This document shows positions 1 through 64,000 of a stretch of DNA of 64,000 nucleotides, one piece after another (positions within the stretch are counted from its first letter, which is position 1; each line of letters begins with the position of its first letter). The translations under genes and the position numbers were made by a program. The notes beneath the pieces are model-generated. The model searched no databases. It was given only the letters and a program-made list of their open reading frames with translations, and was not told the origin of the DNA. Origin of the DNA: Iamia majanohamensis (GTDB lineage: Bacteria; Actinomycetota; Acidimicrobiia; Acidimicrobiales; Iamiaceae); the NCBI RefSeq assembly GCF_028532485.1, contig NZ_CP116942.1, positions 3,472,001 through 3,536,000 of the forward strand, given 5' to 3'.

Positions 1-184
1 CGGCCGCGCTGAGCGATCCCGGCGGGTGGCGGCTCGTCCCTCGCAGCCACCCGCCTCTGCGGGGGGAGACCCCCCGCACCCCCCAGCGGCTGCGCCGGGC
101 TGCTGTCCTCGCAGGGCTCAGCTGCCTCGCGAGCGCCGTTCGCTGAGGCCTCGTCTCCGCTGCGCGATGTCCCGGGGGGTGGGT

Positions 185-820
185 TCAGGCCGGGGCTGTC
201 GCGGTGCCGCGGATGGTGGGGCGGACGAGGGGGCTGGCCTTGCGGGCGCTCTCGTGGGTGACCTCGCCCAGGGCGAAGCCGGCCCCGGCGATGGCCGCCT
301 CGGTCCGGCGGGTGAGGTGGCAGCCGGCGCAGGCGAAGGACCACGGCCGGTCGAGGCGGCGCTGCCACTTCAACCGGTCGGGCCGGTCCTCGGCGGCCAC
401 GTGCTCCAGGAAGAGCAGCCGCCCCCCGGGGCGCAGCACCCGGCGGGCCTCGGCCAGCACCGCGGCCTGGTCGGGCACCGAGCACAGCACGAGGGTGGTG
501 ACCACGGCGTCGGCCTCGTCGTCGCCCACCGGCAGGGAGGAGGCCGAGGCCCGGTGGACCTCGACGTCGATGCCCGGGTCGACGCGATCGAGGTGGTCGC
601 GCAGCTGGCGCAGCATGGCGGGGGTGGGCTCGGTGAGGACCAGCCGCTCGACCGCCGCCGGGTAGTGGGACAGGTTGGCCCCGGTGCCGGCGCCGACCTC
701 CACGACGGTGCCGGACAGGCCGGCCAGGAGGTCGGCCCGCCAGTCTTGGAAGCAGGCCTCCTCGGCCGGGGCCACGGCCCGGTCGTAGACGCGGGCGAAC
801 AGGGCGTCGCGCAGGCTCAT
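185..820 (-). CDS. Class I SAM-dependent methyltransferase
   Basis: A 211-residue Rossmann-fold methyltransferase. The SAM-binding motif I (EVGAGTG) is at residues 41-47, an acidic post-I segment (LTEP) follows, and a typical LRPGGRLLF strand lies near residue 130. The C-terminal part (RPWSFACAGCHLTRRT) resembles small UbiE/METTL7-like enzymes, many of which methylate lipids or quinones. The substrate cannot be read from the sequence. The ATG at 820 fits the fold's usual beginning. The gene stands alone, 59 bp from the left end of the insertion sequence, so its upstream region has been altered by that insertion. Confidence 0.85.
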   Translation of the reverse strand: MSLRDALFARVYDRAVAPAEEACFQDWRADLLAGLSGTVVEVGAGTGANLSHYPAAVERLVLTEPTPAMLRQLRDHLDRVDPGIDVEVHRASASSLPVGDDEADAVVTTLVLCSVPDQAAVLAEARRVLRPGGRLLFLEHVAAEDRPDRLKWQRRLDRPWSFACAGCHLTRRTEAAIAGAGFALGEVTHESARKASPLVRPTIRGTATAPA

Positions 821-862
821 GGGGCCAGTGCAGCAGACCCCGGGCGCCTCGGCCGCCCCCGG

Positions 863-877
863 GCGTCACGAGTGCCA
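863..877. repeat. Left half of palindromic terminator split by the IS
   Basis: Left arm of a palindrome (GCGTCACGAG-TGCC plus the central A). The right arm is at 1826-1840, on the far side of the insertion sequence. Intact relatives lie at 9982-10012 and 48931-48961. This copy lacks one G compared with them. Confidence 0.75.
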
Positions 878-879
878 GG

Positions 880-1822
880 AGGCCGCGCGGATTGGTGACC
901 ATCCCCGGGTCGGAGCGGTGGCTCGCGTTTGATGGCGAGTGCGCCCAACACAACCGACCAGGGGAGGTCCCTCCCATGATGCGCGCGCTCGATCCCGAAG
1001 TCAGCGATGCGGTCTTCGTCACCCTCGAAGCCCTGCTGCCGGCGCCTCCCACGCACCGCATCGGAGGTGGACGACCAAGGGTCCCTGACCGGCTCATCTT
1101 CCGTGGTCTGCTGCAACGGATCGTCACCGGGGCCGCCTGGGAGACCATCGAGTTCCTGCTGGACCACCAGGTCTCTGACACCACCCTTCGAGCTCGCCGC
1201 GACGAATGGGTGCACGCCGGAGTCTTTGACCGGCTCGCCGCACAAGCCCGCGCCGCCTACGACACGATCATCGGTCTCGACACCGGCCACGTCGTCATCG
1301 ACGGCAGCAACCACCTCGCTCCCTGCGGCGGCCCCGGCACCGGTGTCGGCCCAGGTCAGAAGGGCCGCCTCGGCTGGAAGTGGTGCACCGGCGTCGACGC
1401 CGCAGGCATCCCGCTGGCCTGGACCATCGACGGCGCGAACCGCAACGACTACAAGATGCTCGGCCCCACCCTGGACGCCATCGCCGCCGATCCGAACCAC
1501 CTCAAGATCGGCACCCTGCACCTCGACCGAGGCTTCGGCTACGCCTCACTGCCCGACCGCCTCGCCGGCTACGACATCACCGCAGTCGACGTGATCCCCC
1601 GCAACCACCCCGGCCAAGGCCGGACCCCACTGGTCGGCTTCGGACACCGCTGGGTCGTCGAGCGGACCAACTCCTGGCTGTCGAACTTCGGACAGCTCCG
1701 CCGCAACACCGACCGACGCACCGAGCACCGTCACGCCGCCCTCTGCCTCGCCACCACCCTGCTCATCACCGCCAAGCTCATCGACCACCGCAACCACCAC
1801 ACCCGACCAATCCGCTGAGCCT
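880..1822 (+). mobile_element. IS5-family-like insertion sequence (943 bp)
   Basis: The element carries one DDE transposase. Its imperfect terminal inverted repeats read AGGCCGCGCGGATTGGT at 880-896 and AGGCTCAGCGGATTGGT inward from 1822, matching at 14 of 17 positions. CCAGG occurs directly on both sides (875-879 and 1823-1827) and equals the centre of the palindrome into which the element inserted, so it is the likely 5-bp target duplication. A shorter duplication cannot be excluded because the flanking bases are ambiguous. The element looks complete, with no second copy in the window. Confidence 0.85.
976..1818 (+). CDS. IS5-type DDE transposase
   Basis: A 280-residue transposase that cuts and joins the element's ends. 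The N-terminal part contains the IS4/IS5-type helix-turn-helix region (VPDRLIFRGLLQRIVTG). The catalytic DDE triad is visible as VVIDGSN, LHLDRGF and WVVERTNSW. The ATG at 976 is preceded by GGGGAGG at 961-967; an in-frame GTG at 892 would start almost inside the terminal repeat and is less likely. The reading frame is intact up to the right inverted repeat, so the element may be active. Third-position GC is lower than in the neighbours, in keeping with acquired DNA. Confidence 0.9.
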   Translation: MMRALDPEVSDAVFVTLEALLPAPPTHRIGGGRPRVPDRLIFRGLLQRIVTGAAWETIEFLLDHQVSDTTLRARRDEWVHAGVFDRLAAQARAAYDTIIGLDTGHVVIDGSNHLAPCGGPGTGVGPGQKGRLGWKWCTGVDAAGIPLAWTIDGANRNDYKMLGPTLDAIAADPNHLKIGTLHLDRGFGYASLPDRLAGYDITAVDVIPRNHPGQGRTPLVGFGHRWVVERTNSWLSNFGQLRRNTDRRTEHRHAALCLATTLLITAKLIDHRNHHTRPIR

Positions 1823-1840
1823 CCAGGCACCTCGTGACGC
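1823..1840. repeat. Right half of split palindromic terminator
   Basis: Contains the second CCAGG (1823-1827) and the arm GGCACCTCGTGACGC (1826-1840). It lies 35 bp past the stop of the HIT gene, which is transcribed towards it, so the intact palindrome would have ended that operon. Confidence 0.7.
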
Positions 1841-1875
1841 ACCCACCTCTCGGCAGGGGCGGCACCGGCCGTGGC

Positions 1876-2304
1876 TCAGCTGCCGGGGGCCTCCAGCGCG
1901 GTGCGGAGGCGGGCGGCGACCTCGTCGGCCTCGCCCTCGGCGTAGGACGTGCGGGGCCAGAAGAACCCCCGGAGGCCGTCACCCTTGGTGCGGGGGACGA
2001 CGTGGACGTGGAGGTGGGGCACGCTCTGGCTGACGGTGTTGTTGAGGGCGACGAACGAGCCCTGGGCCCCGAGGATCTCGACGACCGCGGCGGCCACCCG
2101 CCGGGCCCGCTGGAAGAGGGGGCCCACGTCCTCCGGCGGGAGGTCGACGAGGGTCTCGTGGTGCGTGCGGGGCACGACGAGGGTGTGGCCCGGGAACAGC
2201 GGCCGGGTGTCGAGGAAGCCCACGGCGACCTCGTCGTCGAGCACCACCGCGGCCTCGGCCTCGCCGGCCACGATGGCGCAGAAGGCGCAGGCGGCCGGGG
2301 TCAT
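1876..2304 (-). CDS. HIT-family (histidine triad) protein
   Basis: A 142-residue cytosolic protein of the histidine-triad superfamily, whose members hydrolyse nucleoside phosphoramidates or dinucleoside polyphosphates. The signature is HLHVHVVP near residue 95, and the N-terminus (CAFCAIVAGE) is typical. The ATG at 2304 overlaps the stop of the upstream aminotransferase by four bases, so the two are translationally coupled. The exact nucleotide substrate is not predictable. Confidence 0.92.
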   Translation of the reverse strand: MTPAACAFCAIVAGEAEAAVVLDDEVAVGFLDTRPLFPGHTLVVPRTHHETLVDLPPEDVGPLFQRARRVAAAVVEILGAQGSFVALNNTVSQSVPHLHVHVVPRTKGDGLRGFFWPRTSYAEGEADEVAARLRTALEAPGS

Positions 2305-3473
2305 GCCGGCACCTGGGCCCCGACGGCACCGGCCAGCGCGGCGAGGAGGCGGTCCACGTCCTCGTCGTCGTTGAAGCGGTGGGCCGACACGCGCACGGCA
2401 CGACCCCGGACGCTCACGTGGACGTGGGCGTCGGCGAGGGAGCCGGCCAGGTCGGCGGGCTCCAGGCCGGTGGGCGCCAGGTCGAGCCCGACGATGTGGT
2501 CCGACCGCCGGTGGGGCGGCGCCACGCCGAAGCCGAGGGCGGCGGCACCCTCCGCGATGCGGTCGGTGAGGCGCCGGGCGTGGGCCGCCGTCGCCGCCGG
2601 CCCCCACTCCGTCACCAGCCGGAGCGAGGCCAGGGCCACCGGCATCTGGGTGTGCTGGGCGGGCTCGCCCACGTCGTAGCGACGGGCGCCGGGGCGGTAG
2701 CCCTCCGACGGCTGGGTGAGGGCGGCGAAGTCCTCGGCGCCGGCCCGGCCGGACCAGCCGTGGTCGAGCGGCTCGCCCTCGCGCCAGCGGGGCGCGAACC
2801 AGGCGAAGCCCATGGAGTAGGGACCGAGGAGCCACTTGTAGGTGGCCCCGGCGACCACGTCGGGCCGCACCGCGGCCCCGTCGAAGGGCACCCCGCCCAG
2901 GCTCTGGCACACGTCGACGGCGAGGGCGGCGCCCACCGAGCGGGCGGCGGCGCCGACGCGCACGAGGTCGATCGGGGTCCCGTCGGTCCAGTGGCACGGC
3001 GGCGAGGCCACCAGCGCGACGCGGTCGCCGTGGTCGGCCACCGCCTGCTCCAACGAGGCGGTGATGTCGCCGTCGGCGGGGCGCGGCACCCGCACGACCG
3101 TCGCCCCGGCCCGGTCGGCCGCCACCGTCCAGGGGTTCAGGTTGGAGGGGAACTCGTCGGCCGGGACCACCACGACCTCCCCCTCGGCCAGCGGCAGCAG
3201 GGCGGCGAAGGTCGAGAGCCCGAAGCTCACCGAGGGGGTGATGGCGACGCCGTCAGCGTCGAGGCCGAGCAGGTCGGCCAGCAGGCCCCGGTAGGTCTCG
3301 CCCGGGACGAAGAAGTCGTCGCCCACGACGGTCCAGGGGTGGGCCTTGCGGTCGAGGGCCATCCACCCCGCCTCGACCGACGCCGACGGCAGCGGGCCCA
3401 TGTAGCAGGTGTCCAGGTAGGCGACGTCCCGGGGCAGCGAGAACAGGGACCGGGCGTCGTCGGCAGGCGGCAC
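2301..3473 (-). CDS. Class V PLP-dependent aminotransferase family enzyme
   Basis: A 390-residue fold-type I PLP enzyme of the class V / cysteine-desulfurase-kynureninase superfamily. The Schiff-base lysine is in [10 protein letters not shown], and the upstream [10 protein letters not shown] supplies the aspartate expected to contact the PLP ring nitrogen. The N-terminal Tyr-Leu-Asp-Thr block is typical of the family. The GTG at 3473 was chosen because homology to the family begins immediately after it. It is co-transcribed with the HIT gene. Substrate and reaction (transamination, lyase or epimerase) are not determined. Confidence 0.85.
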
Positions 3474-3721
3474 CGGCCGATCATGCCACCGCCCCGGGGC
3501 GACCCCACCTCCCCGCCGGCGGCGGAGGGACGGCCGCCCGGCGACGGCTCGGTGACGGGCGTGTGAACGCTGCGCCCCCATCCACGACCGTGGTCGCCGG
3601 GGGGTGTTGGATGGTCGTCGGTGCTCGCCCGACCGACTGCCCCGTCCGCCGCTCGCACGGCCCGACGGTGCGGCTCGTCGGCCGGCCGCACCCCACCAGC
3701 CACCACCGACCGGGAGCACCC

Positions 3722-5035
3722 GTGCCCGACACCTCGACCTCTCCGCGCCTCCGCACCCACGTGCTCGACACCTCCGTCCTGCTCGCCGACCCGGGCTGCC
3801 TGGCCCGCTTCGACGAGCACGAGGTGGTCCTGCCCGTGGTCGTGCTCACCGAGCTGGAGGGCAAGCGCCACCACCCCGAGCTCGGGTGGGCGGCCCGCGA
3901 GGCCCTCCGGGTGCTGGAGCGCCTGCGGGTCGAGCACGGGTCGCTGACCGCGGCCCTGCCGGTCAACGCAGCCGGGGGGACCCTCCGGGTCGAGCTCAAC
4001 CACCAGGACACCCGGGGCCTTCCCCCGGCGCTCACCTCCGACAACAACGACCACCGGATCCTGGCGGTGGCCCACAACTTGGCCGCCGAGGGCGGCGACG
4101 TGGTGGTCGTCACCAAGGACCTGCCCCTGCGCCTGAAGGCGAGCATCGTGGGCCTCGACGCCGACGAGTACCGCAACGAGCAGGCGCGCGACACGGGGTG
4201 GACCGGCTTCGTCGAGCTCGAGGCCGACAGCGCGGCCATCGACGAGCTCTTCGAGGAGCGCACCGTCGACCTCGAGGACGCCCGCCACCTCCCGTGCCAC
4301 ACCGGCGTGGTGCTCCACAACGGGTCGCAGTCCGCCCTGGCCCGGGTCCACCCGGACAAGCGCCTCCACCTGGTGAACGGCGAGCGCAGCCTGTTCGACG
4401 TCCGGGGACGCAGCGCCGAGCAGAAGGTGGCCATCGACCTGCTCGCCGACCCCGAGGTCGGCATCGTCAGCCTCGGGGGCCGGGCGGGCACGGGCAAGAG
4501 CGTCCTCGCCCTCGCCGCCGGCCTGGAGTCCGTCCTCGAGCAGAGCACCCACTCGCGGGTGATGGTGTTCCGCCCCCTCTACGCCGTGGGCGGCCAGGAG
4601 CTGGGCTTCCTCCCCGGCGACCGCGAGGAGAAGATGGGCCCCTGGGGCGCGGCGGTCATCGACGCCCTCCAGGCCCTCGCCGGGCGCGAGGTGGTGGAGG
4701 AGGTGCTGGCCCGCGACCTGCTGGAGGTGCTGCCCCTCACCCACATCCGGGGCCGCAGCCTGACCGACGCCTTCGTGGTGATCGACGAGGCCCAGAACCT
4801 GGAGCGGGGCGTGCTGCTCACGGCGCTGTCCCGGCTGGGCGAGGGCAGCCGGGTGGTGCTCACCCACGACGTGGGCCAGCGCGACAACCTGCGGGTCGGC
4901 CGCCACGACGGGATCGCCTCGGTGATCGAGGCGCTGACCGGCCACCCCCTCTTCGGCCACGTCACGCTGTCACGGGCCGAGCGCAGCCCGGTCGCCGCCC
5001 TCGTCACCAGCGTCCTCGAGGGCGTCCCGGACTGA
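3722..5035 (+). CDS. PIN-PhoH fusion protein (PhoH2-type RNA helicase/ribonuclease)
   Basis: A 437-residue fusion. The N-terminal PIN ribonuclease domain occupies about residues 12-140, with acidic residues at D16, E44/E46, D107/D110 and D123. A PhoH ATPase domain follows, with Walker A GRAGTGKS at 253-260 and Walker B VVIDEAQN near 345. Relatives unwind and cleave RNA with ATP. The GTG at 3722 has a GGAG ribosome site just upstream and begins the PIN fold directly; an in-frame extension back to 3563 is repetitive and lacks family character. In mycobacteria PhoH2 can be paired with a small upstream antitoxin; no convincing partner is seen here. Confidence 0.9.
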
Positions 5036-5164
5036 GCACCAGGTCACGGCGCTCCCATCTGTGGGGGCGATGGAAAGTATTTCTACAATCTGTCACAGAG
5101 GCGGCCCACGGCGGCGGTCCCGCTCCTACCCTTGTCCCCGTACCCAAGGGGGAGCTCGGGAGCC

Positions 5165-5482
5165 ATGAGCATGACCACGGAAGGCCACACGACCGACCCG
5201 GTGGTGGACCTCACCCGACCGGCCTGGATGGAGCGGGCGATCTGCGCCGGCCACACCGAGCTGTTCTTCGCCCCGCACGCCGAGCGCCCACCGGCCCGGC
5301 TGCGGCGCGAGGCGGCGGCCCGCCAGGTCTGCATGCGCTGCCCTGTGCGGGTCGACTGCCGGGAGCACGCCCGCATCAACCTGGAGTACGGCCTGTGGGG
5401 CGGCGAGAGCGAGGCCGAGCGGGCCGACGCCGGCTACGTCGTGGCCGCCCCCATCGGCGGCCGCATCGCCCGCGCCGGCTAG
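5165..5482 (+). CDS. WhiB-family iron-sulfur transcriptional regulator
   Basis: A 105-residue actinobacteria-specific regulator. The four cysteines that hold a [4Fe-4S] cluster are C27, C56, C59 and C65 (the CxxC is CMRC). The WhiB turn GLWGGES follows at 76-82, with a short basic/hydrophobic tail. WhiB proteins bind sigma factor and DNA and respond to redox or nitric oxide. The ATG at 5165 follows GGGAG. A TACAAT box at 5084-5089 and a long leader suggest its own promoter. Which WhiB class it belongs to cannot be stated. Confidence 0.93.
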   Translation: MSMTTEGHTTDPVVDLTRPAWMERAICAGHTELFFAPHAERPPARLRREAAARQVCMRCPVRVDCREHARINLEYGLWGGESEAERADAGYVVAAPIGGRIARAG

Positions 5483-5547
5483 CACGTCGGGCCGCCTGGC
5501 GCGGCATCCCCCACCTGCGCGGGACGGCCTCGTAGCCTTTCCCGTCG

Positions 5548-6174
5548 ATGACGCGGCGTCCTGTCGTCTACGGGCTCGACATCGAGACCGACACGAGCAC
5601 CGACGGACTCGACCCCCGGGTGGCCCCGGTCCTCACGGTCGCCCTCTCGATGGGGTCCCACGACGAGACCTTCAGCGGCCGGGAGTCCACCCTGCTCTGC
5701 GACCTCGACGAGCGCCTGCGCTCGCTGCCCCCCGGCGTCATCGCCACCTGGAACGGCTCCGCCTTCGACCTGCCGTTCCTCGCCTACCGGGCCGCCCTCC
5801 ACCGCCTCGACCTCGGGCTCCGGCTGCTGCTCGACCCCGGCCTGCGCACGTCCCGGGCCCCGCTGCCGGGCCACCCGGGCGCCTACCGGGGGGCGTGGCA
5901 CGCGCACCGCCACCTCGACGCCTACCGCCTCTACAAGTCCGACGTGGGCCCGGTGCTCCGGGTGTCGTGCTCGCTCAAGTCCATCGCCCGCCTCGTCGGC
6001 CTCACCCCCGTCGAGGTCGACCGGGAGCGGGTCCACGACCTGTCCCACGAGGCGCTGCACGCCTACGCCTCCTCGGACGCCCGCCTGGCGCGGGTGCTCA
6101 CCGAGCGCCGCATGCCCGGTGCGGCCCGCTTCGTCGACCACCTCGACGAGCCCGGGGCCTCGGCCACCGCCTGA
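5548..6174 (+). CDS. DnaQ-like (DEDDy) 3'-5' exonuclease domain protein
   Basis: A 208-residue protein made of a single ribonuclease-H-like exonuclease fold related to the proofreading domain of family-B DNA polymerases. Motif ExoI is DIE at residues 11-13, ExoII is WNGSAFDLPFL near 72, and ExoIII is YASSDARLA near 180, giving a DEDDy set. There is no polymerase domain. A TAGCCT -10 box at 5533-5538 ends nine bases before the ATG, so the transcript is probably leaderless. The biological target (DNA or RNA) is unknown. Confidence 0.8.
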   Translation: MTRRPVVYGLDIETDTSTDGLDPRVAPVLTVALSMGSHDETFSGRESTLLCDLDERLRSLPPGVIATWNGSAFDLPFLAYRAALHRLDLGLRLLLDPGLRTSRAPLPGHPGAYRGAWHAHRHLDAYRLYKSDVGPVLRVSCSLKSIARLVGLTPVEVDRERVHDLSHEALHAYASSDARLARVLTERRMPGAARFVDHLDEPGASATA

Positions 6175-6304
6175 GCAGGCGCACCACCCCGGCGCGGTGC
6201 CGGTGTCACACCGGGTCGCCATGATGGGGTGACGGGGTCGCGGCCGCCCCTCCCGGTGCTCCGGGCCCCCGACCGCCGGATGCCCGCACCGTCCGGAGGT
6301 CCCC

Positions 6305-7156
6305 GTGCCCCACCCCACCTGCTCCCGTCCCCCCGCCGCGCTCGCGCCCGACGAGCTCGACCGCCTGGTCGACCACCTCCTCGGCGCCCACCCGTCGGGC
6401 CCGACCCCCTCCCCGGCGCTGGTGCGGGCCCGGCCCACGCCCGACGGGGTCGACCTCGCCCTGCGCCCCCTGCCCGACGGGGTGCACCCGGCCGACCTGC
6501 TGCTCGGCCACGTCGTCCCCCGCCGCTGGGCCGCCGCCGGCGTCGTCGCCCCGGCCACGGCCCGCCCGGTCGACGGCGGCGACGGGTGCCGTCTCGTGGT
6601 GGCCGTGCTCGTCGGTCGCGACGGCACCGTCGCCCACTGCGGGCGCGACCACCGCGGGGCCGACGTCCTCCCGTCGGACCCCCCGCCCACCGGCCGCCTC
6701 GTCGACCTCCTCCTGCGGGCCCTCGGCCTGGCCACCCCGCCGCCCGCGGCACCGACGGGCGCCCTGTGGGAGGCGGTGTGGCTCGACGCCGTCGTGGCCG
6801 CGGCCGCGACCGGAGGGACGCCGGGGCTGGGACCGGACCTCGCCGACGCCCTGGCGGCGACGACCGCGCCCGGCGACCACCGGGGGTGGGACCACCTGCG
6901 CGGCCTCGCCAGCGGGGCGCGCCCCGCCACCGGGACCACCGACACGGCCCTGGCGGCGGTGCTCGGCGACCTCGTCGACCCCGCCGACGCGGCGTGGATG
7001 GACGACGGGTGCTTCAGCCGCTGGGTGCTCGGCGCCCTGCCCGACCCGGCCCAGCTGCTCGACGCCGTCGACGCCCTGCTCCCCCCGGGCCGGGCCGAGG
7101 CGGTCCGCCGGGCCGTCGGGCGCGACGGCGGCGGGCCCGAGCGCGCCGCCAGGTGA
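6305..7156 (+). CDS. Hypothetical protein, actinobacterial
   Basis: A 283-residue Ala/Pro-rich protein with no motif I recognise. The first third looks like a compact alpha/beta region (LVRARPTPDGVDLALRPLP, then a strand-rich VVAVLVGRDGTVAHC). The rest is helical. There is no signal peptide or membrane segment. The GTG at 6305 is preceded by GGAGG. Codon use is strongly GC3-biased, like the neighbours, so it is a real gene. It precedes another hypothetical gene in the same direction. Confidence 0.65.
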   Translation: MPHPTCSRPPAALAPDELDRLVDHLLGAHPSGPTPSPALVRARPTPDGVDLALRPLPDGVHPADLLLGHVVPRRWAAAGVVAPATARPVDGGDGCRLVVAVLVGRDGTVAHCGRDHRGADVLPSDPPPTGRLVDLLLRALGLATPPPAAPTGALWEAVWLDAVVAAAATGGTPGLGPDLADALAATTAPGDHRGWDHLRGLASGARPATGTTDTALAAVLGDLVDPADAAWMDDGCFSRWVLGALPDPAQLLDAVDALLPPGRAEAVRRAVGRDGGGPERAAR

Positions 7157-7216
7157 CGCCCCGGCGGCCGCCCTGGGTCCCCGACGGGCCGAGGGCCCGT
7201 CGGTAGCCTCGGAGCC

Positions 7217-8083
7217 ATGGCTGCTCCGCTCCACGCCCCGCCCGAGCGGGTCCGACGCCCGGCCGCGCCGCCCCGGCCGGTCGCCGCGGAGCCCGCCCCC
7301 GCCCCCCGGGAGGCCCCGGCCGTCGGCGAGGGCACGCGCCGCCAGCTCGACCTGGCCCTCACCGACCTGAGCGAGGTGCTCGGCGTCTACCCCTTCCGGT
7401 CGGGCATGCCGGCGTGCCGGCACTGCGTGTCCGACGCCGACCTCCGGACCCTGGCCCTCCCGCCGCCGCGCATCCCCCGGCCGACCCTCGACCGCTACGT
7501 GGCCAAGTGCCTCACCACCTGGGGGGAGCCGGTCGACCTCAAGCGCCTGCTGCCCGAGGTCCTCACCCGCCTCTGCGACGGCCGCCTCGGCCCGCCCGAC
7601 GCCCTCGTCGGCGCCCGCCTGCGCCGAGCCGGGTGGCTCGACTGGCCCGCGGCCGAGGCGCCGGCGGTGCGGCGCACCCTCCGGGCCGCCTGGCTCACCA
7701 CCCTCGCCGGTGCCCCGGCCCAGGGGCGGGCGCCCGTCACCGACCGCCTGGGGCTCATCACCAGCGCCGAGGACGACCTCAGCCCCTACCTCGACCTCTG
7801 GGAGGACCGGCTCGAGTCGCCGGGCAACCCCAACGCCCGCCTCGCCGCCGTGCTCCACGTCGCCGACCTCCTCGGGCCGCTCGACCAGGGTGGCCGCCGT
7901 CGCCTCACCCGCGGCTTCCCGCTGGCCCGCCGGGGCGTGGTGGCCCAGCTCGAGCACTGGCTGCGCCAGCCGGTGGTGGTCCGGCGCCTGGCCCACGCGG
8001 CCGACGCCCTCGACGGCACGCCCCACGGCGAGGTCGTGGCCTCGGCCCGGCGCGGGCTGGCCCGCCTCCGCAACGACGGCTGA
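7217..8083 (+). CDS. Hypothetical protein with N-terminal CxxC
   Basis: A 288-residue soluble protein. A proline-rich, probably disordered N-terminus of about 40 residues precedes a mostly helical body that contains a single CRHC pair near residue 70. I do not recognise a family. A TAGCCT -10 box at 7204-7209 ends seven bases before the ATG, indicating a leaderless promoter of its own despite the preceding gene being only 60 bp away. Confidence 0.65.
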   Translation: MAAPLHAPPERVRRPAAPPRPVAAEPAPAPREAPAVGEGTRRQLDLALTDLSEVLGVYPFRSGMPACRHCVSDADLRTLALPPPRIPRPTLDRYVAKCLTTWGEPVDLKRLLPEVLTRLCDGRLGPPDALVGARLRRAGWLDWPAAEAPAVRRTLRAAWLTTLAGAPAQGRAPVTDRLGLITSAEDDLSPYLDLWEDRLESPGNPNARLAAVLHVADLLGPLDQGGRRRLTRGFPLARRGVVAQLEHWLRQPVVVRRLAHAADALDGTPHGEVVASARRGLARLRNDG

Positions 8084-8121
8084 GGGCGGGTCCCGCCCCG
8101 TCGGGGCCGCGCACCCGGGCG

Positions 8122-8535
8122 CTACGGCAGCTCGAGGCCGCCGGGCCAGAACTCCCGCAGGTGGGCGGCGAACTCGGCGCGCGAGCCCCCCTCCTCCTCC
8201 AGGGCGCCGAGCAGGCCCGACACCAGCAGCCGGTAGAACGACGAGGCCTCCTCGGGCACGACGGTGCGGTCGCCGGCGGCCTGGCGCACCTCCTGGGCGA
8301 CCCGGAAGAAGGAGTACACGAGGTACTCCACGACCTCGGGCTCGGCCTCGCCCACCCAGGTCACGTCGCCGCCGTCGGAGGCCATGGCCTCCCACTCGTC
8401 CAGGTAGGCGTCGAAGGCGGAGGCGGCGTCGGAGGGCACGTCGGCGCCGGGTCCGGCGGCGTGGAGGACCTCCCGGCCGAACCGCACGTACGCGTCGGTG
8501 CTGTCCGCACTGACCGGTCCGACGACGACCTCCAC
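8122..8535 (-). CDS. Small acidic hypothetical protein
   Basis: A 137-residue acidic, largely helical protein (VRFGREVLHAAG at the start, FYRLLVSGLLGALEEEGG near the end) with no recognised motif, signal peptide or membrane segment. The GTG at 8535 is the only reasonable start. It is convergent with the preceding plus-strand gene and lies 60 bp beyond bsaP, possibly as the last gene of the bioB transcript. Confidence 0.6.
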   Translation of the reverse strand: MEVVVGPVSADSTDAYVRFGREVLHAAGPGADVPSDAASAFDAYLDEWEAMASDGGDVTWVGEAEPEVVEYLVYSFFRVAQEVRQAAGDRTVVPEEASSFYRLLVSGLLGALEEEGGSRAEFAAHLREFWPGGLELP

Positions 8536-8595
8536 CGGGGCGACCCTAGGGGGTGAGGCCGGACGTCACGACCGGGCCGGGGCCGTGCGCGAGCC

Positions 8596-8790
8596 TCAGG
8601 CGGTGCCGCCGGCGGTGACCGGGCCGTGGTCCCGGCAGCGGCCCCGGTGGCCCGTCGGGGTCACGACCACCGCCAGCCGCCGCCCGCAGGTCGGGCAGAA
8701 CCGGGGCGGGTCGTGGGGCGACCGGCAGCCCGCGCACGCGCCCTCCGGGCGGCCGCAGCCGTCGCAGTGGGCGGGGGCGGGCGCGGCCAC
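8596..8790 (-). CDS. bsaP: Biotin synthase auxiliary protein BsaP
   Basis: A 64-residue cysteine-rich protein beginning at the GTG at 8790, 11 bp after the bioB stop. It has CDGCG, CAGC, FCPTCG and a final C-x-x-H, in the order seen in the actinobacterial BsaP family, including the HDPPRFCP block. In mycobacteria BsaP carries an iron-sulfur cluster and supports sulfur supply or cluster repair for biotin synthase. The position directly behind bioB supports the assignment. It is short and easily missed because a longer unrelated frame overlaps it. Confidence 0.85.
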   Translation of the reverse strand: MAAPAPAHCDGCGRPEGACAGCRSPHDPPRFCPTCGRRLAVVVTPTGHRGRCRDHGPVTAGGTA

Positions 8791-8801
8791 GGGCCCCGGC
8801 C

Positions 8802-9881
8802 TCAGAAGACCTTGCCCAGGGCACCCACGGGCATGCGCAGGTCCTCGAGCATCTTGAGGTCCTCCGCCGGGCTGCGCCCGAGGTAGGTGAGGTAGTTGCC
8901 GATGATGAGGGCGTTGATGCCCGAGGTCATGCCCATGGCCTGGAGGTCGCCGAGGGTGAACTCGCGCCCGCCGGCGTAGCGGAGGATGACCTCGGGGAGG
9001 CCGAGGCGGAACAGGGCGATCCAGCGGATGGCCTCGAGGGGCTCGACGGCCGGGAGGTGGGCGAAGGGCGTCCCCGCCATGGGCTTCAGGAAGTTCACCG
9101 GCACCTCGGCCGGGCCCAGGGCCCGCAGCTCCTCCAGCAGCTCCAGGCGCTGGTCGACGGTCTCGCCCATGCCCATGAGCACGCCGCAGCAGAGCTCCAT
9201 GTCGTTGTCGAGCACCATGCGACAGGTGGCGAGGCGCTCGTCGAAGCTGTGGCTGGTGACGACCTGGTCGAAGTAGGACCGGGCCGTCTCCAGGTTGTGG
9301 TTGTACCGGTGGACCCCGCCCTCGGCCAGGCGCCGGGCCTGGTCCTCGGTGAGGATCCCGGCCGACACGGCGACGTTGAGGCCAGCCTCCTCGCGCACGA
9401 GCGGGACCAGCTCCAGGATGCGGGCCATGGTGCGCTCGTCGGGGCCGCGCAGGGCGAGCACGATGCAGAACTCCGAGGCGCCGAGGGCGGCGGTCTCGCG
9501 GGCTGCGGCCAGCACCTCGTCGGTGTCGAGGAACGGCGTGGCCTGCACGGGGGTGTCGAACTGGGCCGACTGGCTGCAGAAGTGGCAGTCCTCGGGGCAG
9601 CCGCCGGTCTTGGCCGACAGGATGCCCTCGACCTCGACCTCGGAGCCGCACCACTCGAGGCGGACCTCGTGGGCCAGGGCCGCGAGCGAGGGCACCGACG
9701 CGTCGGGGACGTGGGCCAGGTCGGACAGCTCGGCTGCGGTCAGGGGCCGGCGCTCGTCGAGCAGGGCGGCGTCGGCCCGCCGCACGGCGGCCCGGGCCTC
9801 CTCGGGGGTGAGCGACGGGCGGGACGACGGGGCCGGGCCCGGCTTCCGCCCGAGGGTGACCGGCTGCAGCGTGTCGGACAT
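8802..9881 (-). CDS. bioB: Biotin synthase BioB
   Basis: A 359-residue radical-SAM enzyme that inserts sulfur into dethiobiotin in the last step of biotin synthesis. The radical-SAM cluster motif C-x3-C-x2-C is GGCPEDCHFC near residue 80. Other BioB blocks are YNHNLET, the [2Fe-2S]-region C in CCGVLMGMGE, and the C-terminal NALIIGNYLT. The start at 9881 was chosen because a TAACCT -10 box (9889-9894 on the minus strand) ends seven bases upstream, indicating a leaderless mRNA; an in-frame ATG at 9965 would lie upstream of that box. The other bio genes are not in this window. Confidence 0.95.
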   Translation of the reverse strand: MSDTLQPVTLGRKPGPAPSSRPSLTPEEARAAVRRADAALLDERRPLTAAELSDLAHVPDASVPSLAALAHEVRLEWCGSEVEVEGILSAKTGGCPEDCHFCSQSAQFDTPVQATPFLDTDEVLAAARETAALGASEFCIVLALRGPDERTMARILELVPLVREEAGLNVAVSAGILTEDQARRLAEGGVHRYNHNLETARSYFDQVVTSHSFDERLATCRMVLDNDMELCCGVLMGMGETVDQRLELLEELRALGPAEVPVNFLKPMAGTPFAHLPAVEPLEAIRWIALFRLGLPEVILRYAGGREFTLGDLQAMGMTSGINALIIGNYLTYLGRSPAEDLKMLEDLRMPVGALGKVF

Positions 9882-9981
9882 GCGGGCGAGGTTACGTCCG
9901 GCCCCCCACGCCGACGAAGTGGCACCCGCTGGGCACCGGATCCCGTCGGTGCCGCGTGCCGGCACGGGGTGGTCCGCGCCG

Positions 9982-10012
9982 GCGTCACGAGGCGCCTGGC
10001 ACCTCGTGACGC
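9982..10012. terminator. 15-bp-arm palindrome, likely terminator
   Basis: The arms GCGTCACGAGGCGCC and GGCACCTCGTGACGC pair with one mismatch around a single T. It lies 13 bp past the stop of the minus-strand LLM oxidoreductase gene and before bioB. There is no T-run, as is common for GC-rich actinobacterial hairpins. Two sister copies exist in the window (one split by the IS, one at 48931-48961). Confidence 0.7.
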
Positions 10013-10025
10013 ACCGGGGCAGCGG

Positions 10026-11072
10026 TCAGCCGCGGACGAGGTCGGCGAGCAGGCGCATCTGCGGGGGCGGGCCGGCGACGAGGAGGGTGGTGATGCAGGT
10101 CTCGCGCCAGCGGGTGAGGTCCTCGCGCACCTTGTCGGGCGGGCCGACCAGGGCCACGTCCTCCACCAGGGCCAGGGGGACCGAGGCGATGGCCTCCTCC
10201 TTGCGACCGCCGAGGAAGAGGTCCTGGATCCGGGCCACGTCGTCGGCGTAGCCCATGCGGCTGAACAGGTCGGCGTGGAAGTTCACCTCGCGGGCCCCCA
10301 TGCCGCCGATGTAGAAGCCCAGCGACATGCGCACGGCGTCGGCTGCCTTCTCGACGTCGTCGTCGATGACCACCTGGACGAGGTTGGCCACCTCGAAGTC
10401 GTCGGGCCCGCGGCGGGCGCCGGGCCGGGCCCAGCCCTCCTCCAGGCACTCGCGGTAGTGGGGGTCGAGGCCGGGCGACATGAACATGGGGAGCCAGCCG
10501 TCGGCGATCTCGGCCGACAGGGCCACGTTCTTGGGCCCCTCGGCGCCGAGGTAGATGGGGAGGTCGGTCCGGCGGGGGTGGGTGATCGACTTGAGGGCCT
10601 TGCCCAGCCCGGTGGTGCCCTCGCCGGTGTTGGGCAGCTGGAAGTGCTCGCCGTCGATCGTGACGGGCTCCTCCCGGGCCAGCACCTGGCGGACGACGTC
10701 GACGTACTCCCGGGTGCGGGCGAGGGGCCTCGGGTAGGGCTGGCCGTACCAGCCCTCGACGACCTGCGGGCCCGACGCGCCGAGGCCGAGGATGAACCGG
10801 CCGCCGGTGAGGTGGTCGAGGGTCAGGGCCGACATGGCGGTGGCCACCGGCGTGCGGGCCGCCATCTGGCACACCGCGGTGCCCAGCCGCACCCGGCTGG
10901 TGGCGGCGCCGTACCAGGCCAGGGGGGTGAAGCAGTCCGAGCCGTAGGCCTCGGCCGACCACACCGAGTCGAAGCCCAGCTCCTCGGCGGTGGCGATCTG
11001 CTCGGCCACGCCCGTGGGCGGGTCGGCGAACCAGTACCCGAGGACGAGTCCGAGCTTCAGGTCGTCGGCCAT
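10026..11072 (-). CDS. LLM-class F420-dependent oxidoreductase
   Basis: A 348-residue luciferase-like TIM-barrel oxidoreductase expected to use coenzyme F420. Family features include LGLVLGYW at the first strand, ATAEELGFDSVW, LGTAVCQMAARTP and GRFILGLGASGPQVVEGWYG. It resembles Rv3520c of the M. tuberculosis KstR region. The ATG at 11072 has CGGGAG upstream; the longer in-frame start at 11132 would overlap the operator. It is divergent from the Rieske oxygenase, and the KstR-like box lies between them. Hydride transfer to a steroid or lipid intermediate is plausible but inferred from context. Confidence 0.85.
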   Translation of the reverse strand: MADDLKLGLVLGYWFADPPTGVAEQIATAEELGFDSVWSAEAYGSDCFTPLAWYGAATSRVRLGTAVCQMAARTPVATAMSALTLDHLTGGRFILGLGASGPQVVEGWYGQPYPRPLARTREYVDVVRQVLAREEPVTIDGEHFQLPNTGEGTTGLGKALKSITHPRRTDLPIYLGAEGPKNVALSAEIADGWLPMFMSPGLDPHYRECLEEGWARPGARRGPDDFEVANLVQVVIDDDVEKAADAVRMSLGFYIGGMGAREVNFHADLFSRMGYADDVARIQDLFLGGRKEEAIASVPLALVEDVALVGPPDKVREDLTRWRETCITTLLVAGPPPQMRLLADLVRG

Positions 11073-11124
11073 GGGCACTCCCGGGGTCGTGGGCCTTCGG
11101 CGACGGTACCTCCCGCCGCTACGC

Positions 11125-11138
11125 TGGAACACGTTCTA
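11125..11138. promoter_or_regulatory. KstR-type operator (14/14 match)
   Basis: TGGAACACGTTCTA fits TnnAACnnGTTnnA exactly. A plus-strand -10 candidate, TAGTTT (11137-11142), overlaps its right end. It lies between the divergent LLM oxidoreductase and Rieske oxygenase genes and could repress both. Confidence 0.75.
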
Positions 11139-11161
11139 GTTTCTCCGCGGAGAGCCCACCG

Positions 11162-12208
11162 ATGAGCCGGTACCCGTTCCCCATCCCCTTCGGCTGGTTC
11201 CAGGTCTGCGAGCCCGACGAGGTCGCGACCGGCGCCACCAAGGCGCTGTTCTACTTCGACCGCCACCTGGTGGCCTGGCGCGACGAGGAGGCCCACCTCC
11301 ACGTGATGGACGCCTTCTGCCCCCACCTGGGCGCCCACCTGGGCCACGGCGGCACCGTCGAGGGCTGCGAGATCCAGTGCCCCTTCCACGGCTGGCGCTT
11401 CGACGACGAGGGCACCAACGTCGACATCCCCTACTCCACCCGCACCAACAAGCGGGCCAAGATCCGCACCTACCCGACCCTCGAGGTCAACGGGAAGGCC
11501 CTGGTGTGGTTCCACCCGGACCCCGAGGTCGGCCCCCAGTGGGACATCCCGGCCCTGCCCGAGCTGGAGGGCGGCGAGTTCCACGGGCCCATCCGCACCC
11601 GCCACACCGTGATGGCCCACGCCCAGGAGCTGGGCGAGAACGCGGTCGACTCGGCCCACTTCCGCTACGTGCACAACACCGCCGAGGTCCCCGAGATCAC
11701 CGACTACGTCACCGAGGGACCCGTCGCCGACATGCGCTCGATCCAGCGCTTCCCGACGCCCCGCGGCGTGGTCGACGGCAAGATCGAGTCCCTCGGCTAC
11801 GGGCCCGGCGTGTCCATCGTGCGCTTCAGCGGCATCGTCGACACCCTGCTGGTCTCCTCGACCACGCCCATCGACGCCGAGAGCAGCGAGACCCGGTTCG
11901 ACTTCTACACCCGGTCCCTGGGCGACGCCGAGACCACCTCCAACGTGGCCCAGGCCTTCGTGGCCGAGGTCGACCGCCAGTTCCTCGAGGACATGCCGGT
12001 CTGGGAGCACAAGGCCCACCTCACCCGCCCGGCCCTGGCCGACACCGACGGCCCCTTCATGGCGTTCCGCAAGTGGTACCAGCAGTTCTACGCCGAGGGC
12101 ACGGCCGAGGGCGACGAGCGCACCCTCTTCCCCCCGCCGTACTGGCCCGAGAAGATGGACGAGACCCCGGCCAAGGCCACCGCGTCGGCCCGCCACGGCG
12201 GCTCCTGA
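11162..12208 (+). CDS. Rieske non-heme iron oxygenase, KshA-like
   Basis: A 348-residue terminal oxygenase. The Rieske [2Fe-2S] ligands are C53-x-H55 and C73-x2-H76. The mononuclear iron site is N160, D163, H166 and H171, in the order seen in ring-hydroxylating oxygenases. The general layout, with the C-terminal block (WEHKAHLTRPAL, then RKWYQQFY), resembles 3-ketosteroid 9-alpha-hydroxylase KshA, which opens the steroid B-ring. It could also be a cholesterol-desaturase-like relative. No reductase (KshB) is nearby. A KstR-type operator overlaps its -10 region, which supports a steroid role. The exact substrate is inferred. Confidence 0.8.
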   Translation: MSRYPFPIPFGWFQVCEPDEVATGATKALFYFDRHLVAWRDEEAHLHVMDAFCPHLGAHLGHGGTVEGCEIQCPFHGWRFDDEGTNVDIPYSTRTNKRAKIRTYPTLEVNGKALVWFHPDPEVGPQWDIPALPELEGGEFHGPIRTRHTVMAHAQELGENAVDSAHFRYVHNTAEVPEITDYVTEGPVADMRSIQRFPTPRGVVDGKIESLGYGPGVSIVRFSGIVDTLLVSSTTPIDAESSETRFDFYTRSLGDAETTSNVAQAFVAEVDRQFLEDMPVWEHKAHLTRPALADTDGPFMAFRKWYQQFYAEGTAEGDERTLFPPPYWPEKMDETPAKATASARHGGS

Positions 12209-12229
12209 CGGCCCACGCCTGCGGGTCCC

Positions 12230-14443
12230 CTACCGGACCTCGAGGGCGAGGGTCGGGGTGGGCCCGTCGGCGGTGAAGTCGGGGAGCCCCTCCTGGCCCA
12301 CGGTGAGCTCCAGGTCCCGGCGGCCGGGGCCGAAGGTGGCGCGCAGCACCGACGAGGGGATCTCCACCGTCGTGGTGCCGCCCGGGTCGACCTCGCCCAC
12401 GGACACCCGCACGCTCGCCCCGCCGGCGGCGCGCAGCACCAGGTCCACCGTCCGCTCCCCGGGCCGGCCGGCGGCGGGCCACACCGCCCCGGCCCCGGTG
12501 TGGGTGACCTCGATGCGCAGCGGGGCCCCGCCACCGGTGGCGATCACCTCCTCGGGGGCGCGGACCGCGAACCGGCGGGCCTCGGCGGGTAGTCCGGCGG
12601 CGGGGTCCTCGGGGTAGAGCAGGCCCTGCTCCGCCAGCCGGTCCTGCGCTGGCCCGCCCCGCACCCAGAGGGCCAGGCCGGCGTCGGGGAACGTGGCGCT
12701 CAGCCGCGTGTCGGCCGGCGCCCGCTCGGGGTCGGCGACCGCCTCGGAGGCGGTGAGGAGCAGGTCCTCCCGCCCCGACCCGGGTCGGGCCGACTCCATC
12801 CCCCCCTCGGCCAGCCCCCAGCCCACCTCGGTGAGCCGCGACAGGCTGTCGGGGTCGCTCACGTAGGACACGGGGTCGCCCGCGGTGCGGGCCCGCAGCC
12901 GCGGGAGGGCCTCGGAGACCGGCGACGGCCGGCGGCTGCGGTCGACGAGGTCGTCGGCCCGGACGATGCCGAGGGCGCTGGAGCCGACCAGCACCACCCC
13001 GACGAGGGCCAGGGCCCGGACCCGCCCCGGGCGTCCCAGGGAGGCCACGGCGATGGCTGCGACGGCCAGGGCGGTCGGCACGGCCACGGGGACGGCCGAC
13101 CAGATCCCCCGGGCCCAGGTGACGGCGGCCGCGCTGGAGGGGTTGAGCACCTCGGGGTCCGAGCCCAGGGCCAGCGAGACGGCCCCGGCCAGGACGACCG
13201 TGACGGCCGCGACGCCGGCGGCGGCCCGGAGGTCCGGCGCCCGGCGCAGCACCCGGGCCGCGCCGACGGCCACCAGCGGGGCCAGCACCACCGCCTGGTA
13301 CCGGCCGTTCGCCACCAGGTCGAGCACGGGCTCGGACCCGAAGGCGAAGGGCGACCGCAGCTGCACGGCGGTGGCCAGGGCGACGGCCAGCCACCCGAGC
13401 ACGGCCACCGAGGCGACGAGAGGGGCCGGCTCGGTCCAGAGCGCCCTCCCCCGCCGGGCGGCCGACCAGGCCAGCCGCCCCAGGGCGACGGCGCCGAGGC
13501 CGGCCAACCCCGCGGTGCCGACGAGGGCGTACCAGGTCTGGCCGGCGAGCGAGCGCGCCGCGCCGCGGGCCGTGGCCCCCAGGTCGTCGGTGGCGCCGTC
13601 GAGCGGGCCGAGGCCGAGCCGGGTCCACCGGACCTGCACCCGGTGGTTGAGCCACAGCCCCGCCGCCAGCACCGCCACCCCGAGGAGGAGGTTGAGGGCA
13701 TCCGCGGTGCGGGCCCGCAGCGGCCCCGGGCCGCTCTCCTCGGTGCGCGCCGGGAGGAGGAGGCGCAGGACGAGGACGAGGGCGGCCAGGCCGACCACCG
13801 GCAGGAAGCGGGCGTGCACGACCCACAGGGCGGCCATCGCGGGGCCGAACCAGATACGCCGCACCAGGGGCCCGGGGCGGGCCAGGCCGGCCAGGGCCAG
13901 CAGGGCGAGGGGCCAGAGCAGGGCGGCCAGGGCGTCGGGCCACACCACCACCGCGGCCACCCAGAGGCCGGGCAGGGCCGAGGCGGTGACCGCGGCCAGC
14001 GCCCGGGGACCGGCGTCGAGGCGGCCCAGCCGGGCCAGCAGGGCGATGAGCACGGGCACCATGCCGGCGAGCAGCGCGACGTCGAGCACCCGGGCCGCGG
14101 TCTGGAGCACCTCGGTGCCCTCGGTCAGGGCCGCGACGGGCGCGAGGAGCACGGGCTGGCCCGCGGGGTAGAAGGGGGCGAACCCCATGGGCGGGGCGGG
14201 CTCGCCCCGACCCAGGAGCCAGGCGTTGCCGAGGAAGCCGACCTCGTCGGGCAGCACGGTCAGGCGATCGGCGCGGAGGGCGAGGACCAGCCGGGCGCCG
14301 GCCAGGGCGAGCACGCCGAGCCCGCCGACGAGCAGGCCGGGTCGCCCGGGCCGGCGCGCCGGGGCGGCCTCGGGCGGTGACGGGGCGTGGTGCTGGACGT
14401 CGATGGCGCTGACCCTCTCGACCGGCCGGGCCGAGGGCGGCAC
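12230..14443 (-). CDS. Polytopic membrane protein, GT-C glycosyltransferase-like
   Basis: A 737-residue integral membrane protein with about eleven to twelve hydrophobic segments between residues 25 and 470. A soluble strand-rich C-terminal domain of roughly 200 residues follows. After the first helix there is a luminal acidic motif (LPDEVGFLGNAWLLGRGE) like the Asp-Glu site of GT-C enzymes that use polyprenyl-phosphate sugars. That assignment rests on topology and this motif only. The GTG at 14443 is the best of several poor start options. It follows the SDR gene by 77 bp and may be read from the same transcript. Confidence 0.6.
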   Translation of the reverse strand: MPPSARPVERVSAIDVQHHAPSPPEAAPARRPGRPGLLVGGLGVLALAGARLVLALRADRLTVLPDEVGFLGNAWLLGRGEPAPPMGFAPFYPAGQPVLLAPVAALTEGTEVLQTAARVLDVALLAGMVPVLIALLARLGRLDAGPRALAAVTASALPGLWVAAVVVWPDALAALLWPLALLALAGLARPGPLVRRIWFGPAMAALWVVHARFLPVVGLAALVLVLRLLLPARTEESGPGPLRARTADALNLLLGVAVLAAGLWLNHRVQVRWTRLGLGPLDGATDDLGATARGAARSLAGQTWYALVGTAGLAGLGAVALGRLAWSAARRGRALWTEPAPLVASVAVLGWLAVALATAVQLRSPFAFGSEPVLDLVANGRYQAVVLAPLVAVGAARVLRRAPDLRAAAGVAAVTVVLAGAVSLALGSDPEVLNPSSAAAVTWARGIWSAVPVAVPTALAVAAIAVASLGRPGRVRALALVGVVLVGSSALGIVRADDLVDRSRRPSPVSEALPRLRARTAGDPVSYVSDPDSLSRLTEVGWGLAEGGMESARPGSGREDLLLTASEAVADPERAPADTRLSATFPDAGLALWVRGGPAQDRLAEQGLLYPEDPAAGLPAEARRFAVRAPEEVIATGGGAPLRIEVTHTGAGAVWPAAGRPGERTVDLVLRAAGGASVRVSVGEVDPGGTTTVEIPSSVLRATFGPGRRDLELTVGQEGLPDFTADGPTPTLALEVR

Positions 14444-14520
14444 CGGGCCTGTGGCCGCCGCCGGCGGCCGGGGTGACGCTAGGCGGCCCACCCGCGGGCG
14501 TCCGGGACCGCCGGCGTCGG

Positions 14521-15294
14521 CTACGCCCCCGGGATCTGCGACAGCACGGCGGCGTCGCCGGCCAGGTGGCCGCCGTCGACCGCGTACTCCGCACCGGTGA
14601 CGTAGCCGGCCTCGTCGGAGGCGAGGAACAGCACCACCGGTGCCACGTCGTCGACCGTGCCCACCCGCTTGATCGGGAGGTTCTGGTAGAAGGCCGACGT
14701 GCTGTTGTCGCTGCCGTCGAAGCGGGTCATCGGCGTGTCGATGCCGCCGGGGTGGACGGTGTTGACCCGGATGCCCTTGCGGCCCAGCTCGATGGCGGCC
14801 GAGCGCGACAGGCCCCGCAGGGCCCACTTGCTGGTGGAGTAGGCCGACAGGAAGGGCAGGCCCTCCATCCCCCCGTTGGAGGAGATGTTGACGATCGACC
14901 CGTTGCCCGACCGGGCCATCGACGGGGTGACGGACTTGATGCCGAGGAACGCCCCCACCACGTTCACCTCGAGCACCGTGCGGAAGCGGTCGGCGTCGTA
15001 GCGGTCGACGGCGTTGAAGTCGAGGATGCCGGCGTTGTTGACCAGCGTGGTGACCGGCCCCCACGCCTCCTCGGTGTCGGCCACCACCTGCTGCCAGGCG
15101 GCCTCGTCGGTGATGTCGAGGGTCACGGCCCGGGCCGCGTCGCCGATGTCGGCGGCCACCGCGGCGGCCTCGTCGGCCAGCACGTCGGCCACCACCACCT
15201 TGGCCCCCTCGGCCGCGAACAGGCGGGCCTCGGCCTCGCCCTGGCCGCGTGCCGCGCCGGTGACGATGGCCACCTTCCCGTCGAGTCGTCCCAC
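14521..15294 (-). CDS. SDR-family oxidoreductase, hydroxysteroid-dehydrogenase-like
   Basis: A 257-residue classical short-chain dehydrogenase. It has the NAD(P)-binding TGAARGQG near residue 13, the conserved NNAG near 87, the catalytic Ser in VNISSNGG, and the Tyr-x3-Lys pair in AYSTSKWAL. The GARGQG form is common among 3-alpha/20-beta-hydroxysteroid dehydrogenase-like SDRs. It follows Ltp3 by 27 bp in the operon headed by the DUF35 genes, so it probably acts on the same acyl-CoA or steroid intermediate. Confidence 0.85.
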   Translation of the reverse strand: MGRLDGKVAIVTGAARGQGEAEARLFAAEGAKVVVADVLADEAAAVAADIGDAARAVTLDITDEAAWQQVVADTEEAWGPVTTLVNNAGILDFNAVDRYDADRFRTVLEVNVVGAFLGIKSVTPSMARSGNGSIVNISSNGGMEGLPFLSAYSTSKWALRGLSRSAAIELGRKGIRVNTVHPGGIDTPMTRFDGSDNSTSAFYQNLPIKRVGTVDDVAPVVLFLASDEAGYVTGAEYAVDGGHLAGDAAVLSQIPGA

Positions 15295-15321
15295 GATGAC
15301 CTCTCCTCCGGCCCTCGGGCC

Positions 15322-16491
15322 CTAGGGCTTCTCGGAGCCGACGACCCACATGGCGAAGAACTGCGAGCCGCCCCCGTAGGCGTGGCCCATCGCCCGGCGG
15401 GCCCCGTCGACCTGGTGGTCGCCGGCCTGGCCCCGCACCTGCATGGCGGCCTCGCCGAAGCGGAGCATGCCGGAGGCGCCGATGGGGTTGGTGCAGAGCA
15501 CGCCGCCGGACATGTTGACCGGCAGGTCGCCGTCCATGGCGGTGACGCCGTCCTCGACCATCTTCCAGCCCTCGCCGGGCTCGGCGAAGCCGAGGTTCTC
15601 GAGCCACATCGGCTCGAACCAGCTGAAGGGCACGTAGATCTCGGCGCAGTCGATGTCGCGGCGGGGATCGGTGATGCCGGCCTGCTTGTAGACGTCGGCC
15701 GCGCAGAGGGCGCCGCCGAGGGGCAGGACGGTGTCGCGCTCGGCCGAGAGGGTGGGCTCCGAGCGCATGGCCGCACCCTGGACCCACGCCGGCTGGCGCC
15801 CGTCGGACGCGGCCGCGTCGGCCACCGACTCGCTGCCCAGCACCACGGCGCAGGCGCCGTCGCTCGAGGGGCACGTCTCGGCGTAGCGCACCGGGTCCCA
15901 GAGCATCATCGAGTCCTTGATCGAGTCGAAGGTGATGTCGTGCTCGTGGAGGTGGGCGTAGGGGTTCTTGAGCCCGTTCTGGCGGTCCTTCAGGGCCACC
16001 AGCATCCCGATGTGGTCCGGCGCCCCGGCCCGGCGGATGTAGCTGCGGATGTGGGGGGCGAAGTAGCCGCCCGCCCCGGCGTGCAGCGGCGGGGTGAAGG
16101 GGATCGGCAGCGAGAGGGCCCACATGGCCTCGCTCTCGGACTGCTTCTCGAAGGCCACCGCCAGCACCTTCTGGTGGACGCCGGCCTGGATCAGCTGGCT
16201 GGCCACGATGGCGGTCGAGCCGCCCACCGAGCCCGCGGTGTGGACCCGGAACAGCGGCTTGCCCGAGGCGCCCAGGGCGTCGGCCAGCAGCAGCTCGGGC
16301 ATCATCACGCCCTCGAAGAAGTCCGGGGCCTTGCCGACGACGACGGCGTCGATGTCGGTCCAGGTCATCTGGGCGTCGGCGAGGGCGCGGGAGGCGGCCT
16401 CCCGGACCAGGCCGGCCACCGAGACGTCGCCCCGCGTGGCCTGGTGCTTGGTCTGACCGATCCCGACGACGGCGACGCGCTCCTTGCCCAT
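15322..16491 (-). CDS. Ltp3-like thiolase-fold (lipid-transfer) protein
   Basis: A 389-residue thiolase-superfamily protein resembling M. tuberculosis Ltp3 (Rv3523); VGKAPDFFEGVMMPELLLADA-like segments are characteristic. The usual nucleophilic cysteine region reads RVHTAGSVGGST (Ser, no Cys), and the usual GHP of the C-terminal block reads TNPIGASG (Asn for His). It is therefore unlikely to be an ordinary thiolase. DUF35-partnered relatives such as Ltp2 work as retro-aldolases in steroid side-chain removal. The ATG overlaps the stop of the Ltp4-like gene by one base, so the two proteins are probably made as a complex. Confidence 0.82.
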   Translation of the reverse strand: MGKERVAVVGIGQTKHQATRGDVSVAGLVREAASRALADAQMTWTDIDAVVVGKAPDFFEGVMMPELLLADALGASGKPLFRVHTAGSVGGSTAIVASQLIQAGVHQKVLAVAFEKQSESEAMWALSLPIPFTPPLHAGAGGYFAPHIRSYIRRAGAPDHIGMLVALKDRQNGLKNPYAHLHEHDITFDSIKDSMMLWDPVRYAETCPSSDGACAVVLGSESVADAAASDGRQPAWVQGAAMRSEPTLSAERDTVLPLGGALCAADVYKQAGITDPRRDIDCAEIYVPFSWFEPMWLENLGFAEPGEGWKMVEDGVTAMDGDLPVNMSGGVLCTNPIGASGMLRFGEAAMQVRGQAGDHQVDGARRAMGHAYGGGSQFFAMWVVGSEKP

Positions 16492-17549
16492 CAGCCCTCT
16501 CCTTCCATGACGCAGACGAGGTTCTGTTGCAGGCAGGGCCCGCTGGTGGCGTGGGCCACGCCGCGATCCGCGGTGCCGGCCGAGATGCGGTTGGCCACCT
16601 CGCCCATGCGGATGAGGCCGGCGGTCATCATCGGGTTGGCGGCCAGGGCCCCGCCCGAGGGGTTCACCAGGGCGTCGTCGGCCAGGCCGAGGGCCTCGCG
16701 CAGGATCAGCTCCTGGTGGGTGAAGGGGGCGTGGAGCTCGGCCACGTCGACCGACCCGTCGGCCACCCCCGCCTTCTCCGCCGCCGTGCGGGTGGACTCG
16801 CTGACGGTGAGGTCGCGGTGGCCCAGGTGGATGGGCTCGATGCGGTGGTCGATGCCCCGGATCCACGCCGGGCGGTCGCTGCGCTCGCGGGCGGCGTCGC
16901 CGGCGGCGAGGACGACGGCGGCGGCGCCGTCGGTGATGGGCGGGCAGTCGCTGCGACGCAGCGGGGCGACGAGGTGCTCCTCGGCCAGCACGTCGGAGGC
17001 GGGCCGGTCCCAGGCCAGCTGGGCGTTGGGGTTGTCCATGGCCGCCTTGCGGCTGCGCGCCGCGACCTCGGCCATCTCCTCCTCGGTGGCCTTGCCCGAC
17101 TCGAGCAGGGCCCGGGCCTGGAGGGCGGCCAGGCTGATGCTGTCGGGCCACAGCGGCCCGACGGTGATGGGGTCGAGCTGGCGGGTCAGCACCATGGGCA
17201 GGTCGCCGGGGCTGGACTTGGCGTAGCAGTAGACGAGGGCGGTGTCGACCTCGCCCAGCTGGAGCTTCACCCAGGCCTCGTAGAGGGCCCAGGCCCCGTC
17301 CATCTCGACGTGGCTCTCCTGGATCGGGGGCCAGGGGCCCACCGCGTCGAGGGTGGACACGAAGCTGAACCCGACGCCGGCGAGGTAGTCGGTGGAGCCC
17401 GAGCAGGTGAACCCGATGTCGTCGATGGTCATGTCGACCTGCGACAGGGCGGTGTGCACCGCGGGCATGAGCATCTCGACCTCGTTGACCTCCTGCACCC
17501 GTCGGCGGGCCGGAGTCTGGGCGAAGCTGACGACGGCGACGTCGCGCAT
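16491..17549 (-). CDS. Ltp4-like thiolase-fold protein
   Basis: A 352-residue partner of the Ltp3-like protein, resembling Rv3522. It keeps the thiolase fold (GGALAANPMMTAG, SDCPPITDGAAAVVLA). It lacks a clear nucleophilic cysteine (CSGSTDYLAGVGFSF) and has Asn-Pro where thiolases have His-Pro. It may bind the acyl-CoA or provide half of an aldolase active site. It begins at the ATG at 17549, overlapping the DUF35 stop by one base (TGATG), and ends sharing one base with the next start. Confidence 0.82.
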   Translation of the reverse strand: MRDVAVVSFAQTPARRRVQEVNEVEMLMPAVHTALSQVDMTIDDIGFTCSGSTDYLAGVGFSFVSTLDAVGPWPPIQESHVEMDGAWALYEAWVKLQLGEVDTALVYCYAKSSPGDLPMVLTRQLDPITVGPLWPDSISLAALQARALLESGKATEEEMAEVAARSRKAAMDNPNAQLAWDRPASDVLAEEHLVAPLRRSDCPPITDGAAAVVLAAGDAARERSDRPAWIRGIDHRIEPIHLGHRDLTVSESTRTAAEKAGVADGSVDVAELHAPFTHQELILREALGLADDALVNPSGGALAANPMMTAGLIRMGEVANRISAGTADRGVAHATSGPCLQQNLVCVMEGEG

Positions 17550-18157
17550 CAGGCCTTCCCTCCCTCGCCGGTGCGGGGGTTCCGCACCAGCGCCTCGGTG
17601 GGCGCCTGGCCGTCGACCCAGGAGCCGAGCCCGGTGCCGTGGTCCTCGCCCGGGATGCGGACGTCGGTGTCGTCGGGCTCGCCGTTGGGGCGGAACCACT
17701 TGATCGACTCGAGCGTGGGCGCCATGTCGGCGTCGTCGCGCCACACCGCCTCGACCCGCATGCCGATGTGGACCTGGTCGGCCGGCACCTCCTGGATGAG
17801 GTGCATGATCGAGAGGTCGGCGTCGTCGAGGAGGATGAGGGCGCTCACGTAGGGGATCTCCATCACCGAGCCGTGGAAGGCCACGTTCACCACGCAGAAC
17901 GAGGTGACGGTGCCGACCTGGGCGACCTCGACCTCGATCGGCGTGGGCTGGCCCAGCTCGGGGTCCGCGCCCCGGGGCGGGACGTAGGTGCGGCCGCCCT
18001 CGGCCTTCTGGCCCACGATCTTCTTCTGCTCGATGTTGCGCAGGAAGCGGGTGGTGGCGTCGCCGGCGACGAACTCGTAGTCGAGCCGGGCGGGCGTGCG
18101 CACGCTGCGCACCGGCTCCACGTCGCGCAGCGACTCGGGCAGGGTCACGTCGGCCAT
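17549..18157 (-). CDS. DUF35 OB-fold protein lacking the zinc ribbon cysteines
   Basis: A 202-residue acyl-CoA-associated OB-fold protein (DUF35). In this family an N-terminal rubredoxin-like zinc ribbon precedes the OB domain. Here the ribbon position reads QKAEGGRTYVPPRGADPE, keeping the GR-YVPPR core but no cysteines. The OB part (about residues 70-150) follows. It is the partner of the Ltp thiolases, as in Rv3521-Rv3523. Overlapping start/stop codons on both sides indicate tight coupling. Confidence 0.8.
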   Translation of the reverse strand: MADVTLPESLRDVEPVRSVRTPARLDYEFVAGDATTRFLRNIEQKKIVGQKAEGGRTYVPPRGADPELGQPTPIEVEVAQVGTVTSFCVVNVAFHGSVMEIPYVSALILLDDADLSIMHLIQEVPADQVHIGMRVEAVWRDDADMAPTLESIKWFRPNGEPDDTDVRIPGEDHGTGLGSWVDGQAPTEALVRNPRTGEGGKA

Positions 18158-18615
18158 CAGGCCTCCTCGGGGACGAAGCAGGCGATGTCGCCGATGTGGC
18201 CCTCGCGCTCGTCGGCCCAGCGGGGCACGACCCGCAGCCCGGCGGAGACGGCGTCGGGGCCGTCGGCGGCGACGGCGTGGAGCAGCGGGGTGTCGGCCCC
18301 GTCGAGCAGGATCTGGGCCCAGGCGAAGGGCTCGTCGAGGGGGTGCTTCTCGTGCGGCGTCGCCACCCAGGCCCAGGTGACCACCTGGCCGCCGGGACCG
18401 ACCTCGACGATGTCGGTGAGGTCCTCGCCGGTGGCCGGGTCGTACTCGACCGGCGGGCAGATCACCCGGCCGTCGGACGCCGTGATGCCCACCAGCACCT
18501 GCTCGCGCAGGCCGGTGAGGAAGGCGCCGATGACCGGTCCGGTGGTCCTCGTGAACGGGTACTCGATGATGAGCGGGGCGCTCAGCACCTGGTCCGGAGC
18601 GGGTGGGGGTGTCAC
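18157..18615 (-). CDS. Second DUF35-like OB-fold protein
   Basis: A 152-residue OB-fold protein at the head of the operon. It also lacks the paired cysteines: the ribbon-equivalent segment reads ITASDGRVICPPVEYDP, with one Cys only. Two DUF35 genes before two thiolase genes suggest a four-subunit assembly. The GTG at 18615 is seven bases after a TAGTGT -10 box (18623-18628 on the minus strand), so the operon's mRNA is probably leaderless. A KstR-type operator overlaps that box. Confidence 0.75.
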   Translation of the reverse strand: MTPPPAPDQVLSAPLIIEYPFTRTTGPVIGAFLTGLREQVLVGITASDGRVICPPVEYDPATGEDLTDIVEVGPGGQVVTWAWVATPHEKHPLDEPFAWAQILLDGADTPLLHAVAADGPDAVSAGLRVVPRWADEREGHIGDIACFVPEEA

Positions 18616-18626
18616 GGGCGGCACAC

Positions 18627-18640
18627 TAGAACACGTTCTC
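18627..18640. promoter_or_regulatory. KstR-type operator for the DUF35-ltp operon
   Basis: TAGAACACGTTCTC matches 13 of 14 KstR consensus positions and abuts the -10 box (TAGTGT, minus strand) of the DUF35 operon. Binding here would block polymerase directly. Confidence 0.75.
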
Positions 18641-18715
18641 GTTCGCCGTGGACACGCGCCCGGGCACCTGCCCAGCCCGGCCGTGCGGTCCGCCCTCGAG
18701 CTTTGAGCGATTGAG

Positions 18716-18825
18716 CGCCACATGCGGCGACTTCCGCTCAAGGTTGGGAGGGGCCTCGCCAACCTTGAGCACATGTACGCCACATGCGGCGACTTCCGCT
18801 CAAAGTTGTGAGGGGCCTCGCCAAC
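18716..18825. repeat. Tandem 48-nt direct repeats with strong hairpins
   Basis: Two 48-nt units, at 18716-18763 and 18778-18825, are 62 bp apart and differ at two bases. Each starts CGCCACATGCGGCGACTT and ends GAGGGGCCTCGCCAAC. The first unit forms a hairpin with a perfect 11-bp stem (CTCAAGGTTGG at 18737-18747, complement at 18759-18769). A 19-nt block of the unit recurs in reverse orientation at 42227-42245. The units fill the gap between divergent genes. Confidence 0.8.
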
Positions 18826-18871
18826 GAGAGCGCGGCCAGCGGCGCGGGCCTCGCCCCTAACGTCGGTGGAC

Positions 18872-19951
18872 ATGCGGAGGCGGTCGGGGGGCGCAGCACG
18901 ACGGACCCGACGCGCCCTCGCGCTCACGGTCCTGGGCGCACTGGTGCTCACCGGCGGGTGCGGCGGTGACGGCGACGGCGCAGCCGACGACGGGTCGACG
19001 ACGACCGAGGCCCCCCCACCACCCTCCCTTGCGCCTCCCGGCGCGCCGATCGGCGAGTCCGGGCTGGTGGTCCCCGACGGCGCCCACCTCGCCGGCCCGG
19101 CCTTCGGCGGGCCCGACCTCGCGCTCGGCGGCGGCTGGGGTGCTCTCCTGACCGTGGAGGACGATCCGTTCGCCGTCCTCGACGGAGTCGCCGCTCAGGT
19201 GCGGGCCTCGGGCGCGACGATGCCCGGGTCGGGCTCCGCGTGCATGTGGGGGGTCGACACGACCGGCGAGGGACGGGCTGACGAGGGGGTGCCCGTCGTC
19301 GATGGCGAGCCCGCCGGCACGGTGGTCGAGCTGCGCTGCGAGGCATCGGGACGGGGCCCGTCCACCGGCGCCGAGGATGACATCTCCGAAGCCACCGCCT
19401 CGCTCGAGTGGGGCCGGGGCACCACCGGCGCCATCTGGCTCACGTGGAGCACCCGACAGACGGACCAGGGTGCCGGCGGGTTCGGGGCGGCCTCGGGGCC
19501 CGGTCCGGTCCAGCCGACACCGGGCTTCGACGAGCCGGAGCCTGCGCCCTTCGGTCCCGACCCGGTGCCCACGTCGGCCCGGCGCCTCCTCCCCGACCGC
19601 GCCGGACCGACCTCGCCCGACGTGGGCGAGCGGTTCGGGGCCGCCTCGAGCTGCCACAGCGGCTACGACCGCTTCCGCCTTCCCGTGGGCGCACGGCTGG
19701 TCGCCGCCCAGGGAGGCGTCGACGGACCGTCGGTCCTGGAGGTCGACCGGGTCGAGCCGGTCCTCGACGCCTTGGCCGGACAGGCCGACACCACCGACGC
19801 CTTCGCCGCCGACGACGTCGTCGAGGTCACCACGCCCGCCGGGACGCAGGTGCCCCGGCGGACCTGGGTCATCACCGGTGGGGGCGGCGGCTGCACCCTC
19901 CTCGGCTCCCCCGACGGCCACCACGTGCTGGTCACCTCGCAGAGCGACTGA
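18872..19951 (+). CDS. Putative secreted lipoprotein
   Basis: A 359-residue protein with an N-terminal RR-rich region, a hydrophobic stretch and a lipobox LTGGC near residue 30, so it is expected to be lipid-anchored outside the membrane. A Thr/Pro-rich linker follows, then a domain of unknown family with several cysteines (SACMWG, ELRCEA, ASSCHSGY, GGCTLL). The ATG at 18872 is preferred over the GTG two codons earlier because a TAACGT -10 box (18858-18863) ends eight bases before it. The last 27 residues are duplicated just downstream in a broken copy. Confidence 0.75.
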   Translation: MRRRSGGAARRTRRALALTVLGALVLTGGCGGDGDGAADDGSTTTEAPPPPSLAPPGAPIGESGLVVPDGAHLAGPAFGGPDLALGGGWGALLTVEDDPFAVLDGVAAQVRASGATMPGSGSACMWGVDTTGEGRADEGVPVVDGEPAGTVVELRCEASGRGPSTGAEDDISEATASLEWGRGTTGAIWLTWSTRQTDQGAGGFGAASGPGPVQPTPGFDEPEPAPFGPDPVPTSARRLLPDRAGPTSPDVGERFGAASSCHSGYDRFRLPVGARLVAAQGGVDGPSVLEVDRVEPVLDALAGQADTTDAFAADDVVEVTTPAGTQVPRRTWVITGGGGGCTLLGSPDGHHVLVTSQSD

Positions 19952-20010
19952 GGACCGACCACACCCTGGTGCCCGGGGATCTGCCCGGACGCCCGCCCCG
20001 CCCGGCCGTC

Positions 20011-20088
20011 TCGATCGTGGGCGGCGGGACCTGCGAGCTGCTGGAGAGCCCCGACGGCACCCACGTCCTCATCTCCGGCCACAGCGAC
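20011..20088 (+). pseudogene. Remnant duplicate of the lipoprotein C-terminus
   Basis: A 26-codon stretch reads SIVGGGTCELLESPDGTHVL and then ISGHSD. It closely parallels the end of the upstream lipoprotein (GGGGGCTLLGSPDGHHVLVT, then SQSD). It lies in a different frame, after the stop codon, with no start of its own. It looks like the surviving tail of a tandem paralogue. Confidence 0.65.
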
Positions 20089-20173
20089 TGCCCCACCAGC
20101 CGCGAGCCGGGCGCGACGGGGCCCCGGCCGCAGGGCGACCGGGGCCCGTCGAGGAGCCGTCAGGAGGCGGGGC

Positions 20174-21253
20174 TCAGAAGGTGAGGACGGTGCGGATGAC
20201 CTCGCCCTTCTTCATGGCGTCGAGGGCCTCGTTGACCTCGTCGACCTTCATCCGCTTGGAGATCATGCCGTCGAGGTTGAGCTGGCCGGACTTCCAGAGC
20301 CGCAGCAGGCGGTGGAAGTCGGAGCGCACGTCGGCCGAGCCGTAGTAGCTGCCCATGAAGGTCTTCTCCGAGAAGAACAGCTCGAAGCCGTTGAAGGAGA
20401 CCTCCTTGTCCATGCCGCCGACGCCGATGATCACCGCGGTGCCGCCCCGGCGCACGGCGTCGTAGGCGGCCCGCATGGTGACGGGCAGGCCGATGGCCTC
20501 GAAGGCGTAGTCGAAGCCGTCGCCGGTGAGCTCGGCCTGGAGCTCGGCCAGGTCGTCGGGCTTGCAGCCGTGGGTGGCGCCGAACTCCTTGGCCTGCTCG
20601 AGCTTCTCCTCCACCAGGTCGACGGCGACGATCGTGGCCGCCCCCGCCACCTGGGCGCCCATGATGGCGGCGATCCCCACGCCACCGCAGCCGAACACCA
20701 CGACCGACGAGCCGGGCGTGACCTTGGCCGTGTTGATGGCGGCGCCCACGCCGGTGGTGACGCCGCAGCCGATGAGCGAGGCGATCTCGAAGGGGATGTC
20801 GTCGTCGATCTTGATGGCCGCCTCCTGGGGGACGGTCATGTACTCGGCGAAGGTGCCGGTGCCGGCCATGCCGAACACGTCCTCGCCGTTCCGCGTGAAG
20901 CGGGGGGTGCCGGCGATGCTGAACTGGATCATCACGCACAGGTGCGGCGACTTGCGCTCGGTGCAGTTGTTGCACTTCCCGCAGGGGGGCGACCAGGCGA
21001 CGATGACGTGGTCGCCGACGGCCAGGTCGGTGACGCCGTCGCCCACTGCGGAGATCTCGCCCGCGCCCTCGTGGCCGGGGACGAACGGGGCGCCCTGGGG
21101 CAGGGTGCCGTTCATGGCCGAGAGGTCCGAGTGGCACACGCCGGTGGCCTTGATGTGGATGGTGACCTCGCCGGGGCCGGGCGCGCCGACCTCCATGTCG
21201 TCGACGATCTCGAGCTTCTCGTCACCGGTGTTGTGGAGCAGGGCAGCCTTCAT
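20174..21253 (-). CDS. Zinc-dependent alcohol dehydrogenase (class III / AdhD-like)
   Basis: A 359-residue medium-chain dehydrogenase. Catalytic zinc ligands are in GVCHSD and PGHEGAG. A structural-zinc loop with several cysteines (PPCGKCNNCTERKSPHLC) is present, as is the NAD-binding GCGGVGIAAI. It resembles mycobacterial AdhD/AdhX enzymes that oxidise alcohols with NAD (some with mycofactocin-linked roles). A KstR-type operator lies 47 bp upstream, suggesting a role in alcohol intermediates of steroid or lipid breakdown. The leader of about 40 nt contains GAGGA. Confidence 0.87.
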   Translation of the reverse strand: MKAALLHNTGDEKLEIVDDMEVGAPGPGEVTIHIKATGVCHSDLSAMNGTLPQGAPFVPGHEGAGEISAVGDGVTDLAVGDHVIVAWSPPCGKCNNCTERKSPHLCVMIQFSIAGTPRFTRNGEDVFGMAGTGTFAEYMTVPQEAAIKIDDDIPFEIASLIGCGVTTGVGAAINTAKVTPGSSVVVFGCGGVGIAAIMGAQVAGAATIVAVDLVEEKLEQAKEFGATHGCKPDDLAELQAELTGDGFDYAFEAIGLPVTMRAAYDAVRRGGTAVIIGVGGMDKEVSFNGFELFFSEKTFMGSYYGSADVRSDFHRLLRLWKSGQLNLDGMISKRMKVDEVNEALDAMKKGEVIRTVLTF

Positions 21254-21296
21254 GCGGAGCGTCCTCGGGGAGGGAGGGGGTGGGGCGGGCCGGACC

Positions 21297-22172
21297 CTAG
21301 TGGAACGCGTTCTCGTCGGAGCCGTGGTCGGAGCCCACCCGGGCGGCGACGTAGGCGACCATCCGGTTGGCGATCCGGACGGCGGCGTCGGCCGGGTGCC
21401 CGTCGACCGCCGCGGGCCGGTCGAGGGCGGTGCGCACCCGCCGGTCGTCGGCCGCGGTGACCCTCCCCTCGTCGAGGGCGACGAGGACGGCGGCCCGGAC
21501 GACGTCGCGGTCGACGGTCCACGTCGCCTCGAAGGTGCGGTCGCCCCCTGCGGTCCCCGGTGGCGTGGGCCGCTCCCAGGCGACCAGCCCGACGGCGAAG
21601 GACGGGCTGTGGGCCAGCACGGCCCACTCGTCGCGCAGGCGCGAGTCGGCGGCGAAGGGCACCTCGACCGGCCCGGCGCCGGCGCGGCGCCGGCGGGCGA
21701 ACCGGGCCAGCACCAGCGCCGCCTCCGCCCCCTCGGCCAGGTGCTGCCAACGCTCCTGGTAGCGGCGGTAGGCCGCCTCGGACTGGAAGGCCCCCACCAC
21801 CACGGGCCGGTCGGCGGTAGCCAGGCACTCGTCCTCGACGGCGTGGCTGAGGGCGACGAGGGTCCGCAGGCTGTGGGTCTGGGGGGCCGACGACGGGGCC
21901 AGGCGGCGCACCTCGCCGCAGATCGACGACGCCCGGGGCGTCGTCGTGGTGGTGGCCTGCGCGATCGCGGCCGCCAGGGACAGCCCGGCCTCGCGCTGGG
22001 ACAGGACGTGGGCGATGCGGCTGCAGTCCTCGGCCGTGTACCGGCGGTGGCCCCGCCGGTCGCGCTGGGGCGCCGGGAACCCGTGGCGCTCCTCCCAGGC
22101 CCGGAGGGTCGCCACCGACACGCCGGTGCGGTCGGCCACCCCTCGGATGGTGAGCGCGTCCTCCTCGTCCAC
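21297..22172 (-). CDS. MerR-DICT transcriptional regulator
   Basis: A 291-residue regulator. The N-terminal MerR winged helix covers about residues 7-75 (IRGVADRTGVSVATLRAWEERHG). A DICT sensory domain follows at about 105-235 (SLRTLVALSHAVEDE and VVVGAFQSEAAYRRY are typical). DICT domains have been linked to light-responsive and two-component systems. It is divergent from the MAA sunscreen operon and is its likely regulator, an inference from position. The GTG start is six bases after a TAGCCT -10 box, so it is leaderless. The last codons (SDENAFH) contain the KstR-type operator of the neighbouring dehydrogenase gene. Confidence 0.87.
   Translation of the reverse strand: MDEEDALTIRGVADRTGVSVATLRAWEERHGFPAPQRDRRGHRRYTAEDCSRIAHVLSQREAGLSLAAAIAQATTTTTPRASSICGEVRRLAPSSAPQTHSLRTLVALSHAVEDECLATADRPVVVGAFQSEAAYRRYQERWQHLAEGAEAALVLARFARRRRAGAGPVEVPFAADSRLRDEWAVLAHSPSFAVGLVAWERPTPPGTAGGDRTFEATWTVDRDVVRAAVLVALDEGRVTAADDRRVRTALDRPAAVDGHPADAAVRIANRMVAYVAARVGSDHGSDENAFH
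21301..21314. promoter_or_regulatory. KstR-type operator upstream of adh, inside the merR tail
   Basis: TGGAACGCGTTCTC matches 13 of 14 KstR consensus positions. On the minus strand it is followed by TAGGGT (21294-21299), whose TAG is also the stop codon of the MerR-DICT gene. It faces the zinc alcohol dehydrogenase. Confidence 0.72.
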
Positions 22173-22178
22173 GGGCCG

Positions 22179-22184
22179 AGGCTA
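22179..22184 (-). promoter_or_regulatory. -10 box of merR-DICT (leaderless)
   Basis: TAGCCT on the minus strand, six bases before the GTG start at 22172. Confidence 0.55.
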
Positions 22185-22235
22185 GGGGCGCGTGGCCCCT
22201 CCGGCCGAGCGCCGGGTCACCGCGTGGGGACGTGA

Positions 22236-22274
22236 CTCGACGATGTGTCGAGGTGTGCTTCGACATGTTGTCGA
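22236..22274. promoter_or_regulatory. Paired inverted repeats in the merR / MAA divergent promoter
   Basis: Two dyads lie in the 220-bp gap between the MerR-DICT gene and the MAA operon. CTCGAC-GATGT-GTCGAG is at 22236-22252 (perfect 6-bp arms) and TCGAC-ATGTT-GTCGA is at 22260-22274 (perfect 5-bp arms). Both have 5-nt spacers, and their centres are 23 bp apart, about two helical turns. They are the best candidate operators for the adjacent regulator. Confidence 0.6.
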
Positions 22275-22392
22275 GCAAGATGTTTCCGCGCCGCCCCGCC
22301 CGGTAGTGCGCGGCAGCGGTGTGCGGCCCCGGCCGACCCACCCCCTCGACCCGCCCCGGGGACCCCCGGCGGCCGACCCCCAGGAGCACCCG

Positions 22393-23055
22393 GTGACCGC
22401 AGTCCTCTTCGGATCCATCTCGACCCTCGTCGACACCTCCGAGCTGCAGCGGGAGGCGTTCAACCGCGCCTTCGCCGCCCACGACCTCGACTGGACCTGG
22501 GAGCGGGACGAGTACCGCGACCTCCTGGCGACCAGCGGCGGCCGCGACCGGGTCGCGGCCTACGCCGAGGAGCGGGGCGCAGACGTCGACGCCGACGCCG
22601 TCCACGCCACCAAGACCCGCCTGTTCCAGGAGCTGCTGGCCGACGAGCCGCCACCGTTGCGACCCGGCGTGGCCGAGGCCATCGACGCCGCCCGGGAGCA
22701 GGGCCACCCCGTCGGGGTCGTGACGACCACGAGCCCCGAGAACGTGGCCGCGGTGCTCGCCGCCGCCGGCCTCGCCGACGCCCCGCTCACCGTCGTCCTC
22801 GACGCCGAGGCGGTGGCCACGCCCAAGCCCGACCCGGCGGCCTACCTCACGGCGCTCGACCGCCTCGGCGTCGAGGCCGACGACGCCGTGGCTGTGGAGG
22901 ACAACCTCGGCGGCCTGGCCTCGGCCCGCGCCGCCGGCGTCGCCTGCGTGGCCTTCCCCAACGCCAACACCGCCGACCACGACTTCGAGGGCGCCGCCGT
23001 CGTCGTCGACCGCGTGGAGCTGGACGGCCTGCTCGGGGCGGCGGACGCCCGGTGA
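22393..23055 (+). CDS. HAD-fold protein with degenerate catalytic motif (MAA cluster)
   Basis: A 220-residue protein of the beta-phosphoglucomutase/CbbY-like HAD subgroup. The cap region and later motifs are present (VVTTTSPE for motif II, ATPKPDP lysine for motif [11 protein letters not shown] for motif IV). Motif I, normally FDLDGTL, reads [10 protein letters not shown], so both the nucleophilic and the acid/base aspartates are missing. It may have a non-catalytic or altered role. The GTG at 22393 has AGGAG at 22382-22386. It is the first gene of the MAA operon, 52 bp before mysA. Confidence 0.8.
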
Positions 23056-23107
23056 CCGCACCCCTCGCCGTCGACCGAACCCACCCCCACCGCCAGGAGA
23101 GCGCGCC

Positions 23108-24316
23108 ATGACCGTCACCGGGACCTACCTCGCCGACGAGGACGGCTTCCAGGTCAGCGGACGGGAGTCCATCGACTTCCGGCTCCGCTACGTGGAGGGC
23201 GTCTTCGACCCCGAGCGGACCGAGCTGGCCGAGTGCTACCAGCCCCTCGGTCGCTGCCTCATGATCGTGGACGAGACCGTCCACTCCCTCCACCGCGAGC
23301 GCATCGACGCCTACTTCGCCCACCACGGCATCGCCCTCACCGCGGCGCCGATGCGCATCCGGGAGGTCGACAAGACCCTGCGGACCGTCGAGCGGATCGT
23401 CGACGCCTTCGCGGACTTCGGGCTCAACCGCACCGAGCCGGTGCTGGTCGTCGGCGGGGGCCTGACCACCGACGTGGCCGGGTTCGCGTGCGCCAGCTAC
23501 AAGCGCAGCACCAGCTACATCCGCATCCCGACGACCCTGATCGGCCTGATCGATGCCAGCGTGGCCATCAAGGTCGCCGTCAACCACGGCCGGTACAAGA
23601 ACCGCCTGGGCGCCTACCACGCCTCGCACACGGTCTTCCTCGACTTCGGCTTCCTCGCCACGCTCCCGCGGGACCAGGTGCGCAACGGCATGGCCGAGCT
23701 GGTGAAGATCGGGGCGGTCGGCCAGGCCGACATCTTCGCCACCCTCGAGAAGCACGGGGAGGAGCTGCTCGACACCCACTTCGGGTTCGTGGACGGGACC
23801 CCCGAGCTGCGCCAGGTCGCCCACCGGCTGACCTACGACGCCATCGACGCCATGCTCGCCCTCGAGGTGCCGAACCTCCACGAGCTCGACCTCGACCGGG
23901 TCATCGCCTACGGCCACACCTGGAGCCCGACCCTCGAGCTGGCCTCGGACCCGCACCTCTTCCACGGCCACGCCGTCAGCGTCGACATGGCCCTCTCGGC
24001 CACCGTCGCCGAGCAGCAGGGCCTGCTCTCGACCGGGGACCGCGACCGGGTCCACGGCCTGCTGACCTCCCTCGGCCTCACCGTCGACGTGCCCGAGCTC
24101 ACCCTCGACCTCGTCACCGAGGCCACCACGTCGATCCTCCAGACCCGCGACGGCCGCCTCCGGGCCGCCATGCCGCACCCGATCGGCACCTGCCACTTCG
24201 TCGACGACCTGACGACCGACGACCTCGGCCGAGCCCTGGCGACGCACAAGGACCTGTGCCGCGACCTCCCCCGCGGGGGCCTGGGCGAGGACCCCTACAC
24301 GCCGACCGCGGCCTGA
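23108..24316 (+). CDS. mysA: Desmethyl-4-deoxygadusol synthase (sugar phosphate cyclase)
   Basis: A 402-residue sugar-phosphate cyclase of the dehydroquinate-synthase fold that converts sedoheptulose 7-phosphate into desmethyl-4-deoxygadusol, the MAA core. NAD-binding VVGGGLTTD is at 114-122. The subfamily block [20 protein letters not shown] is at 140-159, [10 protein letters not shown] at 164-173, and the metal ligands E197 plus the histidines of YGHTW and FHGHA follow. These blocks closely match the cyanobacterial Ava_3858-type enzyme rather than valiolone synthases. AGGAG precedes the ATG. mysB-D directly downstream confirm the pathway. Confidence 0.95.
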
Positions 24317-24320
24317 GCCG

Positions 24321-25139
24321 GTGGACGGCACCGTCGACGGCAGCGCCCTCCGGCCCGTCACCCCGATCGGTCTGGTCGCATCCGAGCTGGCCGCCGCCCT
24401 CGAGGAGCTGGGACCGGACGCCGACGTCCCCGAGGCCGTCCTGGCCCGCCTGCGCCGGGCCCACGAGCTGGCTGCGGGGCTGGAGCCGTACCTCGGCCGG
24501 GCCACCACGCCGGCCTCCGGCGCCCTGCGACGGCTGGCCGAGCGCACCGTCGCCGAGGACTGGGGCGTCGGGCCCCTCGAGGCCGAGATGCTCTCGGGCC
24601 ACGTCGAGGGACGCTTCCTCGCCCTGCTCGTCGGCGTCACCGGCGCCCGTCGGGTGCTCGAGGTCGGCCTCTTCACCGGCTACTCGGCGCTGGCCATGGC
24701 CGAGGCCCTGCCGGCCGACGGCACCCTCGTGGCCTGCGAGGTCGACGACCGGGCCGCGGCCTTCGCCCGGGCGGCGCTGGACGAGGCGCCCGCCGGCGAC
24801 CGGGTGACCGTGGTGGTGGGGCCGGCGCAGGCGACCCTCGACGACCTGGCCCGGGCCGGTGACCGCTTCGACCTGGTGTTCCTCGACGCCGACAAGGCGG
24901 GCTACGCCGGGTACCTCGACCAGCTCCTCGACCACGACCTGCTCGCACCGGGCGGCCTGGTCTGCGCCGACAACACGCTGCTGCAGGGCGAGCCCTACGC
25001 CGAGGGCGGCCCCACCTCGGCCAACGGCCGCGCCATCGCCGAGTTCAACCGGGCCGTGGCCGAGGACCCCCGCCTGGAGCAGGTGGTGCTCCCCCTGCGC
25101 GACGGCCTCACCCTGATCCGGCGGGTCGACGACCGGTGA
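24321..25139 (+). CDS. mysB: MAA O-methyltransferase MysB
   Basis: A 272-residue class I O-methyltransferase of the catechol/caffeoyl-CoA type. The SAM site is VLEVGLFTGYSALAMAEAL near residue 112, the acidic VACEVD follows, and LVFLDADKAGY and CADNTLLQG carry the metal-binding acids. In MAA synthesis it methylates desmethyl-4-deoxygadusol to 4-deoxygadusol. It starts at the GTG 4 bp after mysA and overlaps mysC by four bases (GTGA). Confidence 0.93.
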   Translation: MDGTVDGSALRPVTPIGLVASELAAALEELGPDADVPEAVLARLRRAHELAAGLEPYLGRATTPASGALRRLAERTVAEDWGVGPLEAEMLSGHVEGRFLALLVGVTGARRVLEVGLFTGYSALAMAEALPADGTLVACEVDDRAAAFARAALDEAPAGDRVTVVVGPAQATLDDLARAGDRFDLVFLDADKAGYAGYLDQLLDHDLLAPGGLVCADNTLLQGEPYAEGGPTSANGRAIAEFNRAVAEDPRLEQVVLPLRDGLTLIRRVDDR

Positions 25140-26443
25140 CCGCCCGCCCGGCCCAGGCGGCGCGGACGGCGCTGGTCCTCGCCGCGCTGACCGCAGCCCT
25201 GCCGGTCGAGCTGGCCGCCACCGCCGTCGGCCTGGCCCGCGCCCGTCGCCGACGTGGCCCGGCGGTGGCCCCGACGGGCCGGACGGTCCTGATCAGCGGC
25301 GGGAAGATGAGCAAGGCCCTCCAGCTGGCCCGGGCGTTCCACGCCGCAGGGCACCGGGTGGTCCTGGTGGAGTCGGCCCGCTACCGGCTCACGGGCCACC
25401 GCTTCTCCCGCGCCGTCGACCGCTTCCACGTGGTGCCCGACGCCGGGGCGGACGACTTCGCCGCCGCCCTCCGCGACATCGTGCGGCGCGAGGGGGTCGA
25501 CGTCTTCGTGCCGGTGTCCAGCCCGGCGTCGAGCGTGCCCGAGGCCCGCGCCCGGCGCGAGCTGGACGGCCTCTGCGAGGTCCTGCACGTCGACCCCGAC
25601 GTCGTCGAGCGGCTCGACGACAAGCACGCCTTCGCGGCCACCGCCGCGGCCCTGGGCCTCCCGGTGCCCGAGACCCACCGCGTCACCGACCCCGAGCAGG
25701 TGCTCGGGCTCCCCCTCCGGCCCGGCGTCCGCTACGTGCTGAAGAGCATCCCCTACGACCCGGTGAACCGCCTCGACCTCACCCCCCTGCCCCGACCCAC
25801 CGAGGCCGAGACCGCCGCCTTCGTCCGCTCCAAGCCCATCTCCGAGGAGCAGCCCTGGATCGTCCAGGAGCTGCTGGAGGGCGAGGAGTGGTGCACCCAC
25901 GGCACCGTCCGGTCGGGCGAGCTCACCGTCCACTGCTGCTGCCCCTCGTCGCCGTTCCAGGTGAACTACGCCCACGTGGACAAGCCCGCCGTCGAGGCGT
26001 GGGTCCGCACCTTCGTCAGCGCCCTCGACCTCACTGGCCAGGTCTCGTTCGACTTCATCGAGGGGGCCGACGGCGTCGTCCGGGCCATCGAGTGCAACCC
26101 GAGGACCCACTCCGCGGTCACCACCTTCCACGACCACCCCGACCTGGCCGCGGCCTACCTCCGGGCCGGCGCCACCCTCACCCCCCGACCGGGCAGCCGC
26201 CCGACCTACTGGCTGGCCCACGAGCTCTGGCGTCTCCTCAGCCGACAGCGCCGCCTGCCCGAGGGTCTCCGCGTGCTGGCCCGGGGGACCGACGCGGTGT
26301 GGGACGGGAGCGACCCGCTCCCGTTCCTCGCCCTGCACCACCTCCACATCCCGTCGCTGCTCCTGCGCGACCTGTGGCAGGGGCGCGACTGGGTCCGCAT
26401 CGACTTCAACATCGGCAAGCTCGTCGCCCCCGCAGGCGACTGA
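25136..26443 (+). CDS. mysC: ATP-grasp ligase MysC (mycosporine-glycine synthase)
   Basis: A 435-residue ATP-grasp enzyme that joins glycine to 4-deoxygadusol, giving mycosporine-glycine. After a hydrophobic N-terminal segment (about residues 8-30, possible membrane contact) come MSKALQLARAFHAAGH, the MysC hallmark VPVSSPASSVPEA, YVLKSIPYDPVNRLDL, PWIVQELLEGEEWCTHGTVR and the metal-binding end IECNPRTHSA. Order and blocks match cyanobacterial MysC. The start overlaps mysB by four bases. Confidence 0.94.
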   Translation: MTARPAQAARTALVLAALTAALPVELAATAVGLARARRRRGPAVAPTGRTVLISGGKMSKALQLARAFHAAGHRVVLVESARYRLTGHRFSRAVDRFHVVPDAGADDFAAALRDIVRREGVDVFVPVSSPASSVPEARARRELDGLCEVLHVDPDVVERLDDKHAFAATAAALGLPVPETHRVTDPEQVLGLPLRPGVRYVLKSIPYDPVNRLDLTPLPRPTEAETAAFVRSKPISEEQPWIVQELLEGEEWCTHGTVRSGELTVHCCCPSSPFQVNYAHVDKPAVEAWVRTFVSALDLTGQVSFDFIEGADGVVRAIECNPRTHSAVTTFHDHPDLAAAYLRAGATLTPRPGSRPTYWLAHELWRLLSRQRRLPEGLRVLARGTDAVWDGSDPLPFLALHHLHIPSLLLRDLWQGRDWVRIDFNIGKLVAPAGD

Positions 26444-26446
26444 CCC

Positions 26447-27505
26447 GTGCGCCGCCGACCGCTCCGCGTGCTGCACCTCGTCGGCTCGACCGAGTCCGCG
26501 CTGCTGACCGACCTGTCCCTCCACTACGCGTCGGCGTGCCTCGCCGCCACCGCCGACCCGAGCCGGTACCAGCCGATCATCGCCGAGGTGGCGCCGGACG
26601 GGCGCTGGCGGTTCCCGTCCGACCTCGACACCCCGACCCGGGCGGCGGCGCCCACCACGGACCTGGCGGGGGCCGTGGCCACCCTGGCCGGGCTCGAGCT
26701 CGACGTGGCCGTGCCCCAGATGTTCTGCCTCTCGGGCATGACCCACCACCGGGCCCTGCTCGACCTCCTCGGCATCCCGTACGTGGGCAACACCCCGGCC
26801 GCCATGGCGCTGTCGACCGACAAGGCCCGGGCCAAGGCGGTGGTCGGCGCGGCGGGGGTGCTGGTGCCCGAGGGCGAGGTCCTCGTCCCCGGCCAGGACC
26901 CGACGCTCGCCCCGCCGGTGGTGGTCAAGCCGGTGGCAGGCGACAACTCGGTGGGGATGGCGCTGGTCCGCGACGACCCCGACTGGGCGGCCGCCCTGGA
27001 GGGCGCCTGGGCCGTGGGCCCGGCCCTGGTGGAGCGCTACGTGCCGCCCGGGCGGGAGGTGCGCGCCGCGACCATCGTGCGCGACGGCCGGGTCGCCGCC
27101 CTGCCGCTGGAGGAGTACGCCGTCGACCCCGACCACCGTCCCGTGCGCGACGTGGCCTCCAAGCTGGTCCACGACGACGACGGCTCGGTGCGGCTGACGG
27201 CGAAGGACGACGACGCGGCCTGGATCGTCGCGCCCGACGACCCCGTCACCGCCGCCGCCCAGGACGCCGCCCTCCGGTGCCACGCCGCCCTCGGGTGCCG
27301 CCACTACGGGCTGTTCGACCTCCGCATCGACCCCGAGGGGCGGCCGTGGTTCCTCGAGGCCGGGCTGTACTGCTCCTTCGCCCCCCAGAGCGTCATCCCC
27401 ACCATGGCCCGGGCCGCCGGCACCACCCTGGAGGCCCTCTTCGCCGACCTGCTGGAGCTGGCCCTCGCCGAGGGCCCCGGCGGACCGGGCCCGACGCCGA
27501 CGTGA
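26447..27505 (+). CDS. mysD: D-Ala-D-Ala ligase-like MysD (second amino acid addition)
   Basis: A 352-residue D-alanine-D-alanine-ligase-type ATP-grasp enzyme. In MAA pathways MysD adds a second amino acid (serine, threonine or other) to mycosporine-glycine, giving shinorine- or porphyra-334-like imines. Seen here are LHLVGSTESALLTDLSLHYA at the start, PYVGNTPAAMALSTDK, PVVVKPVAGDNSVGM for ATP binding, and the metal-binding tail FLEAGLY. Which amino acid is used cannot be read. It starts 3 bp after mysC and overlaps the dioxygenase gene by four bases. Confidence 0.92.
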   Translation: MRRRPLRVLHLVGSTESALLTDLSLHYASACLAATADPSRYQPIIAEVAPDGRWRFPSDLDTPTRAAAPTTDLAGAVATLAGLELDVAVPQMFCLSGMTHHRALLDLLGIPYVGNTPAAMALSTDKARAKAVVGAAGVLVPEGEVLVPGQDPTLAPPVVVKPVAGDNSVGMALVRDDPDWAAALEGAWAVGPALVERYVPPGREVRAATIVRDGRVAALPLEEYAVDPDHRPVRDVASKLVHDDDGSVRLTAKDDDAAWIVAPDDPVTAAAQDAALRCHAALGCRHYGLFDLRIDPEGRPWFLEAGLYCSFAPQSVIPTMARAAGTTLEALFADLLELALAEGPGGPGPTPT

Positions 27506-28350
27506 AGGTCGAGGTCCTGGCTCCCGTCGGGGCCCGGGTCGGCGGCTGCGACCTCGCCACCGCGGACGCAGGCACCGTCGAGCACCTCCGCTCCCTGCTC
27601 GCCGAGCACGGCGTCCTGGTCTGCCCCGGCCAGCACCTGGGCGACGGCGCGCTGGTGGCGCTCCTCCGCCGCTTCGGCGAGCTGGCCTTCACCACCGGGG
27701 AGACCCCCGTCCCCGGCACCCCCGAGCTCAACGTGGTCACCACCGTGGGCCGCACGACCCCGCCGCGGAGCAGCTTCCACGTCGACACGACCTACGTCCG
27801 GCACCCGCCCGCCTACACCGCCCTCCGCGCCGTCACGGTCCCCGTGGCCGGCGGGGCCACGCTCTTCAGCGACCAGCGCCGGGCCCTGGCGACCCTCCCC
27901 CCCGACCTGCGGGCGCGGATCGCAGGTCGCACCGTCACCCACGTCGTCACCGGCCTCGACCTGCCGGAGGGCGCCGAGCGCGCCGCCACCCACCCCCTCG
28001 TCCGCCCCCACCCCCGCACCGGTCGCCCGGCCCTGTACCTCACCAGCCCGGCCCGGTGCGCGTCGGTCAGCGGCCTCGACGCCGACGAGGGCGCGCGCCT
28101 CGTCGCCGCCCTGCACGCCCACTCCACCCGCCCCGACAACGTCACGTCCCACCGGTGGTCGGCGGGCGACCTCGTGATCTGGGACAACGCCTGCGTGATG
28201 CACCGGGCCGACCACGGCGACGTGCGGGGCGACCGCACGCTCCACCGGGGCATGGTCGCCGCCTCCGGCCATCGAGCGTCCCCGGAGGGAACCCCGGGCC
28301 GGGAGCAGCCCGGCCCCGACGCCCAGAACGAGAACGCGTTCTCGTTCTGA
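27502..28350 (+). CDS. TauD/TfdA-type Fe(II)/2-oxoglutarate dioxygenase (MAA tailoring)
   Basis: A 282-residue dioxygenase with the facial triad start HVDTTY near residue 93 and the distal histidine in NACVMHRADHG near 233; the arginine that would bind 2-oxoglutarate is in the following RTLHRGMV. It begins at a GTG overlapping mysD by four bases, so it belongs to the MAA operon. It occupies the place of MysH, the dioxygenase that makes palythine-type MAAs in cyanobacteria, but MysH is phytanoyl-CoA-dioxygenase-like and this one is TauD-like. Its final codons (NENAFSF) overlap the operator of the next gene. Confidence 0.85.
   Translation: MKVEVLAPVGARVGGCDLATADAGTVEHLRSLLAEHGVLVCPGQHLGDGALVALLRRFGELAFTTGETPVPGTPELNVVTTVGRTTPPRSSFHVDTTYVRHPPAYTALRAVTVPVAGGATLFSDQRRALATLPPDLRARIAGRTVTHVVTGLDLPEGAERAATHPLVRPHPRTGRPALYLTSPARCASVSGLDADEGARLVAALHAHSTRPDNVTSHRWSAGDLVIWDNACVMHRADHGDVRGDRTLHRGMVAASGHRASPEGTPGREQPGPDAQNENAFSF
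28325..28348. promoter_or_regulatory. Extended 24-bp KstR-like palindrome upstream of acyl-CoA synthetase
   Basis: A perfect 24-bp palindrome: the half AGAACGAGAACG is followed by its exact complement. It nests a central GAGAACGCGTTCTC (28330-28343, 12/14 to KstR) within outer AGAAC/GTTCT arms. A TAGGGT -10 box (28352-28357) lies eight bases before the ATG at 28366. The palindrome is wholly inside the coding end of the dioxygenase gene. Confidence 0.75.
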
Positions 28351-28365
28351 CTAGGGTCGCAGCCC

Positions 28366-29913
28366 ATGGGTGATCTCGGATTCTGGCGACTGGCAGAGGC
28401 GGACCCGGACCGGCTGGCGCTGGTCGACCCCGAGGGGGGTGAGCACACCGCCGGCGACCTCCTGGCCCGGGCCAACCAGGCCGCCCACGGCCTGCGGGCC
28501 CTGGGCCTCGGCACCGGCGACACCCTCGCCGTGCTGCTCCCCAACGGGGTCGAGCTCATCGAGCTCTTCCTCGCCGCCCTCCAGGTGGGCGTGCGCATCA
28601 CTCCGATCAACTTCCACCTGGTCGGACCCGAGGTCGCCTACATCCTCACCGACAGCGAGGCGAAGGCGTTCGTGGCCCACGAGCGCTTCGCCCAGGTGGC
28701 GATCGACGCAGCCGACGAGGCCGGCTTCCCCGTCGAGGCCCGCTTCGCGGCGGGCAGCATCGACGGCTTCCGCCCCCTGGCGGAGCTGGGCGGCGACCAG
28801 CCCACCACCGCACCCGAGGACCGCACCACCGGTGCCGCCATGCACTACACCTCCGGCACCACCGGCCGCCCCAAGGGCGTCCGGCGCGACCTCGCCCCCA
28901 TCGGCCCCGACGACATGGCCGAGCTCATGGGCTACCTGCCCAACCTCTTCGGCATCGCGCCGCGCGACGGCCACGTCCACCTCACCGTCTCGCCGCTGTA
29001 CCACACGGCCGTGCTCATGTGGACGGGCAACGCCCTCTCGCTCGGCCACACCGTCGTGCTCATGGACAAGTGGCGGGCCGAGGAGACGCTCCAGCTGATC
29101 GAGCGCCACGGGGTCACCTACAGCCACATGGTCCCCACCCAGTTCGTGCGCCTCCTCGACCTGCCCGAGGAGACCCGCGCCCGCTACGACGTGTCGTCGC
29201 TGCGGAACATGGTCCACGGCGCCGCGCCCTGCCCGCCGGAGGTGAAGCGCCGGATGATCGACTGGTGGGGCGACACGATCCAGGAGTACTACGCCGCCAC
29301 CGAGGGCGGGGGCACCGTCATCACCGCGGCCGAGTGGCTGGAGCGGCCCGGCTCGGTGGGCAGCCCCTGGCCCGGCAGCGAGGTCCGCATCTACGACGAC
29401 GAGGGCAACCAGCTGGGCCCGGGCCAGGTCGGCACCGTCTACATGTCGCTGATGGCCGACTTCGAGTACAAGGGCGACCGTCAGAAGACCGACGACAACC
29501 GCATCGACGGCTTCTTCACCGTCGGCGACCTGGGCGAGCTCGACGACGACGGCTACCTCTACCTGCGCGACCGCAAGAGCGACATGATCATCAGCGGCGG
29601 GGTCAACATCTACCCGGCCGAGATCGAGGGCGAGCTCATCACCCACCCCAAGGTGGCCGACGTCGCCGTCTTCGGCATCCCCCACGCCGACTGGGGCGAG
29701 GAGATCAAGGCCGTGGTGGAGACGCCCGAGGGCGTCGAGGGCTCACCGGAGGTGGAGGCCGAGATCCTGGAGTGGGCGGCCACCCGGATGGCCCGCTTCA
29801 AGCTGCCGCGGTCGGTCGACTTCGTCGAGACCCTCCCCCGCGAGCCCAACGGCAAGCTCATGAAGCGCCGCCTGCGCGACCCCTACTGGGCCGACGCCGA
29901 CTCCCAGATCTGA
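28366..29913 (+). CDS. Acyl-CoA synthetase (FadD-type AMP-binding enzyme)
   Basis: A 515-residue adenylate-forming enzyme that activates carboxylic acids as CoA thioesters. The AMP-binding signature YTSGTTGRPKGV is near residue 160, YYAATEGGG follows in the adenine site, and GDLGELDDDGYLYLRDRKSD and NGKLMKR carry the hinge and the C-terminal catalytic lysine. Chain or steroid acid specificity is not readable. An extended KstR-like palindrome and a -10 box eight bases before the ATG indicate a repressed, probably leaderless mRNA. Confidence 0.92.
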   Translation: MGDLGFWRLAEADPDRLALVDPEGGEHTAGDLLARANQAAHGLRALGLGTGDTLAVLLPNGVELIELFLAALQVGVRITPINFHLVGPEVAYILTDSEAKAFVAHERFAQVAIDAADEAGFPVEARFAAGSIDGFRPLAELGGDQPTTAPEDRTTGAAMHYTSGTTGRPKGVRRDLAPIGPDDMAELMGYLPNLFGIAPRDGHVHLTVSPLYHTAVLMWTGNALSLGHTVVLMDKWRAEETLQLIERHGVTYSHMVPTQFVRLLDLPEETRARYDVSSLRNMVHGAAPCPPEVKRRMIDWWGDTIQEYYAATEGGGTVITAAEWLERPGSVGSPWPGSEVRIYDDEGNQLGPGQVGTVYMSLMADFEYKGDRQKTDDNRIDGFFTVGDLGELDDDGYLYLRDRKSDMIISGGVNIYPAEIEGELITHPKVADVAVFGIPHADWGEEIKAVVETPEGVEGSPEVEAEILEWAATRMARFKLPRSVDFVETLPREPNGKLMKRRLRDPYWADADSQI

Positions 29914-29970
29914 CCCGGCGGGGACGGTCGCGTCGCCGCCGCGCAGGACCCCACCACACCGCGCTCGCGG

Positions 29971-30585
29971 TCAGTCGAACTGCGGGTCCTCGTGGCGGGT
30001 GCGCTTGAGCTCGAAGAAGTGGGGGTAGCCGGCCAGCAGCACGGCGCCGTCCCACACCCGGCCGGCGTCCTCGCCCCGGGGGATCCGGCTGAGCACGGGG
30101 CCGAAGAAGGCCACGCCGTTGACGTGGATCGTCGGCGTGCCCACGTCGTCGCCGACGGCGTCCATGCCCGCGTGGTGGCTCTCGCGCAGGGCCTCGTCGT
30201 GCTCCTCGGAGTCGTAGCCGTCGATGAGGTCGGCAGGCAGCCCGGCCTCGTCGAGGGCCTCGACCACGATGCTGCGCAGGTCGTCGCTGCCCCGCCCCTC
30301 GGTGTGGATGCGGGTGCCGGCGGCCGTGTAGTAGGCGGCCAGCGCCTCCTGGCCGTGCTGCTGGTCGATGGCGACGGCCACCCGCACCGGGCCCCAGGCC
30401 TTGCCCATCATCTCCCGGTACCTCTCGGGCAGGTCCCGGCCCTCGTTGAGCACGGCCAGGCTCATCACGTGGAAGGTCACGTCGATGTCGCGGACCGCCT
30501 CGGCCTCGAGGATGAACCGCGAGGTGATCCAGCACCAGGGGCACAGGGGGTCGAACCAGAAGTCGACGGCGTCGCGATCAGCCAT
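29971..30585 (-). CDS. DsbA-family mycothiol-type nitroreductase (Rv2466c-like)
   Basis: A 204-residue thioredoxin-fold DsbA-family protein. The active-site motif C15-P-W-C18 sits in [16 protein letters not shown], the hallmark of mycothiol-dependent Rv2466c-like oxidoreductases of actinobacteria. The cis-proline segment is [10 protein letters not shown] near 150. It is cytosolic, with no signal peptide. It probably reduces electrophiles or disulfides with mycothiol during oxidative stress. The ATG at 30585 follows GGAGGA. Confidence 0.88.
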
Positions 30586-30734
30586 GGGGTCCTCCTCGGG
30601 GACGGGCCGGCCGGTCTCGGACGACGGGCCGCACCCGCAGTGTGCCGACCGCGACGACGGATGCCACGGGGCCGCGACCAGGGGTCCCCGGCGCGCCGGT
30701 TGGGATCGGCCCGATCCGCCGATAGCCAGACCCG

Positions 30735-31547
30735 ATGCTGCGCACCATCCAGGGCACGACCCTCCCCGCACTCGGCTACGGCACGTGGGAGCTGGTCGGC
30801 GACGACACCTTCCCCGGCGTGACCGCCGCCCTCGAGCTGGGCTACCGCCACATCGACACGGCCCAGGCCTACGGCAACGAGGCCGCCGTGGGCCAGGCCC
30901 TCACCGCGTCGGGCCTCGACCGCGACGACGTCTTCCTCACCACCAAGATCTGGAACGACAACATCACGCCCCAGGGCATCCGCAGCTCCACCTACGAGAG
31001 CCTGTCCAAGCTGGAGACCGACCACGTCGACCTCCTGCTCCTCCACTGGCCGGTGCACCTCGACCAGCTGGAGCAGAACCTCGAGGCCCTCACCGACCTG
31101 GTCGAGGCGGGCGCCACCCGCCACATCGGCGTCTCCAACTTCACCGAGGACCAGCTGCGCACCGCCCTCGAGATCGCCCCGCTCTTCTGCCTCCAGGTCG
31201 AGCACCACGCCTACCTGGCCCAGGACGAGCTGCGCGACCTGTGCGCCGAGAACGACATGCTCTTCACCGCCTACTCGCCGCTCGCCCGGGGCGAGCTCCT
31301 CTCGGACCCGGCCGTGGTGGCCATCGCCGAGGAGCGCGACGCCACCCCCGCCCAGGTCCTCCTGCGCGGCATCCTCGACGAGGGCGAGCACGTGGCCGTC
31401 ATCCCGAAGGCGACGGCCCGGGAGCGCATCGAGGAGAACCTCGGCGCCCTCCACGTCGGCCTGCACGAGGGCGACCGGGACGCCCTGGCCTCGCTCGACC
31501 GCCACCTCCGCAAGGTCGACCCGCCCTTCGCCCCCGACTGGGAGTGA
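30735..31547 (+). CDS. Aldo/keto reductase
   Basis: A 270-residue NADPH-dependent aldo/keto reductase. The tetrad is D41 and Y46 ([11 protein letters not shown]), the lysine of TTKIWND near 72 and the histidine of LLLHWPV near 103. IGVSNFTE and the cofactor-binding [15 protein letters not shown] are standard. A TAGCCA -10 box (30723-30728) ends six bases before the ATG, so it is leaderless. The substrate is unknown. Confidence 0.92.
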
Positions 31548-31588
31548 CCCGGGCGGGCCCGCGTCGGCGACGCCGCGGTCCCGGTGCG

Positions 31589-33109
31589 TCAGCCGCCCAC
31601 GACGGCCGCCAGCTCCGGTGAGCCGGTGACGACGTCGGCGAGGACGCGGGTGGGCACGGCCACCTCCGACGACGTGGGCGTCCGGCCAAGGAGGGCTGTG
31701 GTGAGGGCCACCGCCGCCACCCGGTGGGCCGACATCACCCGGCCCTCGGCCAGCTGGGCGAAGAACAGGACCAGCTTCCACCGGGGCAGGCCCTCCCCCA
31801 GCCGCCCGATCCAGTAGGCCCGGCCGTCGGCGTCCGGGGCCCGGTGGAGGACCAGCTCGTAGGTGGTGTCGACCATCTCGGCGTCGGTGAGCCCGGCCAC
31901 CTTGACCCGGTACTCGCCCGTGGTGGAGAAGGCCCGGCTGACCCGCGACGCGGTGTCGCCCCCCTCCAGCCGGGCCACCCAGTGGCCCAGGCCGGCCGGG
32001 TCCGGCAGGCGGTCGAAGTAGGCGAGGTAGAGCCGGGTGACGTCACCCACCGCCGGGCGGCCACCCACGGCCAGGTAGGTCACGAGCGCACCCATGAGGG
32101 TCCGGCGGGCGTCGAGGTCGGCGGCGATCGCGGCGACCTGGGACGCGGACGGGGTGGTCCCGGTCATGGAGGCCAGCACCTGGCGCGACGCCTCGCCGGC
32201 GGTGGGCCAGGGCCACCACTCGTCGACCCAGTCGAGCGGGACCCGGTTCGTCACCGGGTTGCCGCCCTGGGTCAGGGCGAGCGTGCACCCGTCGGCGACG
32301 CAGTCCAGGGCACCCGAGGGCACGTCGACGGTCGGTGGGACGACCACCTCCGCCTCTGCGGTGCCGTCGGCCTCCACGGTCGGGTTCGGCGCCCCCGCCA
32401 GGTCGCGCGTCGCGTTGGCGATCACGGCGCAGTCCTCGGGTGCGGGGTCGGGCCCGGCGCCGCACACCTCGATGGCGGCGTAGGGGCCGTAGGCGGACCA
32501 GCCGGAGGAGGATGGACCCGAGAGCATCCGGTGGAAGGGGTCCAGGCCCGAGGCCGACACCGCGACGACCTCGCCGGTGCGCCTCGTCGGGTCGGGGTCG
32601 TAGGCGTCGAGGACCACCTTCTCCGGGGCGCCGACCTGGAGGTCGGCCTCAGGCCACTGGTGCTCCTCGCCCGAGAGGTCGAGGGGCAGGACGACGCGGA
32701 CCTCTCGGCCCTCGGACGCCTGAAGGGTGCAGCCCCCGACCGAGCAGGGCTCCTCGGCGAGGTTGTCGTTCCGCACGACCTCGGCGAAGGCCATGGTCAG
32801 CGAGAGCGAGCCGTCCTGACCGGCCACCACCTGGCCGTTCCCGCCGGCGTCGTCGGTCGGCGCCCACCGGTCGCAGTCGTCGGTGGTGGCATCGGTGCAC
32901 TGGCGGAGCAGGACCTCCGCCCCCGGCGTGAACCCGGAGCCGGTGACCGTCACCGGCTGGCCCCACCCGATGTCGGTGGCGGGGTCCACCGCCAGGGTCG
33001 GACCCGGCTGGGCCCCGCTGGGGGCCGGCAGCAGCACCGCCCCCAGCACCAGCGCGACCAGGGCCACCAGACCCGTGGCCGACCCAACCCGTCGTCGCGT
33101 CCCCGCCAT
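31589..33109 (-). CDS. Secreted protein with neocarzinostatin-like and DUF4214 domains
   Basis: A 506-residue exported protein. A signal peptide spans about residues 1-34 (RRRVG, then a hydrophobic core, cleavage near PSGAQP). Two Ig-like modules of neocarzinostatin type follow (VTVTGSGFTPGAEVLLRQC and paired cysteines; second module about 150-260). The C-terminal DUF4214 region (about 330-470) contains LYLAYFDRLPDPAGLGHWV and YELVLHRAPDADGRAYW repeats, found in cell-surface and matrix proteins. It probably acts at the cell envelope. The exact role is unknown. Confidence 0.8.
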   Translation of the reverse strand: MAGTRRRVGSATGLVALVALVLGAVLLPAPSGAQPGPTLAVDPATDIGWGQPVTVTGSGFTPGAEVLLRQCTDATTDDCDRWAPTDDAGGNGQVVAGQDGSLSLTMAFAEVVRNDNLAEEPCSVGGCTLQASEGREVRVVLPLDLSGEEHQWPEADLQVGAPEKVVLDAYDPDPTRRTGEVVAVSASGLDPFHRMLSGPSSSGWSAYGPYAAIEVCGAGPDPAPEDCAVIANATRDLAGAPNPTVEADGTAEAEVVVPPTVDVPSGALDCVADGCTLALTQGGNPVTNRVPLDWVDEWWPWPTAGEASRQVLASMTGTTPSASQVAAIAADLDARRTLMGALVTYLAVGGRPAVGDVTRLYLAYFDRLPDPAGLGHWVARLEGGDTASRVSRAFSTTGEYRVKVAGLTDAEMVDTTYELVLHRAPDADGRAYWIGRLGEGLPRWKLVLFFAQLAEGRVMSAHRVAAVALTTALLGRTPTSSEVAVPTRVLADVVTGSPELAAVVGG

Positions 33110-33172
33110 CGCCTGCTCCCCGGTGCTCGCGTGTTGGGTCACACCCTGCCACACGGGCCTCGGTCGAGGCCC

Positions 33173-33778
33173 TCAGTCGAACTGGCGGAGGATGAGCTCG
33201 GTGGCCCGGGTGATCTCGCGGCCCACGTCGTCGGTGCCGGTCCAGCCGTTCACCCAGCCGAGCAGGGCCCCGTACCAGACGAAGTTGAGGACCCGGGCCG
33301 CGTTGGCCCGCTCCTCGGGGTCGAGGTCGTCGGGCATCGCCCTGTCCATCACCCGGGCCATGGCCCCGGCCACCTCGCCCTGGCAGGAGGCCGCCCCCGG
33401 GTCGGGCGACGAGATGGCGAGGATGACCGCCTCGGTCAGCTGGGGCTGGCGCTCCATGCCGGCGGTCGCCCGGCGCAGGACGTCGCCCACCCGGGCCGAG
33501 GGCGTCTTGCCCTTCGGGGGCCGGCGGGCCACCTGGCGCTCCAGGTCGTTGGTCCAGGTCACCAGGGCCGCGGCCAGCAGGTGGTCCTTGGAGGAGAAGT
33601 AGCGGTAGATGGTGCCCAGGGCGACCTCGGAGCGGGCCGCCACGGTCCGCATCTGGACCGCGTCGTAGCCCCCCTCGGCGCCGAGGTCGAGGGCGGCGCG
33701 CAGCACCCGCTCGCGGCGGGCCGCCTGGGTGGCGGTGAGCGTGGCCGGGTCGGCCCCGGTCGGCGTGGCCGGGCTCAT
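33173..33778 (-). CDS. TetR-family repressor, KstR-like
   Basis: A 201-residue TetR regulator. The DNA-binding helix-turn-helix covers about residues 22-70 (ALDLGAEGGYDAVQMRTVA, then VALGTIYRYFSSKDHLL). The GGYDAVQMR and YRYF-SK wording is close to KstR, the cholesterol-catabolism repressor. The ligand-binding part includes ERQPQLTEAVILA and VWYGALLGWVNG. It overlaps the upstream acyl-CoA dehydrogenase by four bases, so it shares the KstR-boxed promoter and would be autoregulated. It is one of two such repressors in the window. Confidence 0.85.
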   Translation of the reverse strand: MSPATPTGADPATLTATQAARRERVLRAALDLGAEGGYDAVQMRTVAARSEVALGTIYRYFSSKDHLLAAALVTWTNDLERQVARRPPKGKTPSARVGDVLRRATAGMERQPQLTEAVILAISSPDPGAASCQGEVAGAMARVMDRAMPDDLDPEERANAARVLNFVWYGALLGWVNGWTGTDDVGREITRATELILRQFD

Positions 33779-35013
33779 GCGCCGGCCCGCTCCCGCCGGC
33801 CGGACACCAGCTCCCGGAACGGGACGTCGTCGGCCGGGGCCTCCCGGGGCAGGCCCAGGACCCGCTCGCCGATGATGTTGCGCTGCACCTCGTTCGAGCC
33901 CCCGGCGATGCCGATGGCCGGGGCGTGCAGGAAGCGGGCCTGCCAGTCACCGCCGCCGGGCCCCTCCCCGGCGCGCATGCCGTCGGCCCCGAGGGTGGCG
34001 AGCGCGGCTGCGCCCAGGCGGCGCAGGTACTCGGCCGCGAACAGCTTCATGATGGAGGTCTCCGGTCCGGGCTGGCGGCCCTGGCTGAGCGCGGTCTGGA
34101 GGCGGTAGCCGTGGTAGGCCTGGATGCGCTGGCGGATCCAGCAGTCGACCAGGGCCTGGCGGAGCGCGGGGTCGTCGCCCCGGCCCAGCTTGGCGGCCAG
34201 CTCGCACAGGGCGACGGCGTCGGAGGCCTTGTTGCCGCCGGCGATGAGACCCCGCTCGTTGGCCAGCGTGGTGGCCGTGACCGCCCAGCCCTGGTGCACC
34301 TCGCCCAGCACCTGGTCGGCCGGGATGCGGACCTCGTCGAGGAACACCTCGCTGAAGTGGCTGGAGCCGGTCATCTGGCGCAGCGGGCGGCGCTCGATGC
34401 CGGGCGTGGCCATGTCGACCAGGAAGTAGGTGATGCCCTTGCGCTTGGTGGCGTCGAGGTCGGTGCGGGCGAGGAGCATCCCCCAGTCGGCGACCTCGGC
34501 ACCGGAGGTCCACACCTTCTGGCCGGTCACGACCCACTCGTCGCCGTCGGGCACGGCCCGGGTGCGCAGCGAGGCCAGGTCGCTGCCGGCCTCGGGCTCG
34601 CTGAAGAGCTGGCACCACATCTCCTCCCCCTTGAGCATGGGGACGAGGAACCGCTCCTTCTGGGCGTCGGTGCCGTGGCGGAGGATGGTGGGCCCGGCCA
34701 TGCCGATGCCCACGGCGAAGGGGCCGACGTTCACCCCGTAGCGGGCCATCTCCGCGCCCCAGATCATCGACTCGACGGCCCCGGCGCCGCGCCCGCCGTA
34801 CTCCCGGGGCCAGGTGATCCCGGCCCACCCGTGGTCGAACAGGGTGCGCTGCCAGGCCTTGGCCCGGGCCACGTGGTCGGCGACGTCGGCCGTGCCCTCG
34901 AGGTAGCCCTGGGAGAAGTCCTCGGGGCTGCCCTTGGCCGGGGCGTGGGCATCGAGCCAGGCGCGCGCCTCGGCCCGGAAGGAGGCCTCCTCGGGGGTGT
35001 CGTCGAAGTCCAC
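33775..35013 (-). CDS. Acyl-CoA dehydrogenase (FadE-type)
   Basis: A 412-residue flavoprotein that introduces an alpha,beta double bond into acyl-CoA thioesters. The FAD/substrate signature is QLFSEPEAGSDLASL. WTSGAEVADWGMLLAR lies near the substrate site, and the end IAGGSNEVQRNIIGERVLGL is typical. The GTG at 35013 lies six bases after a TAATCT -10 box that touches the KstR-type operator, so the transcript is leaderless and repressible. It is paired with a KstR-like gene, as is its paralogue at 61158. The chain specificity is unknown. Confidence 0.9.
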   Translation of the reverse strand: MDFDDTPEEASFRAEARAWLDAHAPAKGSPEDFSQGYLEGTADVADHVARAKAWQRTLFDHGWAGITWPREYGGRGAGAVESMIWGAEMARYGVNVGPFAVGIGMAGPTILRHGTDAQKERFLVPMLKGEEMWCQLFSEPEAGSDLASLRTRAVPDGDEWVVTGQKVWTSGAEVADWGMLLARTDLDATKRKGITYFLVDMATPGIERRPLRQMTGSSHFSEVFLDEVRIPADQVLGEVHQGWAVTATTLANERGLIAGGNKASDAVALCELAAKLGRGDDPALRQALVDCWIRQRIQAYHGYRLQTALSQGRQPGPETSIMKLFAAEYLRRLGAAALATLGADGMRAGEGPGGGDWQARFLHAPAIGIAGGSNEVQRNIIGERVLGLPREAPADDVPFRELVSGRRERAGA

Positions 35014-35023
35014 CTCGTGAGAT

Positions 35024-35037
35024 TAGAACAGGTTCTC
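35024..35037. promoter_or_regulatory. KstR-type operator of the acyl-CoA dehydrogenase-TetR operon
   Basis: TAGAACAGGTTCTC matches 13 of 14 positions. On the minus strand its end is overlapped by TAATCT (35020-35025), followed by the GTG start at 35013. It could also affect the divergent WS/DGAT gene at 35124. Confidence 0.75.
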
Positions 35038-35123
35038 GTCCGGCCCCGACCCTGCGGCCCGACCACGGCGCCGGGGATCCGTGGGATGCTGGCGGTGACC
35101 GCCACCGACGGGGAGAGGCAGCA

Positions 35124-36671
35124 GTGGAGCGACTGACCGGGCTGGACGCCACGTTCCTGTACCTGGAGACGCCCACGCACCACATGCACGTCTCCATGGC
35201 GATGGTGCTCGACCCGGCGTCGATGCCGGGCGGCTACTCCTTCGACACCATCAAGCGCTTCATCGCCTCCCGCATGGACCGCATCGCACCGTTCCGGCGC
35301 CGCCTGGTGTCGGTGCCGCTCAACCTCCACCACCCGGTGTGGGTCGAGGACCCCGAGTTCGACATCGACTACCACGTCCGTCGCATCGGCGCCCCCGCCC
35401 CGGGCGGGCGTCGGGAGCTGGGCGAGATGGCGGCCCAGATCGCCAGCGTGCCGCTCGACCGCAGCCGTCCCCTCTGGGAGATGTGGGTCGTCGAGGGCCT
35501 GAAGCGCGACCGCATCGGCATCGTGTCCAAGGTCCACCACTGCGCCATCGACGGGGCCAGCGGGGCCGAGCTCATGGTCCACCTCTTCGACCTCGACCCG
35601 GCCGACGCCGAGGTCGACGGCCCGCTCCCCGACCTCCCCTCCGAGCACATCCCCAACGACATCGAGCTCCTGGGCCACGCCGTCACCTCCAAGGTGCGCC
35701 GCACCCTCGGCCTCGCCCCCCTCATCAACCAGACGGCGCGCAGCGTGTCGCGGGTGGTGCAGGGCCGTCGCGACCCCAAGGGCCTGGTGGGGGCCGTGCC
35801 CCTCACCGCGCCCCGGGTGCCGTGGAACGGCCCCACCTCGGGCCGCCGCGACGTGGGCTTCGCCCGGGTGCCGCTGGCGACGGTCAAGGAGCTGAAGACG
35901 GCGCTCGACTGCACCGTCAACGACGTGGTCCTCACCCTCTGCGCCGGCACCCTGCGGGCCTACCTGCAGGACCACGGCGCCCTGCCGGCCGAGCCCCTGG
36001 TGGCCGTGTGCCCCGTCTCGGTCCGCACCGAGGCCGACGCCCCCGGGTCGAACCGGGTGTCGGCCCTGTTCACCTCGCTGGCCACCCAGCTCGACGACCC
36101 CCTCGACCGGGTCGCCGCCATCTGCGACACCACCAAGGGGGCCAAGGAGGAGCACAACGCGGTGGGCGCCTCCATGCTCCAGGACTGGGCCGAGTTCGCC
36201 GGGCCCAACCTGTTCAACCTGGCCTCGCGCCTCTACTCGGGCATGAACCTGGCCGGGACGCACCGCCCGGTGCACAACATGATCGTGTCGAACGTCCCCG
36301 GGCCGCCGTTCCCCCTCTACTTCGCCGGGGCCGAGGCGGTGGCGTGCTACCCGATGGGCCCGGTGATGGAGGGCTGCGGGCTCAACGTCACCGTGTTCAG
36401 CTACATGGACTCGATCGACATCGGGTTCATGGTCGACAAGGAGCTGGTGCCCGACGTGTGGGCCATGGCCGACGCCGTCACCCCGGCCCTGGCCGAGCTG
36501 GTCGAGGCCGCCGGCCTGGCCTCGGGGACCCGGGCCGAGGCCAAGGCCAAGGCCGCCCCGGCCGGGGGAGCCAAGAAGAAGCCGGCGAAGAAGGCGTCCA
36601 CCGCGAAGAAGGCGGCACCGGCGGGGAAGAAGGCCACGACGAAGGAGGCGGCGGCGAGGTCGACCGCCTAG
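35124..36671 (+). CDS. Wax ester synthase / diacylglycerol acyltransferase (WS/DGAT)
   Basis: A 515-residue membrane-associated acyltransferase that makes triacylglycerols or wax esters from acyl-CoA. The catalytic HHxxxDG motif is VHHCAIDGASG near residue 138; LDATFLYLE at the start and VSNVPGPPFPLYFAG near 390 are family blocks. The last 45 residues are a Lys/Ala-rich tail (KKKPAKKASTAKKAAPAGKK) absent from typical family members. The GTG has GGGGAG upstream. The gene is divergent from the KstR-boxed acyl-CoA dehydrogenase, so storage and breakdown genes share the region. Confidence 0.93.
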   Translation: MERLTGLDATFLYLETPTHHMHVSMAMVLDPASMPGGYSFDTIKRFIASRMDRIAPFRRRLVSVPLNLHHPVWVEDPEFDIDYHVRRIGAPAPGGRRELGEMAAQIASVPLDRSRPLWEMWVVEGLKRDRIGIVSKVHHCAIDGASGAELMVHLFDLDPADAEVDGPLPDLPSEHIPNDIELLGHAVTSKVRRTLGLAPLINQTARSVSRVVQGRRDPKGLVGAVPLTAPRVPWNGPTSGRRDVGFARVPLATVKELKTALDCTVNDVVLTLCAGTLRAYLQDHGALPAEPLVAVCPVSVRTEADAPGSNRVSALFTSLATQLDDPLDRVAAICDTTKGAKEEHNAVGASMLQDWAEFAGPNLFNLASRLYSGMNLAGTHRPVHNMIVSNVPGPPFPLYFAGAEAVACYPMGPVMEGCGLNVTVFSYMDSIDIGFMVDKELVPDVWAMADAVTPALAELVEAAGLASGTRAEAKAKAAPAGGAKKKPAKKASTAKKAAPAGKKATTKEAAARSTA

Positions 36672-36816
36672 GGGGAGCCGGCTCGCCGATGTCGCGGGCA
36701 GGACGCTCCACCGTGGGACCCACGACGTCGGCCTCGCCCCGCGTCGACGTCGAGCCGCTGCGGCCGGCCTCGTCGCGGAGGTGGGCGTCGACCGTGGACG
36801 CCCCTAGCGTCGCTGG

Positions 36817-37599
36817 GTGACGTTGAACCACGTGAGGCAGGGGAACGGCAGCCCTCTGCTGCTCGTGCACGGTCTGGGCGCGGGGTGGCGATCCTGGTCG
36901 CCGATCATCGACGAGCTGGCCGAGCACCGCGAGGTGATCGCCGTCGACCTGCCCGGGTTCGGCGAGACGCCGCCGCTGGCCGGCGAGGTCTCCATCGCCA
37001 CCCTGACCGACGCCGTCGCCGACTTCATCCGCGAGCAGGACCTGGACGGGGTCTCGACCGCCGGCCAGTCGATGGGCGGCCGCATGGTGCTCGAGCTGGC
37101 CCGGCGAGGCGTCGGCGGCGACACCGTGGCGTTGGACCCGGGCGGCTTCTGGAGCGACCGCGAGCTCGCCGTCTTCGGCGCCACGTTGCGGCCCTCGGTC
37201 ACGCTGGTCCGAGCGCTGCGAGGCATGCTGCCAGCCCTCCTCGGCAGCGCCGTGGGGAGGACCCTGCTGCTGGCCCAGCTGTCGCCACGACCCTGGGCGC
37301 TCTCGCGCCAGACCGTGCTGGCCGACGTGCGCGGGCTCGCCGACTCCCCGTCGGTCGGCGCCGCCCTGGACGCCCTGACCAAGGGACCCAAGCAGCAGGG
37401 GGCCCCGGCCGGCTCGGTGCCGGGCCGGGTCACGATCGGGTGGGGTCGGCGCGACCTGGTCACCGTGCCGAGACAGGCCGCACGGGCGACGGACCTGTTC
37501 CCCGACGCACAGCTGCACTGGTTCGAGCGGTGCGGTCACTTCCCGCAGTGGGACGCACCGGAGGAAGCGACCCGCCTCATCCTCGACCGCACCAGCTGA
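36817..37599 (+). CDS. Alpha/beta-hydrolase
   Basis: A 260-residue alpha/beta-fold hydrolase. The oxyanion-hole LLVHGLGAGW is near residue 16, the nucleophile serine is in GQSMGG near 88, and the histidine is in RCGHFPQWD near 243. An aspartate in GRRDLVTVP completes the triad. It has no signal peptide. A TAGCGT -10 box (36805-36810) ends six bases before the GTG, so it is leaderless. The substrate is unknown; meta-cleavage-product hydrolases of steroid pathways share this fold, but nothing specific points there. Confidence 0.87.
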   Translation: MTLNHVRQGNGSPLLLVHGLGAGWRSWSPIIDELAEHREVIAVDLPGFGETPPLAGEVSIATLTDAVADFIREQDLDGVSTAGQSMGGRMVLELARRGVGGDTVALDPGGFWSDRELAVFGATLRPSVTLVRALRGMLPALLGSAVGRTLLLAQLSPRPWALSRQTVLADVRGLADSPSVGAALDALTKGPKQQGAPAGSVPGRVTIGWGRRDLVTVPRQAARATDLFPDAQLHWFERCGHFPQWDAPEEATRLILDRTS

Positions 37600-37683
37600 G
37601 GCCTCCTCCTCGGACGCCGTGACGCTCCGGTCGCCGCCGGCGGATCGGCCATCGGGGCCCGGGGGGGGCCGGCGAGGTGCAGA

Positions 37684-38712
37684 TCAGCCGGCCCGGTCGG
37701 GGCCACCGGACGCGCCCCGCGCCTCCTCCCGATCCGCACCTGGACCCGCCGCCGGACCCGGCTGCCCCCGTCGGCGGCGGTGGAAGGCGCGGATGCCTGC
37801 CGCGCTCCAGTTGTCGTGGTCCTCGCCGTGGGCGACGACGCCGTCGAGCTCCCACGCCACCAGCGCGTTCACCGTGAACAGGTTGGGGTTGATGGGGAAC
37901 GCCAGGTGGTTGAGGCAGGGGCCCTCGGCCTCCAGGACCCGCCCGTCCTCGTCGACGCCCTCGACCCGCACCCGGGTGGGGTGGCCGGTGGCGTCGTCGC
38001 AGGCCACCACCTCGCGGCGACCCGAGGCCAGGGCCGACCAGTGCCCGTCGCGGAGGAGGTGGCCGTGGATGGAGGTGCACCCGTCCCCCAGGTCCATGGA
38101 GATCATGTGGAACCCGTGGTCGTCGGAGGCGGTGGCGTAGCTGTAGCCCCCGTGGTCGAAGGGGGTGCCGTGGATGCCCGGCCCGACCTGCGGGCGGGAG
38201 CCCCACGACCGGTCGCGGAAGCCGTAGGCGTCGACCGGGATCTCCTCGCCCCGGAGCACGAGGGTGCCGCGGTAGCGCCCGGGCTGGTCGATGTGGGAGT
38301 CGCCCAGGCGGTGCGGCTCCGCCACCCCGGTGAAGGTGAGCTCGACGTGGAGCTCGTCGCCGTCGGGGTCGTCGTAGCGGACCTCGTAGGTCCGCTGGGC
38401 CTCCGTGCAGCGGTAGCGGATCCCGTTGGCGAAGGCGATGTCGGAGAGGGGACCGTCGGGCAGGGGCAGGTGCCAGTGGTTCTTGGCGTAGAGGCAGGTC
38501 TCCGGGGTCGACCCGGTGTCGTCCCACACGTAGGCGCCGGCGGCGGCCACGCCGAGCGTGGGGGCCATGAACGGGTAGAGCTGGCCCGACAGCCGCCGCT
38601 CGGGGACGGTGAAGGTGAACCAGCACGTCTCCCGCCACCACGGGTCGTCACCGGTGGGCTCGTGCAGCTCGTCGTCGGGGTGGCCGTGGGGGTCGCGCGC
38701 GACCGTCGTCAC
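37684..38712 (-). CDS. DUF7064-like protein A
   Basis: A 342-residue soluble protein rich in beta strands. Its central block FRDRSWGSRP parallels SRDRSWGVRP in the protein encoded at 39838-40938, so the two are distant paralogues. I assign them to a DUF7064-like family from this shared block and length; the function is unknown. The fold may resemble lipocalin/AttH-like carotenoid or retinoid-binding proteins, an inference. The GTG overlaps the phosphotransferase stop by four bases. Confidence 0.65.
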   Translation of the reverse strand: MTTVARDPHGHPDDELHEPTGDDPWWRETCWFTFTVPERRLSGQLYPFMAPTLGVAAAGAYVWDDTGSTPETCLYAKNHWHLPLPDGPLSDIAFANGIRYRCTEAQRTYEVRYDDPDGDELHVELTFTGVAEPHRLGDSHIDQPGRYRGTLVLRGEEIPVDAYGFRDRSWGSRPQVGPGIHGTPFDHGGYSYATASDDHGFHMISMDLGDGCTSIHGHLLRDGHWSALASGRREVVACDDATGHPTRVRVEGVDEDGRVLEAEGPCLNHLAFPINPNLFTVNALVAWELDGVVAHGEDHDNWSAAGIRAFHRRRRGQPGPAAGPGADREEARGASGGPDRAG

Positions 38713-39845
38713 CGCACGTGCTCCTCGAGCAGCTGCTCCAGGCAGTCCGACGCCGGGTTCTCCCGCCAGAAGGGCTGGTCGGCCGGCATGTCGCCCCGGG
38801 CCACCAACCGGTTCAGCACGCGCACCACGATGGCGGCGTAGCGGTACCCGGCGAACACCTCGTGGAACGTGGTGTCGGGCACGTCGGTGCCGGCGTGGCC
38901 GGCGTAGAGCGCCCGCTGCTCGGCGAGGGTCGGGTCGCCCTCGGCCCGCACGCCGTCGGGGTGGAGCGAGCGGTCGAACATGAGCCACCACCCCAGGTCC
39001 TGGAGGGGGGAGGCGATGGCGGCGGCCTCGAAGTCGGTGGTGCAGGCCACCTCGGTGCCCCGCCAGAAGATGTTGCCGGGCCGGGGGTCGCCCCAGCAGA
39101 AGCCGACGTCGGGGTCGTCGGGCAGGTGGGCGTGGAGCCAGGCCACGGCGTCGTCCATGAGGTCGTGGACCCGGCCGTCGAGCTCGCGCTCGGCGTAGGC
39201 CTCCCACAGGGCCAGCTGGTGGGCCGTGCCCGGCGTGACGCCGGGGCCGACCAGGAAGTCGAGCCCGGCGGCCCGCCAGTCGACGGCGTGCACGGCGGCC
39301 AGGGCGGCCAGGCCGTTGTCGACCAGGGCCCGGCGCTCCGCAGGGGTGGCCTCCTCCGCGTACCAGCCGTGGGAGGGGTACGGCGGCGACTCGCCCGGCA
39401 CCCAGCCGTCGACGTGGCCCATCACGTAGAACGGCGCGCCCAGCACCTCGCCGGTGGGCTCCCACCCGAGCAGCGGCGCCACCGGGACGTCGGTGTGGGC
39501 GGCCAGGGCCTCGATGCAGCGGTGCTGGATCTCGACCTCGACGTCGAGCCCCGGCGCCGGCTCCGGGTAGATGGCGGGGTCGGGCACCTCGCGCTTGACG
39601 ACCACCCGCTCCTCGACCCGGCGACCCTCCTTGGCCACGGCCACGCGGACGAGCAGCGTCTCGGCCGAGAACCCGCCCGTGGGCCGGTCGACCTCGAGCA
39701 CCTCGACCTCGTCGGCGCCCCGGGCGGCGGCCAGCCAGCGCGCGAAGGCGGCCTCCTCGCGGGCGTCGCCGACCCGGGCCTCGCCCTCGTCGATGCCCAG
39801 CGCGGCCCGCCCCTCGGCCGCCTCGCCGGGCCGCTCGTCAGCCAT
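38709..39845 (-). CDS. Phosphotransferase (APH/choline-kinase-like fold)
   Basis: A 378-residue kinase-like protein of the aminoglycoside-phosphotransferase superfamily. A Gly-rich-type N-lobe (RPTGGFSAETLLVRV) and lysine VVVKRE precede the catalytic loop CWGDPRPGNIFW near residue 258 and the metal-binding TTDFEAA. Its place between two DUF7064-like genes in one operon, with a KstR-type box at the head, suggests phosphorylation of a hydroxylated lipid or terpenoid acid rather than drug resistance. It overlaps the gene before it by eight bases. Confidence 0.83.
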   Translation of the reverse strand: MADERPGEAAEGRAALGIDEGEARVGDAREEAAFARWLAAARGADEVEVLEVDRPTGGFSAETLLVRVAVAKEGRRVEERVVVKREVPDPAIYPEPAPGLDVEVEIQHRCIEALAAHTDVPVAPLLGWEPTGEVLGAPFYVMGHVDGWVPGESPPYPSHGWYAEEATPAERRALVDNGLAALAAVHAVDWRAAGLDFLVGPGVTPGTAHQLALWEAYAERELDGRVHDLMDDAVAWLHAHLPDDPDVGFCWGDPRPGNIFWRGTEVACTTDFEAAAIASPLQDLGWWLMFDRSLHPDGVRAEGDPTLAEQRALYAGHAGTDVPDTTFHEVFAGYRYAAIVVRVLNRLVARGDMPADQPFWRENPASDCLEQLLEEHVR

Positions 39846-40938
39846 CGCCGGGGGCGCCCATGCCGCCGTCGGTCATGCCGTAGCGGGGGAAGGGCCCGAA
39901 GACGCCGTGCTCGTAGAGGCCGTAGCCCACGTGGTCGTCGTAGGTGAAGCGGGCCACGTGGTCGACGATGCCGTACTGGGCCAGGCCCTCGATCTCCTCG
40001 ACCTCGTAGGTGAGGCCCTGCACCACGGGCTCGGGGCCCTGGTACATGCCGTGGCGCCAGTCGGCGTCCATGCCGTACCCGGTGCCGAGCGAGACGAAGT
40101 TGGGCAGCAGGGGCTCGCAGGCGATCTCGACGCCCGCCTCGGGGAACCGCAGCGTCGAGCCCACCATCACCCGGGTGCCGGGGCGGAAGCGGTGCTCGTG
40201 CTCGACGGGCCCGAGGTCGTCGACGGTGCCGTCGAGCCACACCCGCTCGCTCTGGGTGAGGGGGCGGCTCCCGTCGGGGCGCTCCTGGCAGATGACGAAC
40301 AGCGAGTGGTCCTCGAAGCGCATGGGGAAGTAGCTCCACAGCCCCTCCATGACGTTCACGCCCTGGCGGATGCCGTCGGTCTCGGGCTCGCCCACCGGGC
40401 GCACGCCCCAGGACCGGTCGCGGGAGCCCCAGCACGTCTCGGGGTCGATGGCCAGGTCCTCGCCGGCCACCCGGAGCGTGCCCGACCACGACCCCATCTG
40501 GGCCAGGCGCTGGGTGTCGAACACCACCTTCCCCTGGCTCCGCAGGTACTGGCGGGGCTCCTCGATGGCCGGCCCGAAGCCCTCCCAGGTGAGGTCCATC
40601 TCCACGTCGTGCTCGGGCGCGTCGACCACGAACCGGAGCCTCACGAGGGGCTCGAGGACCTCCACCCGCAGGGGGCCCACCGACGTGTCGGCCCGGTCGA
40701 CGAGGGGCTGGGAGGCCCGCACGATGTGCTGGCGACCGCCCCGGCGGACGTCGATGAACGCATCGGTCGTGCCCAGGTTCGGGTACTGGCCCAGCCCGAA
40801 GATGGCGAACCACTCCCCGCTCGTGGGCAGGCAGTTGAAGTAGTAGCGGTCGTAGAAGTTGCGGTCGCTGGTGGCGACGTGGCGGATGAACTCCGACGTC
40901 TGGTGGACGGGGTAGTCGTCCCAGGACGTGAGCGGCAT
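39838..40938 (-). CDS. DUF7064-like protein B
   Basis: A 366-residue strand-rich protein, first gene of the operon. It begins with SWDDYPVHQTSEFIRHVATS and has the family block CWGSRDRSWGVRP near residue 175 and paired aromatic strands around it. There is no signal peptide. The function is unknown. A perfect KstR-type box lies 65 bp upstream, shared with the divergent phosphotransferase gene at 41102. Confidence 0.65.
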   Translation of the reverse strand: MPLTSWDDYPVHQTSEFIRHVATSDRNFYDRYYFNCLPTSGEWFAIFGLGQYPNLGTTDAFIDVRRGGRQHIVRASQPLVDRADTSVGPLRVEVLEPLVRLRFVVDAPEHDVEMDLTWEGFGPAIEEPRQYLRSQGKVVFDTQRLAQMGSWSGTLRVAGEDLAIDPETCWGSRDRSWGVRPVGEPETDGIRQGVNVMEGLWSYFPMRFEDHSLFVICQERPDGSRPLTQSERVWLDGTVDDLGPVEHEHRFRPGTRVMVGSTLRFPEAGVEIACEPLLPNFVSLGTGYGMDADWRHGMYQGPEPVVQGLTYEVEEIEGLAQYGIVDHVARFTYDDHVGYGLYEHGVFGPFPRYGMTDGGMGAPGDG

Positions 40939-41002
40939 CGGGGCTCCTGTTCCCGTCGGCGGCGACGGTGGCGGGGGGCGGGCAGGTGCCGACGGCGACT
41001 GG

Positions 41003-41016
41003 TAGAACCTGTTCTA
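41003..41016. promoter_or_regulatory. KstR-type operator in divergent phosphotransferase promoter
   Basis: TAGAACCTGTTCTA matches the consensus at all 14 positions and extends to GGTAGAAC/GTTCTACC arms. It sits between the DUF7064-like operon and the phosphotransferase at 41102. Confidence 0.78.
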
Positions 41017-41101
41017 CCGACCGGCCCCGCGTTCCTACCACCGCCGCCGCCCGTGCGCTGGCCGGTCGTGGGACCGGGCGCGAACGAGAGGGACACCGCC
41101 G

Positions 41102-42199
41102 ATGGCCATCCTCACCCGGGACCCCGAGACCACCGCCCGCCAGCTCTCCGGGTGGCTCACCGAGCGCTCCCCCGACCGGGGCGGGGCCACCGTCGACGAG
41201 GTCGGCGTGCCCCCCGGCAGCGGATTCTCGGGCGAGACGCTGCTGGTCGACGCCACCTGGGGCGACGGCGGGGCGGACCGCCTCGTCGTCCGGGTCGCCC
41301 CCACGGTCCACACCATCTTCTGGGAGCCCGACTTCGCCGGCCAGTACCGGGTGATGGCCGCCCTCGACGCCCACACCGACGTCCCCATGCCCGAGATGCT
41401 CGCCTACGAGGACGACCCTCGGTGGCTGGGCGCGCCGTTCTCGCTGATGCGCCGGGTCGACGGCGAGGCGCCCGCCGACCGGCCCTCCTACACCGAGGAG
41501 GGCTTCGTCGTCGACGCCTCGCCCGAGAAACGGCGGCGGCTCTACGACAGCGGCCTGGAGGCCATGGCCCGGGTCCACCTGGCGGACTGGCGGGGCCTCG
41601 GCCTCGACTTCCTCTCCAAGCCCCAGCTGGGCGACCTCGGCGTCGACCAGATGCTGGCCGACACCGAGCGGTGGTGGGCCTCGGCGTCCGACGGCACCCC
41701 CAACCCCGTCATCGACGCGACCTGGGCGTGGGTCCGGGAGAACCGGCCCCCCACCACCCCGGCCGAGCACGTGGCCCTGTGCTGGGGCGACGCCCGCATC
41801 GGCAACCAGCTGTTCCACGACTTCGACTGCGTGGCCGTCCTCGACTGGGAGCTGGTCGCCCTGGGCGACCCGCTCTCGGACCTCGGCTGGTGGCGCTTCG
41901 TCGACCGCCACCACAGCGAGATGCGCGGCCTCGACCGCCTGGAGGGGTTCCCGACCCTGGACGAGACCGCCGCCCGGTGGGCCGCCCGCGTGGGCCGCGA
42001 CCTCGACCCCGACCTGCTCGCCTTCTACGAGGTCTTCGGCGGGCTGCGCTTCGCCATCGTGATGGTGCGCCTGGCCGACCTGCTCGTCGAGATCGGCCTC
42101 CTCCCCGATGCCGGCGACATGGCCACCAACAACGTCATCACCCACCTCCTGGCCCGCATCCTCGACCTCCCCGAGCCCGGCCCCCTCGTCCTCTACTGA
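41102..42199 (+). CDS. Phosphotransferase (APH-like), second copy
   Basis: A 365-residue paralogue of the phosphotransferase at 38709-39845. The N-lobe is GSGFSGETLLVDATW, the catalytic loop LCWGDARIGNQLFHD is near residue 222, and the metal-binding VLDWELVALGDPLSDLGWW follows, as in acyl-CoA-dehydrogenase-10-type kinase domains. It is transcribed divergently from the first copy's operon across a shared KstR-type box. The substrate is unknown. Confidence 0.85.
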   Translation: MAILTRDPETTARQLSGWLTERSPDRGGATVDEVGVPPGSGFSGETLLVDATWGDGGADRLVVRVAPTVHTIFWEPDFAGQYRVMAALDAHTDVPMPEMLAYEDDPRWLGAPFSLMRRVDGEAPADRPSYTEEGFVVDASPEKRRRLYDSGLEAMARVHLADWRGLGLDFLSKPQLGDLGVDQMLADTERWWASASDGTPNPVIDATWAWVRENRPPTTPAEHVALCWGDARIGNQLFHDFDCVAVLDWELVALGDPLSDLGWWRFVDRHHSEMRGLDRLEGFPTLDETAARWAARVGRDLDPDLLAFYEVFGGLRFAIVMVRLADLLVEIGLLPDAGDMATNNVITHLLARILDLPEPGPLVLY

Positions 42200-42226
42200 G
42201 GTCGGGAGCACGAACCTCGAGCGACT

Positions 42227-42245
42227 GTCGCCGCATGTGGCGCTC
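42227..42245. repeat. Reverse copy of the 18.7-kb repeat block
   Basis: GTCGCCGCATGTGGCGCTC is the exact complement of the start of the first repeat unit near 18713-18731. Short CGAGCG/CGCTCG arms surround it. It lies between the phosphotransferase and the immunity-like gene. Confidence 0.7.
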
Positions 42246-42321
42246 GGACGCTCAGAGGTCGGCGGGTCGTCGAGGGGATGGGAGAGAGATCAGGCGAGGG
42301 CGCCGCCGTCGACGACCACCG

Positions 42322-42816
42322 TCAGCTCGGGTTGCGCACCGGGTACTCGGCGATCTCTGCCATCCAGGCGCGGCTCGCGAGTGCCAGGTCCTGTCGCGAC
42401 GATCGGCAGTCGACCCAGAAGTGGAGTGGGAGGCGGACCTCCTCGTCCAGCCACGGGGGCGCGGACTCCAGGGAGAGGTGCACGCGGAGCACCACGTCGT
42501 CACCGACATGCGACCTGACTGCGAGCGCGATGTTCGGCTCCGTGAAGGACAGATCGGGCCACCGGCATCCCTCGGGATCGGGACCAGGGGGTGCGATCGC
42601 CCCAGCACTCACCCGTCCAAGCCAGGCCCCCAGCCGCACCGCCTCATCTGTCAGCAGGCAGGGCTCCCGGAAACGCCAGTCGCCATCAGGGCTCGCGATG
42701 GCCCCTTCGATCACCAGCCAGTTCAGGTCGTGCCAGCTGTCAGTGGCCGGAGCGGGGAACTGGTAGCCCACCGGACTCAGCGCCAGCGACACTCCATTGC
42801 GGCCCTCGATATACAC
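42322..42816 (-). CDS. WapI-family-like immunity protein
   Basis: A 164-residue soluble protein that resembles WapI-type immunity proteins, which neutralise contact-dependent tRNA-nuclease toxins. Family-like features are GYQFPAPATDSWHDLNWLVI near the start and DWRFREPCLLTDEA. No toxin gene is adjacent, so it would be an orphan immunity gene. Third-position GC is clearly lower than in the neighbours, suggesting recent transfer. The family assignment is from pattern memory and is moderately secure. Confidence 0.55.
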   Translation of the reverse strand: MYIEGRNGVSLALSPVGYQFPAPATDSWHDLNWLVIEGAIASPDGDWRFREPCLLTDEAVRLGAWLGRVSAGAIAPPGPDPEGCRWPDLSFTEPNIALAVRSHVGDDVVLRVHLSLESAPPWLDEEVRLPLHFWVDCRSSRQDLALASRAWMAEIAEYPVRNPS

Positions 42817-42871
42817 GGGCCCACCTTAGGAAGGGCGCCCGAGGGCCAGCCGAGACGACCATCGAGACCGG

Positions 42872-42905
42872 CCTTGAGCGGTTTTCGTCGCACACGTGCT
42901 CAAGG
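42872..42905. repeat. TTGAGC-type hairpin upstream of HNH gene
   Basis: A perfect 8-bp stem, CCTTGAGC and GCTCAAGG, encloses 18 nt containing CGTCGCACACG. It resembles the TTGAGC...GCTCAA hairpins at 18.7 kb when read on the other strand. Confidence 0.65.
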
Positions 42906-43018
42906 TCCCGGGGGCCGTCAAGGGGGTCCCGGGGGCGGGTGGGAGGCACCCGAAACCGTTGTGGCGCAACGGTTTGCGGCCGGTCTGGCTGTCACACCCC
43001 CGGCGTACTCTTGAGTGC

Positions 43019-44347
43019 ATGGAGACGGCGTGCGAGCCCACCACGGCGGAGGCGATCGAGCGCCTCGCCGCCGCGCTCGACGACCTCCAGACCGCCGGGG
43101 TCACACCGTCGAGCGCGGATGATGCCCGGGAGCTGATCGTCGCCCTGGAGACCCAGGCCCGCCGCATGCGATCCCTGCAGGTCGGGCTGCTGTCCGAGAT
43201 CGATCGCACCGCGGCCTGTGTCCTCGACGGCCACGCCTCGGCCAAGGTCATGGTCCGCCACGTGGCCCAGCTCTCCGGGGCCGAGGCCCACCGCCGCGCC
43301 CAGTGCGCCCGGGCCATCCGGGCCATGCCCACGGTGCGCGACGCGTTCGCCTCGGGGCGGATCGGGGGCTGCCAGGTCGAGCGCATCGCCCGGGCGCACG
43401 CCAACCCCCGGGTCCGCGACGCCGTCGAGGCCAACGAGGCCTCCTTCGCCCACCAGGCCGAGGCTCAGGAGTACCGGGCCTTCGACGCCATGGTCGACGA
43501 CTGGGTCCGCCTCGTCGACGAGGACGGCACCCGCGACCGCGACCAACGCGCCCATGAGAACCGCGACGCCGCGTTGCACCAGGGCTTCGACGGGTCCTGG
43601 ACGCTGTCCGGCCGCTGCGGATCCCTGCCCGGTGTCGAGCTGGAGTCGATCTTCAAGGCGTTCTACGAGGCGGAGACCCTCGCCGACTGGGATGCCGCCC
43701 GGGCCGAGCGCGGCGACGCCGCCACCGCCTCCGACCTGGCCCGCACCGACGCCCAACGGCGGTTCGACGCTCTCCAGAAGGTGTTCCGCTCCGCCGCCAC
43801 GGCCCGGGCCGACGCCCCTGGCGGGTCCACCATCGAGACCAACATCGTCATCGACCACCACACGTTCGAACGGATGCTGGCCCGCCTCACCGGCGTCGAC
43901 CCACTCCTGCAAGGCGCCTTCGACCCGTTCCCGACCCGCTCCTACCGGTGCTCCACGTTGGACGGCCGGCCCGTCGAGGCCACCGTCGCCGTGGCCCAGG
44001 CCCTGGTGGGCCACGTGCGGCGGGTCGTCGTCGGCGCCGACGGCGTCGTCATCGACATGGGCCGCAAGAGAAGGCTGTTCACCGGGGCGGCAGCCCTCGC
44101 CGTCAAGCTCGAGCGCACCACCTGCTACTGGCCCGGCTGCCACACCCCCGTCACCGCCTGCCACTGCGACCACCTCCGACCCTGGTCGATCCGAGCCGAC
44201 GGCTCCGGCGGAGGCTGTACCTGCCCCGGCAACGGGGGACCCGGCTGCGGGAGGCACAACCACGACAAGGAACGCGGCTACCGCGTCTGGCGCGACCCCA
44301 CCGGCCACGTCCACGTGTACCGCCCCGACGGCACAGAGATCCACTGA
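43019..44347 (+). CDS. DUF222/HNH endonuclease (13E12 repeat family)
   Basis: A 442-residue protein with an N-terminal DUF222 helical domain (about residues 10-300) and a C-terminal HNH nuclease motif (CYWPGCHTPVTACHCDHLRPW, then CGRHNHDKERG; first segment about residue 362). This is the 13E12-repeat family, abundant and apparently mobile in actinobacteria. The ATG at 43019 is seven bases after a TACTCT -10 box (43006-43011), so it is leaderless. Codon use is less GC3-biased than the flanks. Whether it is a homing-type nuclease is not known. Confidence 0.87.
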   Translation: METACEPTTAEAIERLAAALDDLQTAGVTPSSADDARELIVALETQARRMRSLQVGLLSEIDRTAACVLDGHASAKVMVRHVAQLSGAEAHRRAQCARAIRAMPTVRDAFASGRIGGCQVERIARAHANPRVRDAVEANEASFAHQAEAQEYRAFDAMVDDWVRLVDEDGTRDRDQRAHENRDAALHQGFDGSWTLSGRCGSLPGVELESIFKAFYEAETLADWDAARAERGDAATASDLARTDAQRRFDALQKVFRSAATARADAPGGSTIETNIVIDHHTFERMLARLTGVDPLLQGAFDPFPTRSYRCSTLDGRPVEATVAVAQALVGHVRRVVVGADGVVIDMGRKRRLFTGAAALAVKLERTTCYWPGCHTPVTACHCDHLRPWSIRADGSGGGCTCPGNGGPGCGRHNHDKERGYRVWRDPTGHVHVYRPDGTEIH

Positions 44348-44448
44348 CCACCCCTCTCTGGGCGAGCCCCCGCCCACCGGCGACGACCAGCGGGGCCCCG
44401 CCGATGGGTCAGGGCGTCGCCGCCGGCCTCGGCGAGCGGGAGGGAGCC

Positions 44449-45180
44449 TCAGGCGAGGGCACCGCCGTCGACGACGTGCTCGGAGCCGGTGACGAACGAG
44501 GCCTCGTCCGAGGCGAGGAAGGCGACCAGCCGGGCCACCTCGTCGGGGCGGCCGTAGCGGGGCACGGGCCGGTCGAGGAGGGTGGACGGGTCGCGGAAGG
44601 CGGTCACCATGTCGGTGTCGATGGGGCCGGGGAGCACGGCGTTGACCCGGATGCCGTCGGGTCCCAGCTCCACCGCGGCGGTGCGGGTGAGGCCCCGCAG
44701 GGCGAACTTGCTGGCCGAGTAGGCCCCGAGCGCCTTCGCCCCCCGGGTGCCGGCGATCGACGAGACGTTGACGATGGACCCGCCGCCGGCCCGGCGCATG
44801 GGGCCGATGACGGCGCGGGTGCCGAGCCACGACCCGACGAGGTTGACCTCGAGGGCGGTGCGCAGGTCGGCCGGGTCGCCGTCCTCGATGGTGCCGACGG
44901 GCATGACCCCGGCGTTGTTGACCAGCACGGTGGGGTCGCCGAGGGCGTCGACGCAGGTGGCCACGGCCCCGGCCCACCCGTCCTCGTCCCGCACGTCGAG
45001 GGCGCAGGCCACCGCCGCGTCGCCCAGGCCGTCGGCCACGGCGGCGGCCGCGCCCTCGTCGACGTCGGCCACCAGCACCCGGGCCCCCTCGTCCACGAAC
45101 ACCGCGGCCTCGGCCGCCCCCTGCCCCCGACCGGCGCCGGTGATGAGGGCCACCCGCCCGGCCAGGCGACCCCCGCTCAC
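44449..45180 (-). CDS. SDR-family oxidoreductase
   Basis: A 243-residue classical short-chain dehydrogenase. It has TGAGRGQG near residue 14, NNAGV near 83, catalytic VNVSSIAG and AYSASKFAL, and GSEHVVDGG at the end. The GTG at 45180 overlaps the aldolase stop by four bases; the longer upstream frame lacks family character. It ends an operon with the class II aldolase and two hydrolases, probably oxidising a hydroxyl intermediate of that pathway. The substrate is unknown. Confidence 0.87.
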   Translation of the reverse strand: MSGGRLAGRVALITGAGRGQGAAEAAVFVDEGARVLVADVDEGAAAAVADGLGDAAVACALDVRDEDGWAGAVATCVDALGDPTVLVNNAGVMPVGTIEDGDPADLRTALEVNLVGSWLGTRAVIGPMRRAGGGSIVNVSSIAGTRGAKALGAYSASKFALRGLTRTAAVELGPDGIRVNAVLPGPIDTDMVTAFRDPSTLLDRPVPRYGRPDEVARLVAFLASDEASFVTGSEHVVDGGALA

Positions 45181-45872
45181 CGGAGGACGCCGACGAAGAG
45201 GTCCGGGTCCGACCGCTCCAGCCGGGCCAGGTTCGCGTCCCACATCTGCGGCAGGTAGTGCTTCTGGTAGGCGGCCTTGCCCGCCACCACCTCGGCCTCG
45301 GCGATCTCGGTGCCGCCGGCCGCCTCGCAGGCCAGGTGGCGGCGGGCCGACTGCTCCAGGGCGATGGCCTCGATGGTGGCCTGCTCCAGCGACTGCGAGG
45401 CGACGATCGCCCCGTGGTTCTTCATCAGGACCACCCGCTTGGCCCCGAGGGCGTCGACCACGGCCAGGTGCGACTTCACGCCGTCGTCGGCGTAGAGGGC
45501 CTGGTCGTCGTGGAACAGCACCGCGGCCACGTCGTACATGCCGAGGGGCCGACCGGTGGACGACAGGACCGAGACGAAGTGCGAGTGGAGGTGGACGATG
45601 GCCTCCACGTCGGGGCGGGTCTCGTAGATCCGGGCGTGGAAGCCCACCGCCGGGGAGAGGTCCATCTCGCCCTCCCGCACCTCGAGGTCGAAGCCGAGGC
45701 GACAGACGCCGTCGGGGGTGGTCTGGTCGAAGTACTCGAAGCCGGTGACCCAGAAGGCGTCCTCGGCGCCGGCGCGGGCGCTGACGTGGCCACCGACGGT
45801 GCTGTCGCAGCCCTCGCGGTAGAGCATGCGGCGCGCTGCGGCGATGCGGAACCGGATGTCGTCGATGTCCAC
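45177..45872 (-). CDS. Class II aldolase/adducin-family protein
   Basis: A 231-residue class II aldolase/adducin-fold protein. Zinc-binding histidines are in IVHLHSHF near residue 93 and in MKNHGAIV near 155. The substrate-binding GGHVSAR is near 27. Family members cleave or epimerise sugar phosphates or decarboxylate small acids. The operon (amidohydrolase before, SDR after) suggests a catabolic role for a non-sugar substrate, which is inferred. Confidence 0.88.
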   Translation of the reverse strand: MDIDDIRFRIAAARRMLYREGCDSTVGGHVSARAGAEDAFWVTGFEYFDQTTPDGVCRLGFDLEVREGEMDLSPAVGFHARIYETRPDVEAIVHLHSHFVSVLSSTGRPLGMYDVAAVLFHDDQALYADDGVKSHLAVVDALGAKRVVLMKNHGAIVASQSLEQATIEAIALEQSARRHLACEAAGGTEIAEAEVVAGKAAYQKHYLPQMWDANLARLERSDPDLFVGVLR

Positions 45873-45884
45873 CAGGTGCTCCGG

Positions 45885-47144
45885 TCAGTAGGCGTCGGGG
45901 TCGGTGCGCACGGCCTCGGGCACCGGGTGGTCGAACAGCCGGGAGGCGTTCTCCCAGGTGAGCTTGCGCACGTCGTCCGCCGGGAAGTGGCCGATCTGGG
46001 CGTGCAGCAGGTCGTGGGTGTCGGGCCAGGTGCCGTCCTGGTGGGGGTAGTCGGTCTCCAGCAGCACGTGGTCGATCCCGATGAGGTGCCGCTGCTCCAG
46101 GGCGGAGGGGTCGTCGATGGCGCAGAACCAGAAGCTCCGCTGCAGCACCTCACGGGGCGTGAGGTCGATGCCCTCCCAGGTGCCGTACACCTGCTGGTAG
46201 CGACCGACGTGGTCGAGGCGGTCGAGCAGGCCCGCCACCCACCCCAGCCCTCCCTCGGACAGGCAGATGCGGAGGTCGGGGAAGCGGACCGGGATCTTGG
46301 AGTAGAGCCAGTCGACCGCGGCGAACATGGCCCACCCGAAGAACAGCACGCCGATGGTGTCGGACGGCGCGTCCGACGACGTCATGGGGGCGCTCGACGA
46401 CGAGCCCACGTGCAGGCACACCACCGTGCCCGTCTCCTCGCACGCGGCCATGAACGGGTCCCAGTGCCCGGTGTGCAGCGACGGCAGGCCCAGGCGCTCG
46501 GGCAGCTCGGGGAAGGTCACCGCCCTGAAGCCGCGCTCGGCGTTGCGTCGGATCTCGGCTGCGCCCCGCTCGGGGTCGAGCAGCCACGGCACCTGGCAGG
46601 CGATGATGCGGCCCGGGTGGGTGCCGGCCCACTCGTGGAGGTGCCAGTCGTTGGCGGCCTGCACCACGGCCCAGGCCAGGTCGGGGTCGCTGACGCCCAG
46701 CTGGTAGCGCTGGCCGGCGAAGCCGGGGAGCGACGACGGGAAGTTCAGCGAGGCGTAGACGCCGTTGAGGTCCATGTCGTGGACCCGGGCGTCGATGTCC
46801 CAGGCGCCCCGGCGCATCTCGTCGAAGCGGCTGGGCTCGAAGCTGCGCTCCTCGAGGGGCCGGCCGACCACCGCGTTGAGGCCCACCTTGTAGTGGCGCT
46901 GGTCGTCGTAGAGCCAGTACTCCATGCCGTCGTCGTCGAGCTCGACGCGGGGTGCCCGGTCCTGGAGGGCGGCGGGGAGGCGACCCTCGAACATGTGGGG
47001 CGGCTCGACGAGGTGGTCGTCGACCGAGATGAGCGTGAACCGGCGGGGGCGGCGCTCGGGCTCGGGCAGGAAGGTGACCTGCTCCTTGCCGCCGGTGGCG
47101 AAGAAGCCGGGCCGCTTCTCGAGGTCGTCGAAGCTGATCGACAT
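45885..47144 (-). CDS. Amidohydrolase-2 (ACMSD-like TIM barrel) protein
   Basis: A 419-residue metal-dependent TIM-barrel hydrolase or decarboxylase of the amidohydrolase-2 family. The first-strand site reads LISVDDHLVEPP (Asp-x-His variant of HxH). VCLHVGSS supplies another histidine, and LLETDYPHQDGTWPDT carries the metal-binding aspartate. The D-x-H pattern is frequent in actinobacterial relatives whose substrates are unknown. GGAGGA precedes the ATG. Confidence 0.85.
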   Translation of the reverse strand: MSISFDDLEKRPGFFATGGKEQVTFLPEPERRPRRFTLISVDDHLVEPPHMFEGRLPAALQDRAPRVELDDDGMEYWLYDDQRHYKVGLNAVVGRPLEERSFEPSRFDEMRRGAWDIDARVHDMDLNGVYASLNFPSSLPGFAGQRYQLGVSDPDLAWAVVQAANDWHLHEWAGTHPGRIIACQVPWLLDPERGAAEIRRNAERGFRAVTFPELPERLGLPSLHTGHWDPFMAACEETGTVVCLHVGSSSSAPMTSSDAPSDTIGVLFFGWAMFAAVDWLYSKIPVRFPDLRICLSEGGLGWVAGLLDRLDHVGRYQQVYGTWEGIDLTPREVLQRSFWFCAIDDPSALEQRHLIGIDHVLLETDYPHQDGTWPDTHDLLHAQIGHFPADDVRKLTWENASRLFDHPVPEAVRTDPDAY

Positions 47145-47169
47145 CAGGTCCTCCTCCCGGTGGCGAGGC

Positions 47170-48879
47170 TCAGCACGGGCGCACCACCTGGCCGGGCGTG
47201 GCGCCGGTGGGCGTGCCGTCGTCGACCACGACGGTGCCGTTGACGATGGTGGCCCGGATGCCCTCGGGCACGCTGCGGAACCGCTCCAGGCCGGTGCGCT
47301 CGTCGACGGCGAGGCCGCAGCGCCCCACGGCGAGCCGCTCGGGGTCGAAGAGGAAGACGTCGGCCGGGCGACCGACGGCGAGCACGCCCCGGTCGCGCAG
47401 GCCCACCACGCCGGCGGGCACCGAGGTCATCAGCCGGATGGCCTCCTCCAGGCGCCAGAGCTGCTCGCCCTGCCACCAGGTGGTCAGGAAGTAGGTCGAC
47501 CACTCGGCCCCGTCGTCCCAGCCCAGGTGGGCACCGCCGTCGGACACGCCCACCACCATCTGGGGGTGGCGCTGCACGTCGCGCAGGAGCTCGCGCCACG
47601 CCGGTGTCTCGTTCGACCAGTGGAAGACCGTCTCCAGGTCGTCGGCCAGGGCCAGGTCGAACACGACGTCGGCCGGGTGCCGGCCGTCCTCGCCGGCGAG
47701 GGCGCCGACGGTGCGGCCCTCGGCGGCCCGGTTCGCGTCGCTGTGCACCCGGGCCACCCGGAGCGACTCCCAGATCGGCGGGGGGAGGGTGGAGCCGACC
47801 GACGCGTCCCTGTTGGGGTGGTCGATGGCGTCGCGCAGCCGGGCCCGGTGCTCGGGGTCGCGCAGCAGGCGGACCTTCTCGTCGTGGGGCTCGGCCAGCA
47901 GTGCGTCCCAGAGCGGCACGCCCTCGTAGCGGCTGGTGCCCCTGGCGAGGGAGAAGGGCCCGTTCAGGGGCCGGGCCATGAGCAGGGAGTAGACGGGCGC
48001 CCCGGCTGCGGCGGACCGGTCGAGGAAGGCGCTGGACGCGGCCCACGCCTTCGTGGGGGCGTCGACCTTGGACCGCCCGCCGAGGCCCTGGGTCACCACC
48101 GGGACACCCGCTCGTCCGGCCAGCTCGATGAGCAGGTCGCGGTCGGCGGCGTCGATGCCCTCGACCGCGGAGCCGGGCGCGTAGGCGATGGAGCCGACAC
48201 CGGTGCGGCCCTGGACGTCGGCCAGGGCCCGCATCTCGTCCAGGCTGGCCAGGCGGCTGGGCACCGGGCGGTCGGCCATGTCGAGGTGGGTCGGGGCGTG
48301 GGAGGACGACAGCCCCAGCGAGCCGTCGGCCATCGCCCGGGCGAACAGGGTGCTGATGGCGTCGAGCTCGTCGGGGGTGGAGGCCCGCTCGAAGGCGGCG
48401 TCGCCCATGACCCAGCGGCGGAGCGCGGAGTGGCCCACGTACATGCCCAGGTTGAGGCCGAGGCGGCCGGACCGGGTGTCGAGGTACTCGCCGAAGGTCT
48501 CGAACCCCCACGGGATGCGGTCGAGGGCGGCCGGGTCCATGCCCTCGACCCGGGCGAACATCTGGGCCACGTAGGCGTGGTCGTCGGCGCGGCACGGGGC
48601 GATGGAGAAGCCGCAGTTGCCGGCGGCCACCGTGGTCACGCCGTGCAGGGCGGAGGTGTCGCACAGCGGGTCCCACGTGAGCTGGGGGTCGTAGTGGGTG
48701 TGGATGTCGACGATGCCGGGCGCGACCACCAGGCCGTCGGCATCGATCACCTGGCGGGCCTCGCCGTCGACCCGGCCGACGGCGGTGACCCGCCCGTCGC
48801 TGACCGCCACGTCGGCGGTCCGGCCCGGCAGGCCGGTGCCGTCGACCACCAGTCCGCCCCGGATCACCAGGTCGTGCAC
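47170..48879 (-). CDS. N-acyl-D-amino-acid deacylase-like amidohydrolase (copy 1)
   Basis: A 569-residue amidohydrolase-3 enzyme. The metal site is DIHTHYDPQ near residue 60. The catalytic/bridging cysteine block is AAGNCGFSIAP near 92, and SDGGAHLGWDDGA near 450 carries the metal aspartate. These features mark D-aminoacylases and related hydantoinase-like enzymes. The GTG is preceded by GAGGAGG. A second, divergent copy is at 49989-51635. The true substrate may not be an acyl-D-amino acid, since this family is broad. Confidence 0.87.
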   Translation of the reverse strand: MHDLVIRGGLVVDGTGLPGRTADVAVSDGRVTAVGRVDGEARQVIDADGLVVAPGIVDIHTHYDPQLTWDPLCDTSALHGVTTVAAGNCGFSIAPCRADDHAYVAQMFARVEGMDPAALDRIPWGFETFGEYLDTRSGRLGLNLGMYVGHSALRRWVMGDAAFERASTPDELDAISTLFARAMADGSLGLSSSHAPTHLDMADRPVPSRLASLDEMRALADVQGRTGVGSIAYAPGSAVEGIDAADRDLLIELAGRAGVPVVTQGLGGRSKVDAPTKAWAASSAFLDRSAAAGAPVYSLLMARPLNGPFSLARGTSRYEGVPLWDALLAEPHDEKVRLLRDPEHRARLRDAIDHPNRDASVGSTLPPPIWESLRVARVHSDANRAAEGRTVGALAGEDGRHPADVVFDLALADDLETVFHWSNETPAWRELLRDVQRHPQMVVGVSDGGAHLGWDDGAEWSTYFLTTWWQGEQLWRLEEAIRLMTSVPAGVVGLRDRGVLAVGRPADVFLFDPERLAVGRCGLAVDERTGLERFRSVPEGIRATIVNGTVVVDDGTPTGATPGQVVRPC

Positions 48880-48930
48880 AGGTCCTCCTCCATGCCGCGG
48901 CGCAAGCAGACCGGCCGACAGGTCGCAGGC

Positions 48931-48961
48931 ACGTCACGAGGTGCCAGGCCCCTCGTGACGT
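48931..48961. terminator. Palindromic terminator, third copy
   Basis: The arms ACGTCACGAGGTGCC and GGCCCCTCGTGACGT pair with one mismatch around a single A. It is 9 bp past the stop of the minus-strand cyclase gene and upstream of the D-aminoacylase-like gene. It is a sister of the copies at 9982-10012 and at the IS. Confidence 0.7.
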
Positions 48962-48970
48962 CGGGCGCGG

Positions 48971-49927
48971 TCACAGGAGGGCCACCGGGTTGACGGGGCA
49001 GCCGGTGCCGCCGGGGATGCGCAGGGCGCTGATCGTGAGGAGGAACTCGTGGCGCCCGGCGCCGGCGCAGGCCTGGGCCAGGCGGTCGAGGGCCATGTTG
49101 TCGACGAGGTGGAGCCCCATGGCCACGATGCCGATCTGGTGGACCGGGAACGGCCACTGCGGCGTGGGGCGGAACGGCATGCGATCCGAGATGCCGTCGC
49201 CGCCGAGCAGCGCCACCTGGCGCTCGGCCAGCCAGGGCAGGCACTCGGGGGCCAGGCCGGCCAGGCCCTCGGTGAAGGGGTCGAGCCGACCGCCCTGCGC
49301 GGCCCGCCGGGCGTCGCGCCCGGTGGAGACGACGAGCAGGTCGCCGGGACCGACCCGCAGGCCCTCGGCCTCCTCGGCCGCCTCCAGGTCCGCGACCCCG
49401 ATGGCCACGTCGGGCTCGAGGAAGGCGACGCCGTGGGCGGCGGGCACGTCGAGCAGCACGCCCCGGCCCACCACGCCGTCGGCCAGGCTCATCACCGTGT
49501 TGCGGCGGGCCCCGTCGCTGCGCACCTCGCTGGCCGGACGGCCGCCGTACATCAGGCCCCGCACGAACATGTGCGACAGGGCGTCGACGTGGGTGGTGCC
49601 CAGGCCGTGGACCTCGGTGCCGATGTAGTCACCGCAGGCCTCGTAGCCGGGCAGGCCCTGGGCGTCGAGGGCGTCGCCCGAGGTGAGCATGTGGTGCTGG
49701 GCCGCCACCGGCGCCTCGACCGACGGGGCCACCGGGAGGTCGCGGGCCAGGCTCACGGTGGTGCCGTCGACCACCAGGCCGGCGGCGTGGGCCCGGTGGG
49801 CGGCGGTCTGGTGGTTGAGCGCGCCCCTCTCGTCGTCGTCGCCCCACCGCCCCCAGACGCACAGCACGTCGAACAGGGCGTCGAGCTCGGCGGTCGTCGC
49901 CTCCTCGTGGACCTCGGTGCTCGCCAT
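48971..49927 (-). CDS. Cyclase-family (kynurenine-formamidase-like) metal hydrolase
   Basis: A 318-residue member of the cyclase family (PF04199). The metal-binding motif HxDxxxH is visible as THVDALSHMF near residue 113, and further ligands are in GDLLVVSTGRD and LLGGDGISD. Relatives open formamides, lactones or cyclic amides. The ATG at 49927 was chosen over a longer start. It is divergent from the D-aminoacylase copy 2, with the CTAAC-N4-GTYAG motif between them. Confidence 0.85.
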   Translation of the reverse strand: MASTEVHEEATTAELDALFDVLCVWGRWGDDDERGALNHQTAAHRAHAAGLVVDGTTVSLARDLPVAPSVEAPVAAQHHMLTSGDALDAQGLPGYEACGDYIGTEVHGLGTTHVDALSHMFVRGLMYGGRPASEVRSDGARRNTVMSLADGVVGRGVLLDVPAAHGVAFLEPDVAIGVADLEAAEEAEGLRVGPGDLLVVSTGRDARRAAQGGRLDPFTEGLAGLAPECLPWLAERQVALLGGDGISDRMPFRPTPQWPFPVHQIGIVAMGLHLVDNMALDRLAQACAGAGRHEFLLTISALRIPGGTGCPVNPVALL

Positions 49928-49953
49928 CGACCTCACGCCTCCTCGCCGGTAGG

Positions 49954-49967
49954 CTAACAACCGTTAG
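49954..49967. promoter_or_regulatory. CTAAC-N4-GTTAG operator candidate
   Basis: CTAACAACCGTTAG has perfect 5-bp arms with a 4-nt spacer. It lies 22 bp before the D-aminoacylase-TetR operon and 27 bp upstream of the divergent cyclase gene. It is a likely site for the TetR encoded at 51635. Confidence 0.6.
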
Positions 49968-49988
49968 TCTACCGATCGGGAGGTCGCC

Positions 49989-51635
49989 ATGCCGAGGGAC
50001 GTGCTCCGGGGGGCCCGCCTGGTCGACGGCACCGGTGGGCCCGAGCGCTCGGCCGACGTGGTGGTGGCCGACGGCCGCATCGAGGCGGTGACCGCCCCGG
50101 GCACGGCCGACGGCGACGTGGTCGACCTCGACGGCCTCGTCCTGGCGCCCGGCTTCATCGACCCCCACACCCACTACGACGCCCAGCTGCTGTGGGACGC
50201 GGGGCTCACCCCGTCGTCGTGGCACGGCGTCACCACCGTGGTCACGGGCAACTGCGGCTTCGGCATCGCCCCCACTCGCCCGAAGGACCGGCCCACGGTG
50301 ATGCGGGTGCTGGAGAACGTGGAGGGCATGCCCCTCGACGCGCTGGAGCAGGGCATCGACTGGGGCTTCGAGACCTTCCCCGAGTACCTCGACGCCGTCG
50401 AGGCCCGACCCCTCCGCCTGAACGTGGCCGCCCTGCTCGGCCACACGCCGCTCCGCTACTGGGTGATGGGCGACGACGCCACCGAGCGGGAGGCCACCGA
50501 CGACGAGGTGGCAGCCATGGCTGCCCTGGTCGACGAGGGGATGGAGGTCGGCGCCGTCGGCGTGTCGACGTCACGCTCGCCCAGCCACGTGGGCGCGTAC
50601 GGCCGGCCCGTGCCCAGCCGGGCCGCGACCGTGGCCGAGCTCACGGCCATCCTCGAGCCGCTGCGCGCGCGGGGCGCGGGCTACGTGGAGGCCACCTGGG
50701 GCCCGGACTTCCACGTCGACGAGGCCGCCGCCCTGGCCCGCCACCTCGACCGGCCGGTGTCGTGGGCGGCGATCATGGCCAACCACCGCGAGCCGGGCGT
50801 GGCGGTGGCGACCGCGGAGCGGGTGGTGGCCGCCGGCGGCCCGGTGTTCCCCCAGATCGCGTGCCGCCCGATCGTGGTGCAGATCCAGCTGAGCGACCCC
50901 TCCCCCTTCGCCACCGCGCCGGCCTTCGCCGAGGTCCTGGGGCGCGAGCGGGCCGATCGGGCCGCCCTCTACGCGGAGGAGGGCTGGCGCCGGCGGGCGG
51001 CCGCCGACCTGGAGGCCACCTGGGGCCCGCTGCTCGAGCGGGGCCAGGTGGCCGAGAGCGCCCGCCACGCGGAGCTGGTCGACGGGCCGACGCTCGGCGA
51101 GCTGGCCGCGGCGTCGGGCCGGACCGCCCTGGCGGTGATGGCCGACCTGGCCCTGGAGGAGGACCTGACCACCCGCTTCCGGGTGGCCGTGGTCAACGAC
51201 GACGACGACCAGATCGCCGAGCTCCTCGCCTACCCGGACCTCCTCCTCGGCCTCTCCGACGCCGGCGCCCACACCAGCCAGCTGTGCGACGCCAACTACG
51301 CCACCTGGCTGCTGGGCCACTGGTGGCGCGACCGGGGGACGCTCACCCTGGAGCAGGCGGTGTGGCGCCTCACCGGGCACCCGGCCCAGGTCGTCGGGCT
51401 CACCGGACGGGGCCGGGTGGAGGCGGGCTGGCATGCTGACCTGGTGGCCTTCGACCCCGACACCGTGGGCACCGGGCCGGCGCAGCGGGTGACGGACTTC
51501 CCGGGCGGCTGCGACCGCCTGGTCGCGCCGAGCACCGGCATCGTCCACACCTGGGTGGGGGGCGAGCGCACCTGGTCCGACGGGGCCGAGGTGGCCGGCG
51601 CCGGCTCCGGGCGGCTGCTGCGGCACGGGCGCTGA
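49989..51635 (+). CDS. N-acyl-D-amino-acid deacylase-like amidohydrolase (copy 2)
   Basis: A 548-residue amidohydrolase-3 enzyme paralogous to the one at 47170-48879. The metal motif is DPHTHYDAQ near residue 56, the cysteine block TGNCGFGIAP near 87, and the metal aspartate LGLSDAGAH near 418. It overlaps the TetR gene by one base (TGATG), so regulator and enzyme are co-made. An operator candidate lies just upstream. The substrate is unknown. Confidence 0.87.
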   Translation: MPRDVLRGARLVDGTGGPERSADVVVADGRIEAVTAPGTADGDVVDLDGLVLAPGFIDPHTHYDAQLLWDAGLTPSSWHGVTTVVTGNCGFGIAPTRPKDRPTVMRVLENVEGMPLDALEQGIDWGFETFPEYLDAVEARPLRLNVAALLGHTPLRYWVMGDDATEREATDDEVAAMAALVDEGMEVGAVGVSTSRSPSHVGAYGRPVPSRAATVAELTAILEPLRARGAGYVEATWGPDFHVDEAAALARHLDRPVSWAAIMANHREPGVAVATAERVVAAGGPVFPQIACRPIVVQIQLSDPSPFATAPAFAEVLGRERADRAALYAEEGWRRRAAADLEATWGPLLERGQVAESARHAELVDGPTLGELAAASGRTALAVMADLALEEDLTTRFRVAVVNDDDDQIAELLAYPDLLLGLSDAGAHTSQLCDANYATWLLGHWWRDRGTLTLEQAVWRLTGHPAQVVGLTGRGRVEAGWHADLVAFDPDTVGTGPAQRVTDFPGGCDRLVAPSTGIVHTWVGGERTWSDGAEVAGAGSGRLLRHGR

Positions 51636-52237
51636 TGTCGACCCGTCGGGCCGAGATCGTCGACGTGGCCAAGGACCTGTTCGCGGCCCGCGGCTACGCG
51701 GCCACGTCCATGCGCGACATCGCCCTGGCCAGCGACCTGCTGGCCGGCAGCCTCTACTCCCACTTCCGCTCCAAGGCCCACATCCTCGAGCTGGTGCTGC
51801 TGCCCTTCTTCGACCAGCTCATCCCGGGCCAGCGCGCCGCCCTGGAGGCCGGGTCCACCGGCGCCGAGGAGGTGGAGGACATGCTCCGGCGGGTGCTCGC
51901 GGTGTGCGCCGCCCACGACGCCGAGCTCACGATCCTCCACTACGACTGGGCCCACCTGGCCGAGATCGACGAGCTGGCCGAGGTGGTGGCGCGCAGCAGC
52001 GAGACCCTCGAGCTGTGGGAGCAGGCCCTGGCCCGGGGCCAGGCCGACGGCTCCCTGCGGTCCGAGGTCGGGATCCCCACCGCGGTGCGCATCATCACCA
52101 GCTCGATCCACGGCGTGCTCGACCGTCGCCGGTTCGGCACCCTGGCCGACGACGCGCCCCGCGACGTCGACGCCCTGGCCGACGAGGTGGTGGCCTCCCT
52201 CGTCAGCGGCCTCCGCACCACCCCCGCCCGCGTCTGA
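51635..52237 (+). CDS. TetR-family regulator, KstR2-like type
   Basis: A 200-residue TetR regulator. The helix-turn-helix (about residues 8-52) reads AKDLFAARGYAATSMRDIA and then GSLYSHFRSKAHILE. The GSLY-HF-SK wording is shared with KstR2 and related acyl-CoA-sensing repressors. The C-terminal ligand domain is helical. It is co-transcribed with the D-aminoacylase-like gene and probably binds CTAAC-N4-GTYAG motifs at 49954 and 55635. That link is inferred from position. Confidence 0.83.
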   Translation: MSTRRAEIVDVAKDLFAARGYAATSMRDIALASDLLAGSLYSHFRSKAHILELVLLPFFDQLIPGQRAALEAGSTGAEEVEDMLRRVLAVCAAHDAELTILHYDWAHLAEIDELAEVVARSSETLELWEQALARGQADGSLRSEVGIPTAVRIITSSIHGVLDRRRFGTLADDAPRDVDALADEVVASLVSGLRTTPARV

Positions 52238-52333
52238 CGCACCCCACCGGGGGCCGCCCACCGAGGTGGCACGCGAGCACGACGGATCCCGGGGCCGGAC
52301 GCGTGGCCGCTCGGACGGTGGCCCGGCAGGACC

Positions 52334-53317
52334 TCAGGTGCGGAGGGCCGCCAGGCGCTCGGCCATGTCGGGACAGGCCAGGCGGCGGAGGGTCGACTCG
52401 CGGGCCCGGCGGGCGATTGGGCCCAGCCGGGAGCGGTCGAGGGCGTCACCGCCCATCACTGCCACGTCGTCGGCCGTGGGCTGGAAGGCGACCACGGCCG
52501 TCCCCCGCCGACGCAGCTTGGCGGCCTCGGCGGCGAGGAGCGACCGGGCCCAGCGCCGGGCCGGCTGGTCGACGGCCAGGCGGAGCCCCCGACCGCCGAG
52601 CGACATCGGGGAGGACACCACGACGAGGTCGAGGCCGAGGTCCCGCACCACGTCCGCGTTGGTGGGCGAGTGGGCGCCGCCGTCGATGTGCGCCTCGCCG
52701 TCGACCTCGACGGGCCGGAAGAACCCGGGGATGGCGCACGACGCCGCCACCGCCGCCGGCAGCGGAGGACGCTCGCCGCGACCGAAGACCACCCGGCGGC
52801 CGTCGCGCCGGCGGACGGCGCAGATCCACAGCGGGTCGTCGGGCCAGCCCTGGTCGGCCACCGCGGCGATCCCCTCGGAGATCACCTCGGTGCCCATGGC
52901 GCCGTCGGGCAGCAGGCCGGCCAGCAGGGCCAGCGGGCGGGCGGCGAAGGGACGGGCGGCCGCCCGGGCCAGGGTGGCGGCCACGTCGGTGGGCGCCCGG
53001 AAGCGCCGACCGGCGGCCTCCAGGGGTGGCGCCGCCCGCCGGGACCCGACCCCGGCCATGAGGCGGGCGCCCGCGGGTGAGAGGGGTCGGTCCTCGGCCC
53101 GGGCCATCCCGTCGGCCGTGCTCAGCCCGACGCGCAGGCCGGTGCCGGTGATCGACCCCGCGGAGGTCCCCACCACCACCGTGGCCTGCCGGGGGTCCCA
53201 GCCCGTGGCCTCCTCCAGGGCGGCCAGCACCCCGGCGTGGAACGCGCCCCCGACGCTGCCACCGGCCCCCAGCACCAGGCCGACGCCGCCCGGCCGAGGG
53301 GGGTCGTCCTGCGTCAC
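52334..53317 (-). CDS. Patatin-like phospholipase
   Basis: A 327-residue patatin-fold lipid acyl hydrolase. The oxyanion loop is GAGGSVGGAFHAG near residue 15, the serine GTSAGS near 52, and the dyad aspartate HIDGGAHSP near 212. It has no clear signal peptide, so it may act on internal lipids. The GTG at 53317 places the glycine-rich loop at the normal distance. It is convergent with the TetR gene. Confidence 0.87.
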   Translation of the reverse strand: MTQDDPPRPGGVGLVLGAGGSVGGAFHAGVLAALEEATGWDPRQATVVVGTSAGSITGTGLRVGLSTADGMARAEDRPLSPAGARLMAGVGSRRAAPPLEAAGRRFRAPTDVAATLARAAARPFAARPLALLAGLLPDGAMGTEVISEGIAAVADQGWPDDPLWICAVRRRDGRRVVFGRGERPPLPAAVAASCAIPGFFRPVEVDGEAHIDGGAHSPTNADVVRDLGLDLVVVSSPMSLGGRGLRLAVDQPARRWARSLLAAEAAKLRRRGTAVVAFQPTADDVAVMGGDALDRSRLGPIARRARESTLRRLACPDMAERLAALRT

Positions 53318-53476
53318 CGGGACAACGGTACCGCCGCCCTCCGCGTCGGCGTCGGGGCGGTGGCCGGCCTCGCCCCTCCGCCGACGGAACCCGCCCAGGC
53401 CGATCCGCGGGTCGCCCACGGACCGGCCCGGCCGCCCGTCGCCCCGACGGGGGGCGGGCGACGGCATGATCTCGCC

Positions 53477-54160
53477 GTGGGCCCCGAGGAGCGAGCGACC
53501 ACGCCCGGCCCCGGGCTGTCCGGCGCGGTGGCGAGCCTGGTCCGGCGCCTCACGGCGAGACCGGCCGGCGGGCCGGGGCCGACCGTCGTCGGGATCGACG
53601 GCCGCAGCGGCGGCGGCAAGTCCACGCTGGCGGCTGCGCTCCAGGCGGCGGCCGACGGCGAGGACGGCGGGCCCGGCCCGGTGACGGTCATCCAGGGCGA
53701 CGAGTTCTACGCCGGCGGCAGTGCGGCGACGTGGGACCGCCGGACCGCCGTCGAGAGGGCCGACCTCGTCGTCGACTGGCGTCGCCAGCGCACGGTCCTG
53801 GCGCAGCTGCGGACCCACGGCACGGCGGCGTGGCACCCCTTCGACTGGGACGCCCCGGACTGGGACTCCGACGACGTCCCCCTCGCACCCGAGCCGGTGG
53901 TCGCCAGGGCGACGCCGGTGGTGGTGCTCGAGGGGGCCTACAGCTGCCGGCCCGAGCTGCACGACCTGCTCGACCTGCGGGTGCTCCTCGACGTCCCGGA
54001 CGACGTGCGTCGCCGGCAGCTGCGGGCCCGGGAGGGGGAGGAGTACCGGGTCGACTGGGAGGCCCGCTGGTCGGCAGCCGAGGACCACTACTTCGGCGCC
54101 GTGATGCCACCCGACCGCTTCGACCTCGTGGTCGGCCCCGGTCGCGTCGCCGACGGGTGA
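53477..54160 (+). CDS. P-loop kinase, uridine-kinase-like
   Basis: A 227-residue P-loop NTPase. Walker A is GIDGRSGGGKST near residue 37, and VIQGDEFYAGG matches the DDxY-type acceptor site of uridine/pantothenate-kinase-like proteins. VVLEGAYSC and VLLDVPDDVRRRQLRARE form the lid region. It probably phosphorylates a small nucleoside-like molecule, though the substrate is unclear. The GTG start is the first in the conserved region. It ends 3 bp from the convergent amidohydrolase stop. Confidence 0.75.
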   Translation: MGPEERATTPGPGLSGAVASLVRRLTARPAGGPGPTVVGIDGRSGGGKSTLAAALQAAADGEDGGPGPVTVIQGDEFYAGGSAATWDRRTAVERADLVVDWRRQRTVLAQLRTHGTAAWHPFDWDAPDWDSDDVPLAPEPVVARATPVVVLEGAYSCRPELHDLLDLRVLLDVPDDVRRRQLRAREGEEYRVDWEARWSAAEDHYFGAVMPPDRFDLVVGPGRVADG

Positions 54161-54163
54161 CCG

Positions 54164-55600
54164 TCAGGCGTCGACGAGGGTGGCGGCGTGGTCGGCCACG
54201 GGCGTGCCCACGAAGAAGTCCGGGTTCTGGTCGAGGAACAAGCGGGCCGGGTTCTCGTAGACGAGCTCGGCGAGCTGGGCCTCGGTGAGGATGCCGTCCT
54301 CGACCAGCTCGAAGGCCTCGGCCACCACGCCGGCCGGGTCGCCTGCGTCCCAGTGGCCGATGTCGGAGCTGAAGATGGGCCGCAGGGTGAAGCCGTCGTG
54401 GTTGGCCGGCGAGAAGGCGTAGGCGATGGTGCGGTCGTCGGCCTCGCAGCCGAAGTAGAAGCTGCCGGCGAAGAGGTCGACCAGCTCGCCCGAGGTGGAC
54501 GCGCCGAGGTGGCGCCACTCGTCGCGCTCGGCGGGCGGCACGCCGATGCCGGGGATGGTGGCCAGCCCGGCGCGCACGTCGTCACCGGCTGCGAGCAGGT
54601 CGGGGGCGTGGCGGCGCATGAGCGCCTCCAGCTCGTCCCAGTCGATGCCGGCCGGGTCGAGCGCCTCCAGCCCCTCGGGCCGGCGCTTCTCCCAGTGGTC
54701 GACCAGGTCGTTGAGCAGGATGGCCGCCCACCCCACCCCGCACTCGAGCACGGCGAAGCCCTGGTCGGGGTGGCGCCGGGTGACCCCGCCCATGAACAGC
54801 GACTTCACGAGGGTGTGCATGCGCTGGGCGAAGGACCCGACGTGGTTGGAGCTGTAGTTGGACACCGACGTGAAGCTGCCGGTCGGCATGTGCCCCAGCC
54901 CGCCGTGGAAGGTGACCGCGAAGCCGAGCTCGCGGGCCCGGGCCCACACCGGGTCGTAGTCGTACGCGCTGTCGAGGCCGAAGCTGTCGAACCAGTGGCG
55001 CTGGCCCGGGAGCAGGAACGGCGACCCGCCCTCCAGGACGGGCTCGGGGATCTCCCGGGTGACGCCCTCGGGGAAGGCGACCACCTTGAAGCCGAGCTCG
55101 GCGCAGTGGGCGAGGCCCTCGAGCGCCTCGGTCGGGGTGTGCATGGGGATGACGCCGGCGACGGTGAGGCGGTCGGCGTAGGGGCCGTACGTGGCGGCGT
55201 AGAACTCGTTGAACCCGCGGCACACGCCGGCCCGCAGCTCGTCGTCGGCGATGCCGGCGATGCCGAACCCCTTGGTCGGGTACAGCACGGCCACGTCGAG
55301 GCCGAGCTCGTCCATGCGCTCGTGCATGAGCGCCGGTGCCGCCGCGGTGGCCAGGTCGCTGGCGGCCGCCGGGGTGCCCCACCACGCGCTCTGGGGCGTG
55401 CGGGTGGCCAGGCGGGCCTCGGTGTCGGCCTCCATGATCCGCTGCAGCGGGCTCGAGGCCGAGCGGTAGCGGTCGAACGCAGCCGGTCCGAGGGCCTCGC
55501 GCAGGTGGGGCTCGACCGCGGGCAGGTACTCGAGGACGTGGCCGTCGGCGTCGATGACGGGGTGGGCCAGCTCGGCCCGGATCTCGCTCGAGGTGGCCAT
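54164..55600 (-). CDS. Amidohydrolase-2 family protein
   Basis: A 478-residue TIM-barrel metal hydrolase or decarboxylase. The first-strand site reads VIDADGHVLEYLP. FTFHGG-type histidine (AVTFHGGLGHMP) and IFSSDIGHWD supply further metal ligands. It is longer than the copy at 45885 and only distantly related. The ATG at 55600 precedes the conserved first strand by 15 residues. A CTAAC-N4-GTYAG motif lies 34 bp upstream, linking it to the TetR region. The substrate is unknown. Confidence 0.85.
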   Translation of the reverse strand: MATSSEIRAELAHPVIDADGHVLEYLPAVEPHLREALGPAAFDRYRSASSPLQRIMEADTEARLATRTPQSAWWGTPAAASDLATAAAPALMHERMDELGLDVAVLYPTKGFGIAGIADDELRAGVCRGFNEFYAATYGPYADRLTVAGVIPMHTPTEALEGLAHCAELGFKVVAFPEGVTREIPEPVLEGGSPFLLPGQRHWFDSFGLDSAYDYDPVWARARELGFAVTFHGGLGHMPTGSFTSVSNYSSNHVGSFAQRMHTLVKSLFMGGVTRRHPDQGFAVLECGVGWAAILLNDLVDHWEKRRPEGLEALDPAGIDWDELEALMRRHAPDLLAAGDDVRAGLATIPGIGVPPAERDEWRHLGASTSGELVDLFAGSFYFGCEADDRTIAYAFSPANHDGFTLRPIFSSDIGHWDAGDPAGVVAEAFELVEDGILTEAQLAELVYENPARLFLDQNPDFFVGTPVADHAATLVDA

Positions 55601-55634
55601 GGCGTCCTCCCGGGTCCGCGGTCGTGGACACTTA

Positions 55635-55648
55635 CTAACACTTGTCAG
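55635..55648. promoter_or_regulatory. CTAAC-N4-GTCAG operator candidate
   Basis: CTAACACTTGTCAG has the same arms and spacer as the site at 49954 with one arm mismatch. It lies between the divergent amidohydrolase and SDR-like genes. Confidence 0.5.
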
Positions 55649-55676
55649 CCTCCGGTGCCTGTGCTTGGGTGGCGGC

Positions 55677-56333
55677 GTGGCCCGAGGCACCGACCCGGGG
55701 CCGACGGTGCTCGCCGCCGCCACCCCCGCCGCCGCCGACCTGGCCCGCGCCCTGCGGGCCGCCTCGGTCGTCGAGGCGCCCGAGGCGCCGGTCGACGCGG
55801 GGTGGGGCTGGCGGTGGGACGAGGTGCTGGCCGGGTGGCGGGAGCGCATCCACGCCCTCCCCCCGCCGGACCGCCTGGTGGTGTGCACCTGGGCGCCGTC
55901 GCACCCTGCCGCGGCGGTGACCGACCTGGCCCCGGAGGCGTGGCGGACCCGGGTCGAGTGGCCCACCGCCCTCTGGTTCACGACCCTCGTGGCGGCCGCA
56001 GACCGGGTCGTCGACGGCGGGGCGGCGGTCGCCGTGGCCGAGCGGCCGGCGACGCTCGACGCCCCCGGGCACGGGGCCGAGGTCGCAGTCGGCGACGGCG
56101 TGGCCAACCTGGTCCGCTCGCTGGCGGCCGCCCACGGCCCCCGTGGCGTCCGGGTCAACGCGGTGGCCACCGCCCTGCACACCGCACCGGCCCACCCGCT
56201 CGGCGCCCCGCCCCGACTGGACGGGTTCCCCGGCACCGTGGCCGACGTCGCCGGGGCCGTGCGCATCCTGCTGTCCGACGACGCGTCGGCCGTCACCGCC
56301 GCCACCCTGGCGGCCGACCGCGGACGCCGATGA
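55677..56333 (+). CDS. Degenerate SDR-like protein
   Basis: A 218-residue protein with the C-terminal half of an SDR fold (RGVRVNAVATAL, then DDASAVTAATLAADRG). It has no glycine-rich TGxxxGxG cofactor motif and no Tyr-x3-Lys pair: the corresponding place reads GDGVANLVRSLA. It is probably catalytically dead and may be a partner subunit of the intact SDR it overlaps by four bases. The GTG at 55677 is the best start. Confidence 0.6.
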   Translation: MARGTDPGPTVLAAATPAAADLARALRAASVVEAPEAPVDAGWGWRWDEVLAGWRERIHALPPPDRLVVCTWAPSHPAAAVTDLAPEAWRTRVEWPTALWFTTLVAAADRVVDGGAAVAVAERPATLDAPGHGAEVAVGDGVANLVRSLAAAHGPRGVRVNAVATALHTAPAHPLGAPPRLDGFPGTVADVAGAVRILLSDDASAVTAATLAADRGRR

Positions 56334-57094
56334 GCGGGAGGGGCACGCCGACCGTCGTGGTCACCGGCGCGTCGGGCGGCATCGGGCGAGGCGTCGCCCT
56401 CGCCTGCGCCGCCCACGGCTGGGAGGTGTGGGTCGCGGCCCGGCGGGGGCCCGCCGCCGCAGCGGTGGCCGACGAGGTCACCGCCGCCGGCGGCACCGGG
56501 CGCTCGGTCGTCTGCGACGTGGGCGACGAGGCCTCGGTGACCGCCGCCGTCGAGGAGGTCGTGTCCACGTCGGGCAGCCTCGACGGGCTCGTCCACAACG
56601 CCACCAGCGGCTGGTCGTCCCACGCCGGACCCGCCACCGAGACCACGCCGGACCGCCTGGAGGACCACGTGGCGGTGGCCACCCGGGGTCTCTACCTCTG
56701 GGCCCGCGCCGCCCGGCCCCACCTCGTCGCCACGCGGGGCTCGCTGGTGGTGATGACCTCCGAGGCCGCCTTCGAGGGCAAGCGCCTGCTCACCGCCTAC
56801 GCCATGGTCAAGGCCCAGCAGCGGGCCATGGTCGCCGTGCTCGCCCGGGAGTGGGGCCCCGACGGGGTGCGCGTCAACGCGGTGGCCCCGCTCGGCGCCT
56901 CGCCCGCCATGGCCCGCGCCTTCGTCTCGGACCCGGCCATGGAGGCCCGCGTCATGGGGCGCATCCCCCTGGGCCGCCTGGGCGACGCCACCGACGACAT
57001 CGGCGTCGCCGTCCGGTTCCTCCTCGGCGCCGACGCCCGCTTCGTCACCGGCCAGACCCTCGTCGTCGACGGCGGCAGCTGCCCGGCGTGGTGA
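56330..57094 (+). CDS. SDR-family oxidoreductase
   Basis: A 254-residue short-chain dehydrogenase. It has TGASGGIGRG near residue 13, HNATSG in place of NNAG near 88, catalytic VVMTSEAA and AYAMVKAQQ (Tyr-x3-Lys kept), and TGQTLVVDGG at the end. It overlaps the degenerate SDR-like gene, suggesting a heteromeric enzyme. An aldehyde dehydrogenase follows after 36 bp, so the pair may oxidise an alcohol to an acid. Confidence 0.87.
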   Translation: MSGRGTPTVVVTGASGGIGRGVALACAAHGWEVWVAARRGPAAAAVADEVTAAGGTGRSVVCDVGDEASVTAAVEEVVSTSGSLDGLVHNATSGWSSHAGPATETTPDRLEDHVAVATRGLYLWARAARPHLVATRGSLVVMTSEAAFEGKRLLTAYAMVKAQQRAMVAVLAREWGPDGVRVNAVAPLGASPAMARAFVSDPAMEARVMGRIPLGRLGDATDDIGVAVRFLLGADARFVTGQTLVVDGGSCPAW

Positions 57095-57130
57095 GGCCGA
57101 CGTCCTGACCGCCACCCCCGGGAGCCCATC

Positions 57131-58612
57131 GTGACCATCGACGCCGCCGGCGCCACCGCCCTGGTCGAGGGCCTCGCGGCGCGGGGCGCCCTCGTCATCG
57201 GCGACGCCCGCACCGCGACGGGCGGCGCCGGGTCCCACCCCCACCACGACCCGTCCACCGGCCGGCTCCAGGCCCAGGTGCCGCTGGGCGACGGGGCCGA
57301 CATCGACCGGGCCGTGGCCGCGGCCCGCGCCGCCCTGCCGGTCTGGCAGGGCCTCTCGCTCGCCCGGCGGGCCGCCGCCCTGCACCGCCTGGCCGACCTG
57401 CTCACCGCGCACGCGGATGAGGCCGCGGCCATCAACGCCCTCGACAACGGCACCCCCCGGGCGGGCATGGACCCCGCCACCTACACCGCGGCCTGGGTGC
57501 GCTACTACGCCGGCTGGGTGGACAAGGTCGAGGGCCAGGTCGTCCCCTCCCCTGGTCGGGCCGGGCTCGACTACGTGCGGCCCGAGCCCTACGGCGTGGT
57601 GGCGGCCATCGTCCCGTGGAACGGGCCCATGATGGGCATGGGCCAGAAGGTCGCCCCCGCCCTGGCCGCCGGCAACGTGGTGGTGGCCAAGCCGCCGGAG
57701 ATCGCCCCCTTCGGGGCGGTCCGCTTCGCCGAGCTGGCCCTCGAGGCGGGCATCCCGCCGGGGGTGGTCAACGTGGTGCCCGGCGGTGCCGAGGCGGGCC
57801 GGGCCCTCGTCGGCCACCCCGGGGTCGACAAGGTGTCCTTCACCGGCGGGACGGCGACGGCCCGGGAGGTGATGGCCACCGCGGCCGCGACCCTCACGCC
57901 CCTGGCCCTCGAGCTGGGGGGCAAGTCGGCGAACGTGGTGTTCCCCGATGCCGACCTCGACCGGGCCGTCACGGTCGCCTCCTTCCTCGGCGTCGCCCTC
58001 CTGAGCGGCCAGGGCTGCGCCCTGCCGACCCGGCTGTACGTCCACGACGACGTCTACGACGACGTGGTCGCGCGGGTCCTGGCCCAGGTCGAGGCCATCC
58101 CGGTGGGCCGGGCCCTCGACCCCGGCTCGGTCATGGGCCCGGTCGTGACCGAGGCCGCCTGCCAGCGCATCCTGGGCGTGGTCGAGAGGGCGGTGGCCGA
58201 GGACCACGGCCGCCTGCTCACCGGGGGGCACCGGCTGGGCGGCGACCTGGCCGACGGGTGGTTCGTGGCCCCGACCGTGTTCGGCGACGTCGACCACACC
58301 AGCGCCCTGGCCCGCGAGGAGGTCTTCGGTCCGGTGCTCTCGGTGCTGCGGTTCTCCGAGGAGGACGAGGTGGTCGAGAAGGTCAACGACAGCGACTACG
58401 GCCTGGCGGCCTACCTCCACACCGGCGACGTGGGCCGGGCCCACCGCCTGGCCGCCGCCTTCGAGGTGGGCTCGGTGGTGGTCAACGGCTTCCCCCCGGG
58501 CTCGCCCGGCGCGCCCTTCGGCGGGGTCAAGCAGAGCGGGTTCGGGCGCGAGGGCGGACGGGCCGGCATCGAGGAGTACCTGCGCCCCAAGAACGTCTTC
58601 ATCGGCTGGTGA
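57131..58612 (+). CDS. NAD(P)-dependent aldehyde dehydrogenase
   Basis: A 493-residue aldehyde dehydrogenase. It has the cofactor-site PWNGPMMGMGQKVAPALAAG near 158, catalytic glutamate LELGGKSAN near 262, catalytic cysteine SGQGCALPTR near 297, and EEVFGPVLSV near 396. The GTG start has GGGAG upstream. The preceding SDR genes suggest a joint alcohol-to-acid route. A KstR-type box lies 20 bp after its stop, belonging to the next operon. Confidence 0.92.
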   Translation: MTIDAAGATALVEGLAARGALVIGDARTATGGAGSHPHHDPSTGRLQAQVPLGDGADIDRAVAAARAALPVWQGLSLARRAAALHRLADLLTAHADEAAAINALDNGTPRAGMDPATYTAAWVRYYAGWVDKVEGQVVPSPGRAGLDYVRPEPYGVVAAIVPWNGPMMGMGQKVAPALAAGNVVVAKPPEIAPFGAVRFAELALEAGIPPGVVNVVPGGAEAGRALVGHPGVDKVSFTGGTATAREVMATAAATLTPLALELGGKSANVVFPDADLDRAVTVASFLGVALLSGQGCALPTRLYVHDDVYDDVVARVLAQVEAIPVGRALDPGSVMGPVVTEAACQRILGVVERAVAEDHGRLLTGGHRLGGDLADGWFVAPTVFGDVDHTSALAREEVFGPVLSVLRFSEEDEVVEKVNDSDYGLAAYLHTGDVGRAHRLAAAFEVGSVVVNGFPPGSPGAPFGGVKQSGFGREGGRAGIEEYLRPKNVFIGW

Positions 58613-58631
58613 GGCCAGGCGGCGTCGGCGC

Positions 58632-58645
58632 GAGAACAGGTTCTC
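58632..58645. promoter_or_regulatory. KstR-type operator, distal of a pair
   Basis: GAGAACAGGTTCTC keeps the AACnnGTT core and matches 12 of 14 positions, with 6-bp perfect arms. It is centred 48 bp upstream of the second box. Confidence 0.65.
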
Positions 58646-58679
58646 ACCCATCTCCCACCAACGGGACGGGCGCGCGAGG

Positions 58680-58693
58680 TAGAACTCGTTCTA
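58680..58693. promoter_or_regulatory. KstR-type operator, proximal (14/14)
   Basis: TAGAACTCGTTCTA matches all 14 positions and overlaps a TATGGT -10 box (58692-58697) upstream of the acyl-CoA dehydrogenase operon at 58737. Confidence 0.78.
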
Positions 58694-58736
58694 TGGTGCG
58701 CAGGGGCCCACGGGGGCCCCGGGACGGAGCGAGCCG

Positions 58737-59918
58737 ATGCACATCGCGTTCACCGAGGAGCAGGACCAGCTCCGCAAGGAGCTGCGCCACTACTTCGCCG
58801 GGCTCATGACGCCCGAGGTCCAGGAGGAGATGGCCTCCGGGCAGGGCGAGTACGGCGGGGGCGAGCTCTACAAGCGCCTGGTCCGCCAGATGGGCGAGGA
58901 CGGGTGGCTCGGCATCGGCTGGCCCACCGAGTACGGGGGCCAGGGCCGCTCCATGCTCGACCAGCTCATCTTCATGGACGAGGCCAGCCTGGTGAGCGCA
59001 CCGGTGCCGTTCCTCACCATCAACACCGTCGGCCCCACGCTCATGGAGTACGGCACCGACGAGCAGCGCAAGGACCTCCTGCCCCGGATCCTCAAGGGCC
59101 AGGTCCACTTCTCCATCGGCTACTCCGAGCCCGGCGCCGGCACCGACCTGGCCGCCCTCACCACCCGGGCCGAGCGCGACGGCGACGAGTACGTCATCAA
59201 CGGCCAGAAGATGTGGACCAGCCTCATCCAGTACGCCGACTACGTCTGGCTGGCCACCCGCACCGACCCCGACCTCCCCCGCCACAAGGGGCTGTCGATG
59301 TTCCTGGTGCCCACCGACGTGCCGGGGTTCTCGTGGAGCCCGGTGCACACCGTGACCGGCACCACCACCAGCGCCACCTTCTACGACGACGTCCGGGTGC
59401 CGGCCACCAGCCTGGTCGGCGGGCTCAACCAGGGCTGGCGGCTCATCACCAACCAGCTCAACCACGAGCGCGTCGCGCTCTGCTCGGCCGCCCCGATCCA
59501 GAACATGCTGGCCGAGGTGCGGCGCTGGGCCCACGACAACCGCCTGCCCGACGGGCGCCGGGTGATCGACCAGGAGTGGGTGCAGGTGCACCTGGCACGG
59601 GTCCACGCCAAGGTCGAGTTCCTGAAGCTCATCAACTGGAAGATCGCCTGGGGCGTGACCGAGGGCGTCGGCCCCCAGGACGCCTCGGCCACCAAGGTCT
59701 TCGGCACCGAGTTCGCCACCGAGGCGTGGCGGCTGCTCATGGAGGTCGTCGGCCAGGAGGCCACCGTCACCGCCGGCTCACCCGGGTCGGTCCTCCGCAG
59801 TCGGCTCGAGCGCATGCACCGCTCGGCGCTCATCCTCACCTTCGGGGGCGGGACCAACGAGGTGCAGCGCGACATCATCGCCATGGTGGGCCTGGGTCTC
59901 CCCCGGGCCCCCCGCTAG
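58737..59918 (+). CDS. Acyl-CoA dehydrogenase, FadE29/ChsE2-like
   Basis: A 393-residue acyl-CoA dehydrogenase resembling FadE29, one half of the steroid side-chain dehydrogenase ChsE1-ChsE2. Shared wording includes HFSIGYSEPGAGTDLAAL, NGQKMWTS, FLVPTDVPGFSWSPV, GWRLITNQLNHERV and FGGGTNEVQRDIIA. It is followed 10 bp later by a FadE28-like partner, as expected for an alpha2-beta2 enzyme. Two KstR-type boxes control it. The exact side-chain length handled is unknown, because several paralogous pairs exist in steroid degraders. Confidence 0.85.
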   Translation: MHIAFTEEQDQLRKELRHYFAGLMTPEVQEEMASGQGEYGGGELYKRLVRQMGEDGWLGIGWPTEYGGQGRSMLDQLIFMDEASLVSAPVPFLTINTVGPTLMEYGTDEQRKDLLPRILKGQVHFSIGYSEPGAGTDLAALTTRAERDGDEYVINGQKMWTSLIQYADYVWLATRTDPDLPRHKGLSMFLVPTDVPGFSWSPVHTVTGTTTSATFYDDVRVPATSLVGGLNQGWRLITNQLNHERVALCSAAPIQNMLAEVRRWAHDNRLPDGRRVIDQEWVQVHLARVHAKVEFLKLINWKIAWGVTEGVGPQDASATKVFGTEFATEAWRLLMEVVGQEATVTAGSPGSVLRSRLERMHRSALILTFGGGTNEVQRDIIAMVGLGLPRAPR

Positions 59919-59927
59919 GAGGCCAGC

Positions 59928-61052
59928 GTGGACTTCGGACGCACCGAGGAGCAGGACGAGGTCGCCGGCCTGGCGGCGCGGATCCTCGCCGACAAGGCGA
60001 CGACCGAGCGCATCCGGGAGGTGGAGGCGGCCGAGGGGGAGCGCTTCGACCCCGACCTGTGGGCCGCGCTCGCCGACGCCGGCCTCCTGGGCGTGGCCCT
60101 GCCGACCGATGTCGGCGGCCAGGGCCTGGGCATCATCGAGCAGTGCCTGGTGCTGGAGGCGGTCGGCGCCACCGTGGCACCGGTCCCGGTGCGGGCCCAC
60201 GCCTCCGGCGCCCTCCCCCTCGCCGCCTTCGGCGACGACGCCCTCCGCCGCCGCTGGCTGCCGGGCGCGGCCGACGGCAGCACCATCCTCACCGCGGCGC
60301 TGGCCGAGCCGCTGAACCGCTGGCCCGAGCACCCCACCACCACGGCGACGCCCGACGGCGACGGCTGGCGCCTCGACGGCACCAAGACCTGCGTGCCGGC
60401 CGGCACCCTCGCCGCGGCCGTCCTCGTCCCCGCCGCCCTCCCCGACGGCGGGGTCGCCACCTTCGTGGTCGAGGCCGGCGCGGAGGGGCTCACCGTCGAG
60501 GCCCAGCGGGTCACCGACCGCGACACCCAGGCCCGCCTCACCCTCGACGGGGTGGCCGTCACCGCCGCCGACCGGTTGGGCGACGAGGCCGACGGGGCCA
60601 CGGTCCTCGCCTGGGTCGTGGAGCGGGCCACCATCGCCCTGTGCGCCCAGGCCGCAGGGGTGGTGGGCCGGGCCCTGGAGATGACCGCCGCCTACGCCAA
60701 GGAGCGGGTGCAGTTCGAGCGCCCCATCGGCACCTTCCAGGCCGTGGGCCAGCGGGCGGCCGACGGCTACATCGACGTGGAGGCCACCCGCCTGGTGCTC
60801 TGGCAGGCCGCCTGGCGGGTCTCGGAGGACCTCCCCGCGGCCACTGAGGTGGAGGTGGCCAAGTTCTGGGCCGCGGAGGCGGCCCACCGCGTGGCCCACA
60901 CCGCGGTGCACATCCACGGCGGCACGGGGGTCGACGTCGACCACCCGATCCACCGCTACTTCATCGCGGCCAAGGAGCTGGAGTTCTCCCTCGGCGGGGC
61001 CACCGACCAGCTGCTCCGCATCGGCGCCACCCTCGCGGCGACGCCCGACTGA
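59928..61052 (+). CDS. Acyl-CoA dehydrogenase, FadE28/ChsE1-like partner
   Basis: A 374-residue acyl-CoA-dehydrogenase-fold protein of the shorter, divergent type that pairs with FadE29-like subunits. Blocks include ALPTDVGGQGLGIIEQCLVLEA-like text, TAALAEPLNRWPEHP, RVQFERPIGTFQAVGQRAAD and HIHGGTGVDVDHPIHRYF. Gene order is the reverse of M. tuberculosis fadE28-fadE29. It probably forms a heterotetramer with the upstream protein. The GTG has AGGAGG upstream. Confidence 0.82.
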   Translation: MDFGRTEEQDEVAGLAARILADKATTERIREVEAAEGERFDPDLWAALADAGLLGVALPTDVGGQGLGIIEQCLVLEAVGATVAPVPVRAHASGALPLAAFGDDALRRRWLPGAADGSTILTAALAEPLNRWPEHPTTTATPDGDGWRLDGTKTCVPAGTLAAAVLVPAALPDGGVATFVVEAGAEGLTVEAQRVTDRDTQARLTLDGVAVTAADRLGDEADGATVLAWVVERATIALCAQAAGVVGRALEMTAAYAKERVQFERPIGTFQAVGQRAADGYIDVEATRLVLWQAAWRVSEDLPAATEVEVAKFWAAEAAHRVAHTAVHIHGGTGVDVDHPIHRYFIAAKELEFSLGGATDQLLRIGATLAATPD

Positions 61053-61157
61053 TCCCGTCCGCCCCGTCCGTCGGCGCGGGCGCCGACACGACCTAACGTC
61101 AGACCAGACCCCAGCCGCCCCGGTCGGGCGGGCACCGGCGGGGCCCACAGGAGAGCG

Positions 61158-62381
61158 ATGGACGTCGAGGAGAGCGCAGAGGAGGCGGCGTTCCGGGCCG
61201 AGGCCCGGGCCTGGCTCGACGCCCACGAGACCTGCGACGAGGCGGTCGCCGTCCGGCGCCGCCCCGGCGAGGACGACGGCGCCTTCGTCGAGCGGGCCCG
61301 ACCCTGGCAGGCCCTCCTGGCCGAGGAGGGCTGGGCCGGCATCACCTGGCCCACCGAGTACGGCGGGCGCGGCGGCACGCCGGCCCAGGCCGCCATCTTC
61401 ACCGAGGAGGCCGCCCACCGAGGCCTGCCCACCGGCTCCTTCGCCGTCGGCGTGGGCATGGCCGGGCCCACGATCATCGCCCACGGCACCGACACCCAGA
61501 AGCAGCGCTACCTCTCCCCCATGCTGCGCGGCGACGAGGTCTGGTGCCAGCTGTTCAGCGAGCCGGGGGCGGGCTCGGACCTGGCCGGCCTGTCGACCCG
61601 GGCCGTCCGCGACGGCGACGAGTGGGTGGTCGAGGGCCAGAAGGTGTGGACCTCGGGCGCCCACTACAGCGACCACGGCATCCTGCTGGCCCGCACCGAC
61701 CTCGACGCCCCCAAGCACCGGGGCATCACCTACTTCCTGATCGACATGCACCAGCCGGGCATCGAGATCCGCCCGCTGCGCCAGATCACCGGCGCCTCGC
61801 ACTTCAGCGAGGTGTTCCTCACCCAGGCCCGCGTGCCCCACGACGCCGTGCTGGGCGAGGTGGGCGGCGGCTGGGGCGTGGCCATGACCACCCTCGCCAA
61901 CGAGCGCACGTTCATGGGCGGCCACAGCAGCGGGCCCGGCCTCGACGACCTGCTGGCGCTGGGGCGGACCACCGGTGCGGCGGCCGACCCCCGGTTCCGC
62001 CAGGGCCTGGCCGCGGCCTACTCCCGGGCCCAGGTGATGCGCTACCTCGGGCTGCGGGCCCGCACCGCGGCGGCCCAGGGCCGACCCCCCGGGCCGGAGA
62101 CCTCGGTCATGAAGCTGATGGCGGCGTGGAACATGAAGCGCAACGCCGAGCTGGCCCTCGCCATGCAGGGCCCATCGGGGATGCTGGCCGACGGCGTCGC
62201 CCCCGAGGGCGGGCGCTGGCAGCAGCACTTCCTCTCCGCCCCGTCCATCCGCATCGCCGGCGGCAGCGACGAGATCCAGCGCAACGTGATGGGCGAGCGG
62301 GTGCTGGGCCTGCCCCCCGAGGCGCGGGTCGACAAGGCGGTGCCGTTCCGTGAGCTGGCGCGGGGCCCGGGCCGTGGCTGA
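61158..62381 (+). CDS. Acyl-CoA dehydrogenase (paralogue of the 33.8-kb gene)
   Basis: A 407-residue acyl-CoA dehydrogenase closely parallel to the one at 33775-35013. It shares GWAGITWPTEYGGRG, WCQLFSEPGAGSDLAGL, SGAHYSDHGILLARTDLDAP and IQRNVMGERVLGLPPEA. AGGAGAG precedes the ATG. It overlaps a KstR-like repressor gene, the same pairing as at 33 kb, so the two-gene module is duplicated. The substrate is unknown. Confidence 0.9.
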   Translation: MDVEESAEEAAFRAEARAWLDAHETCDEAVAVRRRPGEDDGAFVERARPWQALLAEEGWAGITWPTEYGGRGGTPAQAAIFTEEAAHRGLPTGSFAVGVGMAGPTIIAHGTDTQKQRYLSPMLRGDEVWCQLFSEPGAGSDLAGLSTRAVRDGDEWVVEGQKVWTSGAHYSDHGILLARTDLDAPKHRGITYFLIDMHQPGIEIRPLRQITGASHFSEVFLTQARVPHDAVLGEVGGGWGVAMTTLANERTFMGGHSSGPGLDDLLALGRTTGAAADPRFRQGLAAAYSRAQVMRYLGLRARTAAAQGRPPGPETSVMKLMAAWNMKRNAELALAMQGPSGMLADGVAPEGGRWQQHFLSAPSIRIAGGSDEIQRNVMGERVLGLPPEARVDKAVPFRELARGPGRG

Positions 62382-62994
62382 CGCCACCCTGCCCGAGGGG
62401 GCCGCGGTGCGCCCCGGCGAGGACGACCTCACCGCCGAGCAGCGGGACCGGCGGCGGCGCCTCATCGACGCCGCCTTCGAGCTGGGGGCCGAGGGCGGCT
62501 ACGACGCGGTGCAGATGCGCGACGTGGCCGCCACCGCCAACGTGGCGCTGGCGACCATCTACCGGAACTTCTCCTCCAAGGACCACCTCCTCGCCGCCGC
62601 CATGACGGAGTGGACGGGCCGGCTCCGGGACCGGGTGGCCACCCGCCCGCCGCGCGAGGGCACCGCCACCGAGCAGATGATCGAGGTGCTCGGCCGGGCC
62701 TGCAGCGCCATGGAGCGCCAGCCCAAGCTGTCGATGGCGCTGGTGCGGGCCCTGTCGTCGTCCGACGCCGGCGTGCGCCAGAGCGGCACCGAGGTCCGCT
62801 CGTCCATCGCCTCGGTGGGCGACGACATCCTCGCCCACCTCGACCCCGAGGTCAGGGCCGACATCCTGGCCGTGCTGGGCCACGTCTGGTACTCGAGCCT
62901 GGTGGGCTGGGCCAACGGCCGCTCGTCGTTCGACACCGTCACGACCGAGCTGGAGCGGGCCTGCCGGGTCCTCATCACCCCCTACGAGCGCTGA
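62374..62994 (+). CDS. TetR-family repressor, second KstR-like protein
   Basis: A 206-residue TetR regulator related to KstR and to the repressor at 33173. The helix-turn-helix reads AAFELGAEGGYDAVQMRDVA and then ALATIYRNFSSKDHLL. The ligand domain has ERQPKLSMALVRAL and HVWYSSLVGWANG. The GTG at 62374 overlaps the dehydrogenase by eight bases; an earlier in-frame GTG at 62350 would overlap by 32. With two KstR-like repressors and eight boxes in the window, either or both could act. Confidence 0.85.
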   Translation: MADATLPEGAAVRPGEDDLTAEQRDRRRRLIDAAFELGAEGGYDAVQMRDVAATANVALATIYRNFSSKDHLLAAAMTEWTGRLRDRVATRPPREGTATEQMIEVLGRACSAMERQPKLSMALVRALSSSDAGVRQSGTEVRSSIASVGDDILAHLDPEVRADILAVLGHVWYSSLVGWANGRSSFDTVTTELERACRVLITPYER

Positions 62995-63015
62995 CCCGCC
63001 CCAGGGGCGGTCACG

Positions 63016-63297
63016 TCAGGACAGGCGTTCGGTGATGACGACGGCGACCTCGTCGCCCTCGCCCTTGCCGACGGCCCTCCGGAGGGCGGCCTTGAGCGGG
63101 AGCTTGTGGGTGCCGTCGCCCAGGGCCATGAACGAGCTCTCGAAGGGCTCGCCGTCGACGGTGCCCCGCACCTTCACCAGTCCCCGGGTGCCGAAGTGCT
63201 CGGCCGAGCCGTCCATCTGGACGTAGCTCCACCCGCCCCTCGCCGGGCTCTTGCGGATGGTGGCGGTGAAGATGACAGGCGTGGTGGCGGTCGGCAC
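63016..63297 (-). CDS. DUF1905 domain protein
   Basis: A 93-residue small beta-barrel protein of the DUF1905 family ([57 protein letters not shown]). Its function is unknown; the family often occurs fused to or beside DUF5655 or YdeI-like domains. It has no signal peptide. It is convergent with the KstR-like gene. Confidence 0.85.
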
Positions 63298-63372
63298 GGG
63301 ATCGTCTCCTCGGTCGGTGATCCTCCCACCAGACGACCGCCGCCGCCGGGACTCATCGGCGCGCCGCCTGCG

Positions 63373-64000
63373 TCAGCCGTCGGGGGCGAGCGAGGGCGGG
63401 GCGACGGAGGACTCGAAGGCGACCTCGGTGCGCAGCGGGCGCTCCTGGAGCCGGAAGGAGACCACGACGGCGACGGCAGCAACGGGGACGGCCGCGAGGA
63501 ACACGACGGGGAGGGCGTCGGCGAAGGCGGTCGGCGTGAGGGGCCCGTCGCCCAGCCCGGCGTTGAGGATGCCGCCGAAGATCGGAATGCCGACCACGTT
63601 GCCGAGGGAGCGGAACAGGAGGGCGGTGGAGGTGGCCGTGCCCAGGTCCCGCTGGGGGGCGGAGTTCTGGGCCGCGACCAGCGACGGCTGCATGGAGAAC
63701 CCGACGCCGGTGCCGAGCACCAGGGCGAAGGCGCCGACCACGACCACCGGCGTGTCCAGGCCCAGGGTGGCGAGGAGGCCGACGCCCGCGAGCATCAGCA
63801 CCGAGCCGGCCCGGGGCCAGGCCCGGTACTGCCCGGCCCGGGCCACGCCCCGGCCGGCGACGAGGGTGCCGAAGGCGGCGCCGAACATCAGGGGCATGAG
63901 CACGAACCCGGCGCGGGTCGGCGACACCCCCCGCACCTCCTGGACGAAGAGGGGGATGAAGAAGATGCCGCACCAGAGCAGGAGGCCGCTGGCGAAGTTC
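63373..64000 (-). CDS. MFS transporter, partial (C-terminal part)
   Basis: At least 209 codons, with the N-terminal part beyond the window edge. Six or so hydrophobic segments are seen, with MFS-type loops: GVSPTRAGFVLMPLMFGA, GTGVGFSMQPSLVAAQN and DLGTATSTALLFRSLGNVVG, typical of DHA2-type drug/proton antiporters. Entering the gene from the edge, the frame reads FASGLLLWCGIFFIPLFVQ. The substrate is unknown. Confidence 0.85.
   Translation of the reverse strand, partial: NFASGLLLWCGIFFIPLFVQEVRGVSPTRAGFVLMPLMFGAAFGTLVAGRGVARAGQYRAWPRAGSVLMLAGVGLLATLGLDTPVVVVGAFALVLGTGVGFSMQPSLVAAQNSAPQRDLGTATSTALLFRSLGNVVGIPIFGGILNAGLGDGPLTPTAFADALPVVFLAAVPVAAVAVVVSFRLQERPLRTEVAFESSVAPPSLAPDG

Follow-up and report, generated by a model that had tools for sequence, protein, structure and literature searches.

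What does a TauD-type dioxygenase do at the end of an actinobacterial operon for mycosporine-like amino acids (MAAs), which serve as sunscreens, where some cyanobacterial clusters have a MysH of another protein family? The question is raised by Iamia majanohamensis, in which the cluster lies within a window of 64,000 nucleotides (the whole stretch of DNA that was analysed; RefSeq assembly GCF_028532485.1, contig NZ_CP116942.1, positions 3,472,001 to 3,536,000). The relevant features, in window coordinates, are as follows.

20174-21253, minus strand: alcohol dehydrogenase gene, left flank
21254-28365, no strand: MAA island of 7112 bp between the flanking genes, an interval of 72-131 bp in six relatives
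21297-22172, minus strand: MerR-DICT protein (PF13411, PF10069), divergent, candidate operon regulator
21301-21314, no strand: operator-like palindrome at the left edge, inside the 3' end of the MerR-DICT gene
22393-23055, plus strand: CbbY-fold HAD protein without the nucleophile Asp (FGSIST replaces FDxDGT)
23108-24316, plus strand: mysA, dehydroquinate-synthase-like cyclase (PF01761, PF24621)
24321-25139, plus strand: mysB, O-methyltransferase (PF01596)
25136-26443, plus strand: mysC, ATP-grasp-type ligase (MysC homology, NCBIfam NF005315)
26447-27505, plus strand: mysD, D-Ala-D-Ala-ligase-type ligase (PF07478)
27502-28350, plus strand: predicted MAA-clade TauD/TfdA Fe(II)/2OG dioxygenase (PF02668, residues and tree), with a disordered tail of 22 residues
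28324-28349, no strand: 26-bp palindrome at the right edge, core GAGAACGCGTTCTC at 28330-28343, inside the 3' end of the TauD gene
28366-29913, plus strand: acyl-CoA synthetase gene, right flank

Upstream of the TauD gene, the HAD gene (ending at 23055), mysA, mysB, mysC and mysD follow one another on the same strand, and from mysA onward each gene either lies 3-4 bp from the next or shares 4 bp with it. The HAD start at 22393 was chosen by alignment in a frame that is open from 22192. The MysC protein matches NCBIfam NF005315 with 409 bits, has no Pfam match and is 58-65% identical to MysC of five other MAA clusters; homology and context predict a mycosporine-glycine synthase. The TauD frame begins with GTG and encodes 282 amino acids. 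It overlaps by 4 bp with mysD, whose TGA stop lies at 27503-27505, in agreement with the sequence-only reading that had placed it as the last, overlapping gene of the operon. Pfam PF02668 covers residues 4-250 with 186.8 bits (cut-off 27; E 9.7e-55), a match that rules out a chance reading frame.

The iron-binding HxD...H triad and the 2OG arginine are all present (H93, D95, H234 and R245), together with a further arginine, R249; the earlier claim of an intact Fe(II)/2OG site thus holds. The two arginines stand 11 and 15 residues after the distal histidine, positions that we take to match the 2OG arginine and the anionic-substrate arginine of Escherichia coli TauD. A structure model built on an alignment of 59 cluster-borne sequences, among them that of the window, has a mean pLDDT of 90.7, and residues 261-282 form its disordered tail (pLDDT below 50). 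The closest PDB folds are RdpA, PlaO1 and AAD-1, and the closest PDB entries by sequence are again RdpA/AAD-1-type enzymes and PlaO1.

The whole cluster occupies a site that is nearly empty in six relatives. The island contains the MerR-DICT gene, the HAD gene, mysABCD and the TauD gene. In ten relatives of the same family, the two flanking genes are divergent and close together on a single contig; the distance between them is 72-131 bp in six of these relatives and 1.6-3.4 kb in the other four. Of the empty sites, four were read: a GAAC-N2-GTTC palindrome is present twice in one (G009), once in each of two others (G016 and G011) and as a diverged copy in the fourth (G022), and the window has one palindrome copy at each edge of the island. 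Both outermost frames end inside these edge palindromes, hence the similar C-termini of TauD (..QNENAFSF) and MerR-DICT (..DENAFH); the last eight TauD residues are encoded by the 26-bp palindrome. MysC was found in only 1 of 24 genomes of the family and 1 of 296 of the class, in both cases the window's own. Given the empty site and the absence of MysC from all 23 family relatives, the cluster was either acquired as one block or retained as one block by this genome alone. Base composition was also considered as a sign of foreign origin and gives no signal (island 75.6% GC, window 74.7%); what speaks for insertion is the empty site together with the absence from relatives.

The best NCBIfam match of the MerR-DICT protein is the N-terminal part of the CarH repressor, far below the cut-off. 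No second MerR-DICT gene occurs in the fetched loci, and a role as common regulator of MAA clusters was rejected. In Mycolicibacterium bacteremicum, an EAL-DICT protein is encoded directly 3' of the TauD gene (L080:12116-13468), too little for a claim about regulation.

Is the neighbourhood of TauD and MAA genes peculiar to this genome? A MysC alignment used to scan genomes returned 238 relatives, and the best 80 loci were kept, a choice that over-represents window-like loci and under-represents cyanobacteria. A cluster-type TauD is present in 59 of these best 80 (one, L048, ends at a contig end), decayed in 2 and absent from 19, so that a unique or chance adjacency, the outcome that would have undone the earlier reading, is ruled out. 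By group, cluster TauDs occur in 55 of 63 actinobacterial loci (six have none and two a decayed copy), in 3 of 16 cyanobacterial loci and in the single Rhodospirillales MAG; L040, titled Melainabacteria, is placed among actinobacterial rows in the tree and was counted with them. The commonest gene order is that of the window, HAD-A-B-C-D-TauD, in 34 rows, one locus appearing twice as L018 and L044. TauD lies between mysB and mysC in 17 rows.

As a separate observation, the best MysA match in L016, L017 and L082 shares just 37-39% identity with the MysA of the window, compared with at least 60% in the other MysA-bearing loci, and in L016 and L017 it precedes the HAD gene. An exchange of the cyclase in these three loci is possible from the sequences.

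The cluster-borne TauDs form a family of their own. A family profile gives members at least 362 bits, while the ordinary TauDs available at that stage score no more than 174.5, the exceptions being the incomplete L048 protein (219 bits) and the decayed copies of L086 and L087 (159-168 bits). The sequence-only reading had proposed a phylogeny of TauDs beside mysD. A quick maximum-likelihood tree was computed from 124 rows, 62 from clusters and 62 ordinary, and judged by SH-aLRT support only; in it, all 62 cluster TauDs fall on one side of a branch with support 100. The tree includes 57 of the 59 cluster TauDs of the best-80 loci and leaves out L048, L062, L018, L086, L087 and locus copies. The nearest kin of the window's protein are those of L016 and L017 from the same phylum (support 95), and the four rows from cyanobacteria group with the Rhodospirillales row in a subclade (support 99). 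The TauD of the Rhodococcus fascians strain in L027 is 54% identical to the window's.

Two sets of conserved residues characterize this clade. First: H93, D95, T120, H234, R245 and R249 are invariant across all 62 clade rows, of which the window's is one, and recur in 60 to 62 of the 62 ordinary TauDs. Second: N77, R84, R185, C186, D237, H238 and G250 are found in 61 or 62 of the 62 clade rows and in 0 or 1 of the 62 ordinary ones. Together, the two sets mark an oxygenase whose Fe(II)/2OG site is intact and which probably acts on a substrate of its own, as the clade-specific polar residues N77, R84, R185, D237 and H238 suggest.

How does this enzyme relate to MysH, which it had been proposed to replace? 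MysH shares Fe(II)/2OG chemistry, an MAA cluster and probably the product class with the window's protein, but belongs to another Pfam family, PF05721 rather than PF02668. On a Nostoc HK-01 plasmid, a MysH-like PhyH protein (PF05721) is encoded between mysC and mysD; this one protein, rather than published MysH, served for the comparison, and the window's TauD gives no meaningful alignment with it (E 31). With PF02668 as its sole Pfam match and no similarity to the MysH-like protein, the window's TauD was ruled out as a MysH homologue and is of TauD/TfdA type, as the earlier reading had it. No frame in the fetched MAA loci L015-L019 and L024-L103, TauD-bearing or not, matches the MysH-like protein at E 1e-3. 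Its only close relative among the fetched loci (66% identity) is from an Anabaena 4-3 genome without a clade TauD. Sequence comparison supports an independent recruitment of TauD and MysH. One MysH-like protein inside an MAA cluster is thin evidence for an alternation of the two, and a strict alternation is not implied. The idea of an independently recruited tailoring step therefore stands as far as TauD appears where some cyanobacterial clusters have PhyH-type MysH and is dissimilar in sequence to the MysH-like protein; the novelty of its product does not.

Two literature sources bear directly on the enzyme. The GATOR-GC preprint (PMC11888242) describes good conservation of HAD and TauD across MAA clusters and suggests that TauD works like MysH; these are the same two families, with the same suggested palythine role, that we describe. 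By its place in the branch and by the HAD gene in the same cluster, the window's TauD is a member of that preprint's MAA-cluster TauD clade. Set against the accessible text of the preprint, our analysis delimits the clade, includes a few Cyanobacteriota and finds a HAD without catalytic aspartates; the host of the window's cluster also appears to belong to another class than Rhodococcus. In the accessible part of PMC10510106, a TauD/TfdA enzyme named MysI is described from cyanobacterial MAA clusters (mysFIE), so the presentation of TauD as a discovery is not supported. MysI resembles the window's TauD in family, MAA context and proposed palythine-type reaction; it lies beside MysF and a glycine-specific MysE, whereas the window's TauD has mysD and the acyl-CoA synthetase gene as neighbours (MysI as described in the same excerpt). 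A search for MysI among generic cyanobacterial TauDs gave 54 places in 386 genomes, and none of 40 neighbourhoods, some of which end at contig ends, has a match to mysA-D. No record of Nostoc UHCC 0926, the MysI strain, was among the plasmid matches listed (15 of 297, all below 60% identity; 14 of 14). Of two further papers, PMC8928166 has mycosporine in its reference list only and TauD nowhere, and PMC10384724 mentions neither MysH nor a dioxygenase.

The best structural matches point to a type of reaction. The aryloxyalkanoate dioxygenases RdpA, AAD-1 and TfdA cleave a bond between a heteroatom and the carbon beside a carboxylate; they are about 30% identical to the window's TauD and use another substrate. 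In RdpA and TfdA, the carbon that is hydroxylated is flanked by an ether oxygen and a carboxylate, and the hydroxylated product then breaks up. Shinorine has an equivalent carbon in its ring-bound glycine, flanked by a carboxylate and by nitrogen instead of oxygen. By this analogy, the window's TauD would bind an MAA made by MysA-D, either shinorine, porphyra-334 or mycosporine-2-glycine, with R249 holding the carboxylate of the ring-bound glycine. It would hydroxylate the alpha carbon of this glycine, and the resulting carbinolamine would collapse into glyoxylate and a free ring amine, a cleavage of the TfdA/RdpA kind performed here on N-CH2-COOH. The product, lighter by C2H2O2 (58.005 Da), would be a palythine, the same product class as that of the PhyH-type MysH, reached by convergent recruitment.

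We consider it probable, with some reserve, that the window's TauD is an MAA tailoring dioxygenase that forms palythine by removing glycine (-58.005 Da). Glycine removal is taken as the most likely reaction because of the RdpA/TfdA analogy and because of an expression account in PMC11888242: according to the accessible text, which cites an unpublished meeting abstract and describes no TauD deletion, the HAD- and TauD-bearing operon of R. fascians D188 yields shinorine, palythine and palythine-serine in Streptomyces. What is available of PMC10510106 proposes the other side-chain position for MysI, and this counts against the choice of glycine. The new MAA proposed by the sequence-only reading is not supported, since the likeliest product belongs to a known class, the palythines.

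Other substrates or reactions were weighed. TauD/TfdA enzymes are chemically versatile, and other oxidations occur; ScoE, an oxidizing decarboxylase, is also among the PDB sequence matches, and the clade-specific pocket candidates are unlike those of ordinary TauDs. The enzyme might accordingly desaturate the MAA, hydroxylate it at a beta position or decarboxylate a side-chain glycine, and so make a different MAA or, as the sequence-only reading had it, a new one. We regard this as unlikely, as the sole reported expression of an operon with HAD and TauD names only the three products above (PMC11888242, in the text available). The position of TauD, after mysD or between mysB and mysC, leaves its order of action unfixed, which would also suit a substrate that is no MAA at all but a free amino acid or some other small compound, perhaps one that MysC or MysD uses. 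Palythine production from the same operon, as given in that portion of PMC11888242, speaks against such a substrate, and we consider it very improbable.

Palythine formation by TauD leaves the presence of the HAD protein unexplained. Its model (pLDDT 96.3) has the fold of CbbY, a sugar-bisphosphate phosphatase, with a TM-score of 0.91 and 38% identity to 4uar, and its sequence matches 4uat at E 1.9e-41. In CbbY-type proteins, the first Asp of motif I (FDxDGT) is the nucleophile. The MAA protein has GS(I/L)(S/G) instead: Gly replaces the nucleophile Asp, and Ile or Leu replaces the Asp two residues later. GSI is found in 67 and GSL in 2 of the 69 readable rows (of 70 in total, one locus counted twice; L088 lacks the segment). 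Among the ordinary HAD relatives, 24 weaker matches in the phylum, the 21 that can be aligned all keep DxDG, and an ordinary Asp-nucleophile phosphatase is rejected at motif I. The later motifs are kept, with T115, T117, K149 and E173 in 70 of 70 rows and D174 in 68. Over 10 pairs, the dN/dS of HAD ranges from 0.06 to 0.43, and that of MysC, measured in these pairs too, from 0.07 to 0.21. Since its nucleophile motif is lost, the HAD protein, conserved and under purifying selection, is predicted to be unable to use the usual HAD phosphatase mechanism. We found no mention of the loss of motif I in the accessible parts of the MAA-cluster literature searched.

The HAD protein keeps close company with the pathway. 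In phylum draws of 396 genomes each, taken as the same set and with 4 (MysC) and 7 (HAD) first-look candidates scored per genome, MysC occurs in 10 at E 1e-20, 6 of them above 500 bits; these six are also the six genomes with a HAD match of at least 227 bits, and the next HAD match reaches 121. Outside the actinobacterial set, HAD and TauD are adjacent and co-directional in 5 of 5 loci (L045, L082, L088, L093 and L258), and the L258 pair lies on another contig than mysABCD. These pairs suggest that TauD and the nucleophile-less HAD act as one functional unit, the HAD presenting the substrate or guarding an unstable intermediate and TauD being inefficient alone. Such a unit is compatible with palythine formation, and our confidences in the several readings do not add up to one. 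We nevertheless find it doubtful, as 8 of 58 HAD-bearing actinobacterial loci keep HAD where TauD is absent (6) or decayed (2), and the dN/dS of HAD is still 0.08-0.21 in the three measured pairs without an intact TauD. In addition, Chamaesiphon (L096) has the HAD with no TauD match in its assembly, and in most actinobacterial loci the two genes are not neighbours. The actinobacterial loci without HAD (L030, L034, L042, L046 and L062) start at a contig end inside the cluster, so that HAD cannot be judged there. Because these 8 loci and also L019 have HAD without an intact TauD, HAD is not only a helper of TauD.

TauD has decayed or is absent in several Actinomycetospora loci. In two species, the TauD gene lacks the iron ligands (L086:8186-8977 and L087:7358-8980), three shared in-frame deletions having taken out the segments of the HxD motif and of the distal His as well as one in the middle. 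The dN/dS of this remnant, 0.37 over 176 codons, fits decay or a residual role alike. Five more Actinomycetospora loci have no TauD (L052, L053, L068, L074 and L084), and their genomes contain ordinary TauD matches only, of at most 103 bits, or none.

The clade also extends beyond Actinomycetota. In the text of PMC11888242 available to us, HAD and TauD are stated not to be present in Cyanobacteriota; as a new observation contrary to that statement, the clade occurs in a few of them. HAD and TauD are neighbours with the same direction in Phormidesmis priestleyi BC1401 (L093), in an uncultured cyanobacterium (L088) and in a Leptolyngbyaceae MAG (L045), and a Synechococcales MAG carries the pair at L258:9635-11173, on another contig than its mysABCD (L103). 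Three of these four sources are MAGs or uncultured and may contain binning errors, though the four rows group in the tree. The clade is rare in cyanobacteria, since in a draw of 386 cyanobacterial genomes a clade TauD was matched at E 1e-18 in Phormidesmis only. The L093 and L088 assemblies have no PhyH match; the L045 assembly has four, and the two compared are 21-24% identical to the MysH-like protein. The HAD frame of L088 (L088:925-1533) lacks the N-terminal segment that bears motif I, through either a frameshift or a truncation.

For the HAD protein, the chances seem to us evenly balanced that, in MAA clusters of Actinomycetota and some Cyanobacteriota, it is a working, non-hydrolytic component of the pathway that travels, outside Actinomycetota, with a palythine-forming TauD as a transferable pair. 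Such a component may, for example, be a carrier of sedoheptulose phosphate or of an MAA intermediate, or an enzyme with new chemistry. With the catalytic aspartates missing from every readable row, what looked like an additional phosphatase becomes an unexplained part of MAA biosynthesis that can be tested directly. If the window's TauD does form palythine, bacteria would have recruited at least two unrelated families of iron dioxygenases to a single step in the diversification of their sunscreens, and the clade residues would provide a rule that separates palythine-type from shinorine-type clusters.
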